Positions 1 through 64,000 of a stretch of DNA of 64,000 nucleotides are shown piece after piece. Position 1 is the first letter of the stretch; every line of letters starts with the position of its first letter. This stretch comes from Sodalis ligni (GTDB lineage Bacteria > Pseudomonadota > Gammaproteobacteria > Enterobacterales > Enterobacteriaceae). The DNA lies in contig NZ_CP075169.1 of NCBI RefSeq assembly GCF_016865525.2, positions 2,046,337 to 2,110,336 on the forward strand, read 5' to 3'. The notes below the pieces were generated by a model that saw nothing but the letters and a program-made list of their open reading frames with translations, was not told the origin of the DNA and did not search any database. The translations under genes and the position numbers were made by a program.

Positions 1-1088
1 GCCTCTGGGGTCTGTTCATGGGTCACCAGGAAATAGGAACTCCAGGTCATCAATTCCCAGAACATATAGAAATTGCCGAAATCGTCGGCGGTAACCACGC
101 CCAGCAGGGAACCGGCCATCAGGAACAGGAAAAAATAGTAACGGTTGGCGTGCCCGTTATTTCGCATATACCCTTGGGAATAGATCACGGCAACAAAGAT
201 CAGCGCGGCGAAAATAAGGGTAAATAAACGGGATATGCTGTCTATCCCCCGCCTGCCAGGCAAAATACAGAGTGGCGGCGGAAATAATCAGGGCGGCGCG
301 GTCCCGGAGCCGAGCATTAATCCGTCCCAGGGCGAAAAGGACAAAACCGCCAATATAGGGGAATAACACCAAAAAACGCCAGGGCGCTTCAAATACCGGT
401 ACTTCGCCTTTTACCGACGGCGAGGCGAAGCGTTCGGCCAAATGCAAAAACGGGCCGGGGACCAAACTCATATAAATAGTGATGGCGGTCAATAAATACA
501 TTAACAGCCAAATGGGCGTGAACGGAATTGACGAAAACCGTTTTGTTGATGAGCGCCGGCCGCGGGCACGGATTTTGCCGGTTCCAGGCAGATGCGCTGA
601 ATAACGATAATGTAATAAACCGCCGCTACCACCGTGGCCAGGGTGGCAATGGCGGCAAGCCACCATTCCCCCTGCTCCATTGCGCCGTACAAAATCAGGA
701 ATTTACTGAAGGAGCCTTTAAACGGGGAGAGGCCCATCACGGAAAACAGCCCGAAGCCGAACAGCAGCGATGCCAGCGGCATGCGGCTGCCGCTGCCCGC
801 CAAATCGTCCAGGGAGCTGGAACCGGTGCGTTTGATAAGGTAGCCGGCGCTGACGAAGACCAGCAAGCGCATGGTAACTTGAAATCCCAGGTGCATCAGC
901 GCGCCGGTGATCCCCGATTGATTATCGAGGCCAAAACCCAGCAAGACAAAACCGATTTCCGCTATGGTGGAAAACAAAAGGAGTTTTACCAGATTCCGGA
1001 TATGCAACAATGCCATTATTTCACCGGCAAGCAGAAGAAATGTTCCTCCCCATGCCAGTAATGGAATGCTGAAGAGTGATACTCCCAT
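1..1088 (-). pseudogene. cooM: CooM-like antiporter subunit of energy-converting hydrogenase, frameshifted, cut by window edge
   Basis: The product is a hydrophobic relative of the NuoL/HyfB/Mrp antiporter subunits, expected to couple a membrane [NiFe] hydrogenase to ion pumping. The intact start at 1088 gives about 180 residues resembling the second half of an antiporter module (GFVLLG, MGLSPFKGSFSKF). After more membrane segments, a second module begins (MRNNGHANRYYFF, GVVTADDFGNFYMFWELMTW) and runs off the left edge. This fused two-module layout and the divergent CODH genes point to CooM rather than plain HyfB. The frame breaks twice: near 541-544 (T run, apparent one-base loss) and near 246-250 (C run, apparent one-base gain). 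The remaining hydrogenase subunits should lie to the left. HyfB is the main alternative. Confidence 0.72.
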
Positions 1089-1219
1089 GTATTCCTCGCT
1101 ATAAATCTGAGAGCGGATAAAAAAATCTCTACCCTTGCCATTTCGATTTTCAGCTGGATTGGCTGCGGCTCGGAATATATTGGGTATACGATGAATTTAT
1201 TAAAATCGGCGGTAATGTC

Positions 1220-1235
1220 TGTCGGCTAGCTGACA
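1220..1235. promoter_or_regulatory. Candidate CooA (CO-sensing regulator) binding site
   Basis: The 16 bases TGTCGGCTAGCTGACA fit the published Rhodospirillum rubrum CooA consensus TGTC-R-N6-Y-GACA at every fixed position. The palindrome extends two bases outward on each side (TC...GA). It lies in the divergent space, 132 bp upstream of the cooM-like start and 298 bp upstream of hypC, so it is better placed for the hydrogenase operon. CooA itself is not in this window. The match is seen in the sequence; regulation is inferred. Confidence 0.65.
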
Positions 1236-1425
1236 GATATTACGGGACGAAACTGACAATATGACGGCAGGGAACAAGCTCAACGATTAACGCGCTACCG
1301 TGAAAGCCATAAAATATGATCGCGCTCACTTTATAATTGAGAATCGTAATTAATACGGCCCGATTAAGAGAAAAAAAATAAAATTATTTTTATTTTGATA
1401 ATCGGGAAATGAAAACGAATTAAAA

Positions 1426-1439
1426 TTGATCTCAATCAA
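1426..1439. promoter_or_regulatory. FNR box
   Basis: TTGATCTCAATCAA is a perfect match to the FNR consensus TTGAT-N4-ATCAA. It lies 93 bp upstream of the hypC start in an AT-rich stretch, suitable for anaerobic activation of the hypC-hypA-coo operon. CRP-family relatives of FNR could also use it. Confidence 0.72.
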
Positions 1440-1532
1440 TAAAATATACGAACGAGAATTGTTCCCATATAAAAAATAATCCGGCGTAGGGGGGGATTAT
1501 TTTCCGCACCGCTCCGCAGAGGGAAACGCATT

Positions 1533-1781
1533 ATGTGTTTGGGTGTCCCGGGAAAAATACTGGCCATAAAGGATGCCGCTAATCTGCTGGCCACCGTGGA
1601 AGTGGCCGGAGTGAAGCGGGATATCAATATCGCCTTTATCGTCGATAGATCCCATGTCCCGGCTGATTGTATCGGTGATTGGGTGCTGGTGCACGTGGGG
1701 TTCGCCATGGCGCGCATCGATGAGGAGCAGGCGGCGGAAATGCTGGCCATGCTCAGCGAACTGGGGGAACTGCCGGAATGA
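1533..1781 (+). CDS. hypC: Hydrogenase maturation chaperone HypC
   Basis: This 82-residue protein begins MCLGVPGKI, the HypC/HybG signature. The Cys after the initiator Met is the residue that contacts HypD and the hydrogenase large subunit during Fe(CN)2CO assembly. Later motifs (GDWVLVHVGFA, a C-terminal acidic helix) and the length are normal for the family. HypC serves [NiFe] hydrogenases, not CO dehydrogenase, so its place as first gene of the CODH operon ties the operon to the divergent CooM-type hydrogenase. It is followed by 160 bp without a convincing gene before hypA. HypD, E and F are not in the window. Confidence 0.93.
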   Translation: MCLGVPGKILAIKDAANLLATVEVAGVKRDINIAFIVDRSHVPADCIGDWVLVHVGFAMARIDEEQAAEMLAMLSELGELPE

Positions 1782-1941
1782 AAAGCTTCCTTGTCCACGC
1801 CCGTCGCAGGCCGGTATGTCCAGCGTCAGGCGACAGCGATGGGATGCCGGACATGCCGGTGTCGTCCATCGCACGCGGGCGAGGAGTAATTATTACGGCC
1901 CGGAACGCGTCGGGCCGTCATCGGCCGCGGGAGAACCGGCT

Positions 1942-2280
1942 ATGCATGAAGCGGCGTTAACCCAGGGACTGGTAAACATCCTGTTAAAGGAGGCGGCCCG
2001 CCACCAGGTCCGGTCCATTACCCTGGTGCGGCTGAAAGTAGGACGAATGAAGGCGGTGGAGCCACAGGCGCTGGTTTTCTGCTTCGGAGCCTTTACCGAA
2101 GGTACGCTGGCGGAAGGGGCCGAGCTGATTATCGAACCGGTGCCGGCGGTGGCGACATGCCGCGGCTGCGGCGGAGATTTTGAGGTTATCAAATTCCATT
2201 TTCAATGTCCCCGTTGCCAAAGCCGGGATGTCGTGTTGATTCAGGGCGACGAACTCTACATTGAAAGTTTTGACGCTTGA
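1942..2280 (+). CDS. hypA: Nickel and zinc metallochaperone HypA
   Basis: The protein has 112 residues and starts MHEAAL; the His after Met is the nickel ligand in HypA/HybF. The C-terminal half carries the structural zinc motif as two pairs, CRGC and CPRC. HypA works with HypB to deliver nickel to hydrogenase. A longer in-frame reading upstream lacks family similarity, so the ATG at 1942 is preferred. Its last codons run to 17 bp before the cooF start, suggesting co-transcription. In this setting it could feed nickel to the hydrogenase, to CooS, or to both. Confidence 0.92.
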   Translation: MHEAALTQGLVNILLKEAARHQVRSITLVRLKVGRMKAVEPQALVFCFGAFTEGTLAEGAELIIEPVPAVATCRGCGGDFEVIKFHFQCPRCQSRDVVLIQGDELYIESFDA

Positions 2281-2296
2281 AGCAGAAGGTAACGCC

Positions 2297-2875
2297 ATGA
2301 AAGAACGAGAAAATGTCATTATTTACGCCAATGCGCTGAAGTGTCTTGGCTGCCATAGCTGTGAAATGGCCTGCGCGGTGGCCCACGGCGGCGACGGCAG
2401 TCTGGTGGCCGCCGTGACGAGTCAACTTCCCTTGCATCCGCGCATGAAGGTCGTGGCGTCCGGCGACATCACCATGCCGATGCAGTGCCGTCAGTGTGAA
2501 AACGCCCCCTGCGCGCTGGTGTGTCCCACCGGCGCCTGCCGCCAGGCGGACGGTCAGGTGCAAATCAATGAGGACAATTGCGTCGGCTGCAAACTGTGCG
2601 TGATGGTCTGCCCGTTCGGCGCCATTACCGTTCGGCGCGCAGCGGAGAAAGATCATTTCAGCGCCACCAATCAAGGCGTGGCGCAAAAATGCGATCTGTG
2701 CGTGGAGTGGCGTAAAAAACAGGGCAAAACCGAGACCGCCTGCGTCGAGTCCTGTCCCACCAAGGCCATTAGCCTGGTGGATATGAAGACTTATCGTCAG
2801 GCGCTGATCAAGGCCCGGGCCGGAGAATTGGCTCAATCTCAAAAGAATATTACCTTGGCATTAAGGGGACTGTAA
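2297..2875 (+). CDS. cooF: CooF, four-cluster ferredoxin-like electron carrier of CO dehydrogenase
   Basis: This 192-residue polyferredoxin resembles CooF, HycB and HydN. Four [4Fe-4S] motifs are visible: CLGCHSCEMAC near the start, CRQCENAPCALVC, CVGCKLCVMVC, and a split motif CDLC...ACVESC. CooF takes electrons from the B/D clusters of CooS and passes them to the hydrogenase. The ATG at 2297 is chosen over 2261 because it has a GAAGG ribosome site and removes an overlap with hypA. The stop shares its last base with the cooS start (TAATG), indicating translational coupling, as expected for partners made in step. Confidence 0.9.
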   Translation: MKERENVIIYANALKCLGCHSCEMACAVAHGGDGSLVAAVTSQLPLHPRMKVVASGDITMPMQCRQCENAPCALVCPTGACRQADGQVQINEDNCVGCKLCVMVCPFGAITVRRAAEKDHFSATNQGVAQKCDLCVEWRKKQGKTETACVESCPTKAISLVDMKTYRQALIKARAGELAQSQKNITLALRGL

Positions 2876-4785
2876 TGGATATCAAAATAAGATCGAGCGA
2901 TCCCGCCGTTATCGCACTGTGCCCTGTTGCTGAACAAGAAGGGATTGCGACGGTTTTCGATCGGTATGAAATGCAGCAGCCGCAGTGCGGTTTCGGCACG
3001 CTGGGCTTGTGCTGCCGTATTTGCTGGAAAGGGCCCTGCCGGGTGGATCCGTTCGGCGACGGCCCGCAGGCCGGTATTTGCGGCGCCGGCAAAGACACCA
3101 TCGTGGCGCGCAACCTGATTCGCATGATGGCCGCCGGAGCGGCTGCGCATTCGGAACACGGCCGGCATATCGCGCTGGCCATGCAGCGCGTCGGCAAAGG
3201 GGAACTGCCCGATTATCATATCCGCGACGAAGAGAAACTGAAAAGTATTGCCGGGCGGCTGGATATCGCCGTCGCCGACCGGACCATAACGGACATTGCC
3301 TACGACGTGGCCACCAAGACCCTGGAGGATTATCAGAATCAGGACAGCAAGGTTCCCTGCCACTGGATAAGCGCCTCGCTGCCGGCAAAACGCCTGTCGC
3401 TACTGGGAAAACTGGGAGTGTTGCCCCATAACATCGACGCCACGGTGGCGCAGATCATGTCTCGCACCCATATCGGTTGCGACGCCGACCCGGAAAACCT
3501 GGTGCTGGGCGGAATGCGCGGCGCCCTGGCGGATTTCAACGGCATGGCGCTGGCGACGGAGCTGTCGGACGCGATGTTCGGCACGCCGAAACCCGTTGTG
3601 ACCCAGGCCAATATTGGCGTTATCAAGAAACAGGCGGTGAATATCGCCGTTAACGGCCATAACCCGCTGCTCAGCGAAGTGATTTGCGATATCGCCAGCG
3701 AAATGAACAGCATTGCCCGGGACGCCGGCGCGTCGGAAGGCATCAATATCGTCGGTATCTGCTGCACCGGCAATGAAGTCATGATGCGCCACGGCATCCC
3801 GCTGGCCACCAACTATCTGTCGCAGGAAATGGCCATTTTCACCGGCGCGCTGGACGCAATGGTGGTGGACGTGCAGTGCATCATGCCGTCGCTGCCGCAA
3901 ATCAGCGAGTGTTATCACACCGAATTCATCACCACCATGGATGAAAACAAGATGCCGGGGGCACGCCATGTCAGTTTCCACGAAGACAAGGCCAGAGAAA
4001 CCGCCCGCAAAATCGTGCAGTACGCCATTGACGCCTATGGTCGCCGCGACGCCAAGCGCATCAATATCCCGGATATCAAACAGACCGCCATCGTCGGTTT
4101 CAGCAGTGAAGCGGTCATGGCGGCCCTGGCGACCCTCAACGCCGCAGACCCCCTGGCGCCGCTGGTGGAAAATATCGTCAACGGCAATATCCTCGGGGTG
4201 GCGCTGTTCGCCGGCTGCAACAGCACCCGCGCGATACAGGATGAGAATTTCCAGGTCATCGCCAAGATTCTGGCCCGCAACAATGTCCTGCTGCTGGCCA
4301 CCGGCTGCGGCGCGGGCGCATTCGCCAAACACGGCCTGATGAACCAGCAGGCCACCGAAGCTTGGGCAGGTGATTCGCTTAAGGCGGTATTAACCGCCAT
4401 CGGCGTGTCGGCGGGCCTGGAAGGGCCGTTGCCGCTGATACTGCATATGGGCTCCTGCGTGGATAACAGCCGGGCGGTGCAGTTGGCCACGGCGCTGGCT
4501 GACAGGCTGAACGTGGACCTCAGCGATTTGCCGCTGGTGGCCTCCGCGCCGGAAGCCATGTCGGAAAAAGCCATCGCCATCGCCAGCTGGAGCGTCGCCA
4601 TCGGTTTGCCGACCCATCTGGGCATCGTTCCCCAGGTCACCGGCTCAGCGGTGGTGACCGATCTGATTACCGAAGGGGCGAAAGATCTGTTCGGCGGCTA
4701 CTTCCTGGTGGAATCCGATCCGGCCCTGGCGGCGGAAAAACTGGTGGCGGTGATTCGCGAAAAACGTCACGCCTTGGGGATATAA
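2875..4785 (+). CDS. cooS: Anaerobic Ni-Fe-S carbon monoxide dehydrogenase catalytic subunit
   Basis: The 636-residue length is normal for CooS. It oxidises CO with water to CO2, two protons and two electrons. All metal ligands of the family are present: D-cluster Cys38 and Cys46; B-cluster Cys47, Cys50, Cys55 and Cys69; C-cluster His262, Cys296 (or 297), Cys335, Cys448, Cys478 and Cys528. Spacing matches Carboxydothermus CODH-II to within two residues, from memory of that structure. The frame is intact, unlike many neighbours. It lies between cooF (1-bp overlap) and cooC (2-bp gap). There is no acetyl-CoA synthase gene, so an energy-yielding rather than carbon-fixing role is inferred. Confidence 0.96.
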   Translation: MDIKIRSSDPAVIALCPVAEQEGIATVFDRYEMQQPQCGFGTLGLCCRICWKGPCRVDPFGDGPQAGICGAGKDTIVARNLIRMMAAGAAAHSEHGRHIALAMQRVGKGELPDYHIRDEEKLKSIAGRLDIAVADRTITDIAYDVATKTLEDYQNQDSKVPCHWISASLPAKRLSLLGKLGVLPHNIDATVAQIMSRTHIGCDADPENLVLGGMRGALADFNGMALATELSDAMFGTPKPVVTQANIGVIKKQAVNIAVNGHNPLLSEVICDIASEMNSIARDAGASEGINIVGICCTGNEVMMRHGIPLATNYLSQEMAIFTGALDAMVVDVQCIMPSLPQISECYHTEFITTMDENKMPGARHVSFHEDKARETARKIVQYAIDAYGRRDAKRINIPDIKQTAIVGFSSEAVMAALATLNAADPLAPLVENIVNGNILGVALFAGCNSTRAIQDENFQVIAKILARNNVLLLATGCGAGAFAKHGLMNQQATEAWAGDSLKAVLTAIGVSAGLEGPLPLILHMGSCVDNSRAVQLATALADRLNVDLSDLPLVASAPEAMSEKAIAIASWSVAIGLPTHLGIVPQVTGSAVVTDLITEGAKDLFGGYFLVESDPALAAEKLVAVIREKRHALGI

Positions 4786-4787
4786 GC

Positions 4788-5561
4788 ATGAAAATAGCCA
4801 TAGCGGGAAAAGGCGGCGTGGGCAAAACCACCCTGGCGGGATTACTGGCCCGCTCTTTCGCCGCGGAAGGAAAACACGTATTGGCCATTGATGCGGATCC
4901 CGATGCCAACCTGGCGTCGGCGCTGGGGATCCCCGCCGGGCGTTATGCCCACCTGCAGCCGTTTTCCCATATGAAGGACCTGGCGAAAGAGCGCACCGGC
5001 GCCGACAGCGGTTATGGCGGGCTGTTTATCCTTAACCCGAAGGTTGACGATCTGCCGGACGCCTTTTGCGTAGAGCATGCCGGGGTCCGCTTACTGCTGA
5101 TGGGCACCGTCGAACATGGCGGCACCGGCTGCGTCTGTCCGGAACATACCCTGCTGCGCAGCCTGATGAAGCACCTGCTGCTTGAACGCCGGGACCTGGT
5201 TATCATGGATATGGAAGCCGGCATCGAACATCTCGGCCGCTCCACCGCCGAGGCGGTTGATCTGCTTATCGTGGTGGTGGAGCCCGGACAGCGCAGCATC
5301 CAGACCACCCGGCAGATAGAGAAGCTGGCCGCCGACATCGGCATCAAAAAAATCGCTTATGTCGGCAGTAAAATCAAGAGCCAGGAAGATAAGGCCTTTT
5401 TGGCATCGGCGTTGCCGGCGGAAAAAATGCTTGGTTACCTCTCCCTGAACGAGACGATTCGCGATGCGGATCGCACCGGCGCCGCGCCTTATGATATCGG
5501 CGGCGATTTTCTGGAAGAACTGCGGGCCATCAAAACCCGGCTGCTGGACTATGCGGGATAA
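4788..5561 (+). CDS. cooC: CooC, nickel-insertion ATPase for CO dehydrogenase
   Basis: This 257-residue P-loop ATPase belongs to the MinD/SIMIBI class. It has the deviant Walker A GKGGVGKTT at residues 8-16 and the metal-binding CVC motif (Cys115, Cys117) followed by PEH, which in CooC proteins binds nickel or zinc at the dimer interface. The acidic switch segment DMEAGIEHLGR follows. CooC uses ATP to load nickel into the CooS C-cluster. The start is 2 bp after the cooS stop. A 138-bp gap without a clear gene separates it from cooT. Confidence 0.94.
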   Translation: MKIAIAGKGGVGKTTLAGLLARSFAAEGKHVLAIDADPDANLASALGIPAGRYAHLQPFSHMKDLAKERTGADSGYGGLFILNPKVDDLPDAFCVEHAGVRLLLMGTVEHGGTGCVCPEHTLLRSLMKHLLLERRDLVIMDMEAGIEHLGRSTAEAVDLLIVVVEPGQRSIQTTRQIEKLAADIGIKKIAYVGSKIKSQEDKAFLASALPAEKMLGYLSLNETIRDADRTGAAPYDIGGDFLEELRAIKTRLLDYAG

Positions 5562-5699
5562 GAACGGCCGGTATGCATGCCGAACAAATAGGCCGGGCAA
5601 GAAAAGCCGCATGAAAATGCCTGCTGAGAATGCCGATGTCAATATGGCCGGCGAGGGGGGACGAAAAACCGCCGCGCCGTCGCCAACAAGAGGTGATAT

Positions 5700-5897
5700 A
5701 TGTGCCAGCTTAAAGTCAGATTGATCCTGGCGGACAACCGGGAAGAACGGGTGGACGACGTTGCCCACATCGAGGTGTCGCCGGACAGGATCACCCTGTC
5801 GAGCCTGTTTGAGCCGCCCCGCGAGCTGTACGGCTTCCAGATTAAAGAAATTGACTGTCTGCGCAATTCCGTCTTGCTGGAATGGCGCGCCGCATGA
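5700..5897 (+). CDS. cooT: CooT, small nickel-binding protein
   Basis: This 65-residue protein begins MCQLKVRL. CooT proteins are small SH3-like dimers that bind one nickel through the N-terminal Cys2, preserved here. The remainder (VSPDRITLSSLFEPP) fits the family's beta-rich pattern. An AGAGGTG ribosome site precedes the ATG. The order cooF-S-C-T is the same as in Rhodospirillum rubrum, which makes the call firm despite the short length. It probably hands nickel to CooC or CooS. Confidence 0.85.
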   Translation: MCQLKVRLILADNREERVDDVAHIEVSPDRITLSSLFEPPRELYGFQIKEIDCLRNSVLLEWRAA

Positions 5898-5917
5898 TAA
5901 CCGCCGAGGAACCCACC

Positions 5918-6145
5918 ATGGCCGATAAAACATTAACTGAAAAACTAACCGTTATGTTGCCGCATTGGCTGGAGCACAACGAAGAGCATATCGCCGAAAT
6001 GCAAAAATACCTCCACGCCCTGGAAACAGAAGGGCAGACAGCGCTGGCCGGGGGATGCAGCGCCACCATCACGCAGATGAACCGCGTAAGCGATGCGTTA
6101 ACCGCCATGCTGGCGCTGCTTGATACGCCGTCCTCCCGGCATTGA
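5918..6145 (+). CDS. Short CooJ-like putative nickel-binding protein
   Basis: The 75-residue product sits where cooJ follows cooT in R. rubrum. It has HWLEHNEEH at residues 16-24, which reads as HW-X2-H-X3-H, a motif I recall as conserved in CooJ nickel chaperones. The rest is predicted helical with one Cys (GGCSAT) and a C-terminal His. It lacks the long His-rich tail of R. rubrum CooJ. The start at 5918 has a CGAGGA ribosome site; an upstream in-frame ATG would overlap cooT. A nickel role is inferred from motif and position. It could instead be an unrelated small helical protein. Confidence 0.62.
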   Translation: MADKTLTEKLTVMLPHWLEHNEEHIAEMQKYLHALETEGQTALAGGCSATITQMNRVSDALTAMLALLDTPSSRH

Positions 6146-6291
6146 TCCGATTCCGGCCGTATGGGAAAGGCCGCCGCCCCGCCGCCCCGCCGGGCCGCGA
6201 AGGCGGCTAACTCGCCCGGCGGCGCGCCAAGGCGCGGGAGCAAGAATTGATATCATCACCGTGGCCACACGACGGCCACTAGGGTAAAAGT

Positions 6292-7047
6292 ATGTGCAAC
6301 AGCTGTGGCTGCAATATCACTACCGGCAGCCGTCTGTTATTGAAAAACGGCGCCATACGCGCCATTCGCCCGCTGAAACCGGCCGCGCCGCGCTCCATCG
6401 AAGTCCTGCAGAATCTGCTGCAGGATAACGATCGGCAGGCGGAACGGAACGCCGCGTTGTTTAATGCCCAAGGCACGGTAGTATTCAATCTGATGTCATC
6501 CCCCGGCAGCGGCAAGACCGCCCTGCTGGAGGCCACCATTGAACGGTTGACGGCCCGGGGACTGAACATCGGCGTCATCGAAGGGGATTTGGAAACCGAA
6601 AACGACGCGGTACGCCTGCGTAAAAAAGGCGTGCCGGTGGTGCAGATTACCACCGGAATGGCCTGCCATCTGGATGCGGCCATGATCCGGTCCGCCTATC
6701 AGCAGCTCGCCGGCGCGGCGATGGATATCCTGTTTATCGAAAATGTCGGTAATTTGGTGTGCCCGGCCAGCTTTGCCTTGGGGCAACACTATGACGTGGT
6801 GTTGCTATCGGTGCCGGAAGGGGACGACAAGCCGGAAAAATACCCGGTGATGTTCCGGCTGGCGGACAAGGTCCTGGTCACCAAAACCGATCTGCTGCCC
6901 TATTTTGACGATTTCAGCGTGGCGCGGGTACGGGACGAAATCAGCCTACTGGCCAATCATACCGACGTGCTGGAAGTGTCGTCCAAAACCGGACGGGGCA
7001 TGGATGGCTGGCTCGACTGGCTGGCAGGAGCGATCGCCGAGGCTTGA
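6292..7047 (+). CDS. hypB: HypB, nickel-inserting GTPase
   Basis: This 251-residue SIMIBI GTPase has the N-terminal nickel site MCNSCGC (Cys2, Cys5, Cys7), as in E. coli HypB. Its P-loop is SSPGSGKT at residues 69-76, followed by EGDLET, the G-domain metal site GMACH, ENVGNLVCP and the base-recognition motif TKTD. HypB delivers nickel to hydrogenase with HypA. It lacks the His-rich tract seen in some HypB proteins. It closes the coo operon after a GC-rich 146-bp gap containing inverted repeats, so it may be partly uncoupled from the upstream genes. Confidence 0.94.
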   Translation: MCNSCGCNITTGSRLLLKNGAIRAIRPLKPAAPRSIEVLQNLLQDNDRQAERNAALFNAQGTVVFNLMSSPGSGKTALLEATIERLTARGLNIGVIEGDLETENDAVRLRKKGVPVVQITTGMACHLDAAMIRSAYQQLAGAAMDILFIENVGNLVCPASFALGQHYDVVLLSVPEGDDKPEKYPVMFRLADKVLVTKTDLLPYFDDFSVARVRDEISLLANHTDVLEVSSKTGRGMDGWLDWLAGAIAEA

Positions 7048-7090
7048 ACCGAGCGTGTTAAAGCGATCGCGTGTTAAAGGGAAACCGCCG

Positions 7091-8977
7091 TCACTGCGGC
7101 ATGGAGTTGGCGGCATCCTCGGCAAGTTTGTTGACGGTATTCTGATAAATGGAATCAGGATCGTCCCCCTCCCGTGGCTGATTGAATTTCACCTTGCCGC
7201 GATAAACATCGCTATCGATTTTCACAATCTTGGGATGAGTATTAAGCGTACCTGTCGCCACGCAGGTATTATTCACCTGATTCAGCTGATCGTCCCAGAC
7301 ATTGGCCATTTTGGTACAATCATCCACCCAGACAAATTTTTCATTGGCATCCAGCTTAGCCAATTGCTGATTCAGCGGAACCGACAAATACACATCAAAC
7401 ATAGGTTCCACCCGGTTCTTTCCACTTTCAAAATTAACGGCGTCTTGAAACTCACGCCATTGAACTTAATGGTTTTGGACGCAACGTCGATTTTATACTT
7501 AGTGATTTTGCGCGGGAAATCCCACTGCCGGATAATGGCCGGTATCCAGCCGGTTATTTTTGATTGATATTCATAAAATAGGTTGCCAAAGAGACGTTCG
7601 AAAGGCTGCTGCGGCCTAAACCGATGAAATTATCACCCCCAGCACATCCAGCACCGTGGCGCCGTTATCCAGCGTGCTTCTCTTTACATTTATTTCCTGC
7701 TTTTTATCCGTATCGCCGCGAATGATAAAAAACAAATCCTTCCGATCATTTTTGGTTAATATGTCATAGGCAGTATTGTTCATGGCCAGATGATCGGAAG
7801 AAACCACAATCACTGTATTACTGAAATAGGGTGATTGTTTTATTTTATCAATCAGGTCCGCGATATGTTGCTGGCTGCAGGCAACGGCGCTCAGGGAGCT
7901 GTTTTCCACATGATTAAATTCGTAGGTTTTTTTAGTACAGGTTCTGGAAATATAACCATCCGGATGATGGGTATCCACCGTTAAAGCAAACAAAGCGAAT
8001 CGTTTATTCTCTTTGGACAGCTCGACATATTTATTATAAACGATATCCAATAGGGTATCGTCATACCAGCCCCATTCATTTTTGTAATTCGGGTCCTCCA
8101 CCTGATCCTGCAACTCCTGGAGCCCGTATAAATGATCGATACCGTGAGACTTCAAAAACAGGCCTTTACCACCGAAGGCCAAATCGGCGCCCTGGTAAAA
8201 ATAGGTGTCATAGCCTGAAGAGTGAAGAACGTCGCCCAGGCAAACCGCATGGGGATAGAAGGTAGACAGGGAACTGGATGCATTGCCGTCAAAGGGGGCG
8301 AATAAAGGGATACCGCACTGGGACGCCACAATGCCGGCAATGGTATAGCCCGTGCCGGGTAACTGGATAGTATTTTCAAAAGAAGTGGAATCGACTTTAT
8401 CCGAATTGAGCTCGGAGGTTAAACCGGGAAATACATCTTGATCAAAATAGGTCTTTTCCAGGCTTTCGGCATAGATATAAATTAAATTGGGCTTTTTGCC
8501 CGACATGGTTTTTTTGGGTGTTTTATAATAGCTATAAAAATCGGATTTATCCTGACCGAATTCAGACTTCATCAAGCCGGCAATTTCCCCGAACGCCGGA
8601 GTGACCACCACCGAGGCGCCGGCGAAAATCAAAGCCAGAATACTGTATAAGACATTAGTATTTTTGCCGCTGGTCCTGAGCAAAACCCATGACATCAAGC
8701 CGAACACCGCCAGGGAAACCAGTAAAAAACCCGCAAAGGGTAAGATGTATTTCCCCACGCCGGCGCCGGTGAGATTGCTGGTAATGGTATACAAGACTGA
8801 ATCGTTGATACCGTCGCCGGTAAAATAATTACTGGCTACTCGAATTAAATTAAGAACAATATAAAGCCCTAGTATAAATAATACTAATATAAACCATAGC
8901 TTATTTCGATCGGCCCGCAGCGAGTATATTATGATGGATGTCACAAATAACACAGCTGAAAGTATTTCTGCAGACAT
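7091..8977 (-). pseudogene. opgB: OpgB (MdoB) phosphoglycerol transferase I, three frameshifts and short C-terminus
   Basis: OpgB moves phosphoglycerol from phosphatidylglycerol to periplasmic glucans. The start at 8977 gives 453 intact residues: four N-terminal membrane helices, then an alkaline-phosphatase-like domain (YIYAESLEKTYFD, LPGTGYTIAGIVASQCG, VDTHHPDG, VVSSDHLAMNN). The frame breaks at a C run (7636-7640), a T run (7557-7561) and near 7412-7420; similarity to E. coli OpgB continues across all three (DNFIGLGRSSLS, GWIPAIIRQWDFP, KFVWVDDC). The final stop at 7091 comes well before the end of the 763-residue E. coli protein. It converges on hypB. Confidence 0.88.
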
Positions 8978-9332
8978 CTAGATGCCTCCGCAACTGGTTA
9001 CGGTAAAACCTTGTCCCGACAAACAGTAACGATTCAATGCGGTCATCCGTCCCGTTTCTTCTAATAATAGCTATATATACCAATCAATGTTTGGCGGAGC
9101 CAGAGATTTTTAGCCGACAGCCGCCGCAAAGGCGGGGCAGGCTTGTTTCCGCCGGCACCGTTATAGTGCGTCGGCGTGGGGTATTTATGATGGTATTGAT
9201 TCTAATTCAATGGGTTAACCAGGGGGGGGATCGTTCTGAAACGCACCTCCACCGACGGTCGGCAATATCAGGGGACGCAAAATTTTACACACTTTTTGCT
9301 GCAACTATATGACGGTGGATTTTTGCATGCGC

Positions 9333-9490
9333 TTACTGCCCGCCGTCCGCCACCAGTCGGGTAAAACGGATTTGATGGCTGACGATTATCATGCTCAGCC
9401 CGAACGCCTGCGCCAGGCTGCGGATGATTTTCAGCGCTTTATCCACCCGATTGGCATCCTGCGCGGGGAGGGTGCGAGTGGACGGTTTGT
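9333..9490 (-). pseudogene. Remnant of a polar amino acid ABC transporter ATPase
   Basis: Reading the minus strand gives about 50 residues including DANRVDKALKIIRSLAQ and MIIVSHQIRFTRLVAD. This resembles the stretch from after Walker B to the H-loop (IIVTHEMGFAREVAD) of HisP/GlnQ-type ATPases. Both ends are missing: there is no P-loop or signature motif nearby, and it stops soon after the H-loop. It is a relic of a lost importer. Confidence 0.45.
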
Positions 9491-9670
9491 GATTTAAATC
9501 AGAAGAACAGGAAAAAAATCAGGTGTGCCGGCCATGAAAAAAACCAAACAGTCATGAGCGGTATGCAGCATAAAATAGTAAAAGCGATTGTCTCTGCGTT
9601 TTTTATTTTTATTTAGAATAGCTGTTATAAAACAAAGCTCTGTAGGACGCTGTTTTTTTAATCACCAAAC

Positions 9671-9690
9671 GGGCCGGCAATGACCGGCCC
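9671..9690. terminator. GC-rich hairpin of uncertain role
   Basis: GGGCCGG-caatga-CCGGCCC forms a 7-bp perfect stem. There is no T tract on its right side, so it may be a decayed terminator of a lost gene. Confidence 0.3.
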
Positions 9691-9798
9691 TAACCCTGAT
9701 GTCTTCACTTTAGCTATTATGTGTTCAGCTATACTAAACACAAGTGATGTTAAAGGATGCTAAACAGATAAGCAAGTAAACAATATTAATATATCGAA

Positions 9799-10064
9799 AT
9801 GATCCCAAAACGCCTGAAAGATGCCCGTAAAGGGCGAGACTGACGCAAGAAAAATTGGCCGTTATGGCGGGAATAGATGAATCCACGGCCCGATCCCGCA
9901 TCAGCCAGTATGAAAATGGTATTTACCGGCCCAATTTTGAGACATGCTGCGCTTTCGCCCGGGTACTCGAAGTACCGGAATGCTACTTTTACACTGTAGA
10001 CGATACCTTTGCGTCCGCGTTGCTAACCCTATACAGCGTGAAATTTCTGGAAAAGAAGAGTTAA
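9799..10064 (+). pseudogene. XRE-family helix-turn-helix regulator with one frameshift
   Basis: The reading starts MIPKRLKDARK and breaks at about 9840 by an apparent single-base loss. It resumes as LTQEKLAVMAG...ISQYENGIYRPNFE, a clear Cro/CI-type helix-turn-helix. The tail PECYFYTVDD...LLTLY matches small single-domain regulators with an N-terminal recognition fold. About 89 residues in all, with no other domain. It stands alone beside a repeat element, so its targets are unknown. It is non-functional unless the frameshift is a sequence error. Confidence 0.7.
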
Positions 10065-10105
10065 GCGCCCCGCGACAGGCCTGGCCTACGGCCCCTCAAA
10101 ACAAA

Positions 10106-10384
10106 GGCCAGCCTAGGCTGGCCTCAGACTGCTGACAAATGCACTCGAAGTCAATAAGGCGGGGCAGGTTGCCAGAAGAGTAAACCGTCCGCGCCATGGA
10201 CCAATACGCCGGGAGCGTATTGGAACAACGCTGTCAGGCGTTGGCCCGTAGGGTGACCCTCAGGGATGAGGGTCATAATCGCGCGGATCGAGCCTACAGG
10301 GATGTATTCACGGCGTGTTTACGATCTGGTAGCCTGCCCCGACCGAACACTTTGTCAACAAGCTCAGGCCAGCCTAGGCTGGCC
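10106..10384. repeat. MITE-like element with about 80-bp terminal inverted repeats
   Basis: The stretch starts and ends with the perfect palindrome GGCCAGCCTAGGCTGGCC (10106-10123 and 10367-10384). Inward from each end the two arms are imperfect inverted copies of about 80 bp, both with TGACAAA, GGGGCAGG and GTAAAC in order. The middle holds two hairpins: CCAATACGC-N5-GCGTATTGG at 10201-10223 and ACCCTC...GAGGGT near 10256. There is no coding capacity. Part of the arm (10129-10194) recurs inverted at 42913-42978 with roughly 55 of 66 bases identical. It looks like a non-autonomous mobile or structured intergenic repeat. Confidence 0.6.
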
Positions 10385-10412
10385 TGGTGTGTTGCCGGGC
10401 GGCAACCACAGC

Positions 10413-11746
10413 TTATTCGGGGACTTTCTTCAGTTCAAGCCGCTGGATTTTACCCACCACCAGCAGATAACAGAGCATGGACATCAGCGCCGAACAGCCG
10501 ACGAAGATCAGCGCGGCGTTAAACGAATGCAGGCCCTTGACCAGATAGCCGATCAGCAGCGGCGTCACGATGGATGCCACATTGCCGAACATATTAAAAA
10601 TCGCGCCGCACAGTCCGATGACCTCTTTGGGCGCGGTATCGGCGATAACCGGCCAACCCAGCGCGCCGAAACCTTTGCCGAAGAAGGCCAAGGCCATCAG
10701 CGCCACCACCAAAACGGTGTTATTGGTGTAGTTGCACAAAATCATGCTTGACGCCAACAGCATGCCGAAAACAATCGGTGCCTTGCGGGCAAAGGTCAAG
10801 GAACAGCCGCGTTTGAGCAGCAGATCGGAAACCATGCCGCCGGAAATGCCGCCCAAAAGCCGCATATCGCCGGAATAGAGGCAATGATACCCACTTTCAT
10901 AATGGTCATGCCTTTTTCCTGCACCAGATAAATCGGGAACCAGGTCAGGAAAAACCAGGTAATGGTATTTAAAAAATACTGGCCGAAAAATATACCCAGC
11001 ATCATTCGACTGCTTAATAGCTGTTTGACATAATTCCATTTGGGGCCTTGGCGGGCGCTTTTTTTCTGATCCATATTCACTACGCCGCCGCCCTGTTCAA
11101 TATAATCGAGTTCTTCACGGGAAGCGTAGGGGGATTCAAACGGGTTATGAACGAATTTGGTCCATATAATGGTTAATACAAATCCGATGACGCCCATAAT
11201 GACAAAGACGTGTTGCCAGCTCCAGGCATAAACCAGCCAGCCAAGAAACGGCGAGAAAATGGCCAGTGAGAAATATTGCGCCGCATTGAATATGGATGAG
11301 GCGGTGGCGCGCTCTTTGGCGGGGGACCAGGCGGGGACTATTCGCGCATTGGCTGGGAAAGCCGGCGCTTCGGCAAAACCAAGCATAAACTGCAGCATAA
11401 ACAGTGATAACACGGCGGCGGAAATGGATAATCCGCCGACAAATCCCTGCAACAGGGTAAACAGCGACCAGAAAAACAGACTAAAGCTGTACACTTTTAT
11501 GGAACCGAACTTGTCCAGCAGCCAGCCGCCCGGTATTTGCATTACCAGGTAGGCAATACCGAAGGCGGAAAATATCTGGCCCAAATCCACTACGTCTAAC
11601 CCCAGCTCTTTCGAGACCTGCGTACCGGCAATGGACAGGGTAACCCGATCGGCATAATTTACCGCTGTAATAATGAAAATAATGAGCAAAACATAAAAAC
11701 GGACGTGAGTTCGTTTTTTAGTTAATAAACTCGTTTCAACCGCCAT
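10413..11746 (-). pseudogene. MFS sugar-acid permease (GudP/GarP-like), one frameshift
   Basis: It belongs to the anion:cation symporter family of MFS carriers that take up glucarate, galactarate and related hexonates. The ATG at 11746 gives MAVETSLLTKKRTHVRF and then the family segments NYADRVTLSIAG, GGWLLDKFGS, GFAEAPAFPANARIV. The frame is lost in an A run at 10855-10858 (apparent loss of one base). It resumes as GGISGGMVSD, FFGKGFGALGWPV and ADTAPKEVIGL to the stop at 10413. Twelve helices are expected. No hexarate catabolic genes are adjacent, so the substrate is unknown. The neighbouring MITE-like element ends 28 bp beyond the stop. Confidence 0.82.
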
Positions 11747-12121
11747 GATATTTCTCCACGTGAATTTTGCTTTTGCGTGCGGCATGTGCTGCGGAGCTGT
11801 TAAAAAGCCCGTTAGACATAAATATAATTGTGAAAAGGAAAGCATTAATTAAGGCGGGCATTTTCACAATGAAATTCCCTGCAGCGAAAATAACGTCTCA
11901 TCAACCGCTCCGCTCTTTTGCCGAGAATGGCAGTATAAAAGCGGGGTGGCTAAGTCATTATGCAAATGACCAATCTTATGGCGGTTCAAGGGTCTTTTGT
12001 GATATCAGGTTGAATGTGCTTAAGGTCACATTACGACAACATGGCGTGGAAGAATATTCAAAATATGACAATAATCACAATGGGTTGGGCGGATGCCAGA
12101 CTTTTGCGGTTATATGCCCAA
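11747..12121. other. Intergenic stretch, no gene seen
   Basis: These 375 bp lie upstream of the MFS gene and downstream of the sugar operon. A plus-strand open frame here has no family similarity and unusual composition, so no gene is called. It probably holds the MFS promoter. Confidence 0.5.
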
Positions 12122-12700
12122 CTATTGCGTGCCGAAAAGGGCGGTTCCCATCACCACGAGGTCCCCCGGCAGATTCCTGAGCAGCCCGGCGTGGTGTCTT
12201 TGCATTTTACCGTCGTGCACTACCGGCAATCCCGCCGGCAGTCGGCGGGCCTTCGCCAGCATTTCCGGCATAAAATCACCGCCCCCCGGCGGGGCGCTTA
12301 ATATCAGCGCGCCGTCCGCTTCGTCCAGTAAATGTCGCACCGACGAAACGCTGACATGCGGACTGAGGGCCAGATAGGCGCGGGATTTATAGTCTCTGAT
12401 GGCGCGCAGCAGCGCCAGCGGATTTTCGCAGGTTTCGGGATGAAAGGCTATCCAGCGCGCGCCCATCTCGGCAAAGCGCAGCGCCCAGGATTGCGGATGC
12501 CGGATCATCAAATGGACGTCGATGGGCAAATCAACGCTATCCCGCAATTGGCGGAACAGGGTCTGGTTAAGGCCGTGGAACGGCACGAAAAGCCCGTCCA
12601 TCACATCAAAATGCAGGGATTCGAGATGCGGCAATAGCGGCAGCAGCTGCGCCATAATACAGCGCTGATCGGCGGCATAGACGCTGGCGGAAATATTCAC
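12122..12700 (-). CDS. Ribulose-phosphate 3-epimerase-like protein
   Basis: This 192-residue TIM-barrel protein resembles Rpe and AlsE. Metal-site motifs are present: HFDVMDG at residues 30-36, DVHLMI, and a His in IAFHPE. The usual glycine-rich phosphate loop after strand 6 is replaced by SAPPGGGDFMPEM, and the later metal-ligand Asp appears as VVHDGKM. It is somewhat shorter than typical Rpe (about 220). It is the last gene of a sugar operon and overlaps the ABC ATPase stop by 4 bp. It probably epimerises the phosphorylated ketose made by the upstream kinase; pentulose-5-P or hexulose-6-P cannot be told apart. Confidence 0.8.
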   Translation of the reverse strand: MNISASVYAADQRCIMAQLLPLLPHLESLHFDVMDGLFVPFHGLNQTLFRQLRDSVDLPIDVHLMIRHPQSWALRFAEMGARWIAFHPETCENPLALLRAIRDYKSRAYLALSPHVSVSSVRHLLDEADGALILSAPPGGGDFMPEMLAKARRLPAGLPVVHDGKMQRHHAGLLRNLPGDLVVMGTALFGTQ

Positions 12701-14199
12701 GCCGCCGCCGTTTCGCTGTCCCAGGCCGCTTTGCGCAACATTGCCGCCGTGATTTCACCGGCGGGAAGGATAACCCCGTCGCACCGCCCGTGCCGGAAAA
12801 CGGTAATCACATCCGCCACTTCCAGCAGCTCTTCTTCTTCGCTGGAGACCATGATCACGCAGCAGCCGGCATCCGCCAGTTGCCGGATGATCCGATAAAT
12901 ATCCGCCTTGGCGCCGATATCCACTCCCTTGGTGGGCTCATCCAGCAAAATAAGCGTGGCCTGCTGGCCTATTACCCGGGCGAACAATACTTTCTGTTGG
13001 TTGCCGCCGGATAAGGATTGGATCGGCCCGTCCAGCGAACCGAGGGTATTCATGCTGTGCAAGATAGTCCGCGCGTTCCGGTCCGCACTGCGGTGGTTTA
13101 CCATGCCGCCCTGCCGGAAACGGCGCAATATCGGCAGCACGGCATTGGTCAGGCTCGACATTTTCGGGATGAAGCCGTCTTTTTTACGTTCTTCGGTAAG
13201 ATAGGCGATGCCTCGTTTGATGGCCAACGCCGGGTTGGCGGGATGATAGGGACAGCCGTTCAGTACGATCTGGCCGCCGGTCATGCTCTCCAATCCGTAG
13301 AGAGTACGGCAAAAACGTGTCCGGCCGGCGCCGGCCAGACCGTAGACGCCCAATATTTCGCCGCGCCGGGCGCTCAGGCGAATATTTTTCAAGCGCGGGG
13401 TGGAGAGCTGATTGACGCTCAGGAACGGCGTCTTGTCTCCGTCGATCCCGCGGTGGCGCTGTTCCGTCCGCCGGTAGGCGGCGGCGTCCCCCACGATGGC
13501 ATCGACAATGGCCTGTTTGCCGAGACTCTGTTTGTCGGCATGGTAAATCACCCGGCCGGCGCACATGACGGTGGCTTCGTCGCACACCCCCAGTACTTCG
13601 TCCAGCTTATGGGATACCAGCACCACGCCGATGTTTTTTTCCACAGCGATATGCCGAACCGCCTTCAGCAATTCTTCGGCCTGACCGCCCTCCAAGGCGG
13701 TGGTGGGTTCATCCAGGAATAAAAAACGCGCGTCGCGATCGAGATTGGCAATCACCTCCAGCATCTGTTTATCGGGGTGCGACAGATTTTTCACCAGGTC
13801 GCCGGCGTTGAAATGCAGCCCGTATTCAGCGATAACCCGCTGGGTATGGTGCAGCATCGCCGTCTTGTCGAGAAAACCGCGCCGCCGTATTTCCCGGCCG
13901 AGGAACAGATTCTGCCAGACATACATATCGGGTATCAGCCGCAGCTCCTGGTAAACGCAGGCGATGCCCTCCTTGAGAGCATCCCTTGGCGAAGCGAGGC
14001 GGATGACGCGATCTCCCAGCAGAAGCCGGCCCTCTTCGTGGCTGTTCACGCCGGCCAGAATTTTCAGCAGGGTGGTTTTACCGGCGCCGTTATGACCGAA
14101 CAGGCCGTGGATTTTTCCGGGTTCGACGCAAAAATCCACTCCGTGCAGGACCTGCACGCCTGAAAACGCGATTTTGATGCCGCGGGCAGCATAATTCAT
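12697..14199 (-). CDS. Sugar ABC importer ATPase, RbsA/MglA type
   Basis: The 500-residue product has two fused ATPase domains, as in RbsA. The first has Walker A GHNGAGKTT near residue 35, a signature-like stretch NLSHPDKQMLEV and Walker B FLFLDEPTTAL. The second has the degenerate loop GLAGAGRTR, signature LSGGNQQKV and Walker B LILLDEPTKGVD. The weak second P-loop is normal for this class. It powers uptake by the adjacent permease and lipoprotein. The family takes monosaccharides such as ribose, galactose or allose. The frame is intact. Confidence 0.94.
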   Translation of the reverse strand: MNYAARGIKIAFSGVQVLHGVDFCVEPGKIHGLFGHNGAGKTTLLKILAGVNSHEEGRLLLGDRVIRLASPRDALKEGIACVYQELRLIPDMYVWQNLFLGREIRRRGFLDKTAMLHHTQRVIAEYGLHFNAGDLVKNLSHPDKQMLEVIANLDRDARFLFLDEPTTALEGGQAEELLKAVRHIAVEKNIGVVLVSHKLDEVLGVCDEATVMCAGRVIYHADKQSLGKQAIVDAIVGDAAAYRRTEQRHRGIDGDKTPFLSVNQLSTPRLKNIRLSARRGEILGVYGLAGAGRTRFCRTLYGLESMTGGQIVLNGCPYHPANPALAIKRGIAYLTEERKKDGFIPKMSSLTNAVLPILRRFRQGGMVNHRSADRNARTILHSMNTLGSLDGPIQSLSGGNQQKVLFARVIGQQATLILLDEPTKGVDIGAKADIYRIIRQLADAGCCVIMVSSEEEELLEVADVITVFRHGRCDGVILPAGEITAAMLRKAAWDSETAAA

Positions 14200-14224
14200 C
14201 GTATCTCGCCTCCGCCTTTATGCC

Positions 14225-15208
14225 TTAATATGCCGCGTCGATGACTTTGGGGGCATTGTCTTTATTCACCAGCAGCGGCGGACTGTTCAGCAGCGGCGGC
14301 AGGGTTTCCCCGGCAAAATGTTTTTTCACGCTGTCCACCAGCAGGGAGGCCAGCTTCACCGGTTCCTGGATCGCGCCGGCTTTAAGAATGCTGTTGTCCT
14401 CAATGCGTTTGACGCCTTCTTTATCCACAAAGCTGTAAAGCTGCACGTTGCCTTTCTTGCCCAACTGTTCAATGGCCGCCGCGGCGCCCAGCGCCGAAGG
14501 TTCGGTATCGGAAAATACCACCGTCATTTCCGGGTTGCCCTGCAGCATTTCCGTGGTGACCTTGAGGGAGGTGGTCTCTTCCACCTTGCCGTTCACCAGC
14601 GCCACCACTTTCAGGTTGGGATTGGACGCGATGGCCTGTTTGAATCCGTCGTCGCGGGCGTTGGCGGAGATGGAGGTCGGTTCGCCGACGATACCGATGA
14701 CCGCTTTGCCATCGGGGCCCAGGTCTTTCACCAACTGCTCGCCGATATAATGGCCGCCTTCCGCCTGATCGGTTTGCACGCCCTGCACGACGCTGACGCC
14801 CTGCTGCTTCATACCGTCGATATCGGGCAGCAGATTAATGGTAAAGGCCGGAATCTTGGCGCGGTTTAACTCACCGATGACCGCTACGCAGGGGCCTGAG
14901 GAGACACAGTTCACCGCCACGGCGTCAACTTTCTGCTGCACGAGACTCTGCACCTGGGAGAGCTGTTTGGCGTCATCATTGTCGGCGATGGACACTTTCA
15001 CATTAAAACCCTGCGCTGCGCCGTTATCTTCGAAGCTTTTTTTCATCGCCACATAGTAGGGATTGGTTAAGTTGGGCAGCGTTACGCCGAGGGTTTTTTT
15101 CGCCGGCGCGCCGGCGATTTGACTGCTGTCTTCGCGATTGCATCCCGCCAATGCGGCGGTGAGCATCACCATCGTGGTGGCGACAATGAACGTATTACGG
15201 ATTTGCAT
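14225..15208 (-). CDS. Sugar ABC importer substrate-binding lipoprotein, RbsB family
   Basis: This 327-residue protein starts with a signal peptide ending in the lipobox LAGC (Cys at about residue 22), so it should be lipid-anchored, which is unusual for enteric RbsB proteins that are free in the periplasm. The mature part is a type I periplasmic fold (LGVTLPNLTNPYYVAMKKS, AVAVNCVSSG, KAVIGIVGEPTS). It binds the sugar and delivers it to the permease. The start has an AGGAG site and overlaps the permease stop by 14 bp. The ligand cannot be predicted from sequence alone. Confidence 0.9.
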   Translation of the reverse strand: MQIRNTFIVATTMVMLTAALAGCNREDSSQIAGAPAKKTLGVTLPNLTNPYYVAMKKSFEDNGAAQGFNVKVSIADNDDAKQLSQVQSLVQQKVDAVAVNCVSSGPCVAVIGELNRAKIPAFTINLLPDIDGMKQQGVSVVQGVQTDQAEGGHYIGEQLVKDLGPDGKAVIGIVGEPTSISANARDDGFKQAIASNPNLKVVALVNGKVEETTSLKVTTEMLQGNPEMTVVFSDTEPSALGAAAAIEQLGKKGNVQLYSFVDKEGVKRIEDNSILKAGAIQEPVKLASLLVDSVKKHFAGETLPPLLNSPPLLVNKDNAPKVIDAAY

Positions 15209-16264
15209 GGCCTTCTCCTGGCTGTTGGGTACGTTGATTTTGATTTTTTGTTATGGACTTGCTGATGGGTTTGCGGCGTTTAAGCCAGGGAAGGGTGATC
15301 TTCCTGGCGGTTCTCATGGTGTCGAAGGTGACGCCGAACAGAATGATCAGGCCGATGACCAGAGGTTGCCAGTAGGCGCTGACATTCATGACATTCATCA
15401 GGTTGGAGATCGCCGCGATAAGCATCGCGCCTATCATGGCGCCGATAATGCTGCCGGTGCCGCCAAACAGGCTGACGCCGCCCACCACCGCGCCGGCGAT
15501 GGAAAAGAAGAGTTCGTCGCCCCGGCCAGCGGTGGGGTAGCCGGTCATCAGCCGGGAACCGTAAATCAGTCCGCCGCAGGCGGCGCACAGCCCGGAAATG
15601 GCATAGACCAGTAGCGTGATGCGCGGGATGCTGATCCCCGCCAGGCGCGCCGCGTCGGCATTGCCCCCACCGCGTAGATATGGGTGCCGGTGACGCTGCG
15701 CTTAAGGAAAACGACCGCCATAATCACCGCAATCAACAGCGCCAGTACCGGAAAAGGGACGCCCAGGGGCTTGGACTGGCCGATAAGGCTGTAGCCGATT
15801 TGGGTCACCCGGATGGACTCGGCCCCAGTGATGATCTGCGGTATTGAGGCCGCCACCCCCATCATGGCGAAAGTGACGATAAAGGGCGGCACGCCGGTGC
15901 GCTCGATGATTAAACCGTTCACCAGCCCGGTCAGGGCGCCGGCCCCGAGGACAATGGGCACCGCTAGTTGCCAGGGCAGACCGAAGTTTTCCATCAGCAG
16001 CGCCGCCAGCACGCAGGTCATGGCGACGATGGAGCCGCATGAGAGATCGATGCCGCCGGTGAGCAGCACAAAAGATTGGCCTAGACAGAGAAAACCGATT
16101 ACCGCGCCGTTAAGCAGCAATACCATCAGGTTCGATACGGTAAGAAAATTGGGGGAGGCGATAAATCCCCCCAGCATAACCAATAGGAACACCGCGGCAA
16201 TACCCGCTTCCGGAGGAATGCGGATCGGCTGCTTTTGCACCGTCGCTTTATCAGATTGACGCAT
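15195..16264 (-). pseudogene. Sugar ABC importer permease, RbsC type, one frameshift
   Basis: From the ATG at 16264 the protein reads as an RbsC-like permease with about eight helices (GFIASPNFLTVSNLMVLL, GGIDLSCGSIVAM). The frame breaks after HIYAVGG at a C run (15664-15668 on the plus strand), an apparent loss of one base. It continues as NADAARLAGISIPR and GGVSLFGGTGSIIGAMIGA, the conserved late cytoplasmic loop, to the stop at 15195. It overlaps the kinase by 14 bp and the binding protein by 14 bp. If the frameshift is real, the whole importer is dead. Confidence 0.88.
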
Positions 16265-17708
16265 GGTGACTCTCCAGGAATGAGTGAGCGCTGCGGACAT
16301 AATTTTCCAGCACCGGGCCGGCATCCGCCCGCGGTTGCGCCGCCGGCTGCAGGGGGACGCTCCAGCGGCCGGCCATGTCGGCGTTGCTGCAGCCTGCGGC
16401 CACCGCCGCCGCCTGGACCGCCGCGCCGGCGGCGGCGGTTTCCGCCACCGGGCTGACCCAGACCTCCTGCCCGGTAAGATCCGCCAATATTTGCCGGTAT
16501 GCCCGTGAGCGCGCGGCGCCGCCGGTAAGCAATAACCGTCCGGACATGTTAAAACCGTAGCCAAGCAGCGTTTCGCGGCCCATCAATAAACCGCATAACA
16601 CCCCCTCCACGGCGGCGCGCGCCAGGTGTTCCGCGGTGGTGGTGGTGCGCAGGCCATCCAGCCGGCCGTGGGCGTCGGGCAGATTCGGCGTCCGTTCGCC
16701 GTCCAGATAGGGCAGCATTACCAGCCCGCCGGCGCCCGGTTCACAGGACAGCGCCAGGGAGTCAAAGTCTTCGGGGGTGACGTTCAGCAGCCGGCGGAAG
16801 GTATCGGTGACCTTGGCGGCGTTAAGGGTGGTTATCATCGGCATATAGCGCCCGGCGGCATCGGCGTAGCCGTTCAGGGTGCCGGTGGGGTCGATGATTC
16901 CCTGCGGATTGATACCGTACAGGGTGCCGCTGGTGCCGATGGAAATAGCCACATCGCCGGGCTGCACATTCATGCCCAGGGCCGCCGACATATTGTCCCC
17001 GGTGCCAACCCCCACCAGGGCGCCGGTGAGTTCGGGCAAACCCGCCGCCGCCGTGACTTCCCCCGCCAGGCCGTGGGAAGGAATGATCTCCGGCCAGCGC
17101 GCCGGCCAATCGATATCAGGATTAATCAGTGCGGCCAGCCGCGGCTGCCAGCTGTTGTCAAAGGGGTTGAAATAGCCGGTGCCCGACGCACCGCCGCGTT
17201 CCGTCACGCTGTGGCCGCATAGCCGGTATACCAGGTAATCGAAGGGCAGCATAATGCGCCGGCTGCGGGCCAGCAGACCGGGATGATGCCGCTCGGTCCA
17301 GGCCAGTTTGGCGATAGTCATGGCCGGCCCGGGCACCGAACCGGTGGCACAGGCCCATTCAAGCGGCGTCAGCTGCTGTAATAACCACCGGGCCTGCGGG
17401 GCGGACTCGGTATCGTTCCATAACTTGGCCGGTCGCAGCGGACGGTCGTTTTCGTCCAGTATCACCAGTCCGTGCCCTTGTCCGCCGACGGACAGGGCGG
17501 CAATTCGCGGCCAGTATTCCCTCAGTTCCCCCAGCGCGAGGCATAAGGCCTGCCACCAGGCTTCCGGATCCTGCTCGCTGCAGGGAGGCGTGGTGGGAGG
17601 ATGGGGCGCCCGGGCCTGGGCAATCACCTCCCCGTCGGCGAGGCGGCGCAGTAAAACAGTGCAGGACTGGGTGGACGAATCGATGCCGGCGGCGATATCG
17701 CGTATCAT
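16251..17708 (-). CDS. FGGY-family carbohydrate kinase, xylulokinase-like
   Basis: This 485-residue kinase is of normal length. The N-terminal ATP-phosphate motif appears as AGIDSSTQSCTVLL. Conserved regions follow: SVGGQGHGLVIL, LWNDTES, GGASGTGYFNP, GVGTGDNMSAALG, SIGTSGTLYG, and the adenine-site LLTGGAARSRAYRQILADLTG. It resembles XylB most, but FGGY kinases for ribulose, erythritol and pentitols are close. In this operon it should phosphorylate the imported sugar or its ketose form before the SIS isomerase and epimerase act. It starts 4 bp after the SIS gene stop. Confidence 0.88.
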   Translation of the reverse strand: MIRDIAAGIDSSTQSCTVLLRRLADGEVIAQARAPHPPTTPPCSEQDPEAWWQALCLALGELREYWPRIAALSVGGQGHGLVILDENDRPLRPAKLWNDTESAPQARWLLQQLTPLEWACATGSVPGPAMTIAKLAWTERHHPGLLARSRRIMLPFDYLVYRLCGHSVTERGGASGTGYFNPFDNSWQPRLAALINPDIDWPARWPEIIPSHGLAGEVTAAAGLPELTGALVGVGTGDNMSAALGMNVQPGDVAISIGTSGTLYGINPQGIIDPTGTLNGYADAAGRYMPMITTLNAAKVTDTFRRLLNVTPEDFDSLALSCEPGAGGLVMLPYLDGERTPNLPDAHGRLDGLRTTTTAEHLARAAVEGVLCGLLMGRETLLGYGFNMSGRLLLTGGAARSRAYRQILADLTGQEVWVSPVAETAAAGAAVQAAAVAAGCSNADMAGRWSVPLQPAAQPRADAGPVLENYVRSAHSFLESHHASI

Positions 17709-17712
17709 GCTG

Positions 17713-18354
17713 CTACCTCTGTCCGCTTTTTTGCAAACGCTTGAGGCTGTCCACCGCCTGTTGGCCTACCGCGCCGGCGGGGTGGGTGAAAAAAAAGGAT
17801 TCCCACTCATAGCCGCGCAGGCGCCGGACAATCTCCACCAGGACATCCGTCAGCGCTGAAAACGCCAGCGTACAGCCGGTGGCGATTACCCCTCCCAAAT
17901 CGCAGTCTTTCGCCAGCGGAATCGACAGCACCATGTCCGCCATTTGGCTCAGGGGCGAGGTGGGGTTTGCCGTGATGACCACCAGATGACTGGCCAGGGT
18001 CCGTCCGCGCCGACAAAAATCGTTCAATTCTTCCGAACTGCCGCCTTTGGAGAAGGCCAGAATAATATCCTCCGTCGTCAGCGCGCCCAAACCGCCGTGT
18101 AAACCGTCGCCGGGGGAGAGAAAGAACGCCGGCGTGCCGCTGACGGAGAGTAAATGCGCGGCCCGCCGCGCCACCGAACCGCTGGTACCGCTGCCGGTCA
18201 CTAACACCTTGCCGTTGCAGGCAGCCAACAAAGCGGTGACGCGATCAAATACCGGCTGGTCAAAGAGGCTTTTAATGGCTGCCACCGCCTGGATGTCGGA
18301 TTCGGTCACCTGCGCCGCCACGCCGGCGGCATCAAAAAAGTCTCGATTGCTCAT
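17713..18354 (-). CDS. SIS-domain sugar phosphate isomerase
   Basis: The start at 18354 (MSNRDFFDAAG) is preferred over 18417 because a GGAG site lies 10 bp upstream; the protein then has 213 residues. It is a single SIS domain with the phosphate-binding motif TGSGTSGSVARRAAHLL, HGGLGAL and the second loop SKGGSSEELN. It lacks the CBS pair of KdsD. Relatives interconvert aldose and ketose phosphates (arabinose-5-P isomerase, 6-phospho-3-hexuloisomerase). It is the first gene of the sugar operon, downstream of a SorC regulator and a candidate operator. Confidence 0.82.
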   Translation of the reverse strand: MSNRDFFDAAGVAAQVTESDIQAVAAIKSLFDQPVFDRVTALLAACNGKVLVTGSGTSGSVARRAAHLLSVSGTPAFFLSPGDGLHGGLGALTTEDIILAFSKGGSSEELNDFCRRGRTLASHLVVITANPTSPLSQMADMVLSIPLAKDCDLGGVIATGCTLAFSALTDVLVEIVRRLRGYEWESFFFTHPAGAVGQQAVDSLKRLQKSGQR

Positions 18355-18434
18355 ATGTGCATTCACTCCGCTCGATTGATATATTAGATAAATTACGTTA
18401 TTCAAATATGCCTGCAATTGCTGACTGTTATTTA

Positions 18435-18450
18435 TCCGATATCAATCACA
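18435..18450. promoter_or_regulatory. Weak CRP-like site upstream of the sugar operon
   Basis: TCCGA-TATCAA-TCACA has one perfect CRP half-site (TCACA) and a 3-of-5 match to the other. It is 81 bp upstream of the SIS start. Catabolite control of a sugar operon would be expected, but the match is partial. Confidence 0.28.
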
Positions 18451-18530
18451 TTTTTCGTCATTCGGGCGTTGCCGGACAGATAAAACAGTGAAACAGGTCT
18501 GATTTTTTTTGCCATTGCCTTTTTTGGCAT

Positions 18531-18544
18531 CGCTCAAATGAGCG
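18531..18544. promoter_or_regulatory. Candidate SorC-regulator operator in front of the sugar operon
   Basis: CGCTCAAATGAGCG is a perfect palindrome 177 bp upstream of the SIS start and downstream of the regulator gene. It shares the core GCTCA-N2-TGAGC with the palindrome at 19763-19776 upstream of the regulator. Presence at both promoters suggests auto-regulation and operon control by the same protein. Confidence 0.5.
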
Positions 18545-18712
18545 TGTTAAAAAAGAGCACACCGATGTCCGGTTTTCACCGGCGAAGCTATATAAAACGC
18601 CGCTTGCACCGCTAGGCCGGCAGGGAGGTCTTATTTACGCTGGGGGATAAAATTTATTGGGTGGAGTTGCTCAAGGGGGTAGGGGGAAATCATCCCCCGG
18701 CACGAAAACGCG

Positions 18713-19669
18713 CTATGACAAGGTCATCGGGTCCAGGGCCAACAGATAACGTGCCGTCCCGGCATCGGTGATAAGCGTGGTGACCCATTTTCCGATCAGG
18801 CTCGCCGCAATGGCGACGTATTTTTCCTGGCCGCCGGCAATGGCCACGACTTCCGGCACATTACGCACCTGTTCATCTCTCATGGACAGGCTGAGCCTAT
18901 CCAGCGGCGAGGGTACTACCCGGCCGCGCTTGTCCACAATGGTAGTGCAGATATCGGCGCAGACGCCGGCGGCCAATACCTGCCGGCGCCAGTCGTCCGG
19001 GAAGGTGGTGAACATGCATGATGCCGGCGGATTCCAGGAGCCGATGCCGGTTATCAGTACATCCAGATGATTATAACGCTCATGCACCGCCGCCACGCTG
19101 GGTTCCCGCAGCAGGTTGCGCGCGGTTTCCTCGTTGTCCACCCACATGGGGATATAAATCGGGTGCGCCTTGCCGCCGCTGATAGTGGCGATGCGATGGA
19201 TAAGTTCGATGGAGTTATGGGAGAATTCCATGCCGGGCTGCGCGCCGGCGGCCTGTACCACATCCAACACCGGCAAATGGGTCAGGGCGTCGGCCACCGC
19301 CGACAGGACTCGTCCGGAGGCTACGCCGACGCTCATGCCGGGCATGAGCAATTCCTCCACCGCCGCCGCGCCGAGAATACCCAGCTGCTGGGTAAGGGCG
19401 CTGGCGGGCAGATCCGGCCCGGCCAGCACCACCGCTTGATTGAGGCCGAATTTTTTGGTCAATTGCTGGGACAGGGCAATGTCTATCTCTTCCTGCTCGG
19501 CGATGACAAATTTCACCAGACCCCGCTCGATGGCGTTATCAAGGATGCGCGCCACGCGAAAGCGCGAGATGGCCATTTCATCGGCAATCTGGCTTTTGGT
19601 CTTTCGGTCGATAAAATAGGCGCGCGCAACGGTAATCGCCTGGATTTTCTGTAGGGGAAGAAGGGGCAT
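18713..19669 (-). CDS. SorC/DeoR-family sugar-responsive regulator
   Basis: The protein has about 318 residues from MPLLPLQKIQ. A short N-terminal helix-turn-helix (KTKSQIADEMAISRFRVARILDNAIERGLV) is followed by a SorC-type sugar-phosphate-binding domain (VVLAGPDL, GVASGRVLSAVADAL, LITGIGSW, VVAIAGGQEKYVAIAASL). Such proteins bind a phosphorylated sugar made by the pathway they control. The gene lies upstream of and parallel to the sugar operon. The upstream alternative start at 19696 lacks a better ribosome site. Confidence 0.87.
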   Translation of the reverse strand: MPLLPLQKIQAITVARAYFIDRKTKSQIADEMAISRFRVARILDNAIERGLVKFVIAEQEEIDIALSQQLTKKFGLNQAVVLAGPDLPASALTQQLGILGAAAVEELLMPGMSVGVASGRVLSAVADALTHLPVLDVVQAAGAQPGMEFSHNSIELIHRIATISGGKAHPIYIPMWVDNEETARNLLREPSVAAVHERYNHLDVLITGIGSWNPPASCMFTTFPDDWRRQVLAAGVCADICTTIVDKRGRVVPSPLDRLSLSMRDEQVRNVPEVVAIAGGQEKYVAIAASLIGKWVTTLITDAGTARYLLALDPMTLS

Positions 19670-19762
19670 CAAAAGATCTCCCGGCGCAAAGGACACAGGC
19701 CGACCCCGCGGAGGGCCGGCAGTTTATAATTATGTTGATGTTGTCCGTTGAACCGTCTTATT

Positions 19763-19776
19763 TGCTCATTTGAGCA
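19763..19776. promoter_or_regulatory. Candidate operator upstream of the SorC regulator
   Basis: TGCTCATTTGAGCA is a perfect 14-bp palindrome 93 bp upstream of the regulator start. Its core is the same as that of the palindrome at 18531-18544. Seen directly; assignment to this regulator is inferred. Confidence 0.5.
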
Positions 19777-19834
19777 TAATCCTAGCTCTTTTTATCCCCT
19801 CTGTCAGCTAACTTTTGTCGGCCCCGGCGTTATA

Positions 19835-20437
19835 TCAAAGGTAGCGGGCGATGAATTTTTCCATATCGCGAAAATCCGCCATCCGTTCCCGCAGGGTCTC
19901 GTGATCCCAATGCCACCATTGGCTGCGCTCGATACGTTCGATCAGGGCATCGGAGAACCGGCTGCCGATGTGTTTCGCCGCCACGCCGGCGACAATGGCG
20001 TACGGGGCGACATCCTTGGTCACCACCGCCGCGCTGCCCACCACCGCGCCGTTGCCGATGGTGACGCCCGGCATGATCACCGCGTTATGGCCTATCCAGA
20101 CATCATGGCCGATGGTGACGTGCTGGGCGCGGCGCCAGTCAAAGATGGCCTCGTCGTCCGCTCCCAGGTCATAGTCCGAACCGCGGTAGGTAAAGTGGTG
20201 CTGGGCGATACGCTGGTAGGTGGGGTGGTTGCCGGGATTGATCCGGACATAGGTGGCGATGGAAACGAATTTGCCGATGGTGGCATAGTTGATCTGGTTA
20301 TGGCCGGCGGTGTAGGAGTAATCCCCCATCTCCACCTCCTCCAGTATGGCGTCGTCCCCCAAATGAACGTACTGGCCCAACCGGGCCTGGTTCAACGTCA
20401 CGTTATTGCCTATCTTGGGTTGCGCTTCGATATTCAT
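19835..20437 (-). CDS. Phosphonate-operon hexapeptide-repeat acyltransferase
   Basis: This 200-residue left-handed beta-helix protein shows repeated hexapeptides ([34 protein letters not shown]) and the usual catalytic-region His in [17 protein letters not shown]. It belongs to the chloramphenicol/xenobiotic acetyltransferase-like group that turns up in phn operons, distinct from the GNAT enzyme PhnO. A role in N-acetylating aminophosphonates or a ribose phosphonate intermediate is plausible but unproven. It overlaps phnN by 4 bp and is the last gene of the phnF-N operon. Confidence 0.8.
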
Positions 20438-20988
20438 AATGATTCCTGTGGCGGTTTTATCAGGGCCAAAAAAGCCGTCACGGTGTCGGCGATGGGACCG
20501 TTGTTATCAAGCCAGACGCAGCGGTCCGGCAAAGACTGCTGGTATTCAGCCGCCCGGGCCAGCCGGTCGGTAATCTCCTTGGGGGTTTCCCGTCCCCGCT
20601 GGCGCAGCCGCTGCCGCAGGTTGGCCGGCGAGACCCGCAGGCAGACCGGCAGCAGGCGCTCTTTGTAGCGTTGCTGCGCCTGGGCCAGATGGGCGCGGGA
20701 ACCATTTACCACCACATGGCTGTCCCGCAGTAGCCATAGATCGATTTCGATGCCCAGGCCGTAATAGTAGCGGTGCGCCTGCCAGTGCAGCGCGAACAGC
20801 CCCGCGTCCCGGCGCTGCATGAACTCGCTTTCGCTCAGGGCAATGTGGTTCTCGCTGCCGTCGCCGGGGGGACGGGTAATGTAGCGATGGGAGACCAGCA
20901 GGGACGGCACCGGCTGGCCGCGCATCGCCGCCAGCAGGCTGTCTTTGCCGGATCCCGACGGGCCCATAAGATAAATAAGGCGGCTCAT
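20434..20988 (-). CDS. phnN: PhnN, ribose 1,5-bisphosphate phosphokinase
   Basis: This 184-residue guanylate-kinase-like enzyme has the P-loop [12 protein letters not shown] at residues 8-19 and a lid region with RYITRPP. PhnN turns ribose 1,5-bisphosphate from the C-P lyase route into PRPP. Length is normal for the family. It is linked by a short start-stop overlap to phnM upstream and overlaps the acyltransferase downstream, so the genes are translationally coupled. Confidence 0.92.
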
Positions 20989-22124
20989 CAGTACACCTGC
21001 CGACCCTGACGCCAGACATTTTTCACATAGATATGGCCGTCGTGGCGATTGACCAAGACCAGATCCCCGCGCTTGCCTTCGGCGATCAGTCCGCGGTCGG
21101 TAAGCCCCAGGGCGCGCGCCGGATTTAACGTGACCATTTTCGCCGCCTGCGGCAGGGTGTAGATGTTGCTCTCGTCATGGGCAATGCGAAACACGGCATC
21201 CATCAGGCTGGCGGGGTAATAATCGGAGGAGAGGATATCCAGCATGCCGAGCGTCGCCAGGTAGTGGGCCGCCACATTGCCGGAATGGGATCCTCCCCGC
21301 ACGATATTCGGCGCGCCCATCAGGACCTGCAGACCGTGGCGGCGAGAAGCCGCGGCGGCGGCTTCCGTGGTGGGAAATTCGGCAATGGCCGCGCCCAGGA
21401 CGGCGGATTCCGCAACGTGTTCTTCGGTGGCGTCATCATGGCTGGCCAGGGCAATGTCGCGCCGGCGGCAGTGTGCGGCAATGGCCGTGCGGTTGGGCGC
21501 CGACCAGCGCTGCGCCAGGCCGATTTGCTCCTCTTCGAACGCAGCCATCTGACCCGGAGTGAAGTGATATTTGCCCTGGTAATATTCGCGGTACTTCTCC
21601 AGAGAGGCGAACTGGCGCTGACCCGGCGAATGGTCCATCAGCGAGACCATGGACACGCCGGGTTTATCCACCAATTGCTCGAACAGCGGCAGGGTGCTGT
21701 GATGGGGCAGCTCGCAGCGCAGATGCAGCCGGTGTTCGGCGCGGTTGCGCCCCGCCTGCTGGCTGTTGATAACCGCATCGATCATTTTTTGCAGGTTGCC
21801 CAGCCGGTGGCCGCCTTCGCGGACATCACCCACCGCCACCGCATCCAGCACCGTGGTGATGCCGTTGGCTATCATCAGCGCATCATGGCTGCTCATGGCG
21901 GAATGGGACGGCCAGTCCACCTTCGGCCGCGGATTGAAATATTTATCCAGGTTGTCGGTATGCAGCTCGATGAGACCGGGCAGCAGCCAGCCTCCTTCGC
22001 CGTCCAGGGCCTGCGGCAGCCGGCTGTGGCTCTCGCCGATGCGGCGGATAATACCGTCTTCCGTCTCGATGGCGCCCTCCACCACCTCGTTTTCCAACAC
22101 CAGCTTAACGTTATTGATGATCAT
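20988..22124 (-). CDS. phnM: PhnM, alkylphosphonate ribose triphosphate diphosphatase
   Basis: The 378-residue amidohydrolase is full length. Metal-site motifs are [12 protein letters not shown] near residue 55 and [10 protein letters not shown] in the later barrel. PhnM removes pyrophosphate from ribose triphosphonate to give the PhnJ substrate. It overlaps phnL by 4 bp. No frameshift is seen. Confidence 0.94.
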
Positions 22125-22843
22125 TTTGACATCTCCAACCCATGGGGAGGCTGCATGGCATATAAACGGTCGGCTACCCGCGCCCGCACCCCGTCGTCGT
22201 GAAAGATGCCGACGATGGCGGCGCCGCGCTGTTTGGCACGTTCAATCAGGCCCACCACCGCCGCGCTGTTGCGGTTGTCCAGGGAGGCGGTGGGTTCGTC
22301 CAGCAACAGCACCGGGTAGTCGACGATAAAACCGCGGGCGATATTGACCCGTTGCTGTTCCCCACCGGAAAAGGTCGACGGCGCCAGAGGCCAGAGCCGC
22401 CGCGGCACGTTGAGAAGGGCCAGCAGCCCCTCGGCCCGCTCGCGGCAGATGCTCTCATCGATACCCAGCTCCAGCAGGGGCTGCATGACTACCTGCAGGG
22501 CGCTGATACGCGGAATGACCCGTAAAAACTGGCTTACCCAGCCGAGGGTATGGCGGCGTACCGCCATAATCTGCCGGGCGTCGGCGGGTACCATATCCAG
22601 CCACTGGTCCTGATGCCGTAGCCAGATATGGCCGCTGTCGGGCAGATAGTTCGCGTACAGCGATCGCAGCAGGGTGGATTTACCGCTGCCGGAATGGCCG
22701 TTCAGCACCAGGCACTCCCCGGCGCTGACCGTCAGATTGGCATCCTCCAGCACCTGCAGGCGTACGCTGTCCTGGTTATGCAGCACAAAGGTTTTGCTCA
22801 GGTGTTCCACTTGTAATAGCGCGTTGTCTGGTAAATTTTGCAT
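22121..22843 (-). CDS. phnL: PhnL, C-P lyase complex ATP-binding subunit
   Basis: This 240-residue ABC-type ATPase has Walker [12 protein letters not shown], signature FSGGEQQRV and Walker [12 protein letters not shown]. PhnL associates with the PhnGHIJK core and is needed in vivo but has no membrane partner; it is not a transporter subunit. The start lies 12 bp after phnK stops. Confidence 0.93.
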
Positions 22844-22855
22844 AAATTCTCTCGT

Positions 22856-23644
22856 TCAGGACAAAATGGACGACACCAGCAGTTGGGTATAAGGATGATG
22901 GGGATCGTCCAGCACCCGATCGGTCAGACCGCTTTCCACCACTTCCCCGTGCTTCATTACCAGCAGCCGGTGGGCCAATAAGCGCGCCACGCCGAGATCG
23001 TGGGTCACGATCACCGCCGCCAGCTGCATCTCCACCACCAGGCCGCGCAGCAGATCCAGCAGCCTTGCCTGCACCGATACGTCAAGCCCGCCGGTGGGTT
23101 CGTCCATGAACACCAGCTTCGGGTGGGTCACCAGATTGCGGGCGATTTGCAGCCGCTGCTGCATTCCGCCGGAAAAGGTGGTGGGAACATCGTCCAGGCG
23201 CGCCAGGGGAATTTCCACGTCGGTGAGCCATTGTCCGGCCTGGCGGCGGATGTCGCCGTAATGACGTTCCCCCACCGCCATGAGCCGTTCGCCGATATTC
23301 CCGCCGGCGGATACCCGCGCCCGCAGCCCGTCGAGGGGATTTTGGTGCACTACGCCCCAGTCGGTACGCAGCAGGCGGCGGCGATCGCTCTCGGCCATCC
23401 GGTAAAGATCGTGCTCCTCGCCGGCGCCGGGGCGGTAGATAATCCGCCCTTCCTGGGGCGCCAGTCGGGCGGAAATGGCTTTCAGCAGGGTGGTTTTGCC
23501 GGAGCCGGATTCGCCGACGATGCCAAGCACTTCACCGGGGTAAATCTCGAAGGAGACATTGCCGAAGCCCTTGCCGGGGGTATAAAAATAGGTCAGGTTT
23601 TCCACCGACAGCAGCGGCGTTGAAGAAAGGGTTGCAACATTCAT
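22856..23644 (-). CDS. phnK: PhnK, C-P lyase complex ATP-binding subunit
   Basis: The 262-residue ABC-type ATPase has Walker A GESGSGKTTLL near residue 40, signature FSGGMQQRLQ and Walker B VFMDEPTGGLD. PhnK docks on PhnJ of the core complex. The N-terminus PLLSVENLTYFYTPGKGF is typical. It overlaps phnJ by one base. Confidence 0.93.
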   Translation of the reverse strand: MNVATLSSTPLLSVENLTYFYTPGKGFGNVSFEIYPGEVLGIVGESGSGKTTLLKAISARLAPQEGRIIYRPGAGEEHDLYRMAESDRRRLLRTDWGVVHQNPLDGLRARVSAGGNIGERLMAVGERHYGDIRRQAGQWLTDVEIPLARLDDVPTTFSGGMQQRLQIARNLVTHPKLVFMDEPTGGLDVSVQARLLDLLRGLVVEMQLAAVIVTHDLGVARLLAHRLLVMKHGEVVESGLTDRVLDDPHHPYTQLLVSSILS

Positions 23645-24511
23645 CAGCGGGACGCCTCATGTGGGGGTTGGGATAACGCCAGTTGCTGCCGGCAATAGTC
23701 GGTATCCGAGCAAATGAACATCCGGTTGCCCAGGTCGTCCAGTACCACTTCGTCCAGGTAGCTGTGGCGGGAGCCGCAAATAGCGCAGGGCTCGTCCCAC
23801 TGCTGGACGGTAAAGGGATGGTCGTCAAAATCCAGGCTTTCCACCTGGGTAAACGGCGGCAGGGCATAGATGCGTTTTTCCCGTCCGGCGCCGAACAGCT
23901 GCAGCGCCGGCATCATATGCATCTTCGGATTGTCGAATTTCGGGATCGGCGACGGGTCCATGACATAACGGCCGTTGACCTTTACCGGATAGGCGTAGGT
24001 AGTGGCGATGTGGCCGTAGCGGGCGATATCCTCGTACAGCTTCACCTGCATCACGCCATACTCTTCCAGGGCGTGCATTTTGCGGGTCTCGGTCTCCCTG
24101 GGCTCGATAAAACGCAGGGGTTCGGGATTCGGCACCTGGTAAACCAGGATTTGATCTTCCGCCAGCGGCGTTTCCGGGATGCGGTGGCGGGTCTGGATAA
24201 TGGTGGCCTCCACGGTGCGTTCGGTGGTGGCCGCGCCGGCTACCCGCTGAAAGAAGCGACGGATGGAGACCGCGTTGGTGGTGTCGTCCGCCCCTTGGTC
24301 GATGACCTTAAGCACATCGGTCGTGCCGATGATGCTGGCGGTTACCTGGATACCGCCCGGTGCCCCCGCCATAAGGCATCGGGATTTCGCGGCCGCCGAA
24401 CGGCACCTGATAACCGGGGATCGCCACGCCCTTTAAAATAGCGCGGCGAATCCTGCGTTTGGTCTGTTCATCCAGATAACCCGGATTGTAGCCGGTCAAA
24501 ATATCACTCAT
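23644..24511 (-). pseudogene. phnJ: PhnJ, radical-SAM C-P lyase, frameshifted
   Basis: PhnJ cleaves the C-P bond using a [4Fe-4S] cluster and S-adenosylmethionine. The start at 24511 gives MSDILTGYNPGYLDEQTK and VAIPGYQVPFGGREIPMP. The frame then breaks at about 24355-24357 (apparent gain of one base in a C run), and similarity resumes at once as GGIQVTASIIGTTDVLKVIDQG through to the stop. The cluster cysteines are in the intact C-terminal part: CAIC, then Cys in MFICSDTDYC. Next to the break the usual YGWGTG reads YGGGTG. Without PhnJ the pathway cannot work, so this break is critical. Confidence 0.9.
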
Positions 24512-25585
24512 GGTTTCCCCTTCGGCGGCGTATTCCCGGCGCAGGCGTTTAAGCAGCTCCAGCTCCGCCTGAAAATCCACGTAATGGGGCAATTTCAGGT
24601 GGGAGACGAAACCCGATGCTTCGACATTGTCGGCATGGGCCAGTACAAACTCTTCATCCTGGGCCGGGCTGGCGACGGGTTCGTCGTAATCCCCGGCCTG
24701 CAGGGCGCGGTCCACCAGCGCCATGGACATGGCCTTGCGTTCGGCGCGGCCGAACACCAGACCGTAGCCCCGGGTGAAGTGGGGCGGTTCATCGCACGGG
24801 TCGACAAAACCGTTGACCATTTCGCATTCGGTCAGCAGGATTTCACCCACCTCAACGGCGAAACCCAGCTCTTCCGGCACCCATTGCACGCTGAGATAGC
24901 CGCTGCGGATCTCGCCGGCAAACGGATGGCTGCGGCCGTAACCGCGCTGGGACGAATAGCCCAGGGCCAACAGGAATCCCTCATCGCCGCGCACCAGCCG
25001 CTGCAGCCGCGCCGAACGGGAGCCGGGATACACGGGCGGATGGCGGGTGATGTCATCCGGTTCGCTGCCGTCGTCCTGCTCGGCCCGCGCCAGTCCTTCC
25101 CGGTTCAGCAAATCGAATACGTGGGCGCAGCTTTCCGGCAGCGGATCGTCCGCCTGGGGCGCCGTGGGCGCTTCCCCCTCCGCCAGCAGGGCAAAATCCA
25201 GCAGGCGGTGGGTATAATCATAGGTGGGGCCCAGTACCTGACCGCCGGGCAAATCTTTGTAAACCGCCGAGATCCGACGCTCAAGGCGCATGGTTTCGGT
25301 GCACAGCGGTTCGCTGACCCCCAGGCGCGGCAGGGTGGTACGGTAGGCGCGCAGCAGAAAAATCGCCTCCACCAGATCGCCGCCGGCCTGCTTTATCGCC
25401 AGGGACGCCAACTGCCGGTCGTAAATGCCCCCTTCGGTCATGACCCGATCCACCGCCAGGCCCAGCTGTTGATCGATCTGTTCGCAATCGATGGCCGGCA
25501 AAGCGCTATCCCCGCGGCGCAGATGCTCCTGTAATTGATGGGCGGCATCAATGGCCTTCTCGCCCCCTTTCACTGCGACATACAT
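24512..25585 (-). CDS. phnI: PhnI, C-P lyase core subunit, open into phnJ
   Basis: PhnI forms the nucleosidase/core part that joins the phosphonate to ribose with PhnGHL. The ATG at 25585 gives MYVAVKGGEKAIDAAH, with VDRVMTEGGIYDRQLA, RISAVYKD, GPTYDYTHRLLDFALLAEGE and SHLKLPHYVDFQAELELLKRL. E. coli PhnI ends shortly after the last motif. Here no stop occurs and the frame continues straight into the phnJ start, giving one long reading frame to 24308. Either a fusion is made, or one extra G in the GGGG run before the phnJ ATG has removed the normal overlap stop (ATGA). Confidence 0.88.
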
Positions 25586-26166
25586 CAGCACACCTCCACG
25601 TGGGTGGTTCGCGGGATTGCCAGCAACTGGTCGTCGCACAGCAGGATAAAATCAAGGCCCAAGGGAAAACGCCGGGACGGGGTCAATAAATAGTCCTTTA
25701 CCGCCGCGGGCAGCGCCGGGGCGATATCGCGCCGTTCCTTGATACCCGGTCCCCTAAGGCGCAGCGGCGTTCCCTCATCCAGGGAGGCCACCTGCACAAG
25801 CACCGTGGCTCCCGACTCGGGCGAGGTTTCATCGCCACAGGGCAAGGCCCGCAAATCCGGCCCGGTAATCCGGTCATCGAACAGCGCAAAGCCGGTGCCC
25901 GTCAGCGCCTGCACCAGCGGAGCGCCGGTATGAAAACGCAGCGTGGCCTGCACGCTGTCGCTGCACAATGACGGCGTGATATATAAAGGCGTTTCACCGT
26001 CAGCCAGGGTCAGCAGCACGCCGGCGGCGGCGGGAACGACGGCGTCCCAGCGGGGACAATCGTCGAGGGTAATACGGTGGCCCGGTTCGCTCAGCGCTTT
26101 GAGCAGCAGCCTGAACGACCGCTGCGCCTGGAAAACGGGATGGGTAAAGCCGGCAAGAAGCGTCAT
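25585..26166 (-). CDS. phnH: PhnH, C-P lyase core subunit
   Basis: This 193-residue core protein matches PhnH across its length (GFTHPVFQAQRSFRLLLKALSEPG, LNADGETPLY-like DGETPLYITPSL, FPLGLDFILLCDDQLLAIPRTT). It forms the Phn(GHIJ)2 complex with its neighbours. Start and stop overlap phnG and phnI by a few bases, a tightly packed order equal to that of E. coli. Confidence 0.93.
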   Translation of the reverse strand: MTLLAGFTHPVFQAQRSFRLLLKALSEPGHRITLDDCPRWDAVVPAAAGVLLTLADGETPLYITPSLCSDSVQATLRFHTGAPLVQALTGTGFALFDDRITGPDLRALPCGDETSPESGATVLVQVASLDEGTPLRLRGPGIKERRDIAPALPAAVKDYLLTPSRRFPLGLDFILLCDDQLLAIPRTTHVEVC

Positions 26167-26612
26167 TAGCTGTCCCCCCTTACCAGAGTAAAGAAATCCA
26201 CCCGACTGGCGGCGACGGCGCGGGCGCGCAGCTGTTGCTGTTCCCGTCGCCGTGCGGCCAGCGGCTCGATCAGCTGTGACTGCAAACGCTCCCGATACTC
26301 TGTTTGCTGCATCAGGGCGTCAATCAGCGCGCACAGGTCGGCGTGGGCCTTGTCGCGTCCGGCGATATAGCCGTAGCCATAGGTACCGTTATCCAGCTGA
26401 ACAACCGCCCGGGTGACGGTCATATCCCCCAGCACAAAGCGGCGGCCGGTGGCGCCCATACGGGCCTGTAGCTGGGTGAGCCCGATTTCCGGCGCCCGGA
26501 CGGCGCGATAGGCGGGATGCAGATCCATTCCCTGCCAATGGTCCCGCAGCAGGGCGGCGGGACTGGACGCCAAAACCGACATCCAGCGTTGTCTGGCCTC
26601 TAAGGTATGCAT
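26166..26612 (-). CDS. phnG: PhnG, C-P lyase core subunit
   Basis: The 148-residue product matches PhnG (RQRWMSVLASSPAALLRDHW, GATGRRFVLGDMTVTRAVVQL, GYGYIAGRDKAHADLCALIDAL). The GRD-K-HAD segment is the family hallmark. It is followed by phnH with a one-base overlap and preceded directly by phnF. Confidence 0.93.
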   Translation of the reverse strand: MHTLEARQRWMSVLASSPAALLRDHWQGMDLHPAYRAVRAPEIGLTQLQARMGATGRRFVLGDMTVTRAVVQLDNGTYGYGYIAGRDKAHADLCALIDALMQQTEYRERLQSQLIEPLAARRREQQQLRARAVAASRVDFFTLVRGDS

Positions 26613-27341
26613 TCAGTGCTCCATGGTCAGTTCAATCATATCGGCGCGCGTCAGGGTGACGGAGTATTCCGCCACCTTGTCGCCGCCGGCGCAGGTGTTG
26701 AGGGTGCGAACGCACAACAACGGAGTTTGGTTGGCCGCTTCCAGCAACTGGCTCTCTTTGGCCTGTGCGCGGCGGGCGCTGATGCGCGTCTGGCGGCGCA
26801 CCAATGGCTGGTGTAATTCCTGCCGGATAAAATCGTGCAGCGAACCGCTGCGAAACCGTTGCAGCGCCGGCCACCAGAGCAGATCCGGCAGATAGTGATC
26901 GATGACGCTCAGCGGCACGTTATTCACCCGCCGCAGGGTGCGCAGGTGTATAACGTTTTGCCCCTCTTCGCAGCTCAGCGCGGCGGCGATGGAACCGCTG
27001 GCGGGACGCAGCACCGCCAGCAGCAGTTCGCTGGTGGGGTGGCTGCCCTGATCCAGCAGGTTCTGGCTGAAGTGGGCGCGGGCATGCAGGGGATAATCAT
27101 AAGGCCGCATCAGCACCAGGGTGCCGATGCCCTGCCGGCGCTGCAGCCAGCCGCGATCCACCAACTGATCCACTGCCCGGCGCAGGGTATGGCGATTAAC
27201 CTCATACCGTTGCGCCAACTGCTGCTCGGACGGCAGATAGTCGCCGCAGCGGTAATGGGAGCGCAACTCCTGCTCAAGCAGCGCGGCGATTTGCTCGTAG
27301 CGGGTAGGATAACTGGTCGGATGTCTAGACAAGTGCAGCAT
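26613..27341 (-). CDS. phnF: PhnF, GntR/HutC-family regulator of phosphonate genes
   Basis: The start MLHLSRHPTSYPTRYEQIAALLEQEL at 27341 lines up with E. coli PhnF; the longer frame from 27368 does not. The protein has 242 residues: a winged helix (YLPSEQQLAQRYEVNRHTLRRAVDQLVDRGWLQRRQG) and a UTRA ligand domain (NVIHLRTLRRVNN, LCVRTLN, AEYSVTLTRADMIE). It is the first gene of the minus-strand phn operon and faces phnC. Confidence 0.92.
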   Translation of the reverse strand: MLHLSRHPTSYPTRYEQIAALLEQELRSHYRCGDYLPSEQQLAQRYEVNRHTLRRAVDQLVDRGWLQRRQGIGTLVLMRPYDYPLHARAHFSQNLLDQGSHPTSELLLAVLRPASGSIAAALSCEEGQNVIHLRTLRRVNNVPLSVIDHYLPDLLWWPALQRFRSGSLHDFIRQELHQPLVRRQTRISARRAQAKESQLLEAANQTPLLCVRTLNTCAGGDKVAEYSVTLTRADMIELTMEH

Positions 27342-27756
27342 AATTAAAATCTCCGCTGACCGGATCATTCAGGTTTATTAAAAGGGGCAAGCCAGATGTT
27401 CTCGGGTTCAATGCCGACATAATGCACACCTTGCCGTGGAATGGGATTTATCATGCAGACGCTAAATGACAGCCGGGTTAATGGAATATGACGGAATCAT
27501 GAACTCTTTAAGCGGGCGAATTTATTTTCTGGTAATAGTATTAAAGATAAAAGAAAATTCGGAGAAACAATCAAAGTCTCTCGGATTTTATTAATGATTA
27601 ATTGCGTTTGAATGATGTCTCATCGGGGTCTAGGGAAGGGGGTTATTAGCAGGCAAGAATAAAAGACTTTCCTGTTGCATACTTACCGTGATTTTGTTAA
27701 ATTTTCATCCCGGAAAAACGTAAATTAATACAATAATTTTTATCGCCGGCTGGATC

Positions 27757-27807
27757 AAGTCATTATTATGTCACCGGCAGGTCATCTTATCATCATTAAG
27801 TTGTCAT
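27757..27807. promoter_or_regulatory. Extended Pho box: five 7-bp repeats at 11-bp spacing
   Basis: Five 7-mers start every 11 bp: AAGTCAT, ATGTCAC, AGGTCAT, TCATCAT and TTGTCAT, each split by 4 bp. This is the PhoB direct-repeat pattern (consensus CTGTCAT plus 4 bp). The array ends 50 bp before the phnC ATG, so it should drive phnCDE under phosphate limitation, and may also serve divergent phnF. The rest of the 515-bp gap shows no gene. Confidence 0.78.
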
Positions 27808-27856
27808 AATTTAATCCGTTAATACCAACCATATCGCTGACCTCCGGAGAAATAAT

Positions 27857-28689
27857 ATGGCCCAGCCACTCCTCAAGCTTGCGCAGACACCCATTCCCGG
27901 CCAACAGCCGACGCGGCAACAGCAAGTACTGGCGGTAAAGGATTATATAAACATTACAAATCCCAGCAGCCGGTCCTGTCTGATATCAATTTCAATCTCT
28001 ATGCCGGTGAATTTGTGGCGGTTATCGGCCGATCCGGCGCCGGCAAATCGACGCTGTTGCATGTATTGAACGGCACTATCCCTTCGTCCAGCGGTGAATT
28101 GCTGCATTATCGCCAGGAGGGGGATATTCTGGATATCGCACGCCTGACTCCACGGCAAATGCGGCGCTGGCGAGCGCAATGCGGTATGATTTTCCAAGAC
28201 TTTTGCCTGGTTCCGCGTCTCGATGTTTTAACGAATGTATTATTGGGACGCCTGAGCCACACGTCGACGTTCAAATCCTTTTTCAAGATTTTCACCGACA
28301 GCGATCGCGCCAGGGCCATTGAATTACTGCAGTGGCTAAATATTTTACCCCATGCCTTGCAGCGGGCGGAAAATCTTTCCGGCGGACAGATGCAGCGGGT
28401 AGCCATTTGCCGGGTGTTAATGCAAAACCCGAAAATTCTGCTGGCGGATGAACCGGTAGCTTCCCTCGATCCGAAAAATACCCGTCGGATTATGGACGCC
28501 CTGCAAAGCGTTGCCGAAAGGAATATTGCAGTCGTGGTGAATTTGCATTCCGTGGAATTGGTTAAAGAGTATTGCAGCCGGGTTATCGGCATCGCCCAGG
28601 GACAGATTATTTTCGATAATCATCCCTCATTATTAACTGACGGAATATTGCATCGTTTATATGGCGACGAAAAAGAACAGTTACATTGA
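27857..28689 (+). pseudogene. phnC: PhnC, phosphonate ABC importer ATPase, one frameshift
   Basis: The first frame ([17 protein letters not shown]...VLAVK) is broken at 27940-27941, apparently by loss of one G. The second then gives [30 protein letters not shown], Walker [31 protein letters not shown] [12 protein letters not shown], signature [11 protein letters not shown] and Walker [13 protein letters not shown]. Total length about 277 residues, normal for PhnC. A shorter protein from the GTG/ATG just before Walker A would lack the A-loop. It leads phnCDE1E2. Confidence 0.87.
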
Positions 28690-28800
28690 TGGATTTTAAA
28701 ATACAATCATGGCTTTGGAAGAATGCATTTCGGGTGGTAATCAGGGTTAATTTATTGTATCAGCGAACTATTCTCTCTCTTTAAACATAAAGGCTATTTA

Positions 28801-29730
28801 ATGAAAAAAATATCTTCTCTGGCTGCCCTTGTGGTCGGCTCCACCATCATGTTCAACGTGGCGGCGGCCGATGCGCCGAAAGAGCTTAACCTGGGCATTT
28901 TAGGCGGGCAAAACGCCACACAGCAAATTGGCGATAACCTCTGCGTAAAAGAATTTTTTGATAAAAAATTACACGTCGATACCAAATTGCGTAATTCTTC
29001 CGACTATGCCGGCGTAATCCAGGGTTTATTGGGAGACAAAGTCGATATGGTATTGAGTATGTCCCCGTCGTCCTATGCGTCGGTTTATCTGAATAAACCT
29101 GATGCCGTCGACCTGGTGGGGATAGTGGTGGATGATACCGACCAATCCCGCGGCTATTATTCCGTGGTGGTCGTGAAAGCCGACAGTCCCTATAAAAAAC
29201 TGGATGACCTGAAAGGCAAATCCTTCGGTTTCGCCGACCCGGATTCCACCTCGGGCTACCTGATCCCGGATTTCGTGTTCAAGAAACAGTTCGGTGGCAA
29301 TACGGATAATAAATATAACAATACCTTCTCCAGCGTGACCTTTTCCGGCGGCCATGAACAGGATATTCTCGGCGTGCTGAACGGCCAGTTCGAAGGGGCC
29401 GTGACCTGGACTTCCATGACCGGGGATTACAATAAAGGCTATAACACCGGCGCTTTCGGCCGTTTGATCAGAATGGACCATCCGGATTTGATGAAACAGA
29501 TTCGCATTATCTGGCAATCGCCGATGATCCCCAACGGTCCGATCCTGGTGCGTCATTCTTTACCGGCGGATTTCAAAGCCAAGGTGGTTGACACCATCAA
29601 ACAGCTGGACAAAGAAGATCACGCCTGTTTCGTCAAGGCCGTGGGCGGTACTCAGCATATCGAGCCCACCTCTATCGCCGAATTCCAGAACATTATCGAC
29701 CTGAAAAAAGCACTGACGCAGAATCGCTAA
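28801..29730 (+). CDS. phnD: PhnD-like phosphonate-binding periplasmic protein
   Basis: This 309-residue protein has a Sec signal peptide (MKKISSLAALVVGSTIMFNVAAADA). The mature part is a type II binding fold of the PhnD group: LNLGILGGQ, DMVLSMSPSSYASV, GYYSVVVVKADSPY, SFGFADPDSTSGYLIPDF, GAVTWTS, SPMIPNGPILVR. The serine-rich SMSPSSY and DSTSGY loops are where PhnD and PtxB hold the phosphonate oxygens. Ligand could be alkylphosphonate or phosphite; the C-P lyase neighbours favour phosphonates. Confidence 0.9.
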   Translation: MKKISSLAALVVGSTIMFNVAAADAPKELNLGILGGQNATQQIGDNLCVKEFFDKKLHVDTKLRNSSDYAGVIQGLLGDKVDMVLSMSPSSYASVYLNKPDAVDLVGIVVDDTDQSRGYYSVVVVKADSPYKKLDDLKGKSFGFADPDSTSGYLIPDFVFKKQFGGNTDNKYNNTFSSVTFSGGHEQDILGVLNGQFEGAVTWTSMTGDYNKGYNTGAFGRLIRMDHPDLMKQIRIIWQSPMIPNGPILVRHSLPADFKAKVVDTIKQLDKEDHACFVKAVGGTQHIEPTSIAEFQNIIDLKKALTQNR

Positions 29731-29765
29731 TCCATGTTCGGGTCCGGCTCTTTGCCAACAGCCCA

Positions 29766-29790
29766 GCCGGTCCCTTTGTCTGGGACCGGC
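29766..29790 (+). terminator. Intercistronic hairpin between phnD and phnE
   Basis: GCCGGTCCC-N7-GGGACCGGC makes a perfect 9-bp stem followed by ATTTT. It lies 36 bp after the phnD stop. It probably works as a partial terminator or 3' end stabiliser that lets binding protein exceed permease. Confidence 0.55.
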
Positions 29791-29809
29791 ATTTTACCGG
29801 TGACGCATA

Positions 29810-30673
29810 TTGAATACCGATTTCAACCACTATTACCATCAGGTGCGGCGCAAGCAAAAACGCGACACCCTGCTATGGTCATTGACCCTGGTGGCGCTGT
29901 ATCTGGCCGCCGGCAACATCGCCGAATTCAATTTGCATACGGTATGGACCGCCATGCCGCACTTTTTCGATTATCTGGTACAGACCGTACCGATACTGCA
30001 CTGGCAACAGCTGTTCGGCAATGTGCATACCGCCGGCTCGCTGGCGTATTGGGGCTATCGGCTGCCCATCCAGCTGCCCTTGATCTGGGACACGCTGCAT
30101 ATGGCGCTGGCCTCCACCATTCTATCCGTGCTGGCGGCCACCGTGCTGGCGTTTTTGGCGGCGAATAATACCCGAAGCCCGTTTTATCTGCGCTGGTCCA
30201 TACGTACGCTGGTGGCGTTCCTGCGCACCATGCCCGAACTGGCCTGGGCGGTAATGTTTGTCATGGCGTTCGGTATCGGCACGTTCCCCGGCTTCCTCAC
30301 GCTGGCGCTGCATACCGTCGGCAGCTTGACCAAGCTGTTTTACGAAGCGGTGGAAACCGCTTCGGATAAACCTGTTCGCGGCCTGGCCGCCTGCGGCGCC
30401 GGGCGGATATCCTGCATGCGTTTCGGGCTTTGGCCGCAGGTGAAACCGGTCTTTTTATCCTATAGCTTTATGCGGCTAGAAGTGAATTTCCGGCTGTCCA
30501 CCATCCTGGGACTGGTGGGCGCGGGTGGCATCGGCCAGGAACTGATGATTAATATCAAGCTCGATCATTATGATCAGGTCAGTATGACTCTGCTGTTGAT
30601 TGTGCTGGTGGTTTCGGCGCTGGATTACCTTTCCGGCAAATTGCGCAAATGGGTCGTCGAGGGGAACAACTGA
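29810..30673 (+). CDS. phnE: Phosphonate ABC importer permease 1
   Basis: The 287-residue protein has about six helices and the permease motif region GAGGIGQELMINIKLDHYDQ near the C-terminus. PhnE-type segments include LRTMPELAWAVMFVMAFGIGTFPG and LTKLFYEAVETAS. The frame opens with TTG at 29810 and no strong ribosome site, so the exact start is uncertain. It overlaps the next permease by one base (TGATG). Two different PhnE subunits would form a heterodimeric channel. Confidence 0.86.
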   Translation: MNTDFNHYYHQVRRKQKRDTLLWSLTLVALYLAAGNIAEFNLHTVWTAMPHFFDYLVQTVPILHWQQLFGNVHTAGSLAYWGYRLPIQLPLIWDTLHMALASTILSVLAATVLAFLAANNTRSPFYLRWSIRTLVAFLRTMPELAWAVMFVMAFGIGTFPGFLTLALHTVGSLTKLFYEAVETASDKPVRGLAACGAGRISCMRFGLWPQVKPVFLSYSFMRLEVNFRLSTILGLVGAGGIGQELMINIKLDHYDQVSMTLLLIVLVVSALDYLSGKLRKWVVEGNN

Positions 30674-31581
30674 TGTTTACCGATACGCTGTCGCTGCAGG
30701 CGATACGGGAAATCAAGCAGCAAAATCGGCACATTTTCGCCCAGCAAAAAAAGGACGTGCTCAAGCTGGCTTTGGTCGGCGCGGCGATAATTATTTATTA
30801 CGTCTTTTTCTTTTATCAGTACGGCATCCCTTGGCCGCGCCTGATGAACGGCTGCCAGCAGATTGGCCACTATTTTTTACGCATGTTTGTCTGGCACGAT
30901 TTCGCCCAATGGCCGTTCGGCTACTATCTGCAGCAGATTTTCATTACCCTGGCCATTGTCTGGGTGGGCACACTGACCGCGACCGTTGTCGCCCTGGCGA
31001 TATCGTTCCTGGCGGCGCGCAATGTCATGGTGTCGCCGCCGCTGCGGCTGGTGGCCATCGTGGTACGGCGTCTGCTGGATATTTTTCGCGGGGTGGATAT
31101 GGCCATCTGGGGCATGGTATTTGTGCGCGCGCTGGGGATGGGGCCGCTGGCCGGCGTACTGGCGATATTTATGCAAGACGTCGGGCTGCTGGGCAAACTG
31201 TTTGCCGAAGGCCACGAAGCGGTGGATAAGTCTCCCGGCCGCGGGTTGACCGCTTTGGGGGCCAATAGTCTGCAAAAACACCGTTATGGCATCTTCACCC
31301 AGTCATTTCCGGTTTTTCTGGCGCTGAGCCTGTATCAGATTGAATCCAACACCCGCTCCGCGGCGGTGCTGGGATTTGTCGGCGCGGGCGGGGTCGGCCT
31401 GGTATATGCGGAAAATATGCGGTTGTGGAATTGGGACGTGGTGATGTTTATCACCCTGATCCTGGTGGCGATTGTCATGGCCATGGATAAAATTTCGGCC
31501 ATTCTTCGCAAAAAGTACATCGCCGGGGAAGATATTCCGCTGTTCGGTCAACACTCCCAGACCGGCACCCCACGCAAATAA
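30673..31581 (+). CDS. phnE: Phosphonate ABC importer permease 2
   Basis: This 302-residue permease starts MFTDTLSLQAI at 30673, overlapping the phnE1 stop. It has the same PhnE plan: an N-terminal helix, RRLLDIFRGVDMAIWGMVFVRALGMGPLAG, LLGKLFAEGHEAVD and GAGGVGLVYAENMRLWNWD. It is related to but clearly diverged from phnE1. The gene ends the phnCDE1E2 operon; a strong hairpin lies 91 bp beyond. Confidence 0.88.
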   Translation: MFTDTLSLQAIREIKQQNRHIFAQQKKDVLKLALVGAAIIIYYVFFFYQYGIPWPRLMNGCQQIGHYFLRMFVWHDFAQWPFGYYLQQIFITLAIVWVGTLTATVVALAISFLAARNVMVSPPLRLVAIVVRRLLDIFRGVDMAIWGMVFVRALGMGPLAGVLAIFMQDVGLLGKLFAEGHEAVDKSPGRGLTALGANSLQKHRYGIFTQSFPVFLALSLYQIESNTRSAAVLGFVGAGGVGLVYAENMRLWNWDVVMFITLILVAIVMAMDKISAILRKKYIAGEDIPLFGQHSQTGTPRK

Positions 31582-31671
31582 AACCTTTAATCAACACCAC
31601 GATGTTTGCCTTGGTGACCATTTGTGATATAAGCCATTCCCCTGGTGCCCCAGGCCGGCCCGAAACGGATT

Positions 31672-31695
31672 CGGCCATGGTCAAAGCCATGGCCG
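31672..31695. terminator. Hairpin between convergent phnE2 and emtA
   Basis: CGGCCATGG-tcaaag-CCATGGCCG is a perfect 9-bp stem with a 6-base loop between two converging genes. No T tract follows on either side, so Rho-independent activity is uncertain. Confidence 0.4.
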
Positions 31696-31721
31696 ATCGG
31701 GATGAAAAGGGTGGAGTCGTC

Positions 31722-32357
31722 TTAACGCATTGCCAGATAGGCGTTGTTCACTTTCCAGAGATAGCGTGTCGCCTGGGGCGCCGGATGCCGCGTCTGCACA
31801 TGCCGGTAGAATTGATCAGGCGTCATGTCGTTGATCATGGCGATGGCCCGCCCGCGATCGCTGGAGAAGGAACGCAGCAAAGCCCCTGCGCCGTTGACAT
31901 AAGCCACTGTCAGGGCGTAGCGCAGCGTCTGCGGGTTGGATATGCCGGAGAGCTGTCGCTGCAATATGCCAAGGTAAGCGGTGCCCAAATCGATATTAAT
32001 CGCCGGATCTTTTAATTCATACGCGCTGGGCTGGCCGTAGCGGCCCTTGAACCGGTAGGCATCGCGCCCGGCGGTTTCCGCTTTAAGCTGCATCAGGCCT
32101 ATGGCGTTGGACCGGCTGACGGCGGAAGGGTTAAAACCGGATTCAACCTGGATAATGGCTTTCACCAGGTTTTCATCCACGCCATAAACGCTGGCGGAAT
32201 CATGAATATAGTCGCCATAGGTGCCGCTTTTGGGCGCCGGAACGGGCAGCATTGTCATCGGTGTGCTGGTCACCAGGCTTATCGTCCGCGGGGGGGGTTG
32301 CTTGGCACAACCCGCTAATATGAGCGCGGCCATAAGAAGTATGATTTTCGGCTTCAC
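31722..32357 (-). CDS. emtA: EmtA-like membrane-bound lytic murein transglycosylase
   Basis: From the GTG at 32357 the protein has about 211 residues. The signal ends in lipobox LILAGC, so it should be an outer-membrane lipoprotein. The catalytic lysozyme-like (Slt) domain shows the active Glu in IIQVESGFNP, then SRSNAIGLMQLKAETAGRD, NIDLGTAYL and VAYVNGAGALLRSF. It cuts the glycan strands of peptidoglycan to leave 1,6-anhydro ends. The ATG at 32405 would put 16 extra residues before the signal and is less likely. Confidence 0.88.
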   Translation of the reverse strand: MKPKIILLMAALILAGCAKQPPPRTISLVTSTPMTMLPVPAPKSGTYGDYIHDSASVYGVDENLVKAIIQVESGFNPSAVSRSNAIGLMQLKAETAGRDAYRFKGRYGQPSAYELKDPAINIDLGTAYLGILQRQLSGISNPQTLRYALTVAYVNGAGALLRSFSSDRGRAIAMINDMTPDQFYRHVQTRHPAPQATRYLWKVNNAYLAMR

Positions 32358-32695
32358 TGAGGTCTCTCGCGACGGGAACGTTCGCCAGCATATACAAGAT
32401 TTCAAGGCAGCAAAATAAATTTATTGATTTCTAGGATTAATCCTCAAAAAAATCAGAGCGCTGTCACAGTTTATTTCTTCACCATTCCCTAACGTCGGCT
32501 ACCGGCTATTTCATTGGCCTGGGCGTCAGGGCAGCACAATCAGGTCATATGCCGGTAGATAAAATGGGTTGTTATGTTATACTATATCGCTTTAATTTAG
32601 GCCGGGCATTAAGGCTGTAAGCCGCTTGCTGCCGTTTCCCCACGGGCAATTGGCACGTCGCTACCGGAGTTTTCAAACGCTGTTGGGAGGGAACT
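32358..32695. other. Divergent promoter region of emtA and dksA2
   Basis: No gene is seen in these 338 bp. They hold the Zur-like operator at 32571-32588 and presumably both promoters. Confidence 0.6.
32571..32588. promoter_or_regulatory. Candidate Zur operator upstream of dksA2
   Basis: GTTATGTTATACTATATC resembles the enteric Zur site (TGTTATA-N-TATAACA-like). It is identical except for one base to 34355-34372, upstream of the zinc importer genes. It lies 108 bp before the dksA2 start. Confidence 0.6.
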
Positions 32696-33133
32696 ATGAC
32701 CGATTCAATCCAGATACCTGAAATAGACGAACAGACACTCTTGTCCATGGATGAACGGGAATATATGAACGCAGCCCAGCTCGATTTTTTCAAACGGCGG
32801 CTGGCAACTGAACGGCGCGGGCTGTTGGATCATATCGATGGGCTGAAGACGGAAATCAAAAAGAGTAACGACGCCAGCGGCGATGAGGCGGACAAGGCCA
32901 TGCGCGAAGAGGAGTTACGCTTTCTCTTCCGGCAAATCGACCGGGAAAGCCGTTTACTGCCTAAATATGATGCCGCCCTGCGCCGCATTGAAAACGGCAC
33001 CTACGGCTATTGCATCGAAACGGACGAACCCATAGGGCTGCCTCGGCTGCTGCTGCGCCCCATCGCGGAGAGAAGCATTGATGCCAAGGTCACGCAGGAA
33101 ATGCGTGAACCCTTGTACCGTCGGGCAGACTAA
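32696..33133 (+). CDS. dksA2: Zinc-finger-less DksA paralogue (DksA2 type)
   Basis: This 145-residue TraR/DksA protein keeps the N-terminal MNAAQLDFFKRRLATER helix, the coiled coil with acidic tip residues (SGDEADKAMREEE) and the C-terminal fold YGYCIETDEPIGLPRLLLRPIA. Ordinary DksA has four Cys as zinc ligands; here only one Cys remains (YGYC), the others being Glu, Ser and Ala. In Pseudomonas a similar DksA2 replaces DksA during zinc starvation. It binds the RNA polymerase secondary channel to tune rRNA and amino acid promoters. A Zur-like site upstream supports the same role here. Confidence 0.86.
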   Translation: MTDSIQIPEIDEQTLLSMDEREYMNAAQLDFFKRRLATERRGLLDHIDGLKTEIKKSNDASGDEADKAMREEELRFLFRQIDRESRLLPKYDAALRRIENGTYGYCIETDEPIGLPRLLLRPIAERSIDAKVTQEMREPLYRRAD

Positions 33134-33138
33134 CGTTG

Positions 33139-33171
33139 CCGGGATGTGGCCTTGCGCAGCTTGCATCCCGG
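33139..33171. terminator. Possible bidirectional terminator between dksA2 and pbpG
   Basis: CCGGGATG and CATCCCGG form an 8-bp stem around a 17-base loop, followed by TTTG. It sits in the 48-bp gap between converging genes. Confidence 0.42.
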
Positions 33172-33181
33172 TTTGCCGGCC

Positions 33182-34018
33182 TTAGGCAATATGCGACAGC
33201 CAGTTCTTGATATGAATGGCATCGGTGTAGTGGGTATAGGAGCCGGTCCCCCCCAGGATGACGATCAGGTAGGTATGCCGGCCGCTGGTGGTCCGGATCA
33301 GCAGGCAATGGCCGGCCTCATCGGTAAAACCGGTTTTCTGCAGTTCGATATGCCATGAGGGATTGTTGATTAACCCATTGGAATTGCGGTAAACCAGAGG
33401 CCTGTCCCCCGGATAGACGGTATAGGTCTTGTCCACGGAAAATTGCCTGATAAGCGGAAACCGGTAGGCGTAGTTAAACATCCGCGACAGGTCAAAGGCG
33501 CTGGCGGTATTGCGGGGCGTCAGGCCAGTGGGATCGTTGAAATGCGTTTGCCGCATGCCCAACTGCCTGGCTTTTTGGTTCATGTGTTTGACAAATGCGG
33601 CGCGGCCGCCGGGATAGGCCCGGCTCAGCGCGGACGCCGCCCGGTTTTCCGATGACATCAGGGCGATATGCAGCATATCCCGCCGCGTCAGCACCGAACC
33701 GATGGTGAGTCTGGAATGGGTGCGTTTCAGCACATCGCGATCGTCCGGCCTGACCTCTATTTTCTGTTCGAGCTTCGGCTTGCTTTCCATTACCACGACA
33801 GCGGTCATCAGCTTGCTCAGCGAGGCGATGGGATAAGCCTGGCGAGCGTTTTTTTCAAAGAGTATCTTGCCGGTATTCTGATCAATGACCAAAGCGGAAC
33901 GGGATTGCACCGATGGTCGGCTTATCATTTGGGCCTGGGACAGAGAACTTATCACGAAACCCAACAACAACAGGGACAGCCGGATATATCCCCGATAAAC
34001 TGAGTTGATCCTAAACAT
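33182..34018 (-). CDS. pbpG: PbpG-like D-alanyl-D-alanine endopeptidase
   Basis: From MFRINSVYRGYIRL at 34018 it has 278 residues and a cleavable signal peptide (helix to SSLSQAQ). The penicillin-binding motifs are all present: SLSK, SEN and KTG (QKTGFTDEAGHC). PbpG (PBP7) cuts D-Ala-meso-DAP cross-bridges in peptidoglycan. The longer frame from 34144 has no signal-like start and is rejected. A Zur-like half-site lies 133 bp upstream. Confidence 0.9.
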   Translation of the reverse strand: MFRINSVYRGYIRLSLLLLGFVISSLSQAQMISRPSVQSRSALVIDQNTGKILFEKNARQAYPIASLSKLMTAVVVMESKPKLEQKIEVRPDDRDVLKRTHSRLTIGSVLTRRDMLHIALMSSENRAASALSRAYPGGRAAFVKHMNQKARQLGMRQTHFNDPTGLTPRNTASAFDLSRMFNYAYRFPLIRQFSVDKTYTVYPGDRPLVYRNSNGLINNPSWHIELQKTGFTDEAGHCLLIRTTSGRHTYLIVILGGTGSYTHYTDAIHIKNWLSHIA

Positions 34019-34150
34019 CGTAATTCTTAACCTGACTTTGTAGAGAGGAATGTCGTATCTAACGCGTTGGATAAACAACGTAATAGACATCTGCTGGCCG
34101 TCGCGGAGTCCGGCGGAATGCAAGGGTACAGATCCCGCAGTCACTTGTAT

Positions 34151-34167
34151 AGTAACGTTATAACATA
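34151..34167 (-). promoter_or_regulatory. Weak Zur-like site upstream of pbpG
   Basis: On the minus strand this reads TATGTTATAACGTTACT, sharing TATGTTATA with the two better sites at 32571 and 34355. Only one half fits well. Confidence 0.3.
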
Positions 34168-34354
34168 CAAAACAATTTAATATGTAACGTAGTATTAGCT
34201 ATCGTTTATTCGCCGTTTAATCCCGGCGTCCCCCTGCCGCCTTATTATTCTAGCGGCGGGGCGCATTTCCCCGCCCCAGTCGGTAGCGGAGCAGGGCGCT
34301 ACCGCAAAAAAGCGCGATCGGCGCGGTGGTCTTGGGCAAAGAACCCTTTGTAGG

Positions 34355-34372
34355 GTTATGTTATACTGTATC
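34355..34372. promoter_or_regulatory. Candidate Zur operator upstream of the zinc importer operon
   Basis: GTTATGTTATACTGTATC is 17/18 identical to the site before dksA2. It ends 20 bp before the start of the small membrane protein gene, a good position for repression. Confidence 0.62.
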
Positions 34373-34392
34373 AATAATAATTCGGCTTATTT

Positions 34393-34533
34393 ATGAATCC
34401 CATTACTTTTCTTTTACGCCGCCAGGCAAGCCTCAACCTGCTTACCTCTTCCGGCATAACGCGCATGCTGGCCGCCTGTGCGGTGCTGGCAGTTCTGTGG
34501 ACCGTCATTTATTGGGCGTCGTTACTGCCATGA
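34393..34533 (+). CDS. Small (46-residue) single-span membrane protein heading the zinc importer operon
   Basis: This short frame reads MNPITFLLRRQASLNL...MLAACAVLAVLWTVIYWASLLP: a basic N-terminal part and one hydrophobic helix of about 20 residues. Its stop overlaps the ATPase start as ATGA, so the two are translationally coupled, which argues that it is real. It lies just after the Zur-like site. I do not recognise the family. A role as an accessory or leader peptide of the importer is only inferred. Confidence 0.6.
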   Translation: MNPITFLLRRQASLNLLTSSGITRMLAACAVLAVLWTVIYWASLLP

Positions 34534-35243
34534 TTACGCTGAATAATCTCGTTCTGGGTTATCAAGGACAGCGTATCAGCTGTCCTCTTAACGGCACCTT
34601 TGAAATCGGCAGTTTGACCGCTATCATCGGCGCTAACGGCACCGGTAAATCCACGCTGCTTAAAACGCTTGCCGGCCTGTTGCCGCCGGTGGCGGGCAAT
34701 CTGGCCTTCGCTACCGCGCGGCCGCCGCGCATCGCCTATTTGCCGCAGCAGTCGGAACTGGATCGACAGTTTCCGGTCAATGTTTTTGACGTGGTGTCCA
34801 TGGGGTGCTGGCCGGCTACCGGATTGCTACGCCGCATCGGCGGGACGGACAAGGCCCTTATTCATCATGCGCTGCAGCGGGTGGGGCTGGAGGACATGCC
34901 CACCCGTCCCATAGATGCGCTCTCGGGCGGACAGTTCCAGCGCATGCTGTTTGCCCGCCTGCTGGTGCAGCAGGCGCCGCTGGTGCTGTTGGATGAGCCA
35001 TTCACCGGCATAGACCGGCAGACCTGCGATCTCCTGCTGGAGGTTATCGGCCAGCTCCACCGGGCGGGGCAAACCATTATTGTGGTGCTGCACGATCACG
35101 GCCAAGTGGCCCGTCATTTTCCGCAAACATTGCTGTTAACCCCCGAACAAAACCGGTGGGGACCTTCCGCCGACATCCTGTCCCATCGGACACCGCAATC
35201 GGAATCCTGTTTTTGCTTTCAATCCTTTGATCGGGTCGGCTGA
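34530..35243 (+). CDS. Zinc-type metal ABC importer ATPase
   Basis: The ATG at 34530 gives 237 residues: Walker A GANGTGKSTLL, Q-loop YLPQQSELDRQFP, signature LSGGQFQRM and Walker B LVLLDEPFTGID, then HDHGQVARHFP. It belongs to the manganese/zinc/iron group of ABC ATPases (ZnuC-like). It is coupled to the small membrane gene upstream and lies 2 bp before the permease. The upstream Zur-like site favours zinc. Confidence 0.88.
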   Translation: MITLNNLVLGYQGQRISCPLNGTFEIGSLTAIIGANGTGKSTLLKTLAGLLPPVAGNLAFATARPPRIAYLPQQSELDRQFPVNVFDVVSMGCWPATGLLRRIGGTDKALIHHALQRVGLEDMPTRPIDALSGGQFQRMLFARLLVQQAPLVLLDEPFTGIDRQTCDLLLEVIGQLHRAGQTIIVVLHDHGQVARHFPQTLLLTPEQNRWGPSADILSHRTPQSESCFCFQSFDRVG

Positions 35244-35245
35244 TA

Positions 35246-36127
35246 ATGCTGCATTTTTTTATTGATCCGTTTAACGCCTACGGGTTTATGCGCCGGGCGC
35301 TGGCGGCCTGTTTCGCCTTATCGTTAAGCACCGCCCCTCTGGGCGTGTTTTTACTGCTGCGGCGCATGAGCCTGGTGGGGGACGCCTTATCCCACGCCAT
35401 TCTCCCCGGCGTGGCCATCGGCTACCTCATCTCAGGCATGTCGCTGATGGCCATGGGCATCGGCGGTTTCGCCGCCGGATTGCTGGTGGCCTTGCTCTCC
35501 GGCTGGGTAAGTTCAATGACCCAATTAAAAGAGGATGCCACCTTTGCCGGCTTTTACCTCGGGTCACTGGCATTGGGCGTCACCCTGGTATCGCTTCGCG
35601 GTTCCAGCGTCGATCTGCTGCATCTGCTGTTCGGATCGATCCTGGCCGTGGATATCAATGCCATCAAATTTGTCGGGCTGATTGCCGGTTTTACCTTTCT
35701 ATGCCTGGCGCTGCTGTATCGCGCGTTGGTAATTGAAGCCTTTGACGTGGCTTTTCTGCGGGTGAACCGCCAGGGCTATCCCCGCGTGATTCACGGCATA
35801 TTCCTGGCGCTGGTGGTGTTGAACCTGGTGGCCGGATTCCAGATCCTCGGCACCCTGATGTCCGTAGGCCTGATGATGCTGCCCGCCGTGGCCGCCCGCT
35901 GCTGGTCAGGACATTTGCCGGTGATTCTGCTGATTGCCGCGGCCATCGGATTGCTGAGCTCCTGGGTGGGGTTGATGTGGTCGTTTTACGCCTCGCTGCC
36001 GGCCGGGCCGGCCATTGTCCTGTCCGCTAGCGTGATTTTTTTTCTATCGGTGTTATTGGGCCCGCGCGGCGGCTGTGCGCTGATGCTGCGGCGGCGAAGA
36101 GTACTTATCAATGAGGAAAAAGAATGA
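35246..36127 (+). CDS. Zinc-type metal ABC importer permease
   Basis: This 293-residue ABC-3 family permease has about eight helices, with the family segments RRMSLVGDALSHAILPGVAIGYL and GTLMSVGLMMLPAVAARCW. It is a little longer than E. coli ZnuB (261). It overlaps the binding-protein gene by 4 bp. Confidence 0.88.
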   Translation: MLHFFIDPFNAYGFMRRALAACFALSLSTAPLGVFLLLRRMSLVGDALSHAILPGVAIGYLISGMSLMAMGIGGFAAGLLVALLSGWVSSMTQLKEDATFAGFYLGSLALGVTLVSLRGSSVDLLHLLFGSILAVDINAIKFVGLIAGFTFLCLALLYRALVIEAFDVAFLRVNRQGYPRVIHGIFLALVVLNLVAGFQILGTLMSVGLMMLPAVAARCWSGHLPVILLIAAAIGLLSSWVGLMWSFYASLPAGPAIVLSASVIFFLSVLLGPRGGCALMLRRRRVLINEEKE

Positions 36128-37002
36128 AACGTTTACCGGTATCCTTGGCGGTGGTGATGATAATGGCAAGCCCTGCGGCGCTGGCCAAAACCGTGGATAC
36201 GGTGGCCAGCTTCTCAGTGTTGGCTGATATCGTGAAGGAAGTTGGGGGCGATCATGTGAAAGTGACCAGTCTGGTGGGGCCGGACGGAGATCCTCATAGC
36301 TTCGAGCCGTCGCCAAAGGACAGCCAGGCGTTGGGCCGGGCCGACGTGGTGTTTGTCAGCGGCCTGGGTTTGGAAGGATGGATGGGGCGTCTGGTGACGG
36401 CCTCCGGTTATAAAGGCATCATTGTCACGGCCTCTGACGGCGTGCCCACGCGCCATATGGATGAGGACGGTAAAACCATAACCGACCCCCACGCCTGGAA
36501 CAGCGCCAAAAACGGGGCTATTTATGCGAGAAACGTAATGAATGCGCTGATTGCGGCCGATCCGGAAGATGCGGACTATTTCCGCCGACAGGGGGGCGCC
36601 TATATCCAGCAATTGGAAAAGCTCGACAGCTGGGCCAAGGCGGAATTTGCCGCTATTCCGCAGTCCAGGCGCAAAGTGATCACCAGTCATGACGCCTTCG
36701 GCTATTTTGGCGCGGAATATGGCGTTTCATTTTTGGCGCCAGTGGGTTTTTCCACCGAATCGGAAGCCAGCGCCAGCGATGTGGCCGGATTGATTAATCA
36801 AATCAAACAGCAGCATATTAAAACGTATTTTTTTGAAAATCAAACCGACCCGCGCCTGGTGAAACAAATTGCCTCCGCCAGCGGTGCGAAACCGGGTGGT
36901 GAGTTATATCCCGAAGCGTTATCTAAGGCGGACGGCCCCGCCGCCACTTATATCGCGGCATTTAAACATAATGTAGAGGCCATCGCCGACAGCATGAAAT
37001 AA
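36124..37002 (+). CDS. Zinc-type metal-binding periplasmic protein
   Basis: This 292-residue protein has a signal peptide ending SPAALAK. It is a cluster A-I (ZnuA/TroA) protein. Likely ligands are His in GDPHSFEPS, His in DPHAWNS, His in TSHDAFGYF and the acidic FENQTDPR region. The long His-rich loop of E. coli ZnuA is missing; manganese or a mixed specificity cannot be excluded, but the Zur-like operator argues for zinc. Confidence 0.87.
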   Translation: MKRLPVSLAVVMIMASPAALAKTVDTVASFSVLADIVKEVGGDHVKVTSLVGPDGDPHSFEPSPKDSQALGRADVVFVSGLGLEGWMGRLVTASGYKGIIVTASDGVPTRHMDEDGKTITDPHAWNSAKNGAIYARNVMNALIAADPEDADYFRRQGGAYIQQLEKLDSWAKAEFAAIPQSRRKVITSHDAFGYFGAEYGVSFLAPVGFSTESEASASDVAGLINQIKQQHIKTYFFENQTDPRLVKQIASASGAKPGGELYPEALSKADGPAATYIAAFKHNVEAIADSMK

Positions 37003-37381
37003 AATATCACGCCTACTCTCCGGCAGATTGATATAAATTCATGACCCTGTACGCCCAAGCGGAATAATAAATACGGAACACATGTTGTTTTTTTTCATAT
37101 AACACTATATGTTGCGTTTTATTAGCCCGTTGGGGCTAATATCTTGTACGTCACCGCATTGTCGGCGGGAACCATTCGGGGGCGTTTGGTATCCCGCCAG
37201 CAGCGAGGCTCCCCATGCTCCATAGCGAGGGGACAAACGGCGTCCCAATTTAACCGCCAGCACCAGCCCGGTGATGCCGAAAAATATCAATTCAGGGAAT
37301 GTTATTTTCCGGCATGGCAATGACATCGTGGCATCTCGCCCGTCAATATTCTACCGGCGAGATGTTGGCCTGGCCTCTGCC
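37003..37381. other. Intergenic stretch after the zinc operon, no convincing gene
   Basis: The stretch includes a minus-strand open frame (37105-37326) with one hydrophobic segment (LIFFGITGLVLAVKLGRRL) but no family similarity that I recognise; it may be a decayed membrane gene. No hairpin terminator with a T tract is seen. Confidence 0.4.
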
Positions 37382-38260
37382 CTAGTGGGTGACGGCGGGT
37401 TTCAATGTGTCCTCGCACCATTGGCGGAAGCGGGTGGGACTACCGGACTGCGGCGTGCGCTGCACGGTGTTGTCCATGCCCTCGTTCTTGGCCGCCATCA
37501 TGTCGACCATGCCTTGGGCCATGGCCTCAGACATGCCGAATCCCAGGAGCCTGGCCTTAAAGGCATCGAAGGGGATTTGCTGGAAACGCACAAGTTTCCC
37601 CAATACCTCGGTCATGATACCCGCCATATCGTTGAAGGAGAGATCTTCGGGACCAAGTATCGGGACGCTGTCCTGTCCGCTCCAGGAGGCGTCCAGCAGC
37701 AAATCGGCGGCAACGGCGGCGATGTCGCGGGTAGCGCAGGTGGGTGATTTACGGTCCCCGTCGATGGGGGAAAAGAACATGCCCTGATTTTTGATGGACT
37801 CTATTTGCATTAGCATGTTATCCATAAACGAGGGCATGGTCAGCGCACGGAAGCTCACGCCGGTGCTGGCGATCAGGTCGTCCATTGCCAGCGATGCCGA
37901 GACGAATCCGGCGTGGCGGGGCCAACCGCGACCCAGGGCCGATACCGTCACCACCCGTTTGACGCCATGGCGCTTGAGGGCGTCGCACGCCGGCCGGGTG
38001 AAGTCCACGTAGGCGGCCTCGAGGCTCGCGGCCTGCATGTTCGGCGGCACCAGCCAGAACACCGAGTCGGCGCCGGCGAACGCCTGATTGACGATGGCGC
38101 TGTCCCCATGGGAACCTTGAAAAACCTCCACGCGTTCGCGGAAAGAGGCGGGCAGGCGCGAGGGATCGCGGGCGATAACGCGAATAGGTTCGCCGTTGTC
38201 CAGGATCTTTTCAAGAACCTGTGTGCCGATGTTGCCGGTGGGGGTTGTTACGACAATCAT
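37382..38260 (-). CDS. NmrA-family NAD(P)-binding protein
   Basis: The start at 38260 (MIVVTTPTGNIGTQVLEKIL) gives 292 residues with the atypical-SDR glycine motif TGNIGTQV and later VVTVSALGRGW, typical of NmrA/QorB-like proteins that sense or reduce quinones. It faces a TetR gene across a 93-bp gap holding a palindromic operator, a common pair for redox or xenobiotic response. The extra nine residues from 38287 would overlap that operator. Confidence 0.83.
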   Translation of the reverse strand: MIVVTTPTGNIGTQVLEKILDNGEPIRVIARDPSRLPASFRERVEVFQGSHGDSAIVNQAFAGADSVFWLVPPNMQAASLEAAYVDFTRPACDALKRHGVKRVVTVSALGRGWPRHAGFVSASLAMDDLIASTGVSFRALTMPSFMDNMLMQIESIKNQGMFFSPIDGDRKSPTCATRDIAAVAADLLLDASWSGQDSVPILGPEDLSFNDMAGIMTEVLGKLVRFQQIPFDAFKARLLGFGMSEAMAQGMVDMMAAKNEGMDNTVQRTPQSGSPTRFRQWCEDTLKPAVTH

Positions 38261-38286
38261 AATTAAATTCCTCTGCTGGGTAGCCA

Positions 38287-38311
38287 AGTAAACTATACCG
38301 TACCGTTTACT
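38287..38311. promoter_or_regulatory. Candidate TetR operator
   Basis: Inverted arms AGTAAAC and GTTTACT are separated by 11 bp with inner TAC/GTA symmetry centred at 38299. It lies midway between the divergent NmrA and TetR genes, so one repressor could block both promoters. Confidence 0.6.
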
Positions 38312-38353
38312 TTTTTGTTTGTCAAGGCAGGGCGAGGTACGTTACAATCAGGC

Positions 38354-38974
38354 ATGGCAAGAAGAGGCGATGAATTACGTGAACACATTCTGTGGATAGC
38401 CAAGGATGTGTTTCTGGCGATGGGGTTCGAGCGGGCGTCGATGGATGTGGTTGCCCGGCGCGGAGAAACATCGAAACGTTCCCTGTATGCTCATTTTGAG
38501 AGCAAGGAAAAACTGTTCCTCGCGGTCATAGACCTGGTGCGCGGGCTTTTTCTCGGCAGGCTGAGAATGCCTGGCGACTATTCAAATGAACCGGCGCAAG
38601 CGCTGGCGCTGTTTTGTGGCCGCTATCTGGAAACGTTGCTTTACCAGCCCTCGATACAAATGTGCCGCGTCAGTATGTCGGAAACCAACCGCTTCCCGCA
38701 GGGGGCGGCGCAGCATTACGACGTGATGTTTACCGAGGTTGAAAGACGTCTGGGCGCTTATCTGCAGACGACGTTCGGTGTGTCGGCCCAGGCCGGCGCC
38801 GAGGCGGCGCACCGGCTTATCGGCCAGGTTATCTATCCGCGATACGTGCGGGCTCTTTTCGGTATTGATGAATTGGCGACAAGCTTCGACGGTGACGCCT
38901 TGGCGTCGGATTTTGATTTGGCGCCAATAAGACGCGCCGTCGCTGATTTGATTGAATCATTAACGAAGCAGTAG
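38354..38974 (+). CDS. TetR-family regulator
   Basis: From MARRGDELREHILW the protein has 206 residues. The helix-turn-helix is DVFLAMGFERASMDVVARRGETSKRSLYAHFESKEKLFLAV. The C-terminal half, with MSETNRFPQGAAQHYD, resembles the AefR-like TetR C-terminal type. It probably represses itself and the divergent NmrA gene and is released by an unknown ligand. Confidence 0.87.
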   Translation: MARRGDELREHILWIAKDVFLAMGFERASMDVVARRGETSKRSLYAHFESKEKLFLAVIDLVRGLFLGRLRMPGDYSNEPAQALALFCGRYLETLLYQPSIQMCRVSMSETNRFPQGAAQHYDVMFTEVERRLGAYLQTTFGVSAQAGAEAAHRLIGQVIYPRYVRALFGIDELATSFDGDALASDFDLAPIRRAVADLIESLTKQ

Positions 38975-39029
38975 CATTAGACGGCCGCGGCCGGTACAGG
39001 GAGTCTGCCCGGCGGCGGGGGATTATTTC

Positions 39030-40034
39030 TTATTTAGTCAGCAAACAGTCCAAGTCCATATCGGAAAGCCCCGTCCATTTTTTAACCAGCGCACGATCCG
39101 TACCATCTGCAAGAGACTGCCGGGCTACCTCCAGCTTGCCTTTCAAAATACCTTCCTGTTTGCCTTCCTGACGGCCTTCTTGCCGGCCTTGCTGCCTGCC
39201 TTCCTGCCGGCCTTCCTGCCGGCCTTCCTGTCGGCCTTGCTGCCGGCCTTTTCGCTTGCCTTTTCGCAGTCCTTCCCGTTCAAAATGTTGTGCTATCGTC
39301 AGCATTTCTTTTCCCTCCAGATTAAGCGGCGCATGTTGATACAGCACCTGCACAAAACGCTCGATATCATCGGTTTTCCCCGCTCGCGCGATATAGGTTA
39401 CCAGGCTTCTACGCAGCTTCCTTGAGGGTTGCCACCGGTTTATCAAGGTGCCGATATCCTTCACCAGCAGCGCCATATCCCGCAGCCGGATATGCTTTTG
39501 TATCAATTCGAGTAAAGCTACCCGCTTATGAGTCAAGATCTCCTTATCCGGTATGACCGAGAGATCGATCAGCGGGAAGGGACGTGTATAGATATCCCTG
39601 GCCAACTCAATATCGTTAAAGCAGTTAAACCAATCATTGTCATAAGGGTAGCCGCCCTTACGACCGCCTTGATAAAAAAGCAACGGCACCACCACCGGCA
39701 GATCTTTATGCCCTTGATCAAGATGCTGCTGCATGGCCGCAAGGCAGTAACGCATTAAACGAAACGCCATTAACCTTTGTGGCGTGCTTTGGTGCTCTAC
39801 TAGACAATAAATATAGCCGGAACCTTTGCGGGTTTGCACCGAATAAAGCATATCCGAGCAGTGATGACGTAAATTCTCTTCCACAAAAGAACCGGAACAC
39901 AGGGATAGTGTATTAAAATTGCAGCGCTGTCGTAAAGAAGAAGGTAAATGGATTTCAAAAAAATCACGGGCAGTGGCGGCATCGGTTAAAAACGTCTTGA
40001 ATATTGCATCATGATGTGAATAATTAATTACCAT
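39030..40034 (-). CDS. rpn: Rpn-family recombination-promoting nuclease
   Basis: This 334-residue protein begins with the PD-(D/E)XK transposase-31/Rpn fold: HDAIFKTFLTD, LPSSLR, SDMLYSV and YIYCLVEHQSTPQRLMAFRLMRYCLAAM, then VVPLLFYQG. The C-terminal part carries a run of G-R-Q-E/Q pentad-like repeats (residues about 258-290) encoded by a DNA repeat, then a short helix. Rpn proteins are DNA endonucleases that promote RecA-independent recombination; the tail repeats vary in copy number between genes. Confidence 0.88.
   Translation of the reverse strand: MVINYSHHDAIFKTFLTDAATARDFFEIHLPSSLRQRCNFNTLSLCSGSFVEENLRHHCSDMLYSVQTRKGSGYIYCLVEHQSTPQRLMAFRLMRYCLAAMQQHLDQGHKDLPVVVPLLFYQGGRKGGYPYDNDWFNCFNDIELARDIYTRPFPLIDLSVIPDKEILTHKRVALLELIQKHIRLRDMALLVKDIGTLINRWQPSRKLRRSLVTYIARAGKTDDIERFVQVLYQHAPLNLEGKEMLTIAQHFEREGLRKGKRKGRQQGRQEGRQEGRQEGRQQGRQEGRQEGKQEGILKGKLEVARQSLADGTDRALVKKWTGLSDMDLDCLLTK
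39159..39264. repeat. 12-bp coding repeat in the rpn tail
   Basis: About eight imperfect units of roughly GGCCTTCCTGCC encode the G-R-Q-E tract of the Rpn protein. Such in-frame arrays can expand or shrink by slippage. Confidence 0.7.
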
Positions 40035-40396
40035 ATAAGATATCTATTTCATTATTAAATGTTTTCCTCGATACTGTGAATATTAACAGTGAGAGAATTA
40101 AAGTCTAATCAAAAAAGATAAAGAATGATTAAAATATTCGTTCAATAAAATATAAAAGAAGTGTTTTAAAAGTTATTAAACTTAATTAATGGAGAGGGTA
40201 TTTATCGATTTAAAAATAAAATAATGATAGCCACTAATCGAACAATCCCCACCGCCGCAGGAATACTACAATATCGTGGCCACAGCGTCAGGCTTGCGCC
40301 GGCCACAATCTGACAGCTTTAGGCAATCTTGTCATGGGATTGGTCTATCCCCCTCCGCCGATCGCTGCTTAACATTAAAGCCACATCAACTTATAT
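40035..40396. other. AT-rich intergenic stretch
   Basis: No gene is seen. The rpn promoter probably lies in the AT-rich first half. A distinct repeat element starts at about 40397. Confidence 0.5.
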
Positions 40397-40451
40397 CCCA
40401 AGTAATCCGAGTTGCAGGACAGCCAACCTACCTGCAACTTGAAGTATGACG
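40397..40451. repeat. ERIC-flank-like intergenic repeat remnant
   Basis: AGTTGCAGG and CCTGCAACT (40410-40418, 40431-40439) form a hairpin, followed by TGAAGTATGACGGGT. I recall the same ends in enterobacterial intergenic repeats of Yersinia and Serratia type. It lies just before the aldehyde dehydrogenase start. Confidence 0.5.
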
Positions 40452-40471
40452 GGTTTAGGGGCGGAGCCCAT

Positions 40472-41899
40472 ATGAAAACGGTCAATCAGGTCTATATCAA
40501 CGGTCGGTTCGTCACGCCTCACGGCGAGGAACTGTTCGATTTATACAATCCCGCCACCAAGACGGTTATCGGGCGGGTGCGGTTGGCGGACGAGGTGGAC
40601 GCGCAAACGGCGATTGCGGCGGCCAAGGCCGCTTACCCGGAGTTCAGACAGACCACCAAAGCCGAGCGAATGGACTATCTGCAGCGGCTGCATGACGCTG
40701 TGGCGGAAAAAACTGCCGAACTGGTGGACAGGATGGTGGAAGAATATGGCGCGCCGCTGTCCATGAGCAGCGGAACGGTGGCCCGTGCCGCCGAGGCCTT
40801 CCGGCTCGCTAAAGTCCTGTTGGAGACCTTCGAATTCGAGAAACAGGCGGGCGCCGCCAGGGTAGTGCTGGAGCCGCTGGGGGTGGTGGGCCTGATTACC
40901 CCCTGGAACGCCAACTATAGTTTTATCTGCAGTAAGCTGGCGATGGTTATCGCCTCCGGCAGTACGGCGGTAATCAAGCCCAGCGAGATGAGCGCGCTGC
41001 AGACGCAATTACTCACCGAATGCCTGCATGAGGCCGGGCTTCCTTCGGGAGTATTCAACATTGTGACCGGGCGCGGCGATACGGTGGGTACGGAAATCGT
41101 CCGTCATCAGGATATCGCCAAAATTTCATTTACCGGCTCTACCCGGGTGGGCAAGCGAATTGCCCGAGAGGCGGTGGAGACCATGAAGCGCGTTACGCTG
41201 GAGCTGGGGGGAAAATCACCCAACGTGATTTTGGAAGATGCCGATCTGGAAAAGGCTATTCCCCTGGCGCTCAGCGCGGTGTCCATCAACAGCGGACAAG
41301 CCTGTATCGCCGGCAGCCGGTTGCTGGTCCCCGAACGGCTGCTGGATGAGGTCATCAGATTGATTAAACGCCACAGCGCCGATTTAACGGTGGGGGATCC
41401 CCGTCGAAAGAGCACACGCATCGGACCGCTGGTGAGCCAGATTCAATATGATCGGGTACAGGGCTATATCCGCAGCGGCATAGCGCAGGGCGCTGAATTG
41501 ATAGTAGGGGGCGAAGGCCATCCCGAAGGCCTGGAGCAGGGCTATTTCGTCAGGCCCACCGTGTTTGCCAGGGTGACGCCCGAAATGACCATCGCCCGGG
41601 AGGAGATCTTCGGGCCGGTTCTGTCCGTACTGACCTATAAATCAGAGACCCAGGCTATTGAAATGGCTAACGACACCGTCTATGGTTTACAAGCCTATGT
41701 CAGCGGCACCGATCTGCAAAGGGCGCGGCGGGTCGCCGAACAGCTGGTGGCGGGGCGCGTTTTTATCAACGGACTGTACGATTTGCCACAGGCGCCGTTC
41801 GGCGGCTTCAAGCAGTCGGGCATCGGCCGCGAGTTCGGCACGTACGGGCTTGAGGAATATCTGGAACCCAAAACCATTGCGGGCCATGAATCATCTTGA
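40472..41899 (+). CDS. NAD(P)-dependent aldehyde dehydrogenase
   Basis: The ATG at 40472 (MKTVNQVYINGRFV) has a GGCGGAG site; upstream in-frame ATGs fall in the repeat. The 475-residue enzyme has PWNANYSFICSK, KPSEMSALQT, FTGSTRVGKRIA, the general-base Glu in LELGGKSP and nucleophile Cys in SGQACIAGS, then EIFGPVLSV. All catalytic residues are in place. The substrate is unknown. The following AraC gene overlaps the stop, suggesting a linked regulator. Confidence 0.92.
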   Translation: MKTVNQVYINGRFVTPHGEELFDLYNPATKTVIGRVRLADEVDAQTAIAAAKAAYPEFRQTTKAERMDYLQRLHDAVAEKTAELVDRMVEEYGAPLSMSSGTVARAAEAFRLAKVLLETFEFEKQAGAARVVLEPLGVVGLITPWNANYSFICSKLAMVIASGSTAVIKPSEMSALQTQLLTECLHEAGLPSGVFNIVTGRGDTVGTEIVRHQDIAKISFTGSTRVGKRIAREAVETMKRVTLELGGKSPNVILEDADLEKAIPLALSAVSINSGQACIAGSRLLVPERLLDEVIRLIKRHSADLTVGDPRRKSTRIGPLVSQIQYDRVQGYIRSGIAQGAELIVGGEGHPEGLEQGYFVRPTVFARVTPEMTIAREEIFGPVLSVLTYKSETQAIEMANDTVYGLQAYVSGTDLQRARRVAEQLVAGRVFINGLYDLPQAPFGGFKQSGIGREFGTYGLEEYLEPKTIAGHESS

Positions 41900-42846
41900 C
41901 GAAAATAATCGGTGAATCAGACGCGGGCGGGCAGGACGGCGTAACGTTGGCCTTGCTATGTGAAGAGGTGCGAGGCTGGTTCGACGGCGTGCCCGTTGAG
42001 CAGCGTTTTGTGCACACCGAATTGCCGGGCCTGACCTTTATCCGGTTTTGTCATCCAACGGAGATGGGGCGGGGATTGCTTTCGCCTTCCCTTTGCCTGG
42101 TGTTGCAGGGGAGTAAAAAAATCCTGCTGGGTAAAGCCTTTACCGCCTACGGCGGCGGCAGCTATCTGCTTTCCACCCTCGATATGCCCATCTCCGGCCA
42201 GGTGGCCGAGGCCACGCCGGCCACACCCTATCTGGGGTTGAGAATCGAGCTGGATGTCAGGGAAATCGCTGCGTTGATTATTGATATGGGCATCGAGGTT
42301 GTGCCCCGGGGGGCGGAAACCACCGGGGTCTTCGTGGATAAATCCGACGCCGAACTGCGGGATGCCTTTTTGCGGCTGGTGCGGCTGCTCAAAAAACCCG
42401 AGGACAGCGCAGTCTTGTTACCCCTGGTGAAGCGGGAGATTTTTTACCGGCTGCTGAAGGCAAAAAGCGGCTCGGTGCTGTATCAGGCGGTAGTGTCCCA
42501 CGCCAACGACCGCGGCGTTCATCAGGCTATCCTTTGGATCAAGGATCATTTCAAGGAGCCCATGCGGGTAGATACGCTGGCGAAACTGGCCAATATGAGC
42601 GCCTCGGTGCTGCATCGCCGTTTCAAGGAGATGACGGTGATGAGTCCGTTGCAATACCAAAAGCACCTGCGATTGCTGGAGGCCCGCAAGCTGCTGCTTA
42701 ACGGCAGCCTGGATGCCGCCAGCGCGGCATTCTCGGTGGGATATCAAAGCCCCTCGCAGTTCAGCCGCGAATACCGGCGCTATTTTGGCATTTCTCCCTT
42801 ACGGGACAGGGAAGGCCTGAAGTCGCGCGAAGCCGATTATGAATAA
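41896..42846 (+). CDS. AraC-family regulator with N-terminal AraC_N domain
   Basis: The 316-residue frame has an N-terminal cupin-like ligand domain of the AraC_N type (LSPSLCLVLQGSKKILLG, YLGLRIELD) and two C-terminal helix-turn-helices (LAKLANMSASVLHRRFKEMT, AASAAFSVGYQSPSQFSREYRRYFG). The frame opens at a TTG overlapping the dehydrogenase stop; no in-frame ATG is nearby, so the start is uncertain. Members often activate a neighbouring oxidoreductase gene, here the aldehyde dehydrogenase. Confidence 0.85.
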   Translation: MTKIIGESDAGGQDGVTLALLCEEVRGWFDGVPVEQRFVHTELPGLTFIRFCHPTEMGRGLLSPSLCLVLQGSKKILLGKAFTAYGGGSYLLSTLDMPISGQVAEATPATPYLGLRIELDVREIAALIIDMGIEVVPRGAETTGVFVDKSDAELRDAFLRLVRLLKKPEDSAVLLPLVKREIFYRLLKAKSGSVLYQAVVSHANDRGVHQAILWIKDHFKEPMRVDTLAKLANMSASVLHRRFKEMTVMSPLQYQKHLRLLEARKLLLNGSLDAASAAFSVGYQSPSQFSREYRRYFGISPLRDREGLKSREADYE

Positions 42847-42912
42847 TGCCGCCGGGCGTGAAACCGCCGGATGAGTTTACTTATCTAAGCTTGCTGGGCT
42901 TGTTGGCAAAGT

Positions 42913-42978
42913 GCCCGGACGGTTTACTCTTCTGGCAGCCAGTCCCGCCTTTTTAACTCCGAGGACGGTTGTCAGCAG
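42913..42978. repeat. Second copy of the MITE-like arm
   Basis: These 66 bp match the reverse complement of 10129-10194 at about 55 positions, including GGACGGTTTACTCTTCTGGC. The terminal 18-bp palindrome is absent here. Confidence 0.6.
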
Positions 42979-42990
42979 CCGGGGATCAGT

Positions 42991-45137
42991 TCACTCACCT
43001 TTATGCAATGCGCTGAACTGGATATTGCGCTCGGTAGGCAGCGCATCGAACTTGATCGCATAATAGGCATCCCGTTCATGTACGCTGATAATGACCCCGC
43101 CGCCGAACACCGGATGATCCACCCGATCGCTGACATCATAGCGCGCCGCCATGTTCCCGAGCTGTTCATCCCCGGCGGTAATAGCCCGCAGCAGCCCGGT
43201 TTTTAAACCCTCTTCGAGGGGAACGACATACTCGATATTCTCCTCGCCGGCGTCAAAGATAAACCTTGAGGGATACTTCACCAGATTATCATTGGCGACT
43301 CCTTCCGCATCGCTCAGGTACAGCCGGTCCATGGCCCGGGTCATCGCCACATAGGCCAGGCGGCGCTCCTCCTCCATTTCCTCCAGCGAGCTTATGCGCC
43401 GGCTGGGGAAAACCCCCTCGTTCAGGCCGCAGATAAATACATAAGGGTATTCCATGCCTTTGGCGCTGTGGATGGTCATCAGCTTTACCGTATCGGGTTT
43501 CTCTTCGCTGTCGAGATTGCTGAATAGCGCGATTTGCGCCAGGAAATCTTCCAAGGTGGCGTCTTCATCCAAGGCGGCGCGCTGCACCGCGCGTTTGAGC
43601 TCCGCCACGTTATCCAGCCTATCCTGATCCCCCTGCAGCCGCAGATAGGCTTCATAACCGCTTTGATCCAGCAGGGTTTGCAGGGCGGTATCCATGGCCA
43701 GTGTCTGGCGGTGTTGCCCAAGAGCGTCGATGGCCGCAACGTAGCTCTTGGCCCGGGTGCCTTTGAGCATGTCGGTATCGAGGTTTTCCCGCAGGGACTG
43801 GTAGAGGGTCAGGCGATGTTGTTCCCCATACAGTGTCAGCGCCTCAAGCTTCTTTTTGCCGATTTTACGCGGCGGCACGTTGACGGTACGCAGAAACGCC
43901 AGGTCGTCACCGGCGGTGACCATGCGCAGATAGCAGATGATATCCTTGATTTCCCGGCGCTCATAAAAGGCGATGCCGCTGAAGATTTTATAAGGCAGCT
44001 TGTTTTCCACAAACCGCTCTTCCAGCATACGGGTAAGATAATGGGCGCGGTAGAGCACGCCGATGCTGCCGGCGGCAACCCCGGCGGCGCGCAATGCCTG
44101 TATTTGCGCCACCACCCAGTCCGCTTCATCTTTATCGCTTTTGGCATGGAAATAACGCGCCCTGGGACCGCTGGCCTTCACCGCATGCAGGGATTTAGGG
44201 AAGCGGACCTGATTCTTTTCAATCAGCGTATTGGCGGCGGTGAGGATTTCCGGTGTGGAACGGTAATTTGTGGTCAGCGCCACGGTAACCGCGGCCGGAT
44301 AGACCTGATTGAAATCCAGAAACAGCCGCAGGTGCGAACCGCGCCAGGAGTAGATGGTCTGATCGGGATCGCCGACGATAAACAGGTTGCCGTGTTTGCC
44401 TGACAGCAGCTGCGCCAGTTTATACTGCCGTTTACTGACGTCCTGAAACTCATCCACCATAACGTATTGCATGCGATCCTGCCATTTTTGGCGCACGTCG
44501 GGGAAGTGCTCCAAAATCCAGGTGGCGAAGTTAATCAGGTCGTTAAAGTCCACGCCGAAGCATTTTTTCTGTTCATACAGATAACGCAGGAAAATCTCTT
44601 CATCACGGTCGCGGGCGTCGGAATAGCGTGCCTTCAGCTGTTCGTTGTCCAACTGGTAAATATCGTCGATATAAGTAGTGGCATGGAGCTTTTTGGCTTC
44701 CAGCACCTCGTCCAGGGTTCGCTTGATTGTGGTATCCCGCAGCGTCAGCCCCATATCGGTAAAGATTTTCTGCAGTATTTGCTTGAGGTCCTCCATATCC
44801 AGGATCGTGAAATTGCGGGGATAATTCAGAACATGGATGTCTTCTTTCAACAACTGCACGCAAAAAGCGTGGAAAGTGCAGATATAGCCTAGATCGCGAT
44901 CCCCCAGGACGGCGCGCACCCGGCGCTTCATCTCGTTGGCGGCCCGATTGGTGAAAGTGACGCACAGGATATTCTTCGGCGCGATGCCCAGGGTGGACAC
45001 CAAATAGCAATAGCGTTCGATAAGAGTGCGGGTTTTCCGGTGCCCGCGCCGGCGATAACCCTAACCGCGCCCTCGGTGGTGGTGATGGCTGCCCGTTGTT
45101 CGGTATTGATGTCGTTCGGCAGGTGAGTCAAAAACAT
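42991..45137 (-). pseudogene. UvrD/Rep-type ATP-dependent DNA helicase, frameshift in Walker A
   Basis: The first frame (from 45137: MFLTHLPNDINTEQRAAI, VIAGAGTGK) breaks in a T run at 45033-45036, apparently by loss of one base, exactly in the Walker A motif. The rest gives all SF1 motifs: VTFTNRAANEMKRRV, VDEFQDVSKRQY, GDPDQTIYSWRGS, TTNYRST, MTIHSAKGMEYPYVF and AYVAMTRAMDRLYL. Total about 715 residues. A shorter protein from 45003 would lack the P-loop and be inactive. It is a paralogue of, not a substitute for, housekeeping UvrD or Rep. Confidence 0.88.
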
Positions 45138-45185
45138 TACCCCTTTCTATAATAAAACCCGTTTCCCTGCCGAAGGCTCGCCGCC

Positions 45186-46139
45186 TCAGGCTTGCAACGG
45201 GGTTTTCAGCGGTTTAAACGCCTGCCAGCAGCGCTGGATATTGTGGTCCTCGCCCTTGGCTCCGGCCGCCAGATAGCCACGCAGATAGCTAATGGTCTCC
45301 GCCAGCGGCGGATGGCTTTCCTGCAATTGCCGCAATAATCCCCCCGCGGTGGCGGCATCGTTAAGCCGTCCCAGCGTATCCTGCAACCCCGTCAGCGCCG
45401 TGACAAACGGCGCCATGGTTTTATCTACATACAGGGATTGAAAAAACTCCGCGCTGTAGCGGGTTTTTTTGGCGGCGATGCGCACTTTATGACGCTCGGT
45501 CGGCGCTGCCCCGGCGAGTTTTTTGCCGTGCTTTTTCAGCCGACGGCGATAGTGCTTGAGCATCTCGTCGGCAAACGGCGATATGCGGCTTTTCAGCCGC
45601 TTTTGTTGCGATGCGGAAGTTTTGTCGCGCCAGCCGCGCTGGTTGATCCACTGGGTCAGCGATAACACCAGCCGTTCGTAGCGTGGCGAACTGACGGCGG
45701 CGGCAGCGCTTTTGTCATTTTTTTTCGCCTGGCGGGAGGCCGCCTGTCGCACATACTCTATGGGCAGCGGTTCATCCAACTCGTCGGTCAGGGCGCTTAA
45801 CACGGGACCGGCGAGGATATCCCAGTCACGGGCCATGCCCAGTTGCCGGGTCAGCCAATCCAGTTCCTCTTTTAACGACTCGTTGGGTAGCAGCACCGCT
45901 TTGAACAGGCCGATGGCCGAGCGCAGCCGGCGTAATCCCACCCGCATCTGATGAACGCTTTCCCCATCCTGCCGCCGCACGCCGGCGGCGTTGGCCAGTA
46001 TTTGCGCCAGGCAATTGGCGGCAATCAGCTGGAATACGTGTCCCACCGTCATGGCCTTTTTAAGCTGCAAAGGCGCCGCTTTTACCGCCTCGGCAGCGGG
46101 TAATGACCGAACAGGATCGGACGTTGACAGATTTTCCAT
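45186..46139 (-). CDS. CHAD-domain protein
   Basis: The 317-residue product is a helical CHAD domain (conserved histidine alpha-helical): VHQMRVGLRRLRSAIGLFK, KHGKKLAGAAPTERHKVRIAAKKTRYSAEFF, and many Arg/Lys/His on helix faces. CHAD proteins bind inorganic polyphosphate. There is no CYTH domain fused. It lies just downstream of and parallel with the flavin reductase-like gene, 116 bp away. Cytoplasmic role unknown. Confidence 0.85.
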   Translation of the reverse strand: MENLSTSDPVRSLPAAEAVKAAPLQLKKAMTVGHVFQLIAANCLAQILANAAGVRRQDGESVHQMRVGLRRLRSAIGLFKAVLLPNESLKEELDWLTRQLGMARDWDILAGPVLSALTDELDEPLPIEYVRQAASRQAKKNDKSAAAAVSSPRYERLVLSLTQWINQRGWRDKTSASQQKRLKSRISPFADEMLKHYRRRLKKHGKKLAGAAPTERHKVRIAAKKTRYSAEFFQSLYVDKTMAPFVTALTGLQDTLGRLNDAATAGGLLRQLQESHPPLAETISYLRGYLAAGAKGEDHNIQRCWQAFKPLKTPLQA

Positions 46140-46255
46140 CGTTTTTTTCCGGCAGTTTAACTGATTGGCCGCACCCTATGTCCGGGGCGGATGATAACGA
46201 CAGATAGGGCAAATTCCTTGCTGTCCGGTCATTATCCCACCGGACAGGCGCGCCT

Positions 46256-46816
46256 TTACAGCATTTCAGGCCGAAACTGTTGCCGCCGGCTGATGATCTT
46301 GCCCGACACCATAAACACCCCGTCGCCGGTATAATGCAGCGTTTCGGGGTGTTTGGGCGATGGGGCCGCATGGGCTTTGACAATCTCGAAGATAAAAAAA
46401 TTATAGCGCTCAATCAGCACGTCGTCGTAGAGGCGGCACTCAAAATTGGCATGGCATTCGCGGATAAGCGGCGCCTTTACCTGCTGTGCAGGTGCGGCGG
46501 TCAGGCCGAAATGGCTGAATTTATCGATATCGGCGCCGCTGGTATTACCGATGCCCACCACGGTATCGGTTATGGCGGTGGTGGGAAGATTGATCACGCA
46601 TTCTCCGCTGTCGCGTATCATGGCGAAACTGTGATTACCGCTGGAGATCAAGCAGCCGATGAGGGAAGGGGTGAATTCAAGTACCGTATGCCAGCCCAAG
46701 GTCATGATATTGGTCTTGCCCTGCCAGAATGAGGATACCAGCACAATGGGGCCGGGTTCCAGGTAGCGGCGCGCCAGGTTCACCGGAAGGTCTTTTTTAG
46801 CGGGAAATGCGGTCAT
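46256..46816 (-). CDS. Flavin reductase-like FMN-binding protein
   Basis: From MTAFPAKKDLP at 46816 the protein has 186 residues of the split-barrel FMN-binding fold (PGPIVLVSSFWQGKTNIMTLGW, PSLIGCLISSGNHSFAMIRDSGECVINLPT, ECHANFECRL). The substrate is unknown; relatives are flavin reductases or small flavoprotein oxidoreductases. The in-frame ATG at 46840 has no better ribosome site. Confidence 0.82.
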   Translation of the reverse strand: MTAFPAKKDLPVNLARRYLEPGPIVLVSSFWQGKTNIMTLGWHTVLEFTPSLIGCLISSGNHSFAMIRDSGECVINLPTTAITDTVVGIGNTSGADIDKFSHFGLTAAPAQQVKAPLIRECHANFECRLYDDVLIERYNFFIFEIVKAHAAPSPKHPETLHYTGDGVFMVSGKIISRRQQFRPEML

Positions 46817-47410
46817 AAGCTCTCCTCCTGCGGATGTCATCTGCCTACTATGACCCTAGCAGGTTTACCGCGATTGTGATCCAAAGCGCTAAATAACCTT
46901 GGCATCCCAAGGCGCCGCCTTACGCAATCGGCGGGAAAGGGACAAGGGAATAAAAAGAAACCGGTACGGGATTCCCCCACACAGAAAATAAAAAAATAAG
47001 CGGGAATTCCATCACGAAAATTAAAATAAGTTATTTTTCTGAATGGTTTTTGCTTTTTAATCGCCATTTAATTAGATCCCGATCCCATTTTAAAAAAGGC
47101 TAAGCCCTCTGCGTCGGGGTTCCTCCAGTGACCTTCCCCATGAGACAAATAATGATTGCCCAGCTTTCTTTTTTGGAGGCAAAAACCCCCCCGGAAAAGT
47201 TATATTTAAAATACCAGTTTTTTCATTAAATTTTACAGGAATCATAATTAATGAAATAATTTTTCATTTTCATGAATAAAGGTGATTAGTCGCCAAAATA
47301 TCTTTTACCGGCCGGTACCGATTTCGGTTTATATCGGTAAGGGACACTGCGCGCGCGGAACGTGGACAGGAATGAAATAAAATTTATCATATTCCATCAG
47401 GAGTTCAATA
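46817..47410. other. Promoter region of the scp operon
   Basis: About 590 bp without a convincing gene, strongly AT-rich. A short inverted repeat (ACCGAT ... ATCGGT) lies near 47320-47340, upstream of scpA. No cobalamin riboswitch-like sequence was recognised. Confidence 0.5.
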
Positions 47411-49555
47411 ATGGCTCAGCTAGAGGCATGGGAAAAACTTGCCAATAAGGAATTGTCCCGGTTAGGGAAAAGCGTTGATGACCTGCATACCCTTACCGCG
47501 GAAGAGATCAGCATCAAGCCCCTCTACACGGAGGCTGACCTTGCCGATTTGGAAGTGACCGGTTCATTGCCGGGCATCGCGCCCTTCGTCCGCGGTCCGC
47601 GGGCCACCATGTATGCCGCCCAGCCCTGGACCATACGCCAATACGCCGGCTTCTCCACCGCCACCGAGTCCAACGCCTTCTATCGCCGCAACCTGGCGGC
47701 CGGGCAGAAGGGGCTGTCGGTGGCGTTTGATTTGCCCACGCACCGGGGTTATGACTCCGATAATGAACGGGTATCGGGGGACGTGGGTAAAGCCGGCGTG
47801 GCCATCGACAGCGTGGAGGACATGAAGATACTGTTCGATCAGATCCCGCTGGAAAAAATGTCTGTTTCCATGACCATGAACGGGGCGGTTATTCCCATTA
47901 TGGCGTTTTATATTGTCGCCGCGGAAGAGCAGGGGGTTAAGCCCGAACTGTTAACCGGCACTATCCAGAATGATATTCTGAAAGAGTATCTGTGCCGTAA
48001 TACCTATATCTATCCGCCGAAACCGTCGATGCGGATTATTTCCGATATCATCGCCTATTGTTCGGCGAATATGCCGAAGTTCAATACCATCAGTATCAGC
48101 GGTTATCATATGGGTGAAGCGGGGGCCAACTGCGTTCAGCAGGTGGCTTTCACCATCGCCGACGGTATTGAATATATCCAGGCGGCGCTGGCCGCCGGTC
48201 TGGATATTGATGATTTTGCCCCGCGTCTGTCATTTTTCTTCGGTATCGGCATGGATTTGTTCATGAACGTCGCCATGCTGCGGGCCGCCCGTTATTTATG
48301 GAGCGAGGCGGTGAAAAGTTTCGGTTCCACCAACCCGAAATCCCAAGCGCTGCGCACCCATTGCCAGACCTCCGGCTGGAGCCTGACGGAGCAGGATCCC
48401 TATAACAACGTGATCCGCACCACCGTCGAGGCAATGGCGGCCGTCCTCGGCGGCACCCAGTCGCTGCATACCAACGCCTTTGACGAAGCCCTGGGCCTGC
48501 CCACCGATTTCTCCGCCCGTATTGCCCGTAATACCCAGATTGTCCTGCAGGAGGAATCGGCGATTTGCCGTACCGTCGATCCGCTGGCCGGCTCCTATTA
48601 TGTGGAAAACCTGACGGATCAGGTGGTAAAAGCGGCGCGGGACATTATCCAGCAGATCAAGGAAGTGGGCGGCATGGCCAAGGCCATTGAGGCGGGTCTG
48701 CCCAAACGCATGATCGAAGAGGCCTCGGCGCGCCAGCAGTCGCTGATTGACCAGGGCAAACGCGTCATTGTCGGCGTGAATAAATACAAGCTGGCGAAGG
48801 AAGACGCCACCGCTGTACTGGAAATCGATAACGTCAAAGTGCGCCAGGAACAGGTGGAACGCCTGCGGCAAATCCGCGCCGCCCGCGACAACGCCGCGGT
48901 GGCCGATGCCTTGGGCCAACTCACCCATGCCGCCATGAAAGGCACCAATTTACTGGAAGCCGCAATCCATGCCGCTCGCCTGCGGGCTACGCTTGGGGAA
49001 ATCTCTGATGCCATTGAAGAGGCGTTTGGTCGTTACCTGGTTCAGACCAATTGCGTCACCGGCGTTATCTCCAACAGCTATCATCAGAGCGCCGAAGGCA
49101 CCGCGGAATTTGAAGAGATCAAGACCGCTACCGATCGCTTCCTGGCCGAACACGGCCGGCGTCCGCGCATCCTGGTGGCCAAGATGGGGCAGGACGGCCA
49201 CGATCGCGGCGCCAAGGTTATTGCCAGCGCCTATTCGGACCTGGGTTTTGATGTGGACCTGAGCCCGATGTTTTCCACGCCGGAGGAAATCGCCAAGCTG
49301 GCGGTGGAAAACGACGTGCACGTCATCGGCGCCTCATCCCTGGCCGCCGGTCACAAGACCCTGATCCCAGCGCTGGTTGAAGCCTTGGGCCGCTACGGAC
49401 GCGAGGATATCAAGGTCGTGGCGGGGGGCGTGATACCGCCGCAGGATTATGACTATCTGTACGAACGCGGCGTGGTGGCGATTTATGGACCGGGTACGCC
49501 CATGCTTACCAGCGTGCGCGACGTATTAAGCAAAATAAGTGATTACCATGATTAA
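47411..49555 (+). CDS. scpA: Methylmalonyl-CoA mutase (Sbm)
   Basis: This 714-residue B12 enzyme interconverts succinyl-CoA and methylmalonyl-CoA. The catalytic barrel shows [21 protein letters not shown] near residue 60, [12 protein letters not shown] and the conserved FDEALGLPT. The C-terminal cobalamin domain has the His-on motif DGHDRG near residue 600 and GGVIPPQDY. Length matches E. coli ScpA. The meaB-like gene overlaps its end by 8 bp. Frame fully intact. Confidence 0.96.
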
Positions 49556-50543
49556 CGCTGACCGACTCGATGGCGCCGTTGAACGGTTGCTGGCGGGGGA
49601 TCGGGTAGCGCTGGCCCAGGCGATGACCCTGGTGGAAAGCACCTTCCCCGCGCATCAGGGATTGGCCTCCGACCTGTTGGACCGGATCATGCCCCATACC
49701 GGCCGGGCAAAACGGGTGGGGATCACCGGCGTGCCGGGGGCGGGCAAGAGTACGTTTCTGGAAGCCCTGGGCGGCTATCTGCTGACCTGTGATATGAAGG
49801 TGGCGGTGATTGCCATCGATCCCAGCAGCCCCTTGAGCGGCGGCAGCATCCTGGGGGATAAAACCCGCATGCTGATGCTGTCCCGGGCGCAAAACGCCTT
49901 TATCCGCCCGGTGCCCACCGGCGGCTACTTGGGGGGCACCAGCCGCCGTACCCGGGAGCTGATGCTGCTATGTGAGGCGGCGGGCTATGACGTGGTCATT
50001 GTGGAAACGGTAGGGGTGGGCCAATCGGAAGTGGATATCGCCCATCTGGTGGACTGTTTCCTGTCGCTGCAGCTGGCCGGGGCCGGCGACGAACTGCAGG
50101 GCATTAAAAAAGGCATTATGGAAATGGCCGATATTATCGTTATCAATAAAGACGACGGCGATAATCACCCCCAGGTCATGATGACCCGACAAATGTATCA
50201 GGCGGCGCTGCATATTATGCGACGGAAATATCCGGCATGGTCACCACCGGTATTAACCTGCAGCGCGCTGCAACAGCAGGGTATTGACGATATCTGGCGC
50301 TGTATAGAGGATTTTTACCGGCAAATGGCGCTGGATAATCAGCTCGATGCGCTGCGTAAACGGCAATATCTGGAATCGATGCATAAGCAGATTGAAGAAA
50401 ATACGTTGCAAGCCCTGTTTGCCCGCGGTGATATTCAGGACCGTTATCAGCAGGCTTTGCAACAGGTGGAAAATCACTGCTTATCGCCGCGAGCCGCGGT
50501 GAATAGCGTCGTTAATTATATTTGCGAAAAAATTTCTGACTGA
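49548..50543 (+). CDS. argK: ArgK/MeaB G-protein chaperone of methylmalonyl-CoA mutase
   Basis: The start [15 protein letters not shown] at 49548 lines up with E. coli ArgK (also written YgfD). The 331-residue GTPase has P-loop [36 protein letters not shown] and NKDDGDN (guanine specificity). It protects and loads the mutase with B12. The old 'arginine kinase' name is misleading. Confidence 0.94.
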
Positions 50544-50554
50544 GGGTGACAACG

Positions 50555-51340
50555 ATGGCTTACGACTATGTAAAAGTATTGATAGAAAACCGCGTCGGTA
50601 TAATTGAATTCAATTATGGAAAAAAATTAAATGCCCTGAGCGCGGTTTTTATCAAGGATATTCTTCAGGCATTGGAAGATCTGAATAATATTGATATCCG
50701 CTGCGTGATTTTGCGCGCCCAAAAAGGCACCAAGGTCTTTTCCGCCGGCCATGATATCCATGAGCTGCCGAAAACCCGCCGCGATCCGCTGGCGTATGAC
50801 GACCCGCTGCGCCAGATTACCCGCGCCATCCAGAAATTTCCCAAGCCGATCATTTCCATGGTGGAAGGCAGCGTCTGGGGCGGTGCGTTCGAGCTTATCA
50901 TGAGCTCCGATATCATTATCGCCAGCAATCAGTCCACCTTCTCCATGACGCCGGTGAATCTCGGCGTGCCTTATAACCTGGTGGGTATCCACAACCTGAT
51001 CCGCGACGCCGGATTCCATATCGTCAAAGAGATGATATTTACCGCCTCGCCCATTTCCGCCCAGCGCGGCCTGGCGGTGGGCATTCTCAATCACATCGTC
51101 GACCCGCAGGATTTGGAAGAGTTCACCATGAAGATGGCGAATACCATTGCCGAAAAAGCGCCGCTGGCGGTGGCGGTGATAAAAGAAGAACTGCGGGTGC
51201 TCGGCGAGGCGCACACCCTGAATTCCGATGAGTTCGAACGCATTCAGGGACTGCGGCGCGTGGTATATGACAGCCAGGATTACCAGGAAGGCATGGCGGC
51301 GTTTATCGAAAAACGCAAGGCGAACTTCCTCGGCCATTAA
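50555..51340 (+). CDS. scpB: Methylmalonyl-CoA decarboxylase
   Basis: The ATG at 50555 has a GAGGG site and yields 261 residues, the same as E. coli ScpB. It is a crotonase-fold enzyme: FSAGHDIHELP, the oxyanion region GSVWGGAFELIMSSDIIIAS and FSMTPVNLGVPYN. It decarboxylates methylmalonyl-CoA to propionyl-CoA. The alternative GTG at 50546 lies inside the ribosome site. Confidence 0.95.
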   Translation: MAYDYVKVLIENRVGIIEFNYGKKLNALSAVFIKDILQALEDLNNIDIRCVILRAQKGTKVFSAGHDIHELPKTRRDPLAYDDPLRQITRAIQKFPKPIISMVEGSVWGGAFELIMSSDIIIASNQSTFSMTPVNLGVPYNLVGIHNLIRDAGFHIVKEMIFTASPISAQRGLAVGILNHIVDPQDLEEFTMKMANTIAEKAPLAVAVIKEELRVLGEAHTLNSDEFERIQGLRRVVYDSQDYQEGMAAFIEKRKANFLGH

Positions 51341-51375
51341 TCATTTTTTGTTAACTGGATCATGGAGTATTGACG

Positions 51376-52854
51376 ATGGATCAGGACTTCGCAGTGATGA
51401 CCGCCGATGAAGCGGCGCAGTTGATTTTGCATGGGAATATGGTGGCCTTCAGCGGGTTCACCCCGGCCGGCGCGCCAAAAGCGCTGCCGGAAGCCTTGGC
51501 CCGACGGGCGATGGCGCTCCATGAACAGGCGATACCCTTCAAGATAAAACTGCTGACCGGCGCGTCCATCGGCGCGCTGGCGGATAATCAACTGGCGGAG
51601 GCCGAGGCCGTTGAATGGCGCGCGCCGTATCAGACCGCGTCGGCGCTGCGGGATAAGATCAATCAAGGTGAAATCAACTTCGTTGACCTGCATCTGAGCG
51701 AAGTGGCGCAAATGGTGAATTACGGCTTTTTCGGCCCGATAGATGTGGCGGTTATCGAAGCCTCGGAGGTGACTAAAGAGGGCCGCGTCTATCTTACCAG
51801 CGGCATCGGCAATGCGCCGGTCTTTCTGCAAAAGGCGCGGCAGGTGATCATCGAATTGAACAGCTATCATTCGCCGCGCATCAAGGAAATGATTGATATC
51901 GTTTCCCTGGGCGCGCCGCCGCTGCGCAGTATGGTGCCGATTTTCCATACCCTCGACCGGGCCGGGGAAAACTATGTGCAAATCGACCCGAAAAAGATCG
52001 TCGCGGTGGTGCATACCCATCTGGCGGATCAGATTAAGGAGTTCGGCGACGAGAACCCCCTCTGCCGGCAGATTGCCCGTAACGTCGAGGGTTTTTTGCT
52101 CAAGGAACTCCATGCGCAGCGTATTCCCGAGGGTTTTTTACCGCTGCAAAGCGGGGTAGGCAATATCAATAACGCGGTGCTGAAGGCCTTGGGGGAAAAT
52201 CCGGATATTCCACCTTTTATGATGTATTCCGAAGTGCTGCAATCGTCGGTAATAGACCTGATGGAGCAGGGCCGGATCATCGGCGCCAGCGCCTCCAGCC
52301 TGACCGTGCCGCCGGATGTGCTGCAGCATATCTATAAGAACATGGATTTCTTCAACGAACGGATTGTCCTGCGGCCGCAGGAAATTTCCAACAACCCGGA
52401 AATCATCCGCCGCCTGGGTGTCATTGCGCTGAACGTGGGCCTGGAGTTCGATATTTACGGCCATGCCAACTCCACCCATGTGGCCGGGGTGAATCTTATG
52501 AACGGTATCGGCGGCAGCGGCGATTTTGAGCGCAATGCCTATTTGTCCATCTTTATCGCTCCGTCCATTGCCAAGGGCGGTAAAATTTCCACTATTGTGC
52601 CGATGTGTTCCCATGTGGATCACAGCGAGCACAGCGTTAAGGTCATCATCACGGAAAACGGCGTCGCCGATTTACGCGGGCTGTCCCCAATCCAGCGGGC
52701 GCAAACCATTATCGCCAATTGCGCGCATCCCATGTACCGCGATTGCCTTAATCATTATCTCAGCCTGGGCAAGACCGGGCATATTCATCATGATTTGGCC
52801 CATGCTTTTGATATGCATATGAGCCTGATTGAACACGGGACCATGCTGTCGTAA
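51376..52854 (+). CDS. scpC: Propionyl-CoA:succinate CoA transferase
   Basis: This 492-residue enzyme matches E. coli ScpC in length. N-terminal FSGFTPAGAPKALPEAL and the SGIGNAP stretch are typical of the family I CoA transferases; the YSEVLQSSVIDL segment carries the probable catalytic Glu. It moves CoA from propionyl-CoA to succinate, closing a succinate-to-propionate cycle with scpA and scpB. The start is 35 bp after scpB. Confidence 0.95.
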   Translation: MDQDFAVMTADEAAQLILHGNMVAFSGFTPAGAPKALPEALARRAMALHEQAIPFKIKLLTGASIGALADNQLAEAEAVEWRAPYQTASALRDKINQGEINFVDLHLSEVAQMVNYGFFGPIDVAVIEASEVTKEGRVYLTSGIGNAPVFLQKARQVIIELNSYHSPRIKEMIDIVSLGAPPLRSMVPIFHTLDRAGENYVQIDPKKIVAVVHTHLADQIKEFGDENPLCRQIARNVEGFLLKELHAQRIPEGFLPLQSGVGNINNAVLKALGENPDIPPFMMYSEVLQSSVIDLMEQGRIIGASASSLTVPPDVLQHIYKNMDFFNERIVLRPQEISNNPEIIRRLGVIALNVGLEFDIYGHANSTHVAGVNLMNGIGGSGDFERNAYLSIFIAPSIAKGGKISTIVPMCSHVDHSEHSVKVIITENGVADLRGLSPIQRAQTIIANCAHPMYRDCLNHYLSLGKTGHIHHDLAHAFDMHMSLIEHGTMLS

Positions 52855-52878
52855 AGACGTTACCGCATTCACTGCTTG

Positions 52879-52990
52879 TGATAGCGGGCCTAGCGTGCCG
52901 AGTGGCGCTCCGGCGGGCGGAAAAACCACGCCCGCTTCGACCACATCGGCGCGCTCTCCCTATAACAGGTTCGGTTTAAGCTTCAGTGAT
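52879..52990. repeat. GC-rich intergenic repeat, copy 1
   Basis: This copy contains GCGGGCG...CGCCCGC around AAAACCACG, giving a hairpin, then CTCTCCCTATAACAGGTTCG. Related copies are at 55089-55168 and 55169-55270. It lies after scpC. Confidence 0.65.
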
Positions 52991-53099
52991 AGCCGGCCTG
53001 GCATACCCTGGAGCGTCCAGTCTCTAGGTCAACATTGTGTGGAACCTGCTGTCATGAAGGCCGCCGCGCCGGCTTAAATACGGACTGTCGTAACGGTGG

Positions 53100-54020
53100 T
53101 TATAACGCCGGGGCCGACGCGGTGAGGTTGGTGCCGTTACGATCGTCCTGCACCGCTTCCACCAGCTTTTCAATCATTTTGCAGCTTTTCAGCGAATAGA
53201 GGTACTCCGGCATATACATGGGTTGGTTGGGAGCGTCGAAATATTTCAGGCTGGCGGGATTGACGAACCGATAAGCGAAGTGCGGCACCACCGTAATAAA
53301 TTGTCCCCGGCTGACGGCGCTGATTTTCGCCAGGAAACTGTAGGGCCGGTAGATAATGGTGGGCGTAATGCCGGCGTGGCGGAAGTGGGAGTCGATAAGC
53401 GATTCGAAATTCGCCCGATGCTGAAAACGCATTTGCAGCCAGGGCAGGGTATGCAGCAGCACGCTGGCCTGGACATTGTCATGGATACGCGACGCCAGAA
53501 AGCCCAGCCGGATGGGCTCCAGCGGGGTGATAAGCATACTGGCGATCTCCGCAATGCGGGTTGATGCCTGCTGGGGCGAAATGATCATATCCACGTCGTG
53601 GTCCAGCAAGCCGGACACCAGATCGCTTTCGTTAAAATCAAAGGGTTTGGTGGTGAAACCGTCAAATTTATCCCCCAGGCTGATGAGCTGATCAAAAATC
53701 ATGGTGGGATAAGCGGTATCAATGCCGATAACGCAGTTTTTCTGGTGGTGGTTTACCGCCAGCATAATATCCGTATCAATGCTGGCCAGCCGCTGATAAA
53801 TGGGATAGAGCATTTGATACAGTTCCTGCCCGGCTTTATTCAGGCTGATGCTGTTATCAGTACGTGAAAAAAGTTCATATCCCACCATTTCTTCCAGCGC
53901 GGCGATGCTTTTGCCAAACGGCGAGGCGGTCATATGCAATTTTTCGGCGGCTTTGGCGATATTATTGGTTTGAGCCAGCACGATAAAATTAATTAACTTC
54001 TTTGATACAAAAATGCCCAT
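53100..54020 (-). CDS. LysR-family regulator
   Basis: This 306-residue protein has the N-terminal winged helix (KLINFIVLAQTNNIAKAAEKLHMTASPFGKSIAALEEMVGYELFSR) and a periplasmic-binding-type sensor domain. It diverges from the beta-hydroxyacid dehydrogenase gene across 189 bp, the usual layout for a LysR activator and its target. E. coli places LysR gene ygfI beside scp, but I cannot say this is its orthologue. The co-inducer is unknown. Confidence 0.83.
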   Translation of the reverse strand: MGIFVSKKLINFIVLAQTNNIAKAAEKLHMTASPFGKSIAALEEMVGYELFSRTDNSISLNKAGQELYQMLYPIYQRLASIDTDIMLAVNHHQKNCVIGIDTAYPTMIFDQLISLGDKFDGFTTKPFDFNESDLVSGLLDHDVDMIISPQQASTRIAEIASMLITPLEPIRLGFLASRIHDNVQASVLLHTLPWLQMRFQHRANFESLIDSHFRHAGITPTIIYRPYSFLAKISAVSRGQFITVVPHFAYRFVNPASLKYFDAPNQPMYMPEYLYSLKSCKMIEKLVEAVQDDRNGTNLTASAPAL

Positions 54021-54209
54021 TTATTGCTACCCGCTTACAGCCACGCATCCATCGATAACGGCCGGATTGCCAAACAAAACCCATAGGAAGAGAGCGACAG
54101 AGCCTGCCGCCAACGTTAGAATTATCAAATTACCTTTCCGTGGAAAGAGAATTTCATCACACTCTGCTAATCCCATAAGCAAACAGTACAGTAAATAAGG
54201 GTGACATTA

Positions 54210-55088
54210 ATGAACAATATTCCAGTAGTTGCCGTGCTTGGATTAGGCGCAATGGGCCATGCCTTTGCGGCCAATCTGTTGAAAAAAGGGTTCACCGTGC
54301 GGGGCTGGAACCGTTCTCCCCGCAAGGGAGACGATCTCGCGGCGGCGGGGTTGACGTTGTGCAATACGCCCCGGGAAGCGGTACGGGACGCCGATGTGGT
54401 TATCTCGATGCTGACCAATGCCGCCGCCACGGAAGAGGTGATTATCGGCGATAAAGGCATTGTTGAGCATCTTAAGCCAGGGGCGGTTGTGGTGCAGATG
54501 GGCACGATCGGCATTACCTCCACTGAGAAGCTGGATAAAACCATCGCCAAGGCGCGCGCTGACGTAGTCTTTGTGGATGCGCCGGTGTCCGGCACCAAGG
54601 CCCCGGCGGAAAATGCCCAGATTACCGTGCTGGCCAGCGGCGATCGCGCACGGGCCGCCGCCGTAGAGCCGGTATTCGGCGCCATCGCCAAGGGCACAAA
54701 ATGGCTGGGCGCCGCCGGTGCCGGTTCCCGGATGAAGCTGGTGGTGAATGCCTGGCTTATCTCTATGGTGCAGGGGATGACGGAAAGTCTGTTTTTAGCC
54801 AAAACCCTGGGCTTTACGCCGGACGATTTTTGGGCGGCCCTGGAGGGCGGTCCCCTGGCCGCGCCTTATGTGAAGAATAAGCTGGAGATGATCAAGTCCG
54901 GCGATTATACACCCCAGATGCAGCTGTCGCTGGCGCTGAAGGATGCGAACCTGGCATTAGACGCGGCGGGTTCCGAGGATCTGCCGGGGCTGAGCGTTAT
55001 CAAGGAGTTCTGGCAGAACGCAGTGGACGCCGGCTTGGGCGAGCAGGATCTGGCGGTGGTGTATCGGTATCTGAGCACAGTAAGATAG
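54210..55088 (+). CDS. Beta-hydroxyacid dehydrogenase (3-hydroxyisobutyrate dehydrogenase-like)
   Basis: The ATG at 54210 has an AAGGGTG site; the protein has 292 residues. An N-terminal Rossmann domain (VAVLGLGAMGHAFAANLLKKG) gives way to the substrate motif DAPVSGTKAPAENAQ and the catalytic Lys in GAGSRMKLVVNAWL. Relatives reduce or oxidise 3-hydroxyisobutyrate, tartronate semialdehyde or succinic semialdehyde. It is probably controlled by the divergent LysR. Confidence 0.88.
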   Translation: MNNIPVVAVLGLGAMGHAFAANLLKKGFTVRGWNRSPRKGDDLAAAGLTLCNTPREAVRDADVVISMLTNAAATEEVIIGDKGIVEHLKPGAVVVQMGTIGITSTEKLDKTIAKARADVVFVDAPVSGTKAPAENAQITVLASGDRARAAAVEPVFGAIAKGTKWLGAAGAGSRMKLVVNAWLISMVQGMTESLFLAKTLGFTPDDFWAALEGGPLAAPYVKNKLEMIKSGDYTPQMQLSLALKDANLALDAAGSEDLPGLSVIKEFWQNAVDAGLGEQDLAVVYRYLSTVR

Positions 55089-55270
55089 GCCCCCGCCGAG
55101 TGGGAAAACCACGCCCGCTTCGACCACATTGTCACGGTCGCCCTTCAACAGGTTCGTTGCACGGCCGGTGATGGCGGGCCTACCATGCCAAGGGGCGCTC
55201 TGGCGGGCGGGAAAACCACGCCCGCTTTGACCCCTTCGGCATGCTCTCCCTTTAACACGCTCGCTTTCAC
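55089..55270. repeat. GC-rich intergenic repeat, tandem copies 2 and 3
   Basis: Two adjacent units (about 55089-55168 and 55169-55270) each carry AAAACCACGCCCGCTTYGACC. The stretch between the dehydrogenase and yaiL (360 bp) contains no gene, and a further partial unit begins near 55277. Confidence 0.65.
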
Positions 55271-55448
55271 CTTTGGCGATGGCGGGCCGACCTAGCCTGC
55301 TGGGGTGCTTATGTCGTATAACGCTCCACCCCCTGCGTTACCCTAGGTGAATACTCAAGCTACACTGAGATCAGGTCCTGCAATCTGGTACAGTCTCAAA
55401 ATTTACGGGTATAATCCCACACATTATTCAACTGGTTTAGAAACGAAG

Positions 55449-55988
55449 ATGACAAAACTCACCTTACAAGAGCAGATGCTGAAAGCTGGATTAGTAACCA
55501 GCAAAAAAATAGCCAAAGTCGAAAGAACGGCTAAAAAATCGCGGGTTCAGGCTCGTGAGGCAAGAGCGGCGGTGGAAGAGAATAAAAAAGCACAGCTTGA
55601 GCGTGATAAACAGTTAAGCGAACAACAAAAACAAGCTGCTCTATCAAAAGAGTATAAAGCCCAGGTGAAGCAGCTCATTGAAATGAACAGAATCGACATT
55701 TCAAAAGGCGATATTGGTTTCAACTTCACTGATAATAATTTAATTAAAAAAATAAATGTGGATAAGCTTACTCAAGCTCAGCTGATCAGTGGCCGTCTCG
55801 CCATTGCCCGTTTGGTTGTTGATAACAGCGGGAAGAGTGAATACGCTATTATCCCCGCGAGCGTAGCCGATAAAATTGCACAGCGCGATGCGAGCAGTAT
55901 TGTATTAAACAGCGCGCTGAGCCAGGAAGAGCAAGATGAAGACGATCCGTATGCCGATTTCAAGGTGCCCGATGATTTGATGTGGTAA
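55449..55988 (+). CDS. yaiL: YaiL-like DUF2058 protein
   Basis: From MTKLTLQEQMLKAGLV at 55449 the product has 179 residues, the same as E. coli YaiL. An N-terminal helix, a Lys/Arg/Glu-rich coiled coil (residues about 20-75), and a conserved DISKGDIGFNFTDNNLIKKINVD region precede an acidic tail (EEQDEDDPYADFKVP). It is annotated as a nucleoprotein/polynucleotide-associated regulator; function is unproven. Lower GC than flanking genes. A clear terminator follows. Confidence 0.87.
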   Translation: MTKLTLQEQMLKAGLVTSKKIAKVERTAKKSRVQAREARAAVEENKKAQLERDKQLSEQQKQAALSKEYKAQVKQLIEMNRIDISKGDIGFNFTDNNLIKKINVDKLTQAQLISGRLAIARLVVDNSGKSEYAIIPASVADKIAQRDASSIVLNSALSQEEQDEDDPYADFKVPDDLMW

Positions 55989-56011
55989 TGAGCATTTTGC
56001 CGATGCTTATG

Positions 56012-56039
56012 AATGAAAAGTCCCTTGGGGCTTTTCATT
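56012..56039. terminator. Bidirectional terminator after yaiL
   Basis: AATGAAAAGTCCC pairs with GGGGCTTTTCATT around a TT loop (13-bp stem, one G-T pair), followed by AAGATTTT. It lies 24 bp after the yaiL stop. Confidence 0.72.
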
Positions 56040-56878
56040 AAGATTTTATGTTCAGACAGTTTATGGTAAAACGCAGGGGTATCTTGGTTAGTACATCACT
56101 TCCGGACCCGCTGAGCGTTCAGTTTCGCGAGCCCAAAACCACCTACCTATCAACCGCCAGAGTAGGGGATTTTTTTGGCTTCCGGATCCAGGAGCTGGCT
56201 GAGCGTGTGCATGTGCATCGCAACCCCCCCTTTTTCACGGCCTCAAGCACAGCAATTGTAGCGGTATCTTGTGGATTTGGGGCGGGTTCTGGCCGTGGCC
56301 ACCGAGAAGACGGGAGATGCGCAGCAGGCCGTTTTCCTCATCCGCATCGAACCTTAGCCTGCGTTCGTTTATAAAACGGTTGATGGCCTGCTCAGAGAAG
56401 GTCGGGCGGAAAAACGAGTAGGGTTAAGTCAACCCTTACTTAATTTGGCACCCTCGCTAATCTGGTGGTTTTGACCCCATATATCCATGCATCTATTCCC
56501 GCTTAGGTTGATGGTTTCCCCTGCGCCGGTATTCTCTTGGTGAGCGATATCCTAAAGTGCTATTAGGGTGATATTCTTTGTAATGTTCGAACGCCAACGA
56601 TAGGTTTAACACCGCCGTCTGGCTGTCCGGTTTTGGCATCATGGCGATTAATTAATCAGATCGCCGCTATCGAGCGTAATGCCAAGGCCCAGCCATTCAT
56701 GCGCGCAATTGAGCACGAAGAAAAGTGCTTGGCGAGCTAATGAAATAGTGTGTAACGCCGACGAAAACTGATACTAATAATTTTAACTCGAGGAGATAAC
56801 CTCGCATTTTTTCGTAGACAAATAGGCATGTATGGGGTTAATCTTTATATGAATATTTTTATTTTATAAAGGCGAACT
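56040..56878. other. Decayed intergenic stretch with an IS3 scrap
   Basis: No intact gene. The minus strand near 56280-56410 reads AINRFINERRLRFDADEENG, which I do not recognise. A small hairpin (GGGTT-N5-AACCC) lies at 56421-56435. An IS3-type OrfB scrap is at 56493-56648. Confidence 0.5.
56493..56648 (-). pseudogene. C-terminal remnant of an IS3-family transposase (OrfB)
   Basis: About 50 residues read [20 protein letters not shown] and [19 protein letters not shown], the conserved end of IS3-family DDE transposases (usually [19 protein letters not shown]). The catalytic core is absent. Confidence 0.72.
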
Positions 56879-57167
56879 ATGAGCGCTGTAAACGATATCC
56901 AAGAAGCAACACGTGTTGCAATAGATTCCTTAAACAACTTAGTGAAAACGCAAAAGATATAACAGTTGAAGAAGCCATTATTGAGGACGGAAACATAGAA
57001 GTAACACTAAGTTACTCAGATAGTGAAGTTCCCGATGATGTGACGCCTTCCTGCAACTTTTGTCTTTACTTGGAGAAAGGCGGAAGTGGCGTGTTTTATA
57101 ATTGATAAAATATTTAAAACCTTCAAAGGCTTTAAAACTTATAATAGAAACAGGAAGTGATTTGTGA
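56879..57167 (+). pseudogene. Decayed antitoxin-like gene paired with the PIN gene
   Basis: After MSAVNDIQEATRVAID the frame shifts near 56945 to LSENAKDITVEEAIIEDGNIEVTLSYSD, and at least twice more between 57095 and 57135, before ending ETGSDL with a stop that overlaps the PIN start (TGTGA). The order and overlap resemble a toxin-antitoxin operon. I do not recognise a DNA-binding domain, so 'antitoxin' is inferred from position only. AT-rich and unlike its neighbours. Confidence 0.5.
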
Positions 57168-57627
57168 AAGCAATTCCACTCTTCGATACAAACCTATTAC
57201 TTCTATTCGTAATAGGCTCTGTGGATCATGGTGATTACATAACTAGCTCAAAAGATTGAGGGATTTTACGTTTGAAGATTATGAAATTTTAACTTCATAC
57301 ATATCGAGCTTTTCAAATTTTGCAACCACACCTTATATATTAACTGAAGTTTCAAACCTCATTGATCTCCATGATTCTGCTGCTGATGAGGCATATAAAA
57401 CTCTTCGATTAATTTCTGAAATAGCCGAAATAATTGATGTCATTCCTAAAAATGATACGAAACATGCTTATTTTCTACAATACGGAATAACGGATGTAAA
57501 TATATTACATATAGCTTTAACACGACCCATTGTGACCAACGATAGAAGATTATCTCGCTTTGCCTACAATCTCTGTCCTATGGAAAATATTGTTCCTTGG
57601 TATCTTATAAAGACTAGGAGTAATTAA
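57164..57627 (+). pseudogene. PIN-domain toxin-like ribonuclease, one frameshift
   Basis: From the GTG at 57164 the protein reads VKAIPLFDTNLLLLFVIGS. It breaks near 57256 (apparent loss of one A in an A run) and resumes RDFTFEDYEIL. The PIN acidic residues are visible: Asp in FDTN, Glu in ILTEVSNLID, Asp in GITDVNILH and Asp in VTNDRRLS. About 155 residues in all. Related proteins are VapC-like RNases. If the frameshift is real it is inactive. Confidence 0.68.
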
Positions 57628-58357
57628 TTATTAGTCAAAGTATACATTAATAAATCAATAGGCTTCAATAGTTTAATATTATCTTTTTGTTATCCCGTTT
57701 ATAAAGTAATGAATAGCAATAACCTTTTTTCACAGTGCGGATAAACAGTATCATGTTGCGGGCTGAATGTGCTACATCGATGTAAAGCCATGCAGTGTCA
57801 TCTTGGGGTCGCTTATGATTTTAGAATCACTGCCAGTGTGTGGTATATTCTTGATGTTCTCTCAGTGACGAGAACAATGCTGCTCCTCCACCGCCGGTCA
57901 TAACATCTTGTCCGCTTCAGACTATTAGAGGCCTGTCGATTAGACATATATTGCCCCCTAGATCATGAGACACTTTGCTCTATGAAAATACGAAATAGTA
58001 TTAAAAGCATGATTAACATCGGTCAAAAGCGAGCGTTATTTCCCAGAATAAATCTGGCTGTCAAATTATCAAGATGCTGACCTACCATCCAGCGCTAAAG
58101 AAGCCATAAATTTTATTCATCCACACAGGGGCTATTTGCTGGTCATTGCTTTTCAGGGTGAGATCAGTTTGTATCTTCATTCACTAACTAACTGATAAAT
58201 AATATTAAAGTTAATACCTTTACGAGCATTTTCCTGCCGAAATTTCTTGCGGTTCATTGCCGTTAACGGTATCTTTTAGCCGCGCCTGCAAAATCAGGCG
58301 TCGGGATTAGCCTCCTGCATAACTTCACTGACGACATAAGGCGCGTCTGCGCTTTTT
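57628..58357. other. AT-rich stretch without a recognisable gene
   Basis: Short open frames (for example around 58100-58197 reading SSAKEAINFIHPHRGYLLV) have no family similarity that I recognise. The right end enters P4-type prophage DNA. Confidence 0.45.
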
Positions 58358-58525
58358 TTGTGTCGTGCGTTCGGCTACCTTTCAATGGTGGGCCGGACGG
58401 GGGCGTCGAAAGACGCGCCGGTGTCAGTGAGGCCGGTAAGGCTAACCCCGTTCGGTTCCACCACCCGCGAGATTAGCCTCTCCGGTGGTGGGAAGAATTT
58501 ATTACTCACTGAGGCTGCCTTATGT
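58358..58525 (+). pseudogene. Ash/Icd-like prophage fragment
   Basis: The frame reads FGYLSMVGRTGASKDAPVSV and REISLSGGGKNLLLTEAALCLW. This resembles the leader-like Ash/Icd ORFs in the control region of P4-type satellite prophages. It lies directly before and out of frame with the next prophage gene; it may be a short leader rather than a protein gene. Confidence 0.42.
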
Positions 58526-58926
58526 CTATGGCAACGATCCCTACACAAACTCACGCGTTACTTTCCATTCCTGTCGATTCAACCACCGATTTCACCGTTC
58601 TGGCAGGCCATTGTGAAAACCTGGCCGACGCTTTGTTGCATAGAGACGAACCGGCGTCACGTCAGGCGCTCTGCAGGCGGCTTGCTTATTGTTTGGGGCA
58701 GTTGCGTCCTACGTTGGATGATGCGATCCCGCCTCATTTGATTGAAAGCCTGACCGTGGATGAGCTGCCGACGAACTTGCCTCGCTTTGAGCCGGATGCC
58801 GATTTGCTCTGCGGGTATACCCATGTGTCGGCATCGCTGATATAAGGTCGTAATTCATCGGAAAAGTTGTCCACTCCACCCAACATGGTCTTTCTTTAAG
58901 GTTCCTACACCGAAAAAGGAAGAGCA

Positions 58927-60883
<1,957 letters not shown>

Positions 60884-61140
60884 AACGATAAACAGTGGAC
60901 AACGGAAACGTTGAAAAGGGGCCACCGCTTCACGATGTTGACACATGCGCTGGCGCGACTGTTGACGGAACGGACGTTATCGGCGGAAATGGAGCCCATA
61001 CTGACCGGATTGCTGTTCGATTTGGTGAGTTATTTCGCTGACGAACTGCGGGCGCCGCGCTGGATACGTACCGCTGATGGGGTAAAATTTATAGAGGAAT
61101 TAGATATGGTTAAGGAAAACTGAATGCCTTGAACGCAAAG

Positions 61141-61164
61141 AACCCGCCTGCCTAATGGCGGGTT
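61141..61164. terminator. Hairpin terminator after the prophage gene
   Basis: AACCCGCC-N8-GGCGGGTT gives an 8-bp stem, followed by CTCTCC. It is 17 bp after the stop of the split prophage gene. Confidence 0.6.
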
Positions 61165-61217
61165 CTCTCCCATGGCTGCCCGGACAAGGAAACATTCAAT
61201 TATCTATCAAATGGGTG

Positions 61218-61356
61218 AGTGGCGGCTGCCCCGGTTGCTGGATGACCCGAACACCGGGCATGCGGAAGGGCAGTTACCGCAAACTTCTGCAGCAGCCGGC
61301 GAATAAAACTGTGCTCATCCTGGATGACTGGGGGCTGGAAAAGCTGTCACTAAGGA
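61218..61356 (+). pseudogene. Scrap of a second, different IstB
   Basis: Fragments RLPRLLDD and, after a shift, GSYRKLLQQ and TVLILDDWGLEKLS match the middle of IstB proteins of another IS21 subgroup (usual text YPKLLRQLAKTDLLILDDWGLEPL). Only about 45 codons remain. Confidence 0.65.
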
Positions 61357-61384
61357 GGTTTTGTTCCGCGGGCGGTCATTTAGC

Positions 61385-61945
61385 TCACTCATTGCCCCTT
61401 TTGATTCCATTCATGAATACTCCAACCAAATGAGCAATATGTGATTGAGGTGAACTGTGTTGCTCAGTAGCGAGTGAAATTGCAGTGGCTATGCATACCA
61501 AATCGTCAAAACTGATATCAGACCGAATTGATCCCGCCTTTTGCCCGCGCAGTAAAAGCCGGGAGCCCTCCTCGCTGGTAGCAAGACATCCTGGAGTTCC
61601 AATCTGTAACACCGTTCCGAGCGACACCGCAATGCCACGATATAAATTTGTATATTGGACGAGTTCTTCGAGATAAAGACGCAAAGCGCTCAGCGGATCA
61701 AGCGCAGAAGCTCTTGCGCGGCTGGCCTCTGCAAACTCAAGAAATCGATCACTGTATGTGGCTGCTAATAATACTTCGCGTGTGGGGAAACGTCGGTAGA
61801 GTGTTCCAATTCCGACACCGGCGCGTTTTGCGACGTCTTCTAATGAAACTCCAGCTCCTCTCTCAAGAAAGACTTCCTCAGCGGCGGCAAGAATCCGTTC
61901 CCTGTTTCGCTGCGCATCGGCCCGCAATGGGGTTTCATTAGCCAA
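61385..61945 (-). CDS. TetR-family regulator
   Basis: The likely start is the TTG at 61945, with GAGGA 6 bp upstream, giving about 186 residues (ANETPLRADAQRNRERILAAAEEVF). The helix-turn-helix is GVSLEDVAKRAGVGIGTLYRRFPTREVLLAATY. The C-terminal domain has FDDLVCIATAISLATEQH. An ATG-initiated form from 62017 would run through the two operator palindromes. It faces an SDR gene which it probably represses. Base composition is lower in GC than the host genes, suggesting transfer. Confidence 0.84.
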   Translation of the reverse strand: MANETPLRADAQRNRERILAAAEEVFLERGAGVSLEDVAKRAGVGIGTLYRRFPTREVLLAATYSDRFLEFAEASRARASALDPLSALRLYLEELVQYTNLYRGIAVSLGTVLQIGTPGCLATSEEGSRLLLRGQKAGSIRSDISFDDLVCIATAISLATEQHSSPQSHIAHLVGVFMNGIKRGNE

Positions 61946-61972
61946 AATTATTTCCTCGCTAAACTTGTTAAA

Positions 61973-62012
61973 TGGAGGATACCTCCGCATAGTATGTGGA
62001 GCAACCCTCCAC
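61973..62012. promoter_or_regulatory. Two candidate TetR operators
   Basis: GGAGG-ATA-CCTCC (61974-61986) and GTGGAG-CAACC-CTCCAC (61996-62012) are palindromes sharing the GGAG/CTCC core, in the gap between the TetR and SDR genes. Confidence 0.55.
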
Positions 62013-62035
62013 TTCATAGTTAAGCGAGTATAGAT

Positions 62036-62779
62036 ATGACGATGAGATTTGAGAATAAGGTCGTGGTGATTACTGGCGGTACAGACGGTATCGGTTTGAC
62101 GACAGCCCAGATGTTCGCAGCAGAAGGCGCCTACGTGTATATCACAGGCCGCCGTCAGGAACGCCTTGATGAGGCGCTAAAAGAAATCGGCAACCGGGCA
62201 ATCGGTGTACAAGGGGATGTCAGCCGCATTTCCGATCTTGATAAGCTTTATTCAAAAATACGTAGCGATCACGGCCGCGTAGACGTGGTATTCGCTAATG
62301 CGGGAGTGTCCGAGTCCGCCCCAATCGGCGGTATTGAGGAAGATCACTTTGATCGGGTCTTTGGCATTAACGTCAAAGGGTTGGTTTTTACTGTGCAAAA
62401 GGCGCTGCCACTGATGTCTGCCGGCAGCGCAATTGTGCTGACCGGCTCAGGCGCGGGTAGCAAAGGCTTTGCTAATCTGTCTATTTACAGCGTAACAAAG
62501 GCTGCGATCCGCTCATTTGCACGAACCTGGACGACCGATCTGAAAAGCCAGGGCATTCGCGTGAATGTGGTTTCTCCCGGCATGGTACTGACTCCGGCTA
62601 TGCAGACGTATTTGCAGAACAATGCCGGATCTGAGGAGTGGATGCATCAAGCCATCCCTTTTGGCAGGCTTGCCCAGACTGGGGAAGTTGCCAGGGCAGT
62701 ACTGTTTCTGGCATCAGATGAAAGTAGCTTCATTGGTGGAGAAGAGCTATTTGTTGATGGTGGCTTCGTGGCTGTCTGA
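62036..62779 (+). CDS. Short-chain dehydrogenase/reductase
   Basis: This 247-residue classical SDR has the cofactor motif TGGTDGIG at residues 14-21, NAG in VVFANAGVSE, catalytic Ser in VLTGSGAGS, and the YSVTK active-site pair (Tyr, Lys). The C-terminal FIGGEELFVDGG is typical. NADPH may be favoured by the basic residues after strand 2 (TGRRQERL). The substrate is unknown. It is divergent from the TetR gene. Confidence 0.9.
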   Translation: MTMRFENKVVVITGGTDGIGLTTAQMFAAEGAYVYITGRRQERLDEALKEIGNRAIGVQGDVSRISDLDKLYSKIRSDHGRVDVVFANAGVSESAPIGGIEEDHFDRVFGINVKGLVFTVQKALPLMSAGSAIVLTGSGAGSKGFANLSIYSVTKAAIRSFARTWTTDLKSQGIRVNVVSPGMVLTPAMQTYLQNNAGSEEWMHQAIPFGRLAQTGEVARAVLFLASDESSFIGGEELFVDGGFVAV

Positions 62780-62892
62780 AGGGCGTCCAATAGCTTCGCC
62801 GCAAAGTTCTTTCAAGGATAATAAAGCTGTGCAGCGGAGTTTTTATCAACTAATGGCGCTGACTTTGTCCGTTACTTGTTCGATATAAGGTA

Positions 62893-62961
62893 TCGATTCA
62901 ACAACCGATTTCACCGTTTTGGCAGGCCATTGTGAAAACGTGGCCGACGCCTCGTTGCATA
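62893..62961. repeat. Partial duplicate of the P4-type gene start
   Basis: These 69 bp match 58574-58642 at 64 positions in the same orientation. The two copies flank the IS21 element and the TetR/SDR pair, a sign of past duplication or element-mediated insertion. Confidence 0.72.
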
Positions 62962-63104
62962 TGTCGACAACACTGACTAATAAACGCTTTTAAGATGCCG
63001 CTTTTTTTGCTTTGCCATAAGAATAAGGAAGTTGACTTCTCCTTAAAACTCTATAGTTTTAATGATAGTGTTAAAACAAGGTTTATTTTGGCGGAGCAAA
63101 AAGC

Positions 63105-64000
63105 ATGGCGGAAGAATTACTGCAGCTCGGGAGTGCGGAACAGGCCGAGTTAATCCGGCAAAGGAAGATCTCGCCGGTTGATTTGGTTGAATCCAGTTTT
63201 CGCTGTATTGAACGCTGGGATCCGGTGCTGCATGCCTGGATAACCACCGATCGCGAGCGGGCGCTGGAGAAGGCGCGCCAGGCGGAGAAAGAGATTGCCG
63301 GCGGGCTGTATCGCGGACCGCTGCACGGTTTGCCTTTTGGCGTTAAAGATCAGATGCACGCGCTGGGGTTCCCCACGACCCTCGGCACCAGAGTGCTTAA
63401 TGAAGATGAGACGGTGGCTCCCTGCAACGCGGCGGTGATTGAAAAACTCACCGAGGCCGGTGCGATTTTGATCGGCAAGCAGAACCTGCATGAGTTCGGC
63501 AAAGGGGGAACCATCAACTTTGCTTATGGTGAGCCGCGCAACCCTTGGAATCCCGATTACTCGGCGTCCAGTTCATCCACCGGTTCAGGCATAGCCGCGG
63601 CGGCGGGCATGTGTTCGTTTTCCATCGGCGAGGATACCGGCGGGTCCATTCGCGGTCCCGCCGCATTCAACGGCGTGGTGGGCCTGCGGCCGACCTTTGG
63701 CCGCGTGAGCCGTTTCGGTGCGGTGATGGAAGGCTATACCACCGACGTGCTGGGGCCTATCTGCCGGCGGGTGGCGGATGCCGCGCAAATCATGACGGCG
63801 ATTTCCGGCTACGACGCGCGGGATAATCTATCGAGCCGCCATTCGGATCTGGATTTCATGCCGGAACCCGGTAAATCCCTGAAAGGACTCAAGCTGGGCA
63901 TCGTGCGGGAAATCGCCTATAACGACAGTACCAGCGATGAAGTCAGCGCCGCCTTTGAGACCTCTATCGAGCTGCTCCGGCAGTTGGGCGCAGACGTGAC
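63105..64000 (+). CDS. Amidase-signature family hydrolase, 3' end beyond the window
   Basis: The ATG at 63105 follows a GGAG site; the frame is open to the window edge (298 codons). The amidase signature triad is visible: Lys in GVKDQM near residue 84, the Ser-rich stretch SASSSSTGSG, and the nucleophile Ser in DTGGSIRGPAAFNGVVGLRPTFGRVSR. Substrate (a carboxamide, urea derivative or Asn/Gln-like amide) is unknown. The frame is intact as far as seen. Confidence 0.88.
   Translation, partial: MAEELLQLGSAEQAELIRQRKISPVDLVESSFRCIERWDPVLHAWITTDRERALEKARQAEKEIAGGLYRGPLHGLPFGVKDQMHALGFPTTLGTRVLNEDETVAPCNAAVIEKLTEAGAILIGKQNLHEFGKGGTINFAYGEPRNPWNPDYSASSSSTGSGIAAAAGMCSFSIGEDTGGSIRGPAAFNGVVGLRPTFGRVSRFGAVMEGYTTDVLGPICRRVADAAQIMTAISGYDARDNLSSRHSDLDFMPEPGKSLKGLKLGIVREIAYNDSTSDEVSAAFETSIELLRQLGADV

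Follow-up and report, generated by a model that had tools for sequence, protein, structure and literature searches.

Genes and regulatory site of the coo locus

The window analyzed here is a 64-kb stretch of a Sodalis genome (G000:C1, positions 2046337 to 2110336), and it opens on two divergently oriented sets of coo and hyp genes. The plus strand carries, in order, hypC (1533 to 1781), hypA (1942 to 2280), a cooF-like ferredoxin gene (2297 to 2875), cooS (2875 to 4785), a cooC-like ATPase gene (4788 to 5561), cooT (5700 to 5897), a cooJ-like small open reading frame (ORF) of 75 amino acids (5918 to 6145), and hypB (6292 to 7047). The open frame of cooS encodes the 636-amino-acid catalytic subunit of a Ni-CODH, as evidenced by a TIGR01702 score of 765 bits (cut-off, 478). 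The products of hypC, hypA, cooT, and hypB also match their families above the cut-offs (TIGR00074, TIGR00100, PF10133, and TIGR00073, respectively). The names cooF, cooC, cooJ, and cooK through cooH were assigned by position along with family matches that mostly fall under the family cut-offs, such as the 4Fe-4S matches of the cooF-like gene, which precedes cooS, and the P-loop ATPase matches of the cooC-like gene. The cooJ-like ORF has no family match in Pfam or NCBIfam and was named by position; matches at 33 to 39% lie between cooC and hypB in loci L035, L070, L107, and L108.

On the minus strand, the start of cooM, the first hydrogenase gene, occupies positions 1 to 1088 of the window; cooM heads a cooM-cooK-cooL-cooX-cooU-cooH series, which lies mostly beyond the window and is followed by cooA on the opposite strand. 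The closest named relative among the CooS loci is that of Sodalis sp. dw_96 (L021), whose CooS is 97% identical. The cooM leader (1124 to 1199) contains about 55 bp of extra DNA compared with L021, and L022 and L023 likewise have a gap there.

A first-pass annotation of this DNA claimed an exact CooA consensus site between the hydrogenase and CODH units, and both parts of the claim are borne out. The sequence TGTCGGCTAGCTGACA at 1220 to 1235, a palindromic feature with no strand, fits TGTC-R-N6-Y-GACA with 0 mismatches, and it is flanked by the ATG codons of cooM (1088, minus strand) and of hypC (1533, plus strand), the gene that leads the CODH series. The site is the core of a longer, 20-bp imperfect palindrome, TCTGTCGGC-TA-GCTGACAGA (1218 to 1237), whose arms differ by one mismatch. 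It is the only exact match to TGTC-R-N6-Y-GACA in the window, where 0.105 is expected per shuffled window (200 dinucleotide shuffles), and of 20,000 shuffled versions of the 444-bp region between cooM and hypC, 3 contained an exact site. Across the whole genome (6,443,694 bases, one contig), the full-length pattern TGTCRGC-N2-GCYGACA is fitted completely at 1220 to 1235 only. When one mismatch is allowed, there are 13 genomic sites (this one and 12 others with one mismatch) versus 1 for the control pattern. Coarser patterns lose this discrimination: the loose core TGTC-N8-GACA is little informative because it occurs 39 times in the genome versus 29 times for a reversed control pattern, and a two-mismatch scan of the window is uninformative (70 matches versus 64.8 expected). 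No second exact CooA box was found on the CODH side in the window. A candidate at 1254 to 1269 was rejected; it has 2 mismatches, and it is present in L021 and absent from L022 and L023.

Conservation points to the same 16 bp. When the intergenic regions of L017 (the window's own locus), L021, L022, and L023 are aligned, no invariant stretch between cooM and hypC is longer than 1216 to 1227 and 1229 to 1240; these two runs, of 12 letters each, make up the site and its edges. Shorter invariant runs lie at 1090 to 1099 and 1312 to 1321 (10 letters each) and at 1258 (AATATG), and there are two of 5 letters. A broader survey of CooS loci, in which 80 of 97 loci found were kept, separated 22 loci with cooM from 58 without it. 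The exact box occurs in 15 of the 22 cooM loci, and in 14 of the 22 it lies within the 600 bp that precede a coo or hyp start; it occurs anywhere in 6 of the 58 loci that lack cooM (917 kb). Among the seven cooM loci without an exact box, L038 has the looser TGTC-N8-GACA and the other six have none. L021, L022, L023, and the window have a single shared box, while L024, L026, L027, L028, L033, L035, and L070 have two boxes near coo or hyp starts. Judged by its sequence context, the site at 1220 to 1235 looks like a genuine CooA docking site between two CO-to-hydrogen operons.

The CooA regulator and additional promoter elements

A gene for a CRP/FNR-family protein, cooA, lies at genome positions 2039303 to 2039972, past cooH and just outside the window, 7.6 kb from the site. 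The first-pass annotation predicted a CO-sensing CRP-family regulator elsewhere in the genome. The gene is present, but it belongs to the same cluster, and the outcome that the annotation had named as counting against its proposal, a genome with no CooA-like gene, did not occur. The predicted protein matches PF00027 and PF13545 above their cut-offs (a CRP/FNR-type sensor domain and a helix-turn-helix domain), while no NCBIfam model scores above its cut-off. Its best matches among solved PDB chains, 2fmy, 2hkx, and 1ft9, are all CooA.

The annotation had also proposed a genome search for a CooA homologue with the haem-ligand residues, and the outcome was mixed. Relative to Rhodospirillum rubrum CooA, the homologue keeps His77, but it has Ser in place of Cys75, and both the whole related copy P0001 and the first cooA frame of this genome start with M-R-S-K rather than with the Pro2 or Ala2 of other CooA proteins. 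The serine is common. Among 85 homologues collected with the L021 CooA as the query (E of ≤1e-20), a query and cut-off that favor Sodalis-type CooA, the Cys75 column contains Ser in 67, Thr in 13, Ala in 3, Phe in 1, a gap in 1, and Cys in 0. The His77 column of the same set contains His in 83, Gly in 1, and a gap in 1. Cysteine at position 75 is present in the CooA proteins of loci L038 and L039. The redox switch of R. rubrum should therefore not be assumed for the 85 homologues, since none has Cys at the aligned position.

Two further observations concern CO sensors. RcoM was considered as an alternative sensor and rejected: a search for LytTR domains returned two matches in the genome, neither of which looks PAS-LytTR-like. 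One is a BtsR response regulator above the cut-off, and the other, spread over two frames, matches a LytR-type response regulator under the cut-off. Separately, locus L106 (G348) encodes a CooA that is 60% identical (4991 to 5662) and has an exact CooA box at 6222, some 560 bp upstream. That genome has no CooS match at an E value of 1e-50, and a neighboring gene encodes 4Fe-4S domains; this CooA is possibly used for something other than CODH.

Candidate promoters can be placed on both sides of the site. For cooM, TAAATT on the minus strand (1194 to 1199) would serve as a −10 hexamer and would put the site center at about −40.5; the corresponding candidate gives −41.5 in L021 and L022 (TAAATT) and in L023 (TACATT). 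For the CODH operon, CAATAT on the plus strand (1257 to 1262) would put the site center at −41.5, and it overlaps the AATATG that is invariant in four loci. The candidate −10 hexamers were picked after inspection and are weak: they match 3 or 4 of 6 letters (CAATAT, 3), and equal or better scores are found for hexamers at other spacings. The spacings would fit class II activation, a geometry known for CRP-type activators, by CooA on both sides.

The intergenic region also contains a CRP-like box, TATGATCGCGCTCACT (1315 to 1330, no strand), with 2 mismatches to the CRP consensus TGTGA-N6-TCACA. The left part of this box falls in AAATATGATC (1312 to 1321), one of the runs that are invariant in four loci. 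At the same place, L022 has three mismatches to the CRP consensus and one to the FNR box, TTGAT-N4-ATCAA, and the factor acting at 1315 to 1330 is uncertain because the L022 counterpart is closer to an FNR box.

Exact FNR boxes occur twice in the locus. The first, TTGATCTCAATCAA (1426 to 1439, no strand), is upstream of hypC, and the second, TTGATATTGATCAA (9242 to 9255 of L017), starts 61 bp before the cooA ATG. Genome-wide, there are 23 exact FNR boxes versus 0 matches to a control pattern, and 2 of the 23 are those that precede the CODH operon and cooA; when the intergenic region was shuffled 20,000 times, an exact box arose in 24 cases. In L021, both boxes are exact. In L022, a one-mismatch box precedes cooA and none occupies the hypC-side place. 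In L023, the boxes on the hypC side all have two mismatches, and no box precedes cooA. No good −10 hexamer was seen by eye at the −41.5 spacing from the FNR box. A box with 0 or 1 mismatch was found in none of 14 upstream regions from L024 to L028, L033, L035, L070, and L106 to L108, so among the loci examined such boxes are confined to Sodalis-type loci. The idea that FNR is a general substitute for Cys75 is not supported: the CooA proteins of L023, L025 to L028, and L106 lack the cysteine, yet these loci have no box with 0 or 1 mismatch (for L023, upstream of cooA).

Genes for CRP and FNR are present in the genome as open frames that score above NCBIfam cut-offs, and the FNR boxes and the CRP-like box form a pattern suggesting a gate for CO, oxygen, and carbon. 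A more specific proposal is that, in the Sodalis lineage, oxygen gating moved from the sensor, a CooA without the redox cysteine, to the promoter, such that FNR would control cooA and the CODH operon, CRP would add carbon source control, and one locus would integrate CO, oxygen, and carbon supply. We consider this proposal speculative and rather unlikely. The FNR boxes provide a testable idea for how oxygen might be sensed without the cysteine of R. rubrum.

Interrupted frames and competing interpretations

In this genome, cooA is not a single uninterrupted frame. The frame from the ATG at 9303 of L017 stops after about 24 to 25 codons, and the rest of the gene forms an open frame that begins with a TTG at 9364. 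The gene is whole in L021, L022, and L023 and in P0001, a 223-amino-acid protein from an assembly whose longest contig is 6.38 Mb; P0001 has one difference to the 198-residue CooA body, and its first 24 residues match. (The proteins of L019 and L020 are identical to those of L021 and L022.) Likewise, cooM is spread over three frames, with changes near 540 and 248. The three pieces match P0086, a protein of 1,267 amino acids encoded on a contig of 14.8 kb, at 96%, 100%, and 99%, and cooM is in one frame in all seven relatives checked (L021, L022, L023, L025, L026, L027, and L028). Compared with L021, cooA lacks 2 bp, and cooM has two deletions, of 16 bp and 2 bp. Because the CooM of L021 has 1,272 amino acids and P0086 has 1,267, we infer natural variation as the source of 15 of the 16 bp. 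Neighboring genes are affected too: a sulfatase domain gene (7086 to 8977) that is a 629-codon frame in L021 is broken here (453 codons), and a major facilitator superfamily (MFS) transporter gene (10413 to 11848) with 462 codons in L021 falls into two frames. With cooA and cooM both interrupted, it cannot be taken for granted that this strain responds to CO.

One explanation, to which we give somewhat less than an even chance, is that the breaks are artifacts of sequencing or assembly and the circuit is intact. The breaks relative to L021 are deletions, and of seven measured in or beside cooA, cooM, the sulfatase domain gene, and the MFS gene, four (in cooA, the sulfatase region [two], and the MFS gene) lie in homopolymer runs that are shorter here. 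Far from the window, a LytTR response-regulator-like gene (L109, 1067 to 1800) extends over two overlapping frames, which is another sign of frame breaks in the assembly. However, rpoB is whole (a 1,356-codon frame), and the ORF list, which covers this genome alone, has long frames over much of the window from 12 to 25 kb. Also, both cooM breaks and one break in the sulfatase region are exceptions to run shortening.

The other explanation, which we consider about equally probable, is that the operator is real but orphaned: cooA and cooM would be recent pseudogenes and the site a remnant, with the CODH genes still open. The cooA and cooM deletions, with neither cooM break in a run shorter than that of L021, are consistent with this possibility, as are the disruption of the sulfatase domain and MFS genes, the intact rpoB, and the openness of the remaining coo and hyp frames. 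On the other hand, near-identical whole proteins exist (P0001 and P0086), the breaks in cooA, the sulfatase region (two), and the MFS gene resemble assembly errors, no decay is visible in the operator, and translation could still begin at the downstream TTG to give a shortened CooA. If the breaks are real, this would be a case in which a gas-sensing circuit loses its sensor before its operator.

With regard to the site itself, we consider it very probable that CooA has its operator at 1220 to 1235, within a divergent CO-oxidation/H2-evolution locus of a bacterium of the genus Sodalis, where CO-activated CooA, using His77, would act on both operons. In the mechanism that we consider most likely, CO would bind to the haem of the CooA dimer, with His77 as an axial ligand, and would thereby free the N-terminal ligand, after which the dimer would bind to 1220 to 1235. 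With a plausible start about 41 bp from the site center on each side, CooA could then act as a class II activator and bring RNA polymerase to both operons. The CRP-like and FNR boxes in the intergenic region may add carbon source and oxygen inputs.

It is very improbable that this site is chiefly bound by CRP and not by CooA. The site does resemble the CRP consensus, with 3 mismatches, but it fits the CooA consensus without any, and a better CRP-like box is available 95 bp away (1315 to 1330). The authors of the work on Citrobacter amalonaticus Y19 proposed that CooA and CRP motifs overlap (PMC5371261). Finally, a chance palindrome is a negligible prospect; although the loose core is not much more frequent in the genome than its control, the shuffle tests and the conservation across loci argue against coincidence.

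Distribution and comparison with known systems

The genome analyzed here is included in each of the following counts. CooS is found in three of six genomes of the genus Sodalis. Of 60 relatives, 3 have CooA (E of ≤1e-30); samples of 394 genomes from the order and 369 from the class contain 5 and 1 with CooA, respectively. The cooS DNA has no match in the complete genomes of Escherichia coli, and three plasmid records have distant CooS matches. The literature searched, which was mostly open access, yielded no description of the Sodalis coo locus.

The CooA consensus of R. rubrum, TGTC(A/G)N6(C/T)GACA, is quoted in PMC5371261, and R. rubrum shares with Sodalis this operator consensus, a CRP/FNR-type regulator, and His77. 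It differs in that Sodalis has Ser for Cys75, no Pro2, and one exact operator between both operons. In R. rubrum CooA, Cys75 is exchanged for His77 upon reduction, whereas Carboxydothermus hydrogenoformans CooA, with Ala2 and His82 as ligands, undergoes no ligand transfer upon redox change (PMC6955866), so a Cys75 ligand is not a feature of every CooA. The C. hydrogenoformans protein (2fmy and 2hkx) is the best match to Sodalis CooA among solved chains and shares its GDIF-x-THTRAF motif, but it has Cys where Sodalis has Ser, and Ala2 where the whole related copy has M-R-S-K.

For Desulfovibrio and R. rubrum, the CooA consensus is given as TGTCGGCNNGCCGACA, and the site of Desulfovibrio vulgaris cooSC, TGTCGGCTAGCCGACA, is one letter off the Sodalis site (PMC545781). 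Unlike in Sodalis, the CODH and hydrogenase genes of Desulfovibrio are in separate operons, and the hydrogenase operon has an HcpR site next to its CooA site (PMC545781).

The closest parallel comes from C. amalonaticus Y19, for which the divergent arrangement and a nearly identical site are already published. The cooM and hypC operons of Y19 diverge from a region with a CooA site between them, and both need CO and are expressed at low levels on glucose (PMC5371261). The Y19 site, TCTGTCAGC-N2-GCTGACAGA, has one arm letter different from the Sodalis site (PMC5371261). Y19 CooA (P0015), like that of Sodalis, begins with M-R-S-K and has Ser in place of Cys75. Y19 responds to CO (PMC5371261). Differences are found in the promoter region: Y19 is reported to have another CooA motif, a weaker one, on the CODH side, as well as CRP motifs that overlap its CooA motifs, and the Y19 paper does not mention FNR (PMC5371261). 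In Sodalis, the CRP-like box stands apart from the CooA site, and the region contains an exact FNR box. The Citrobacter-type CO-inducible hydrogenogenic locus, operator included, thus also occurs in the genus Sodalis.
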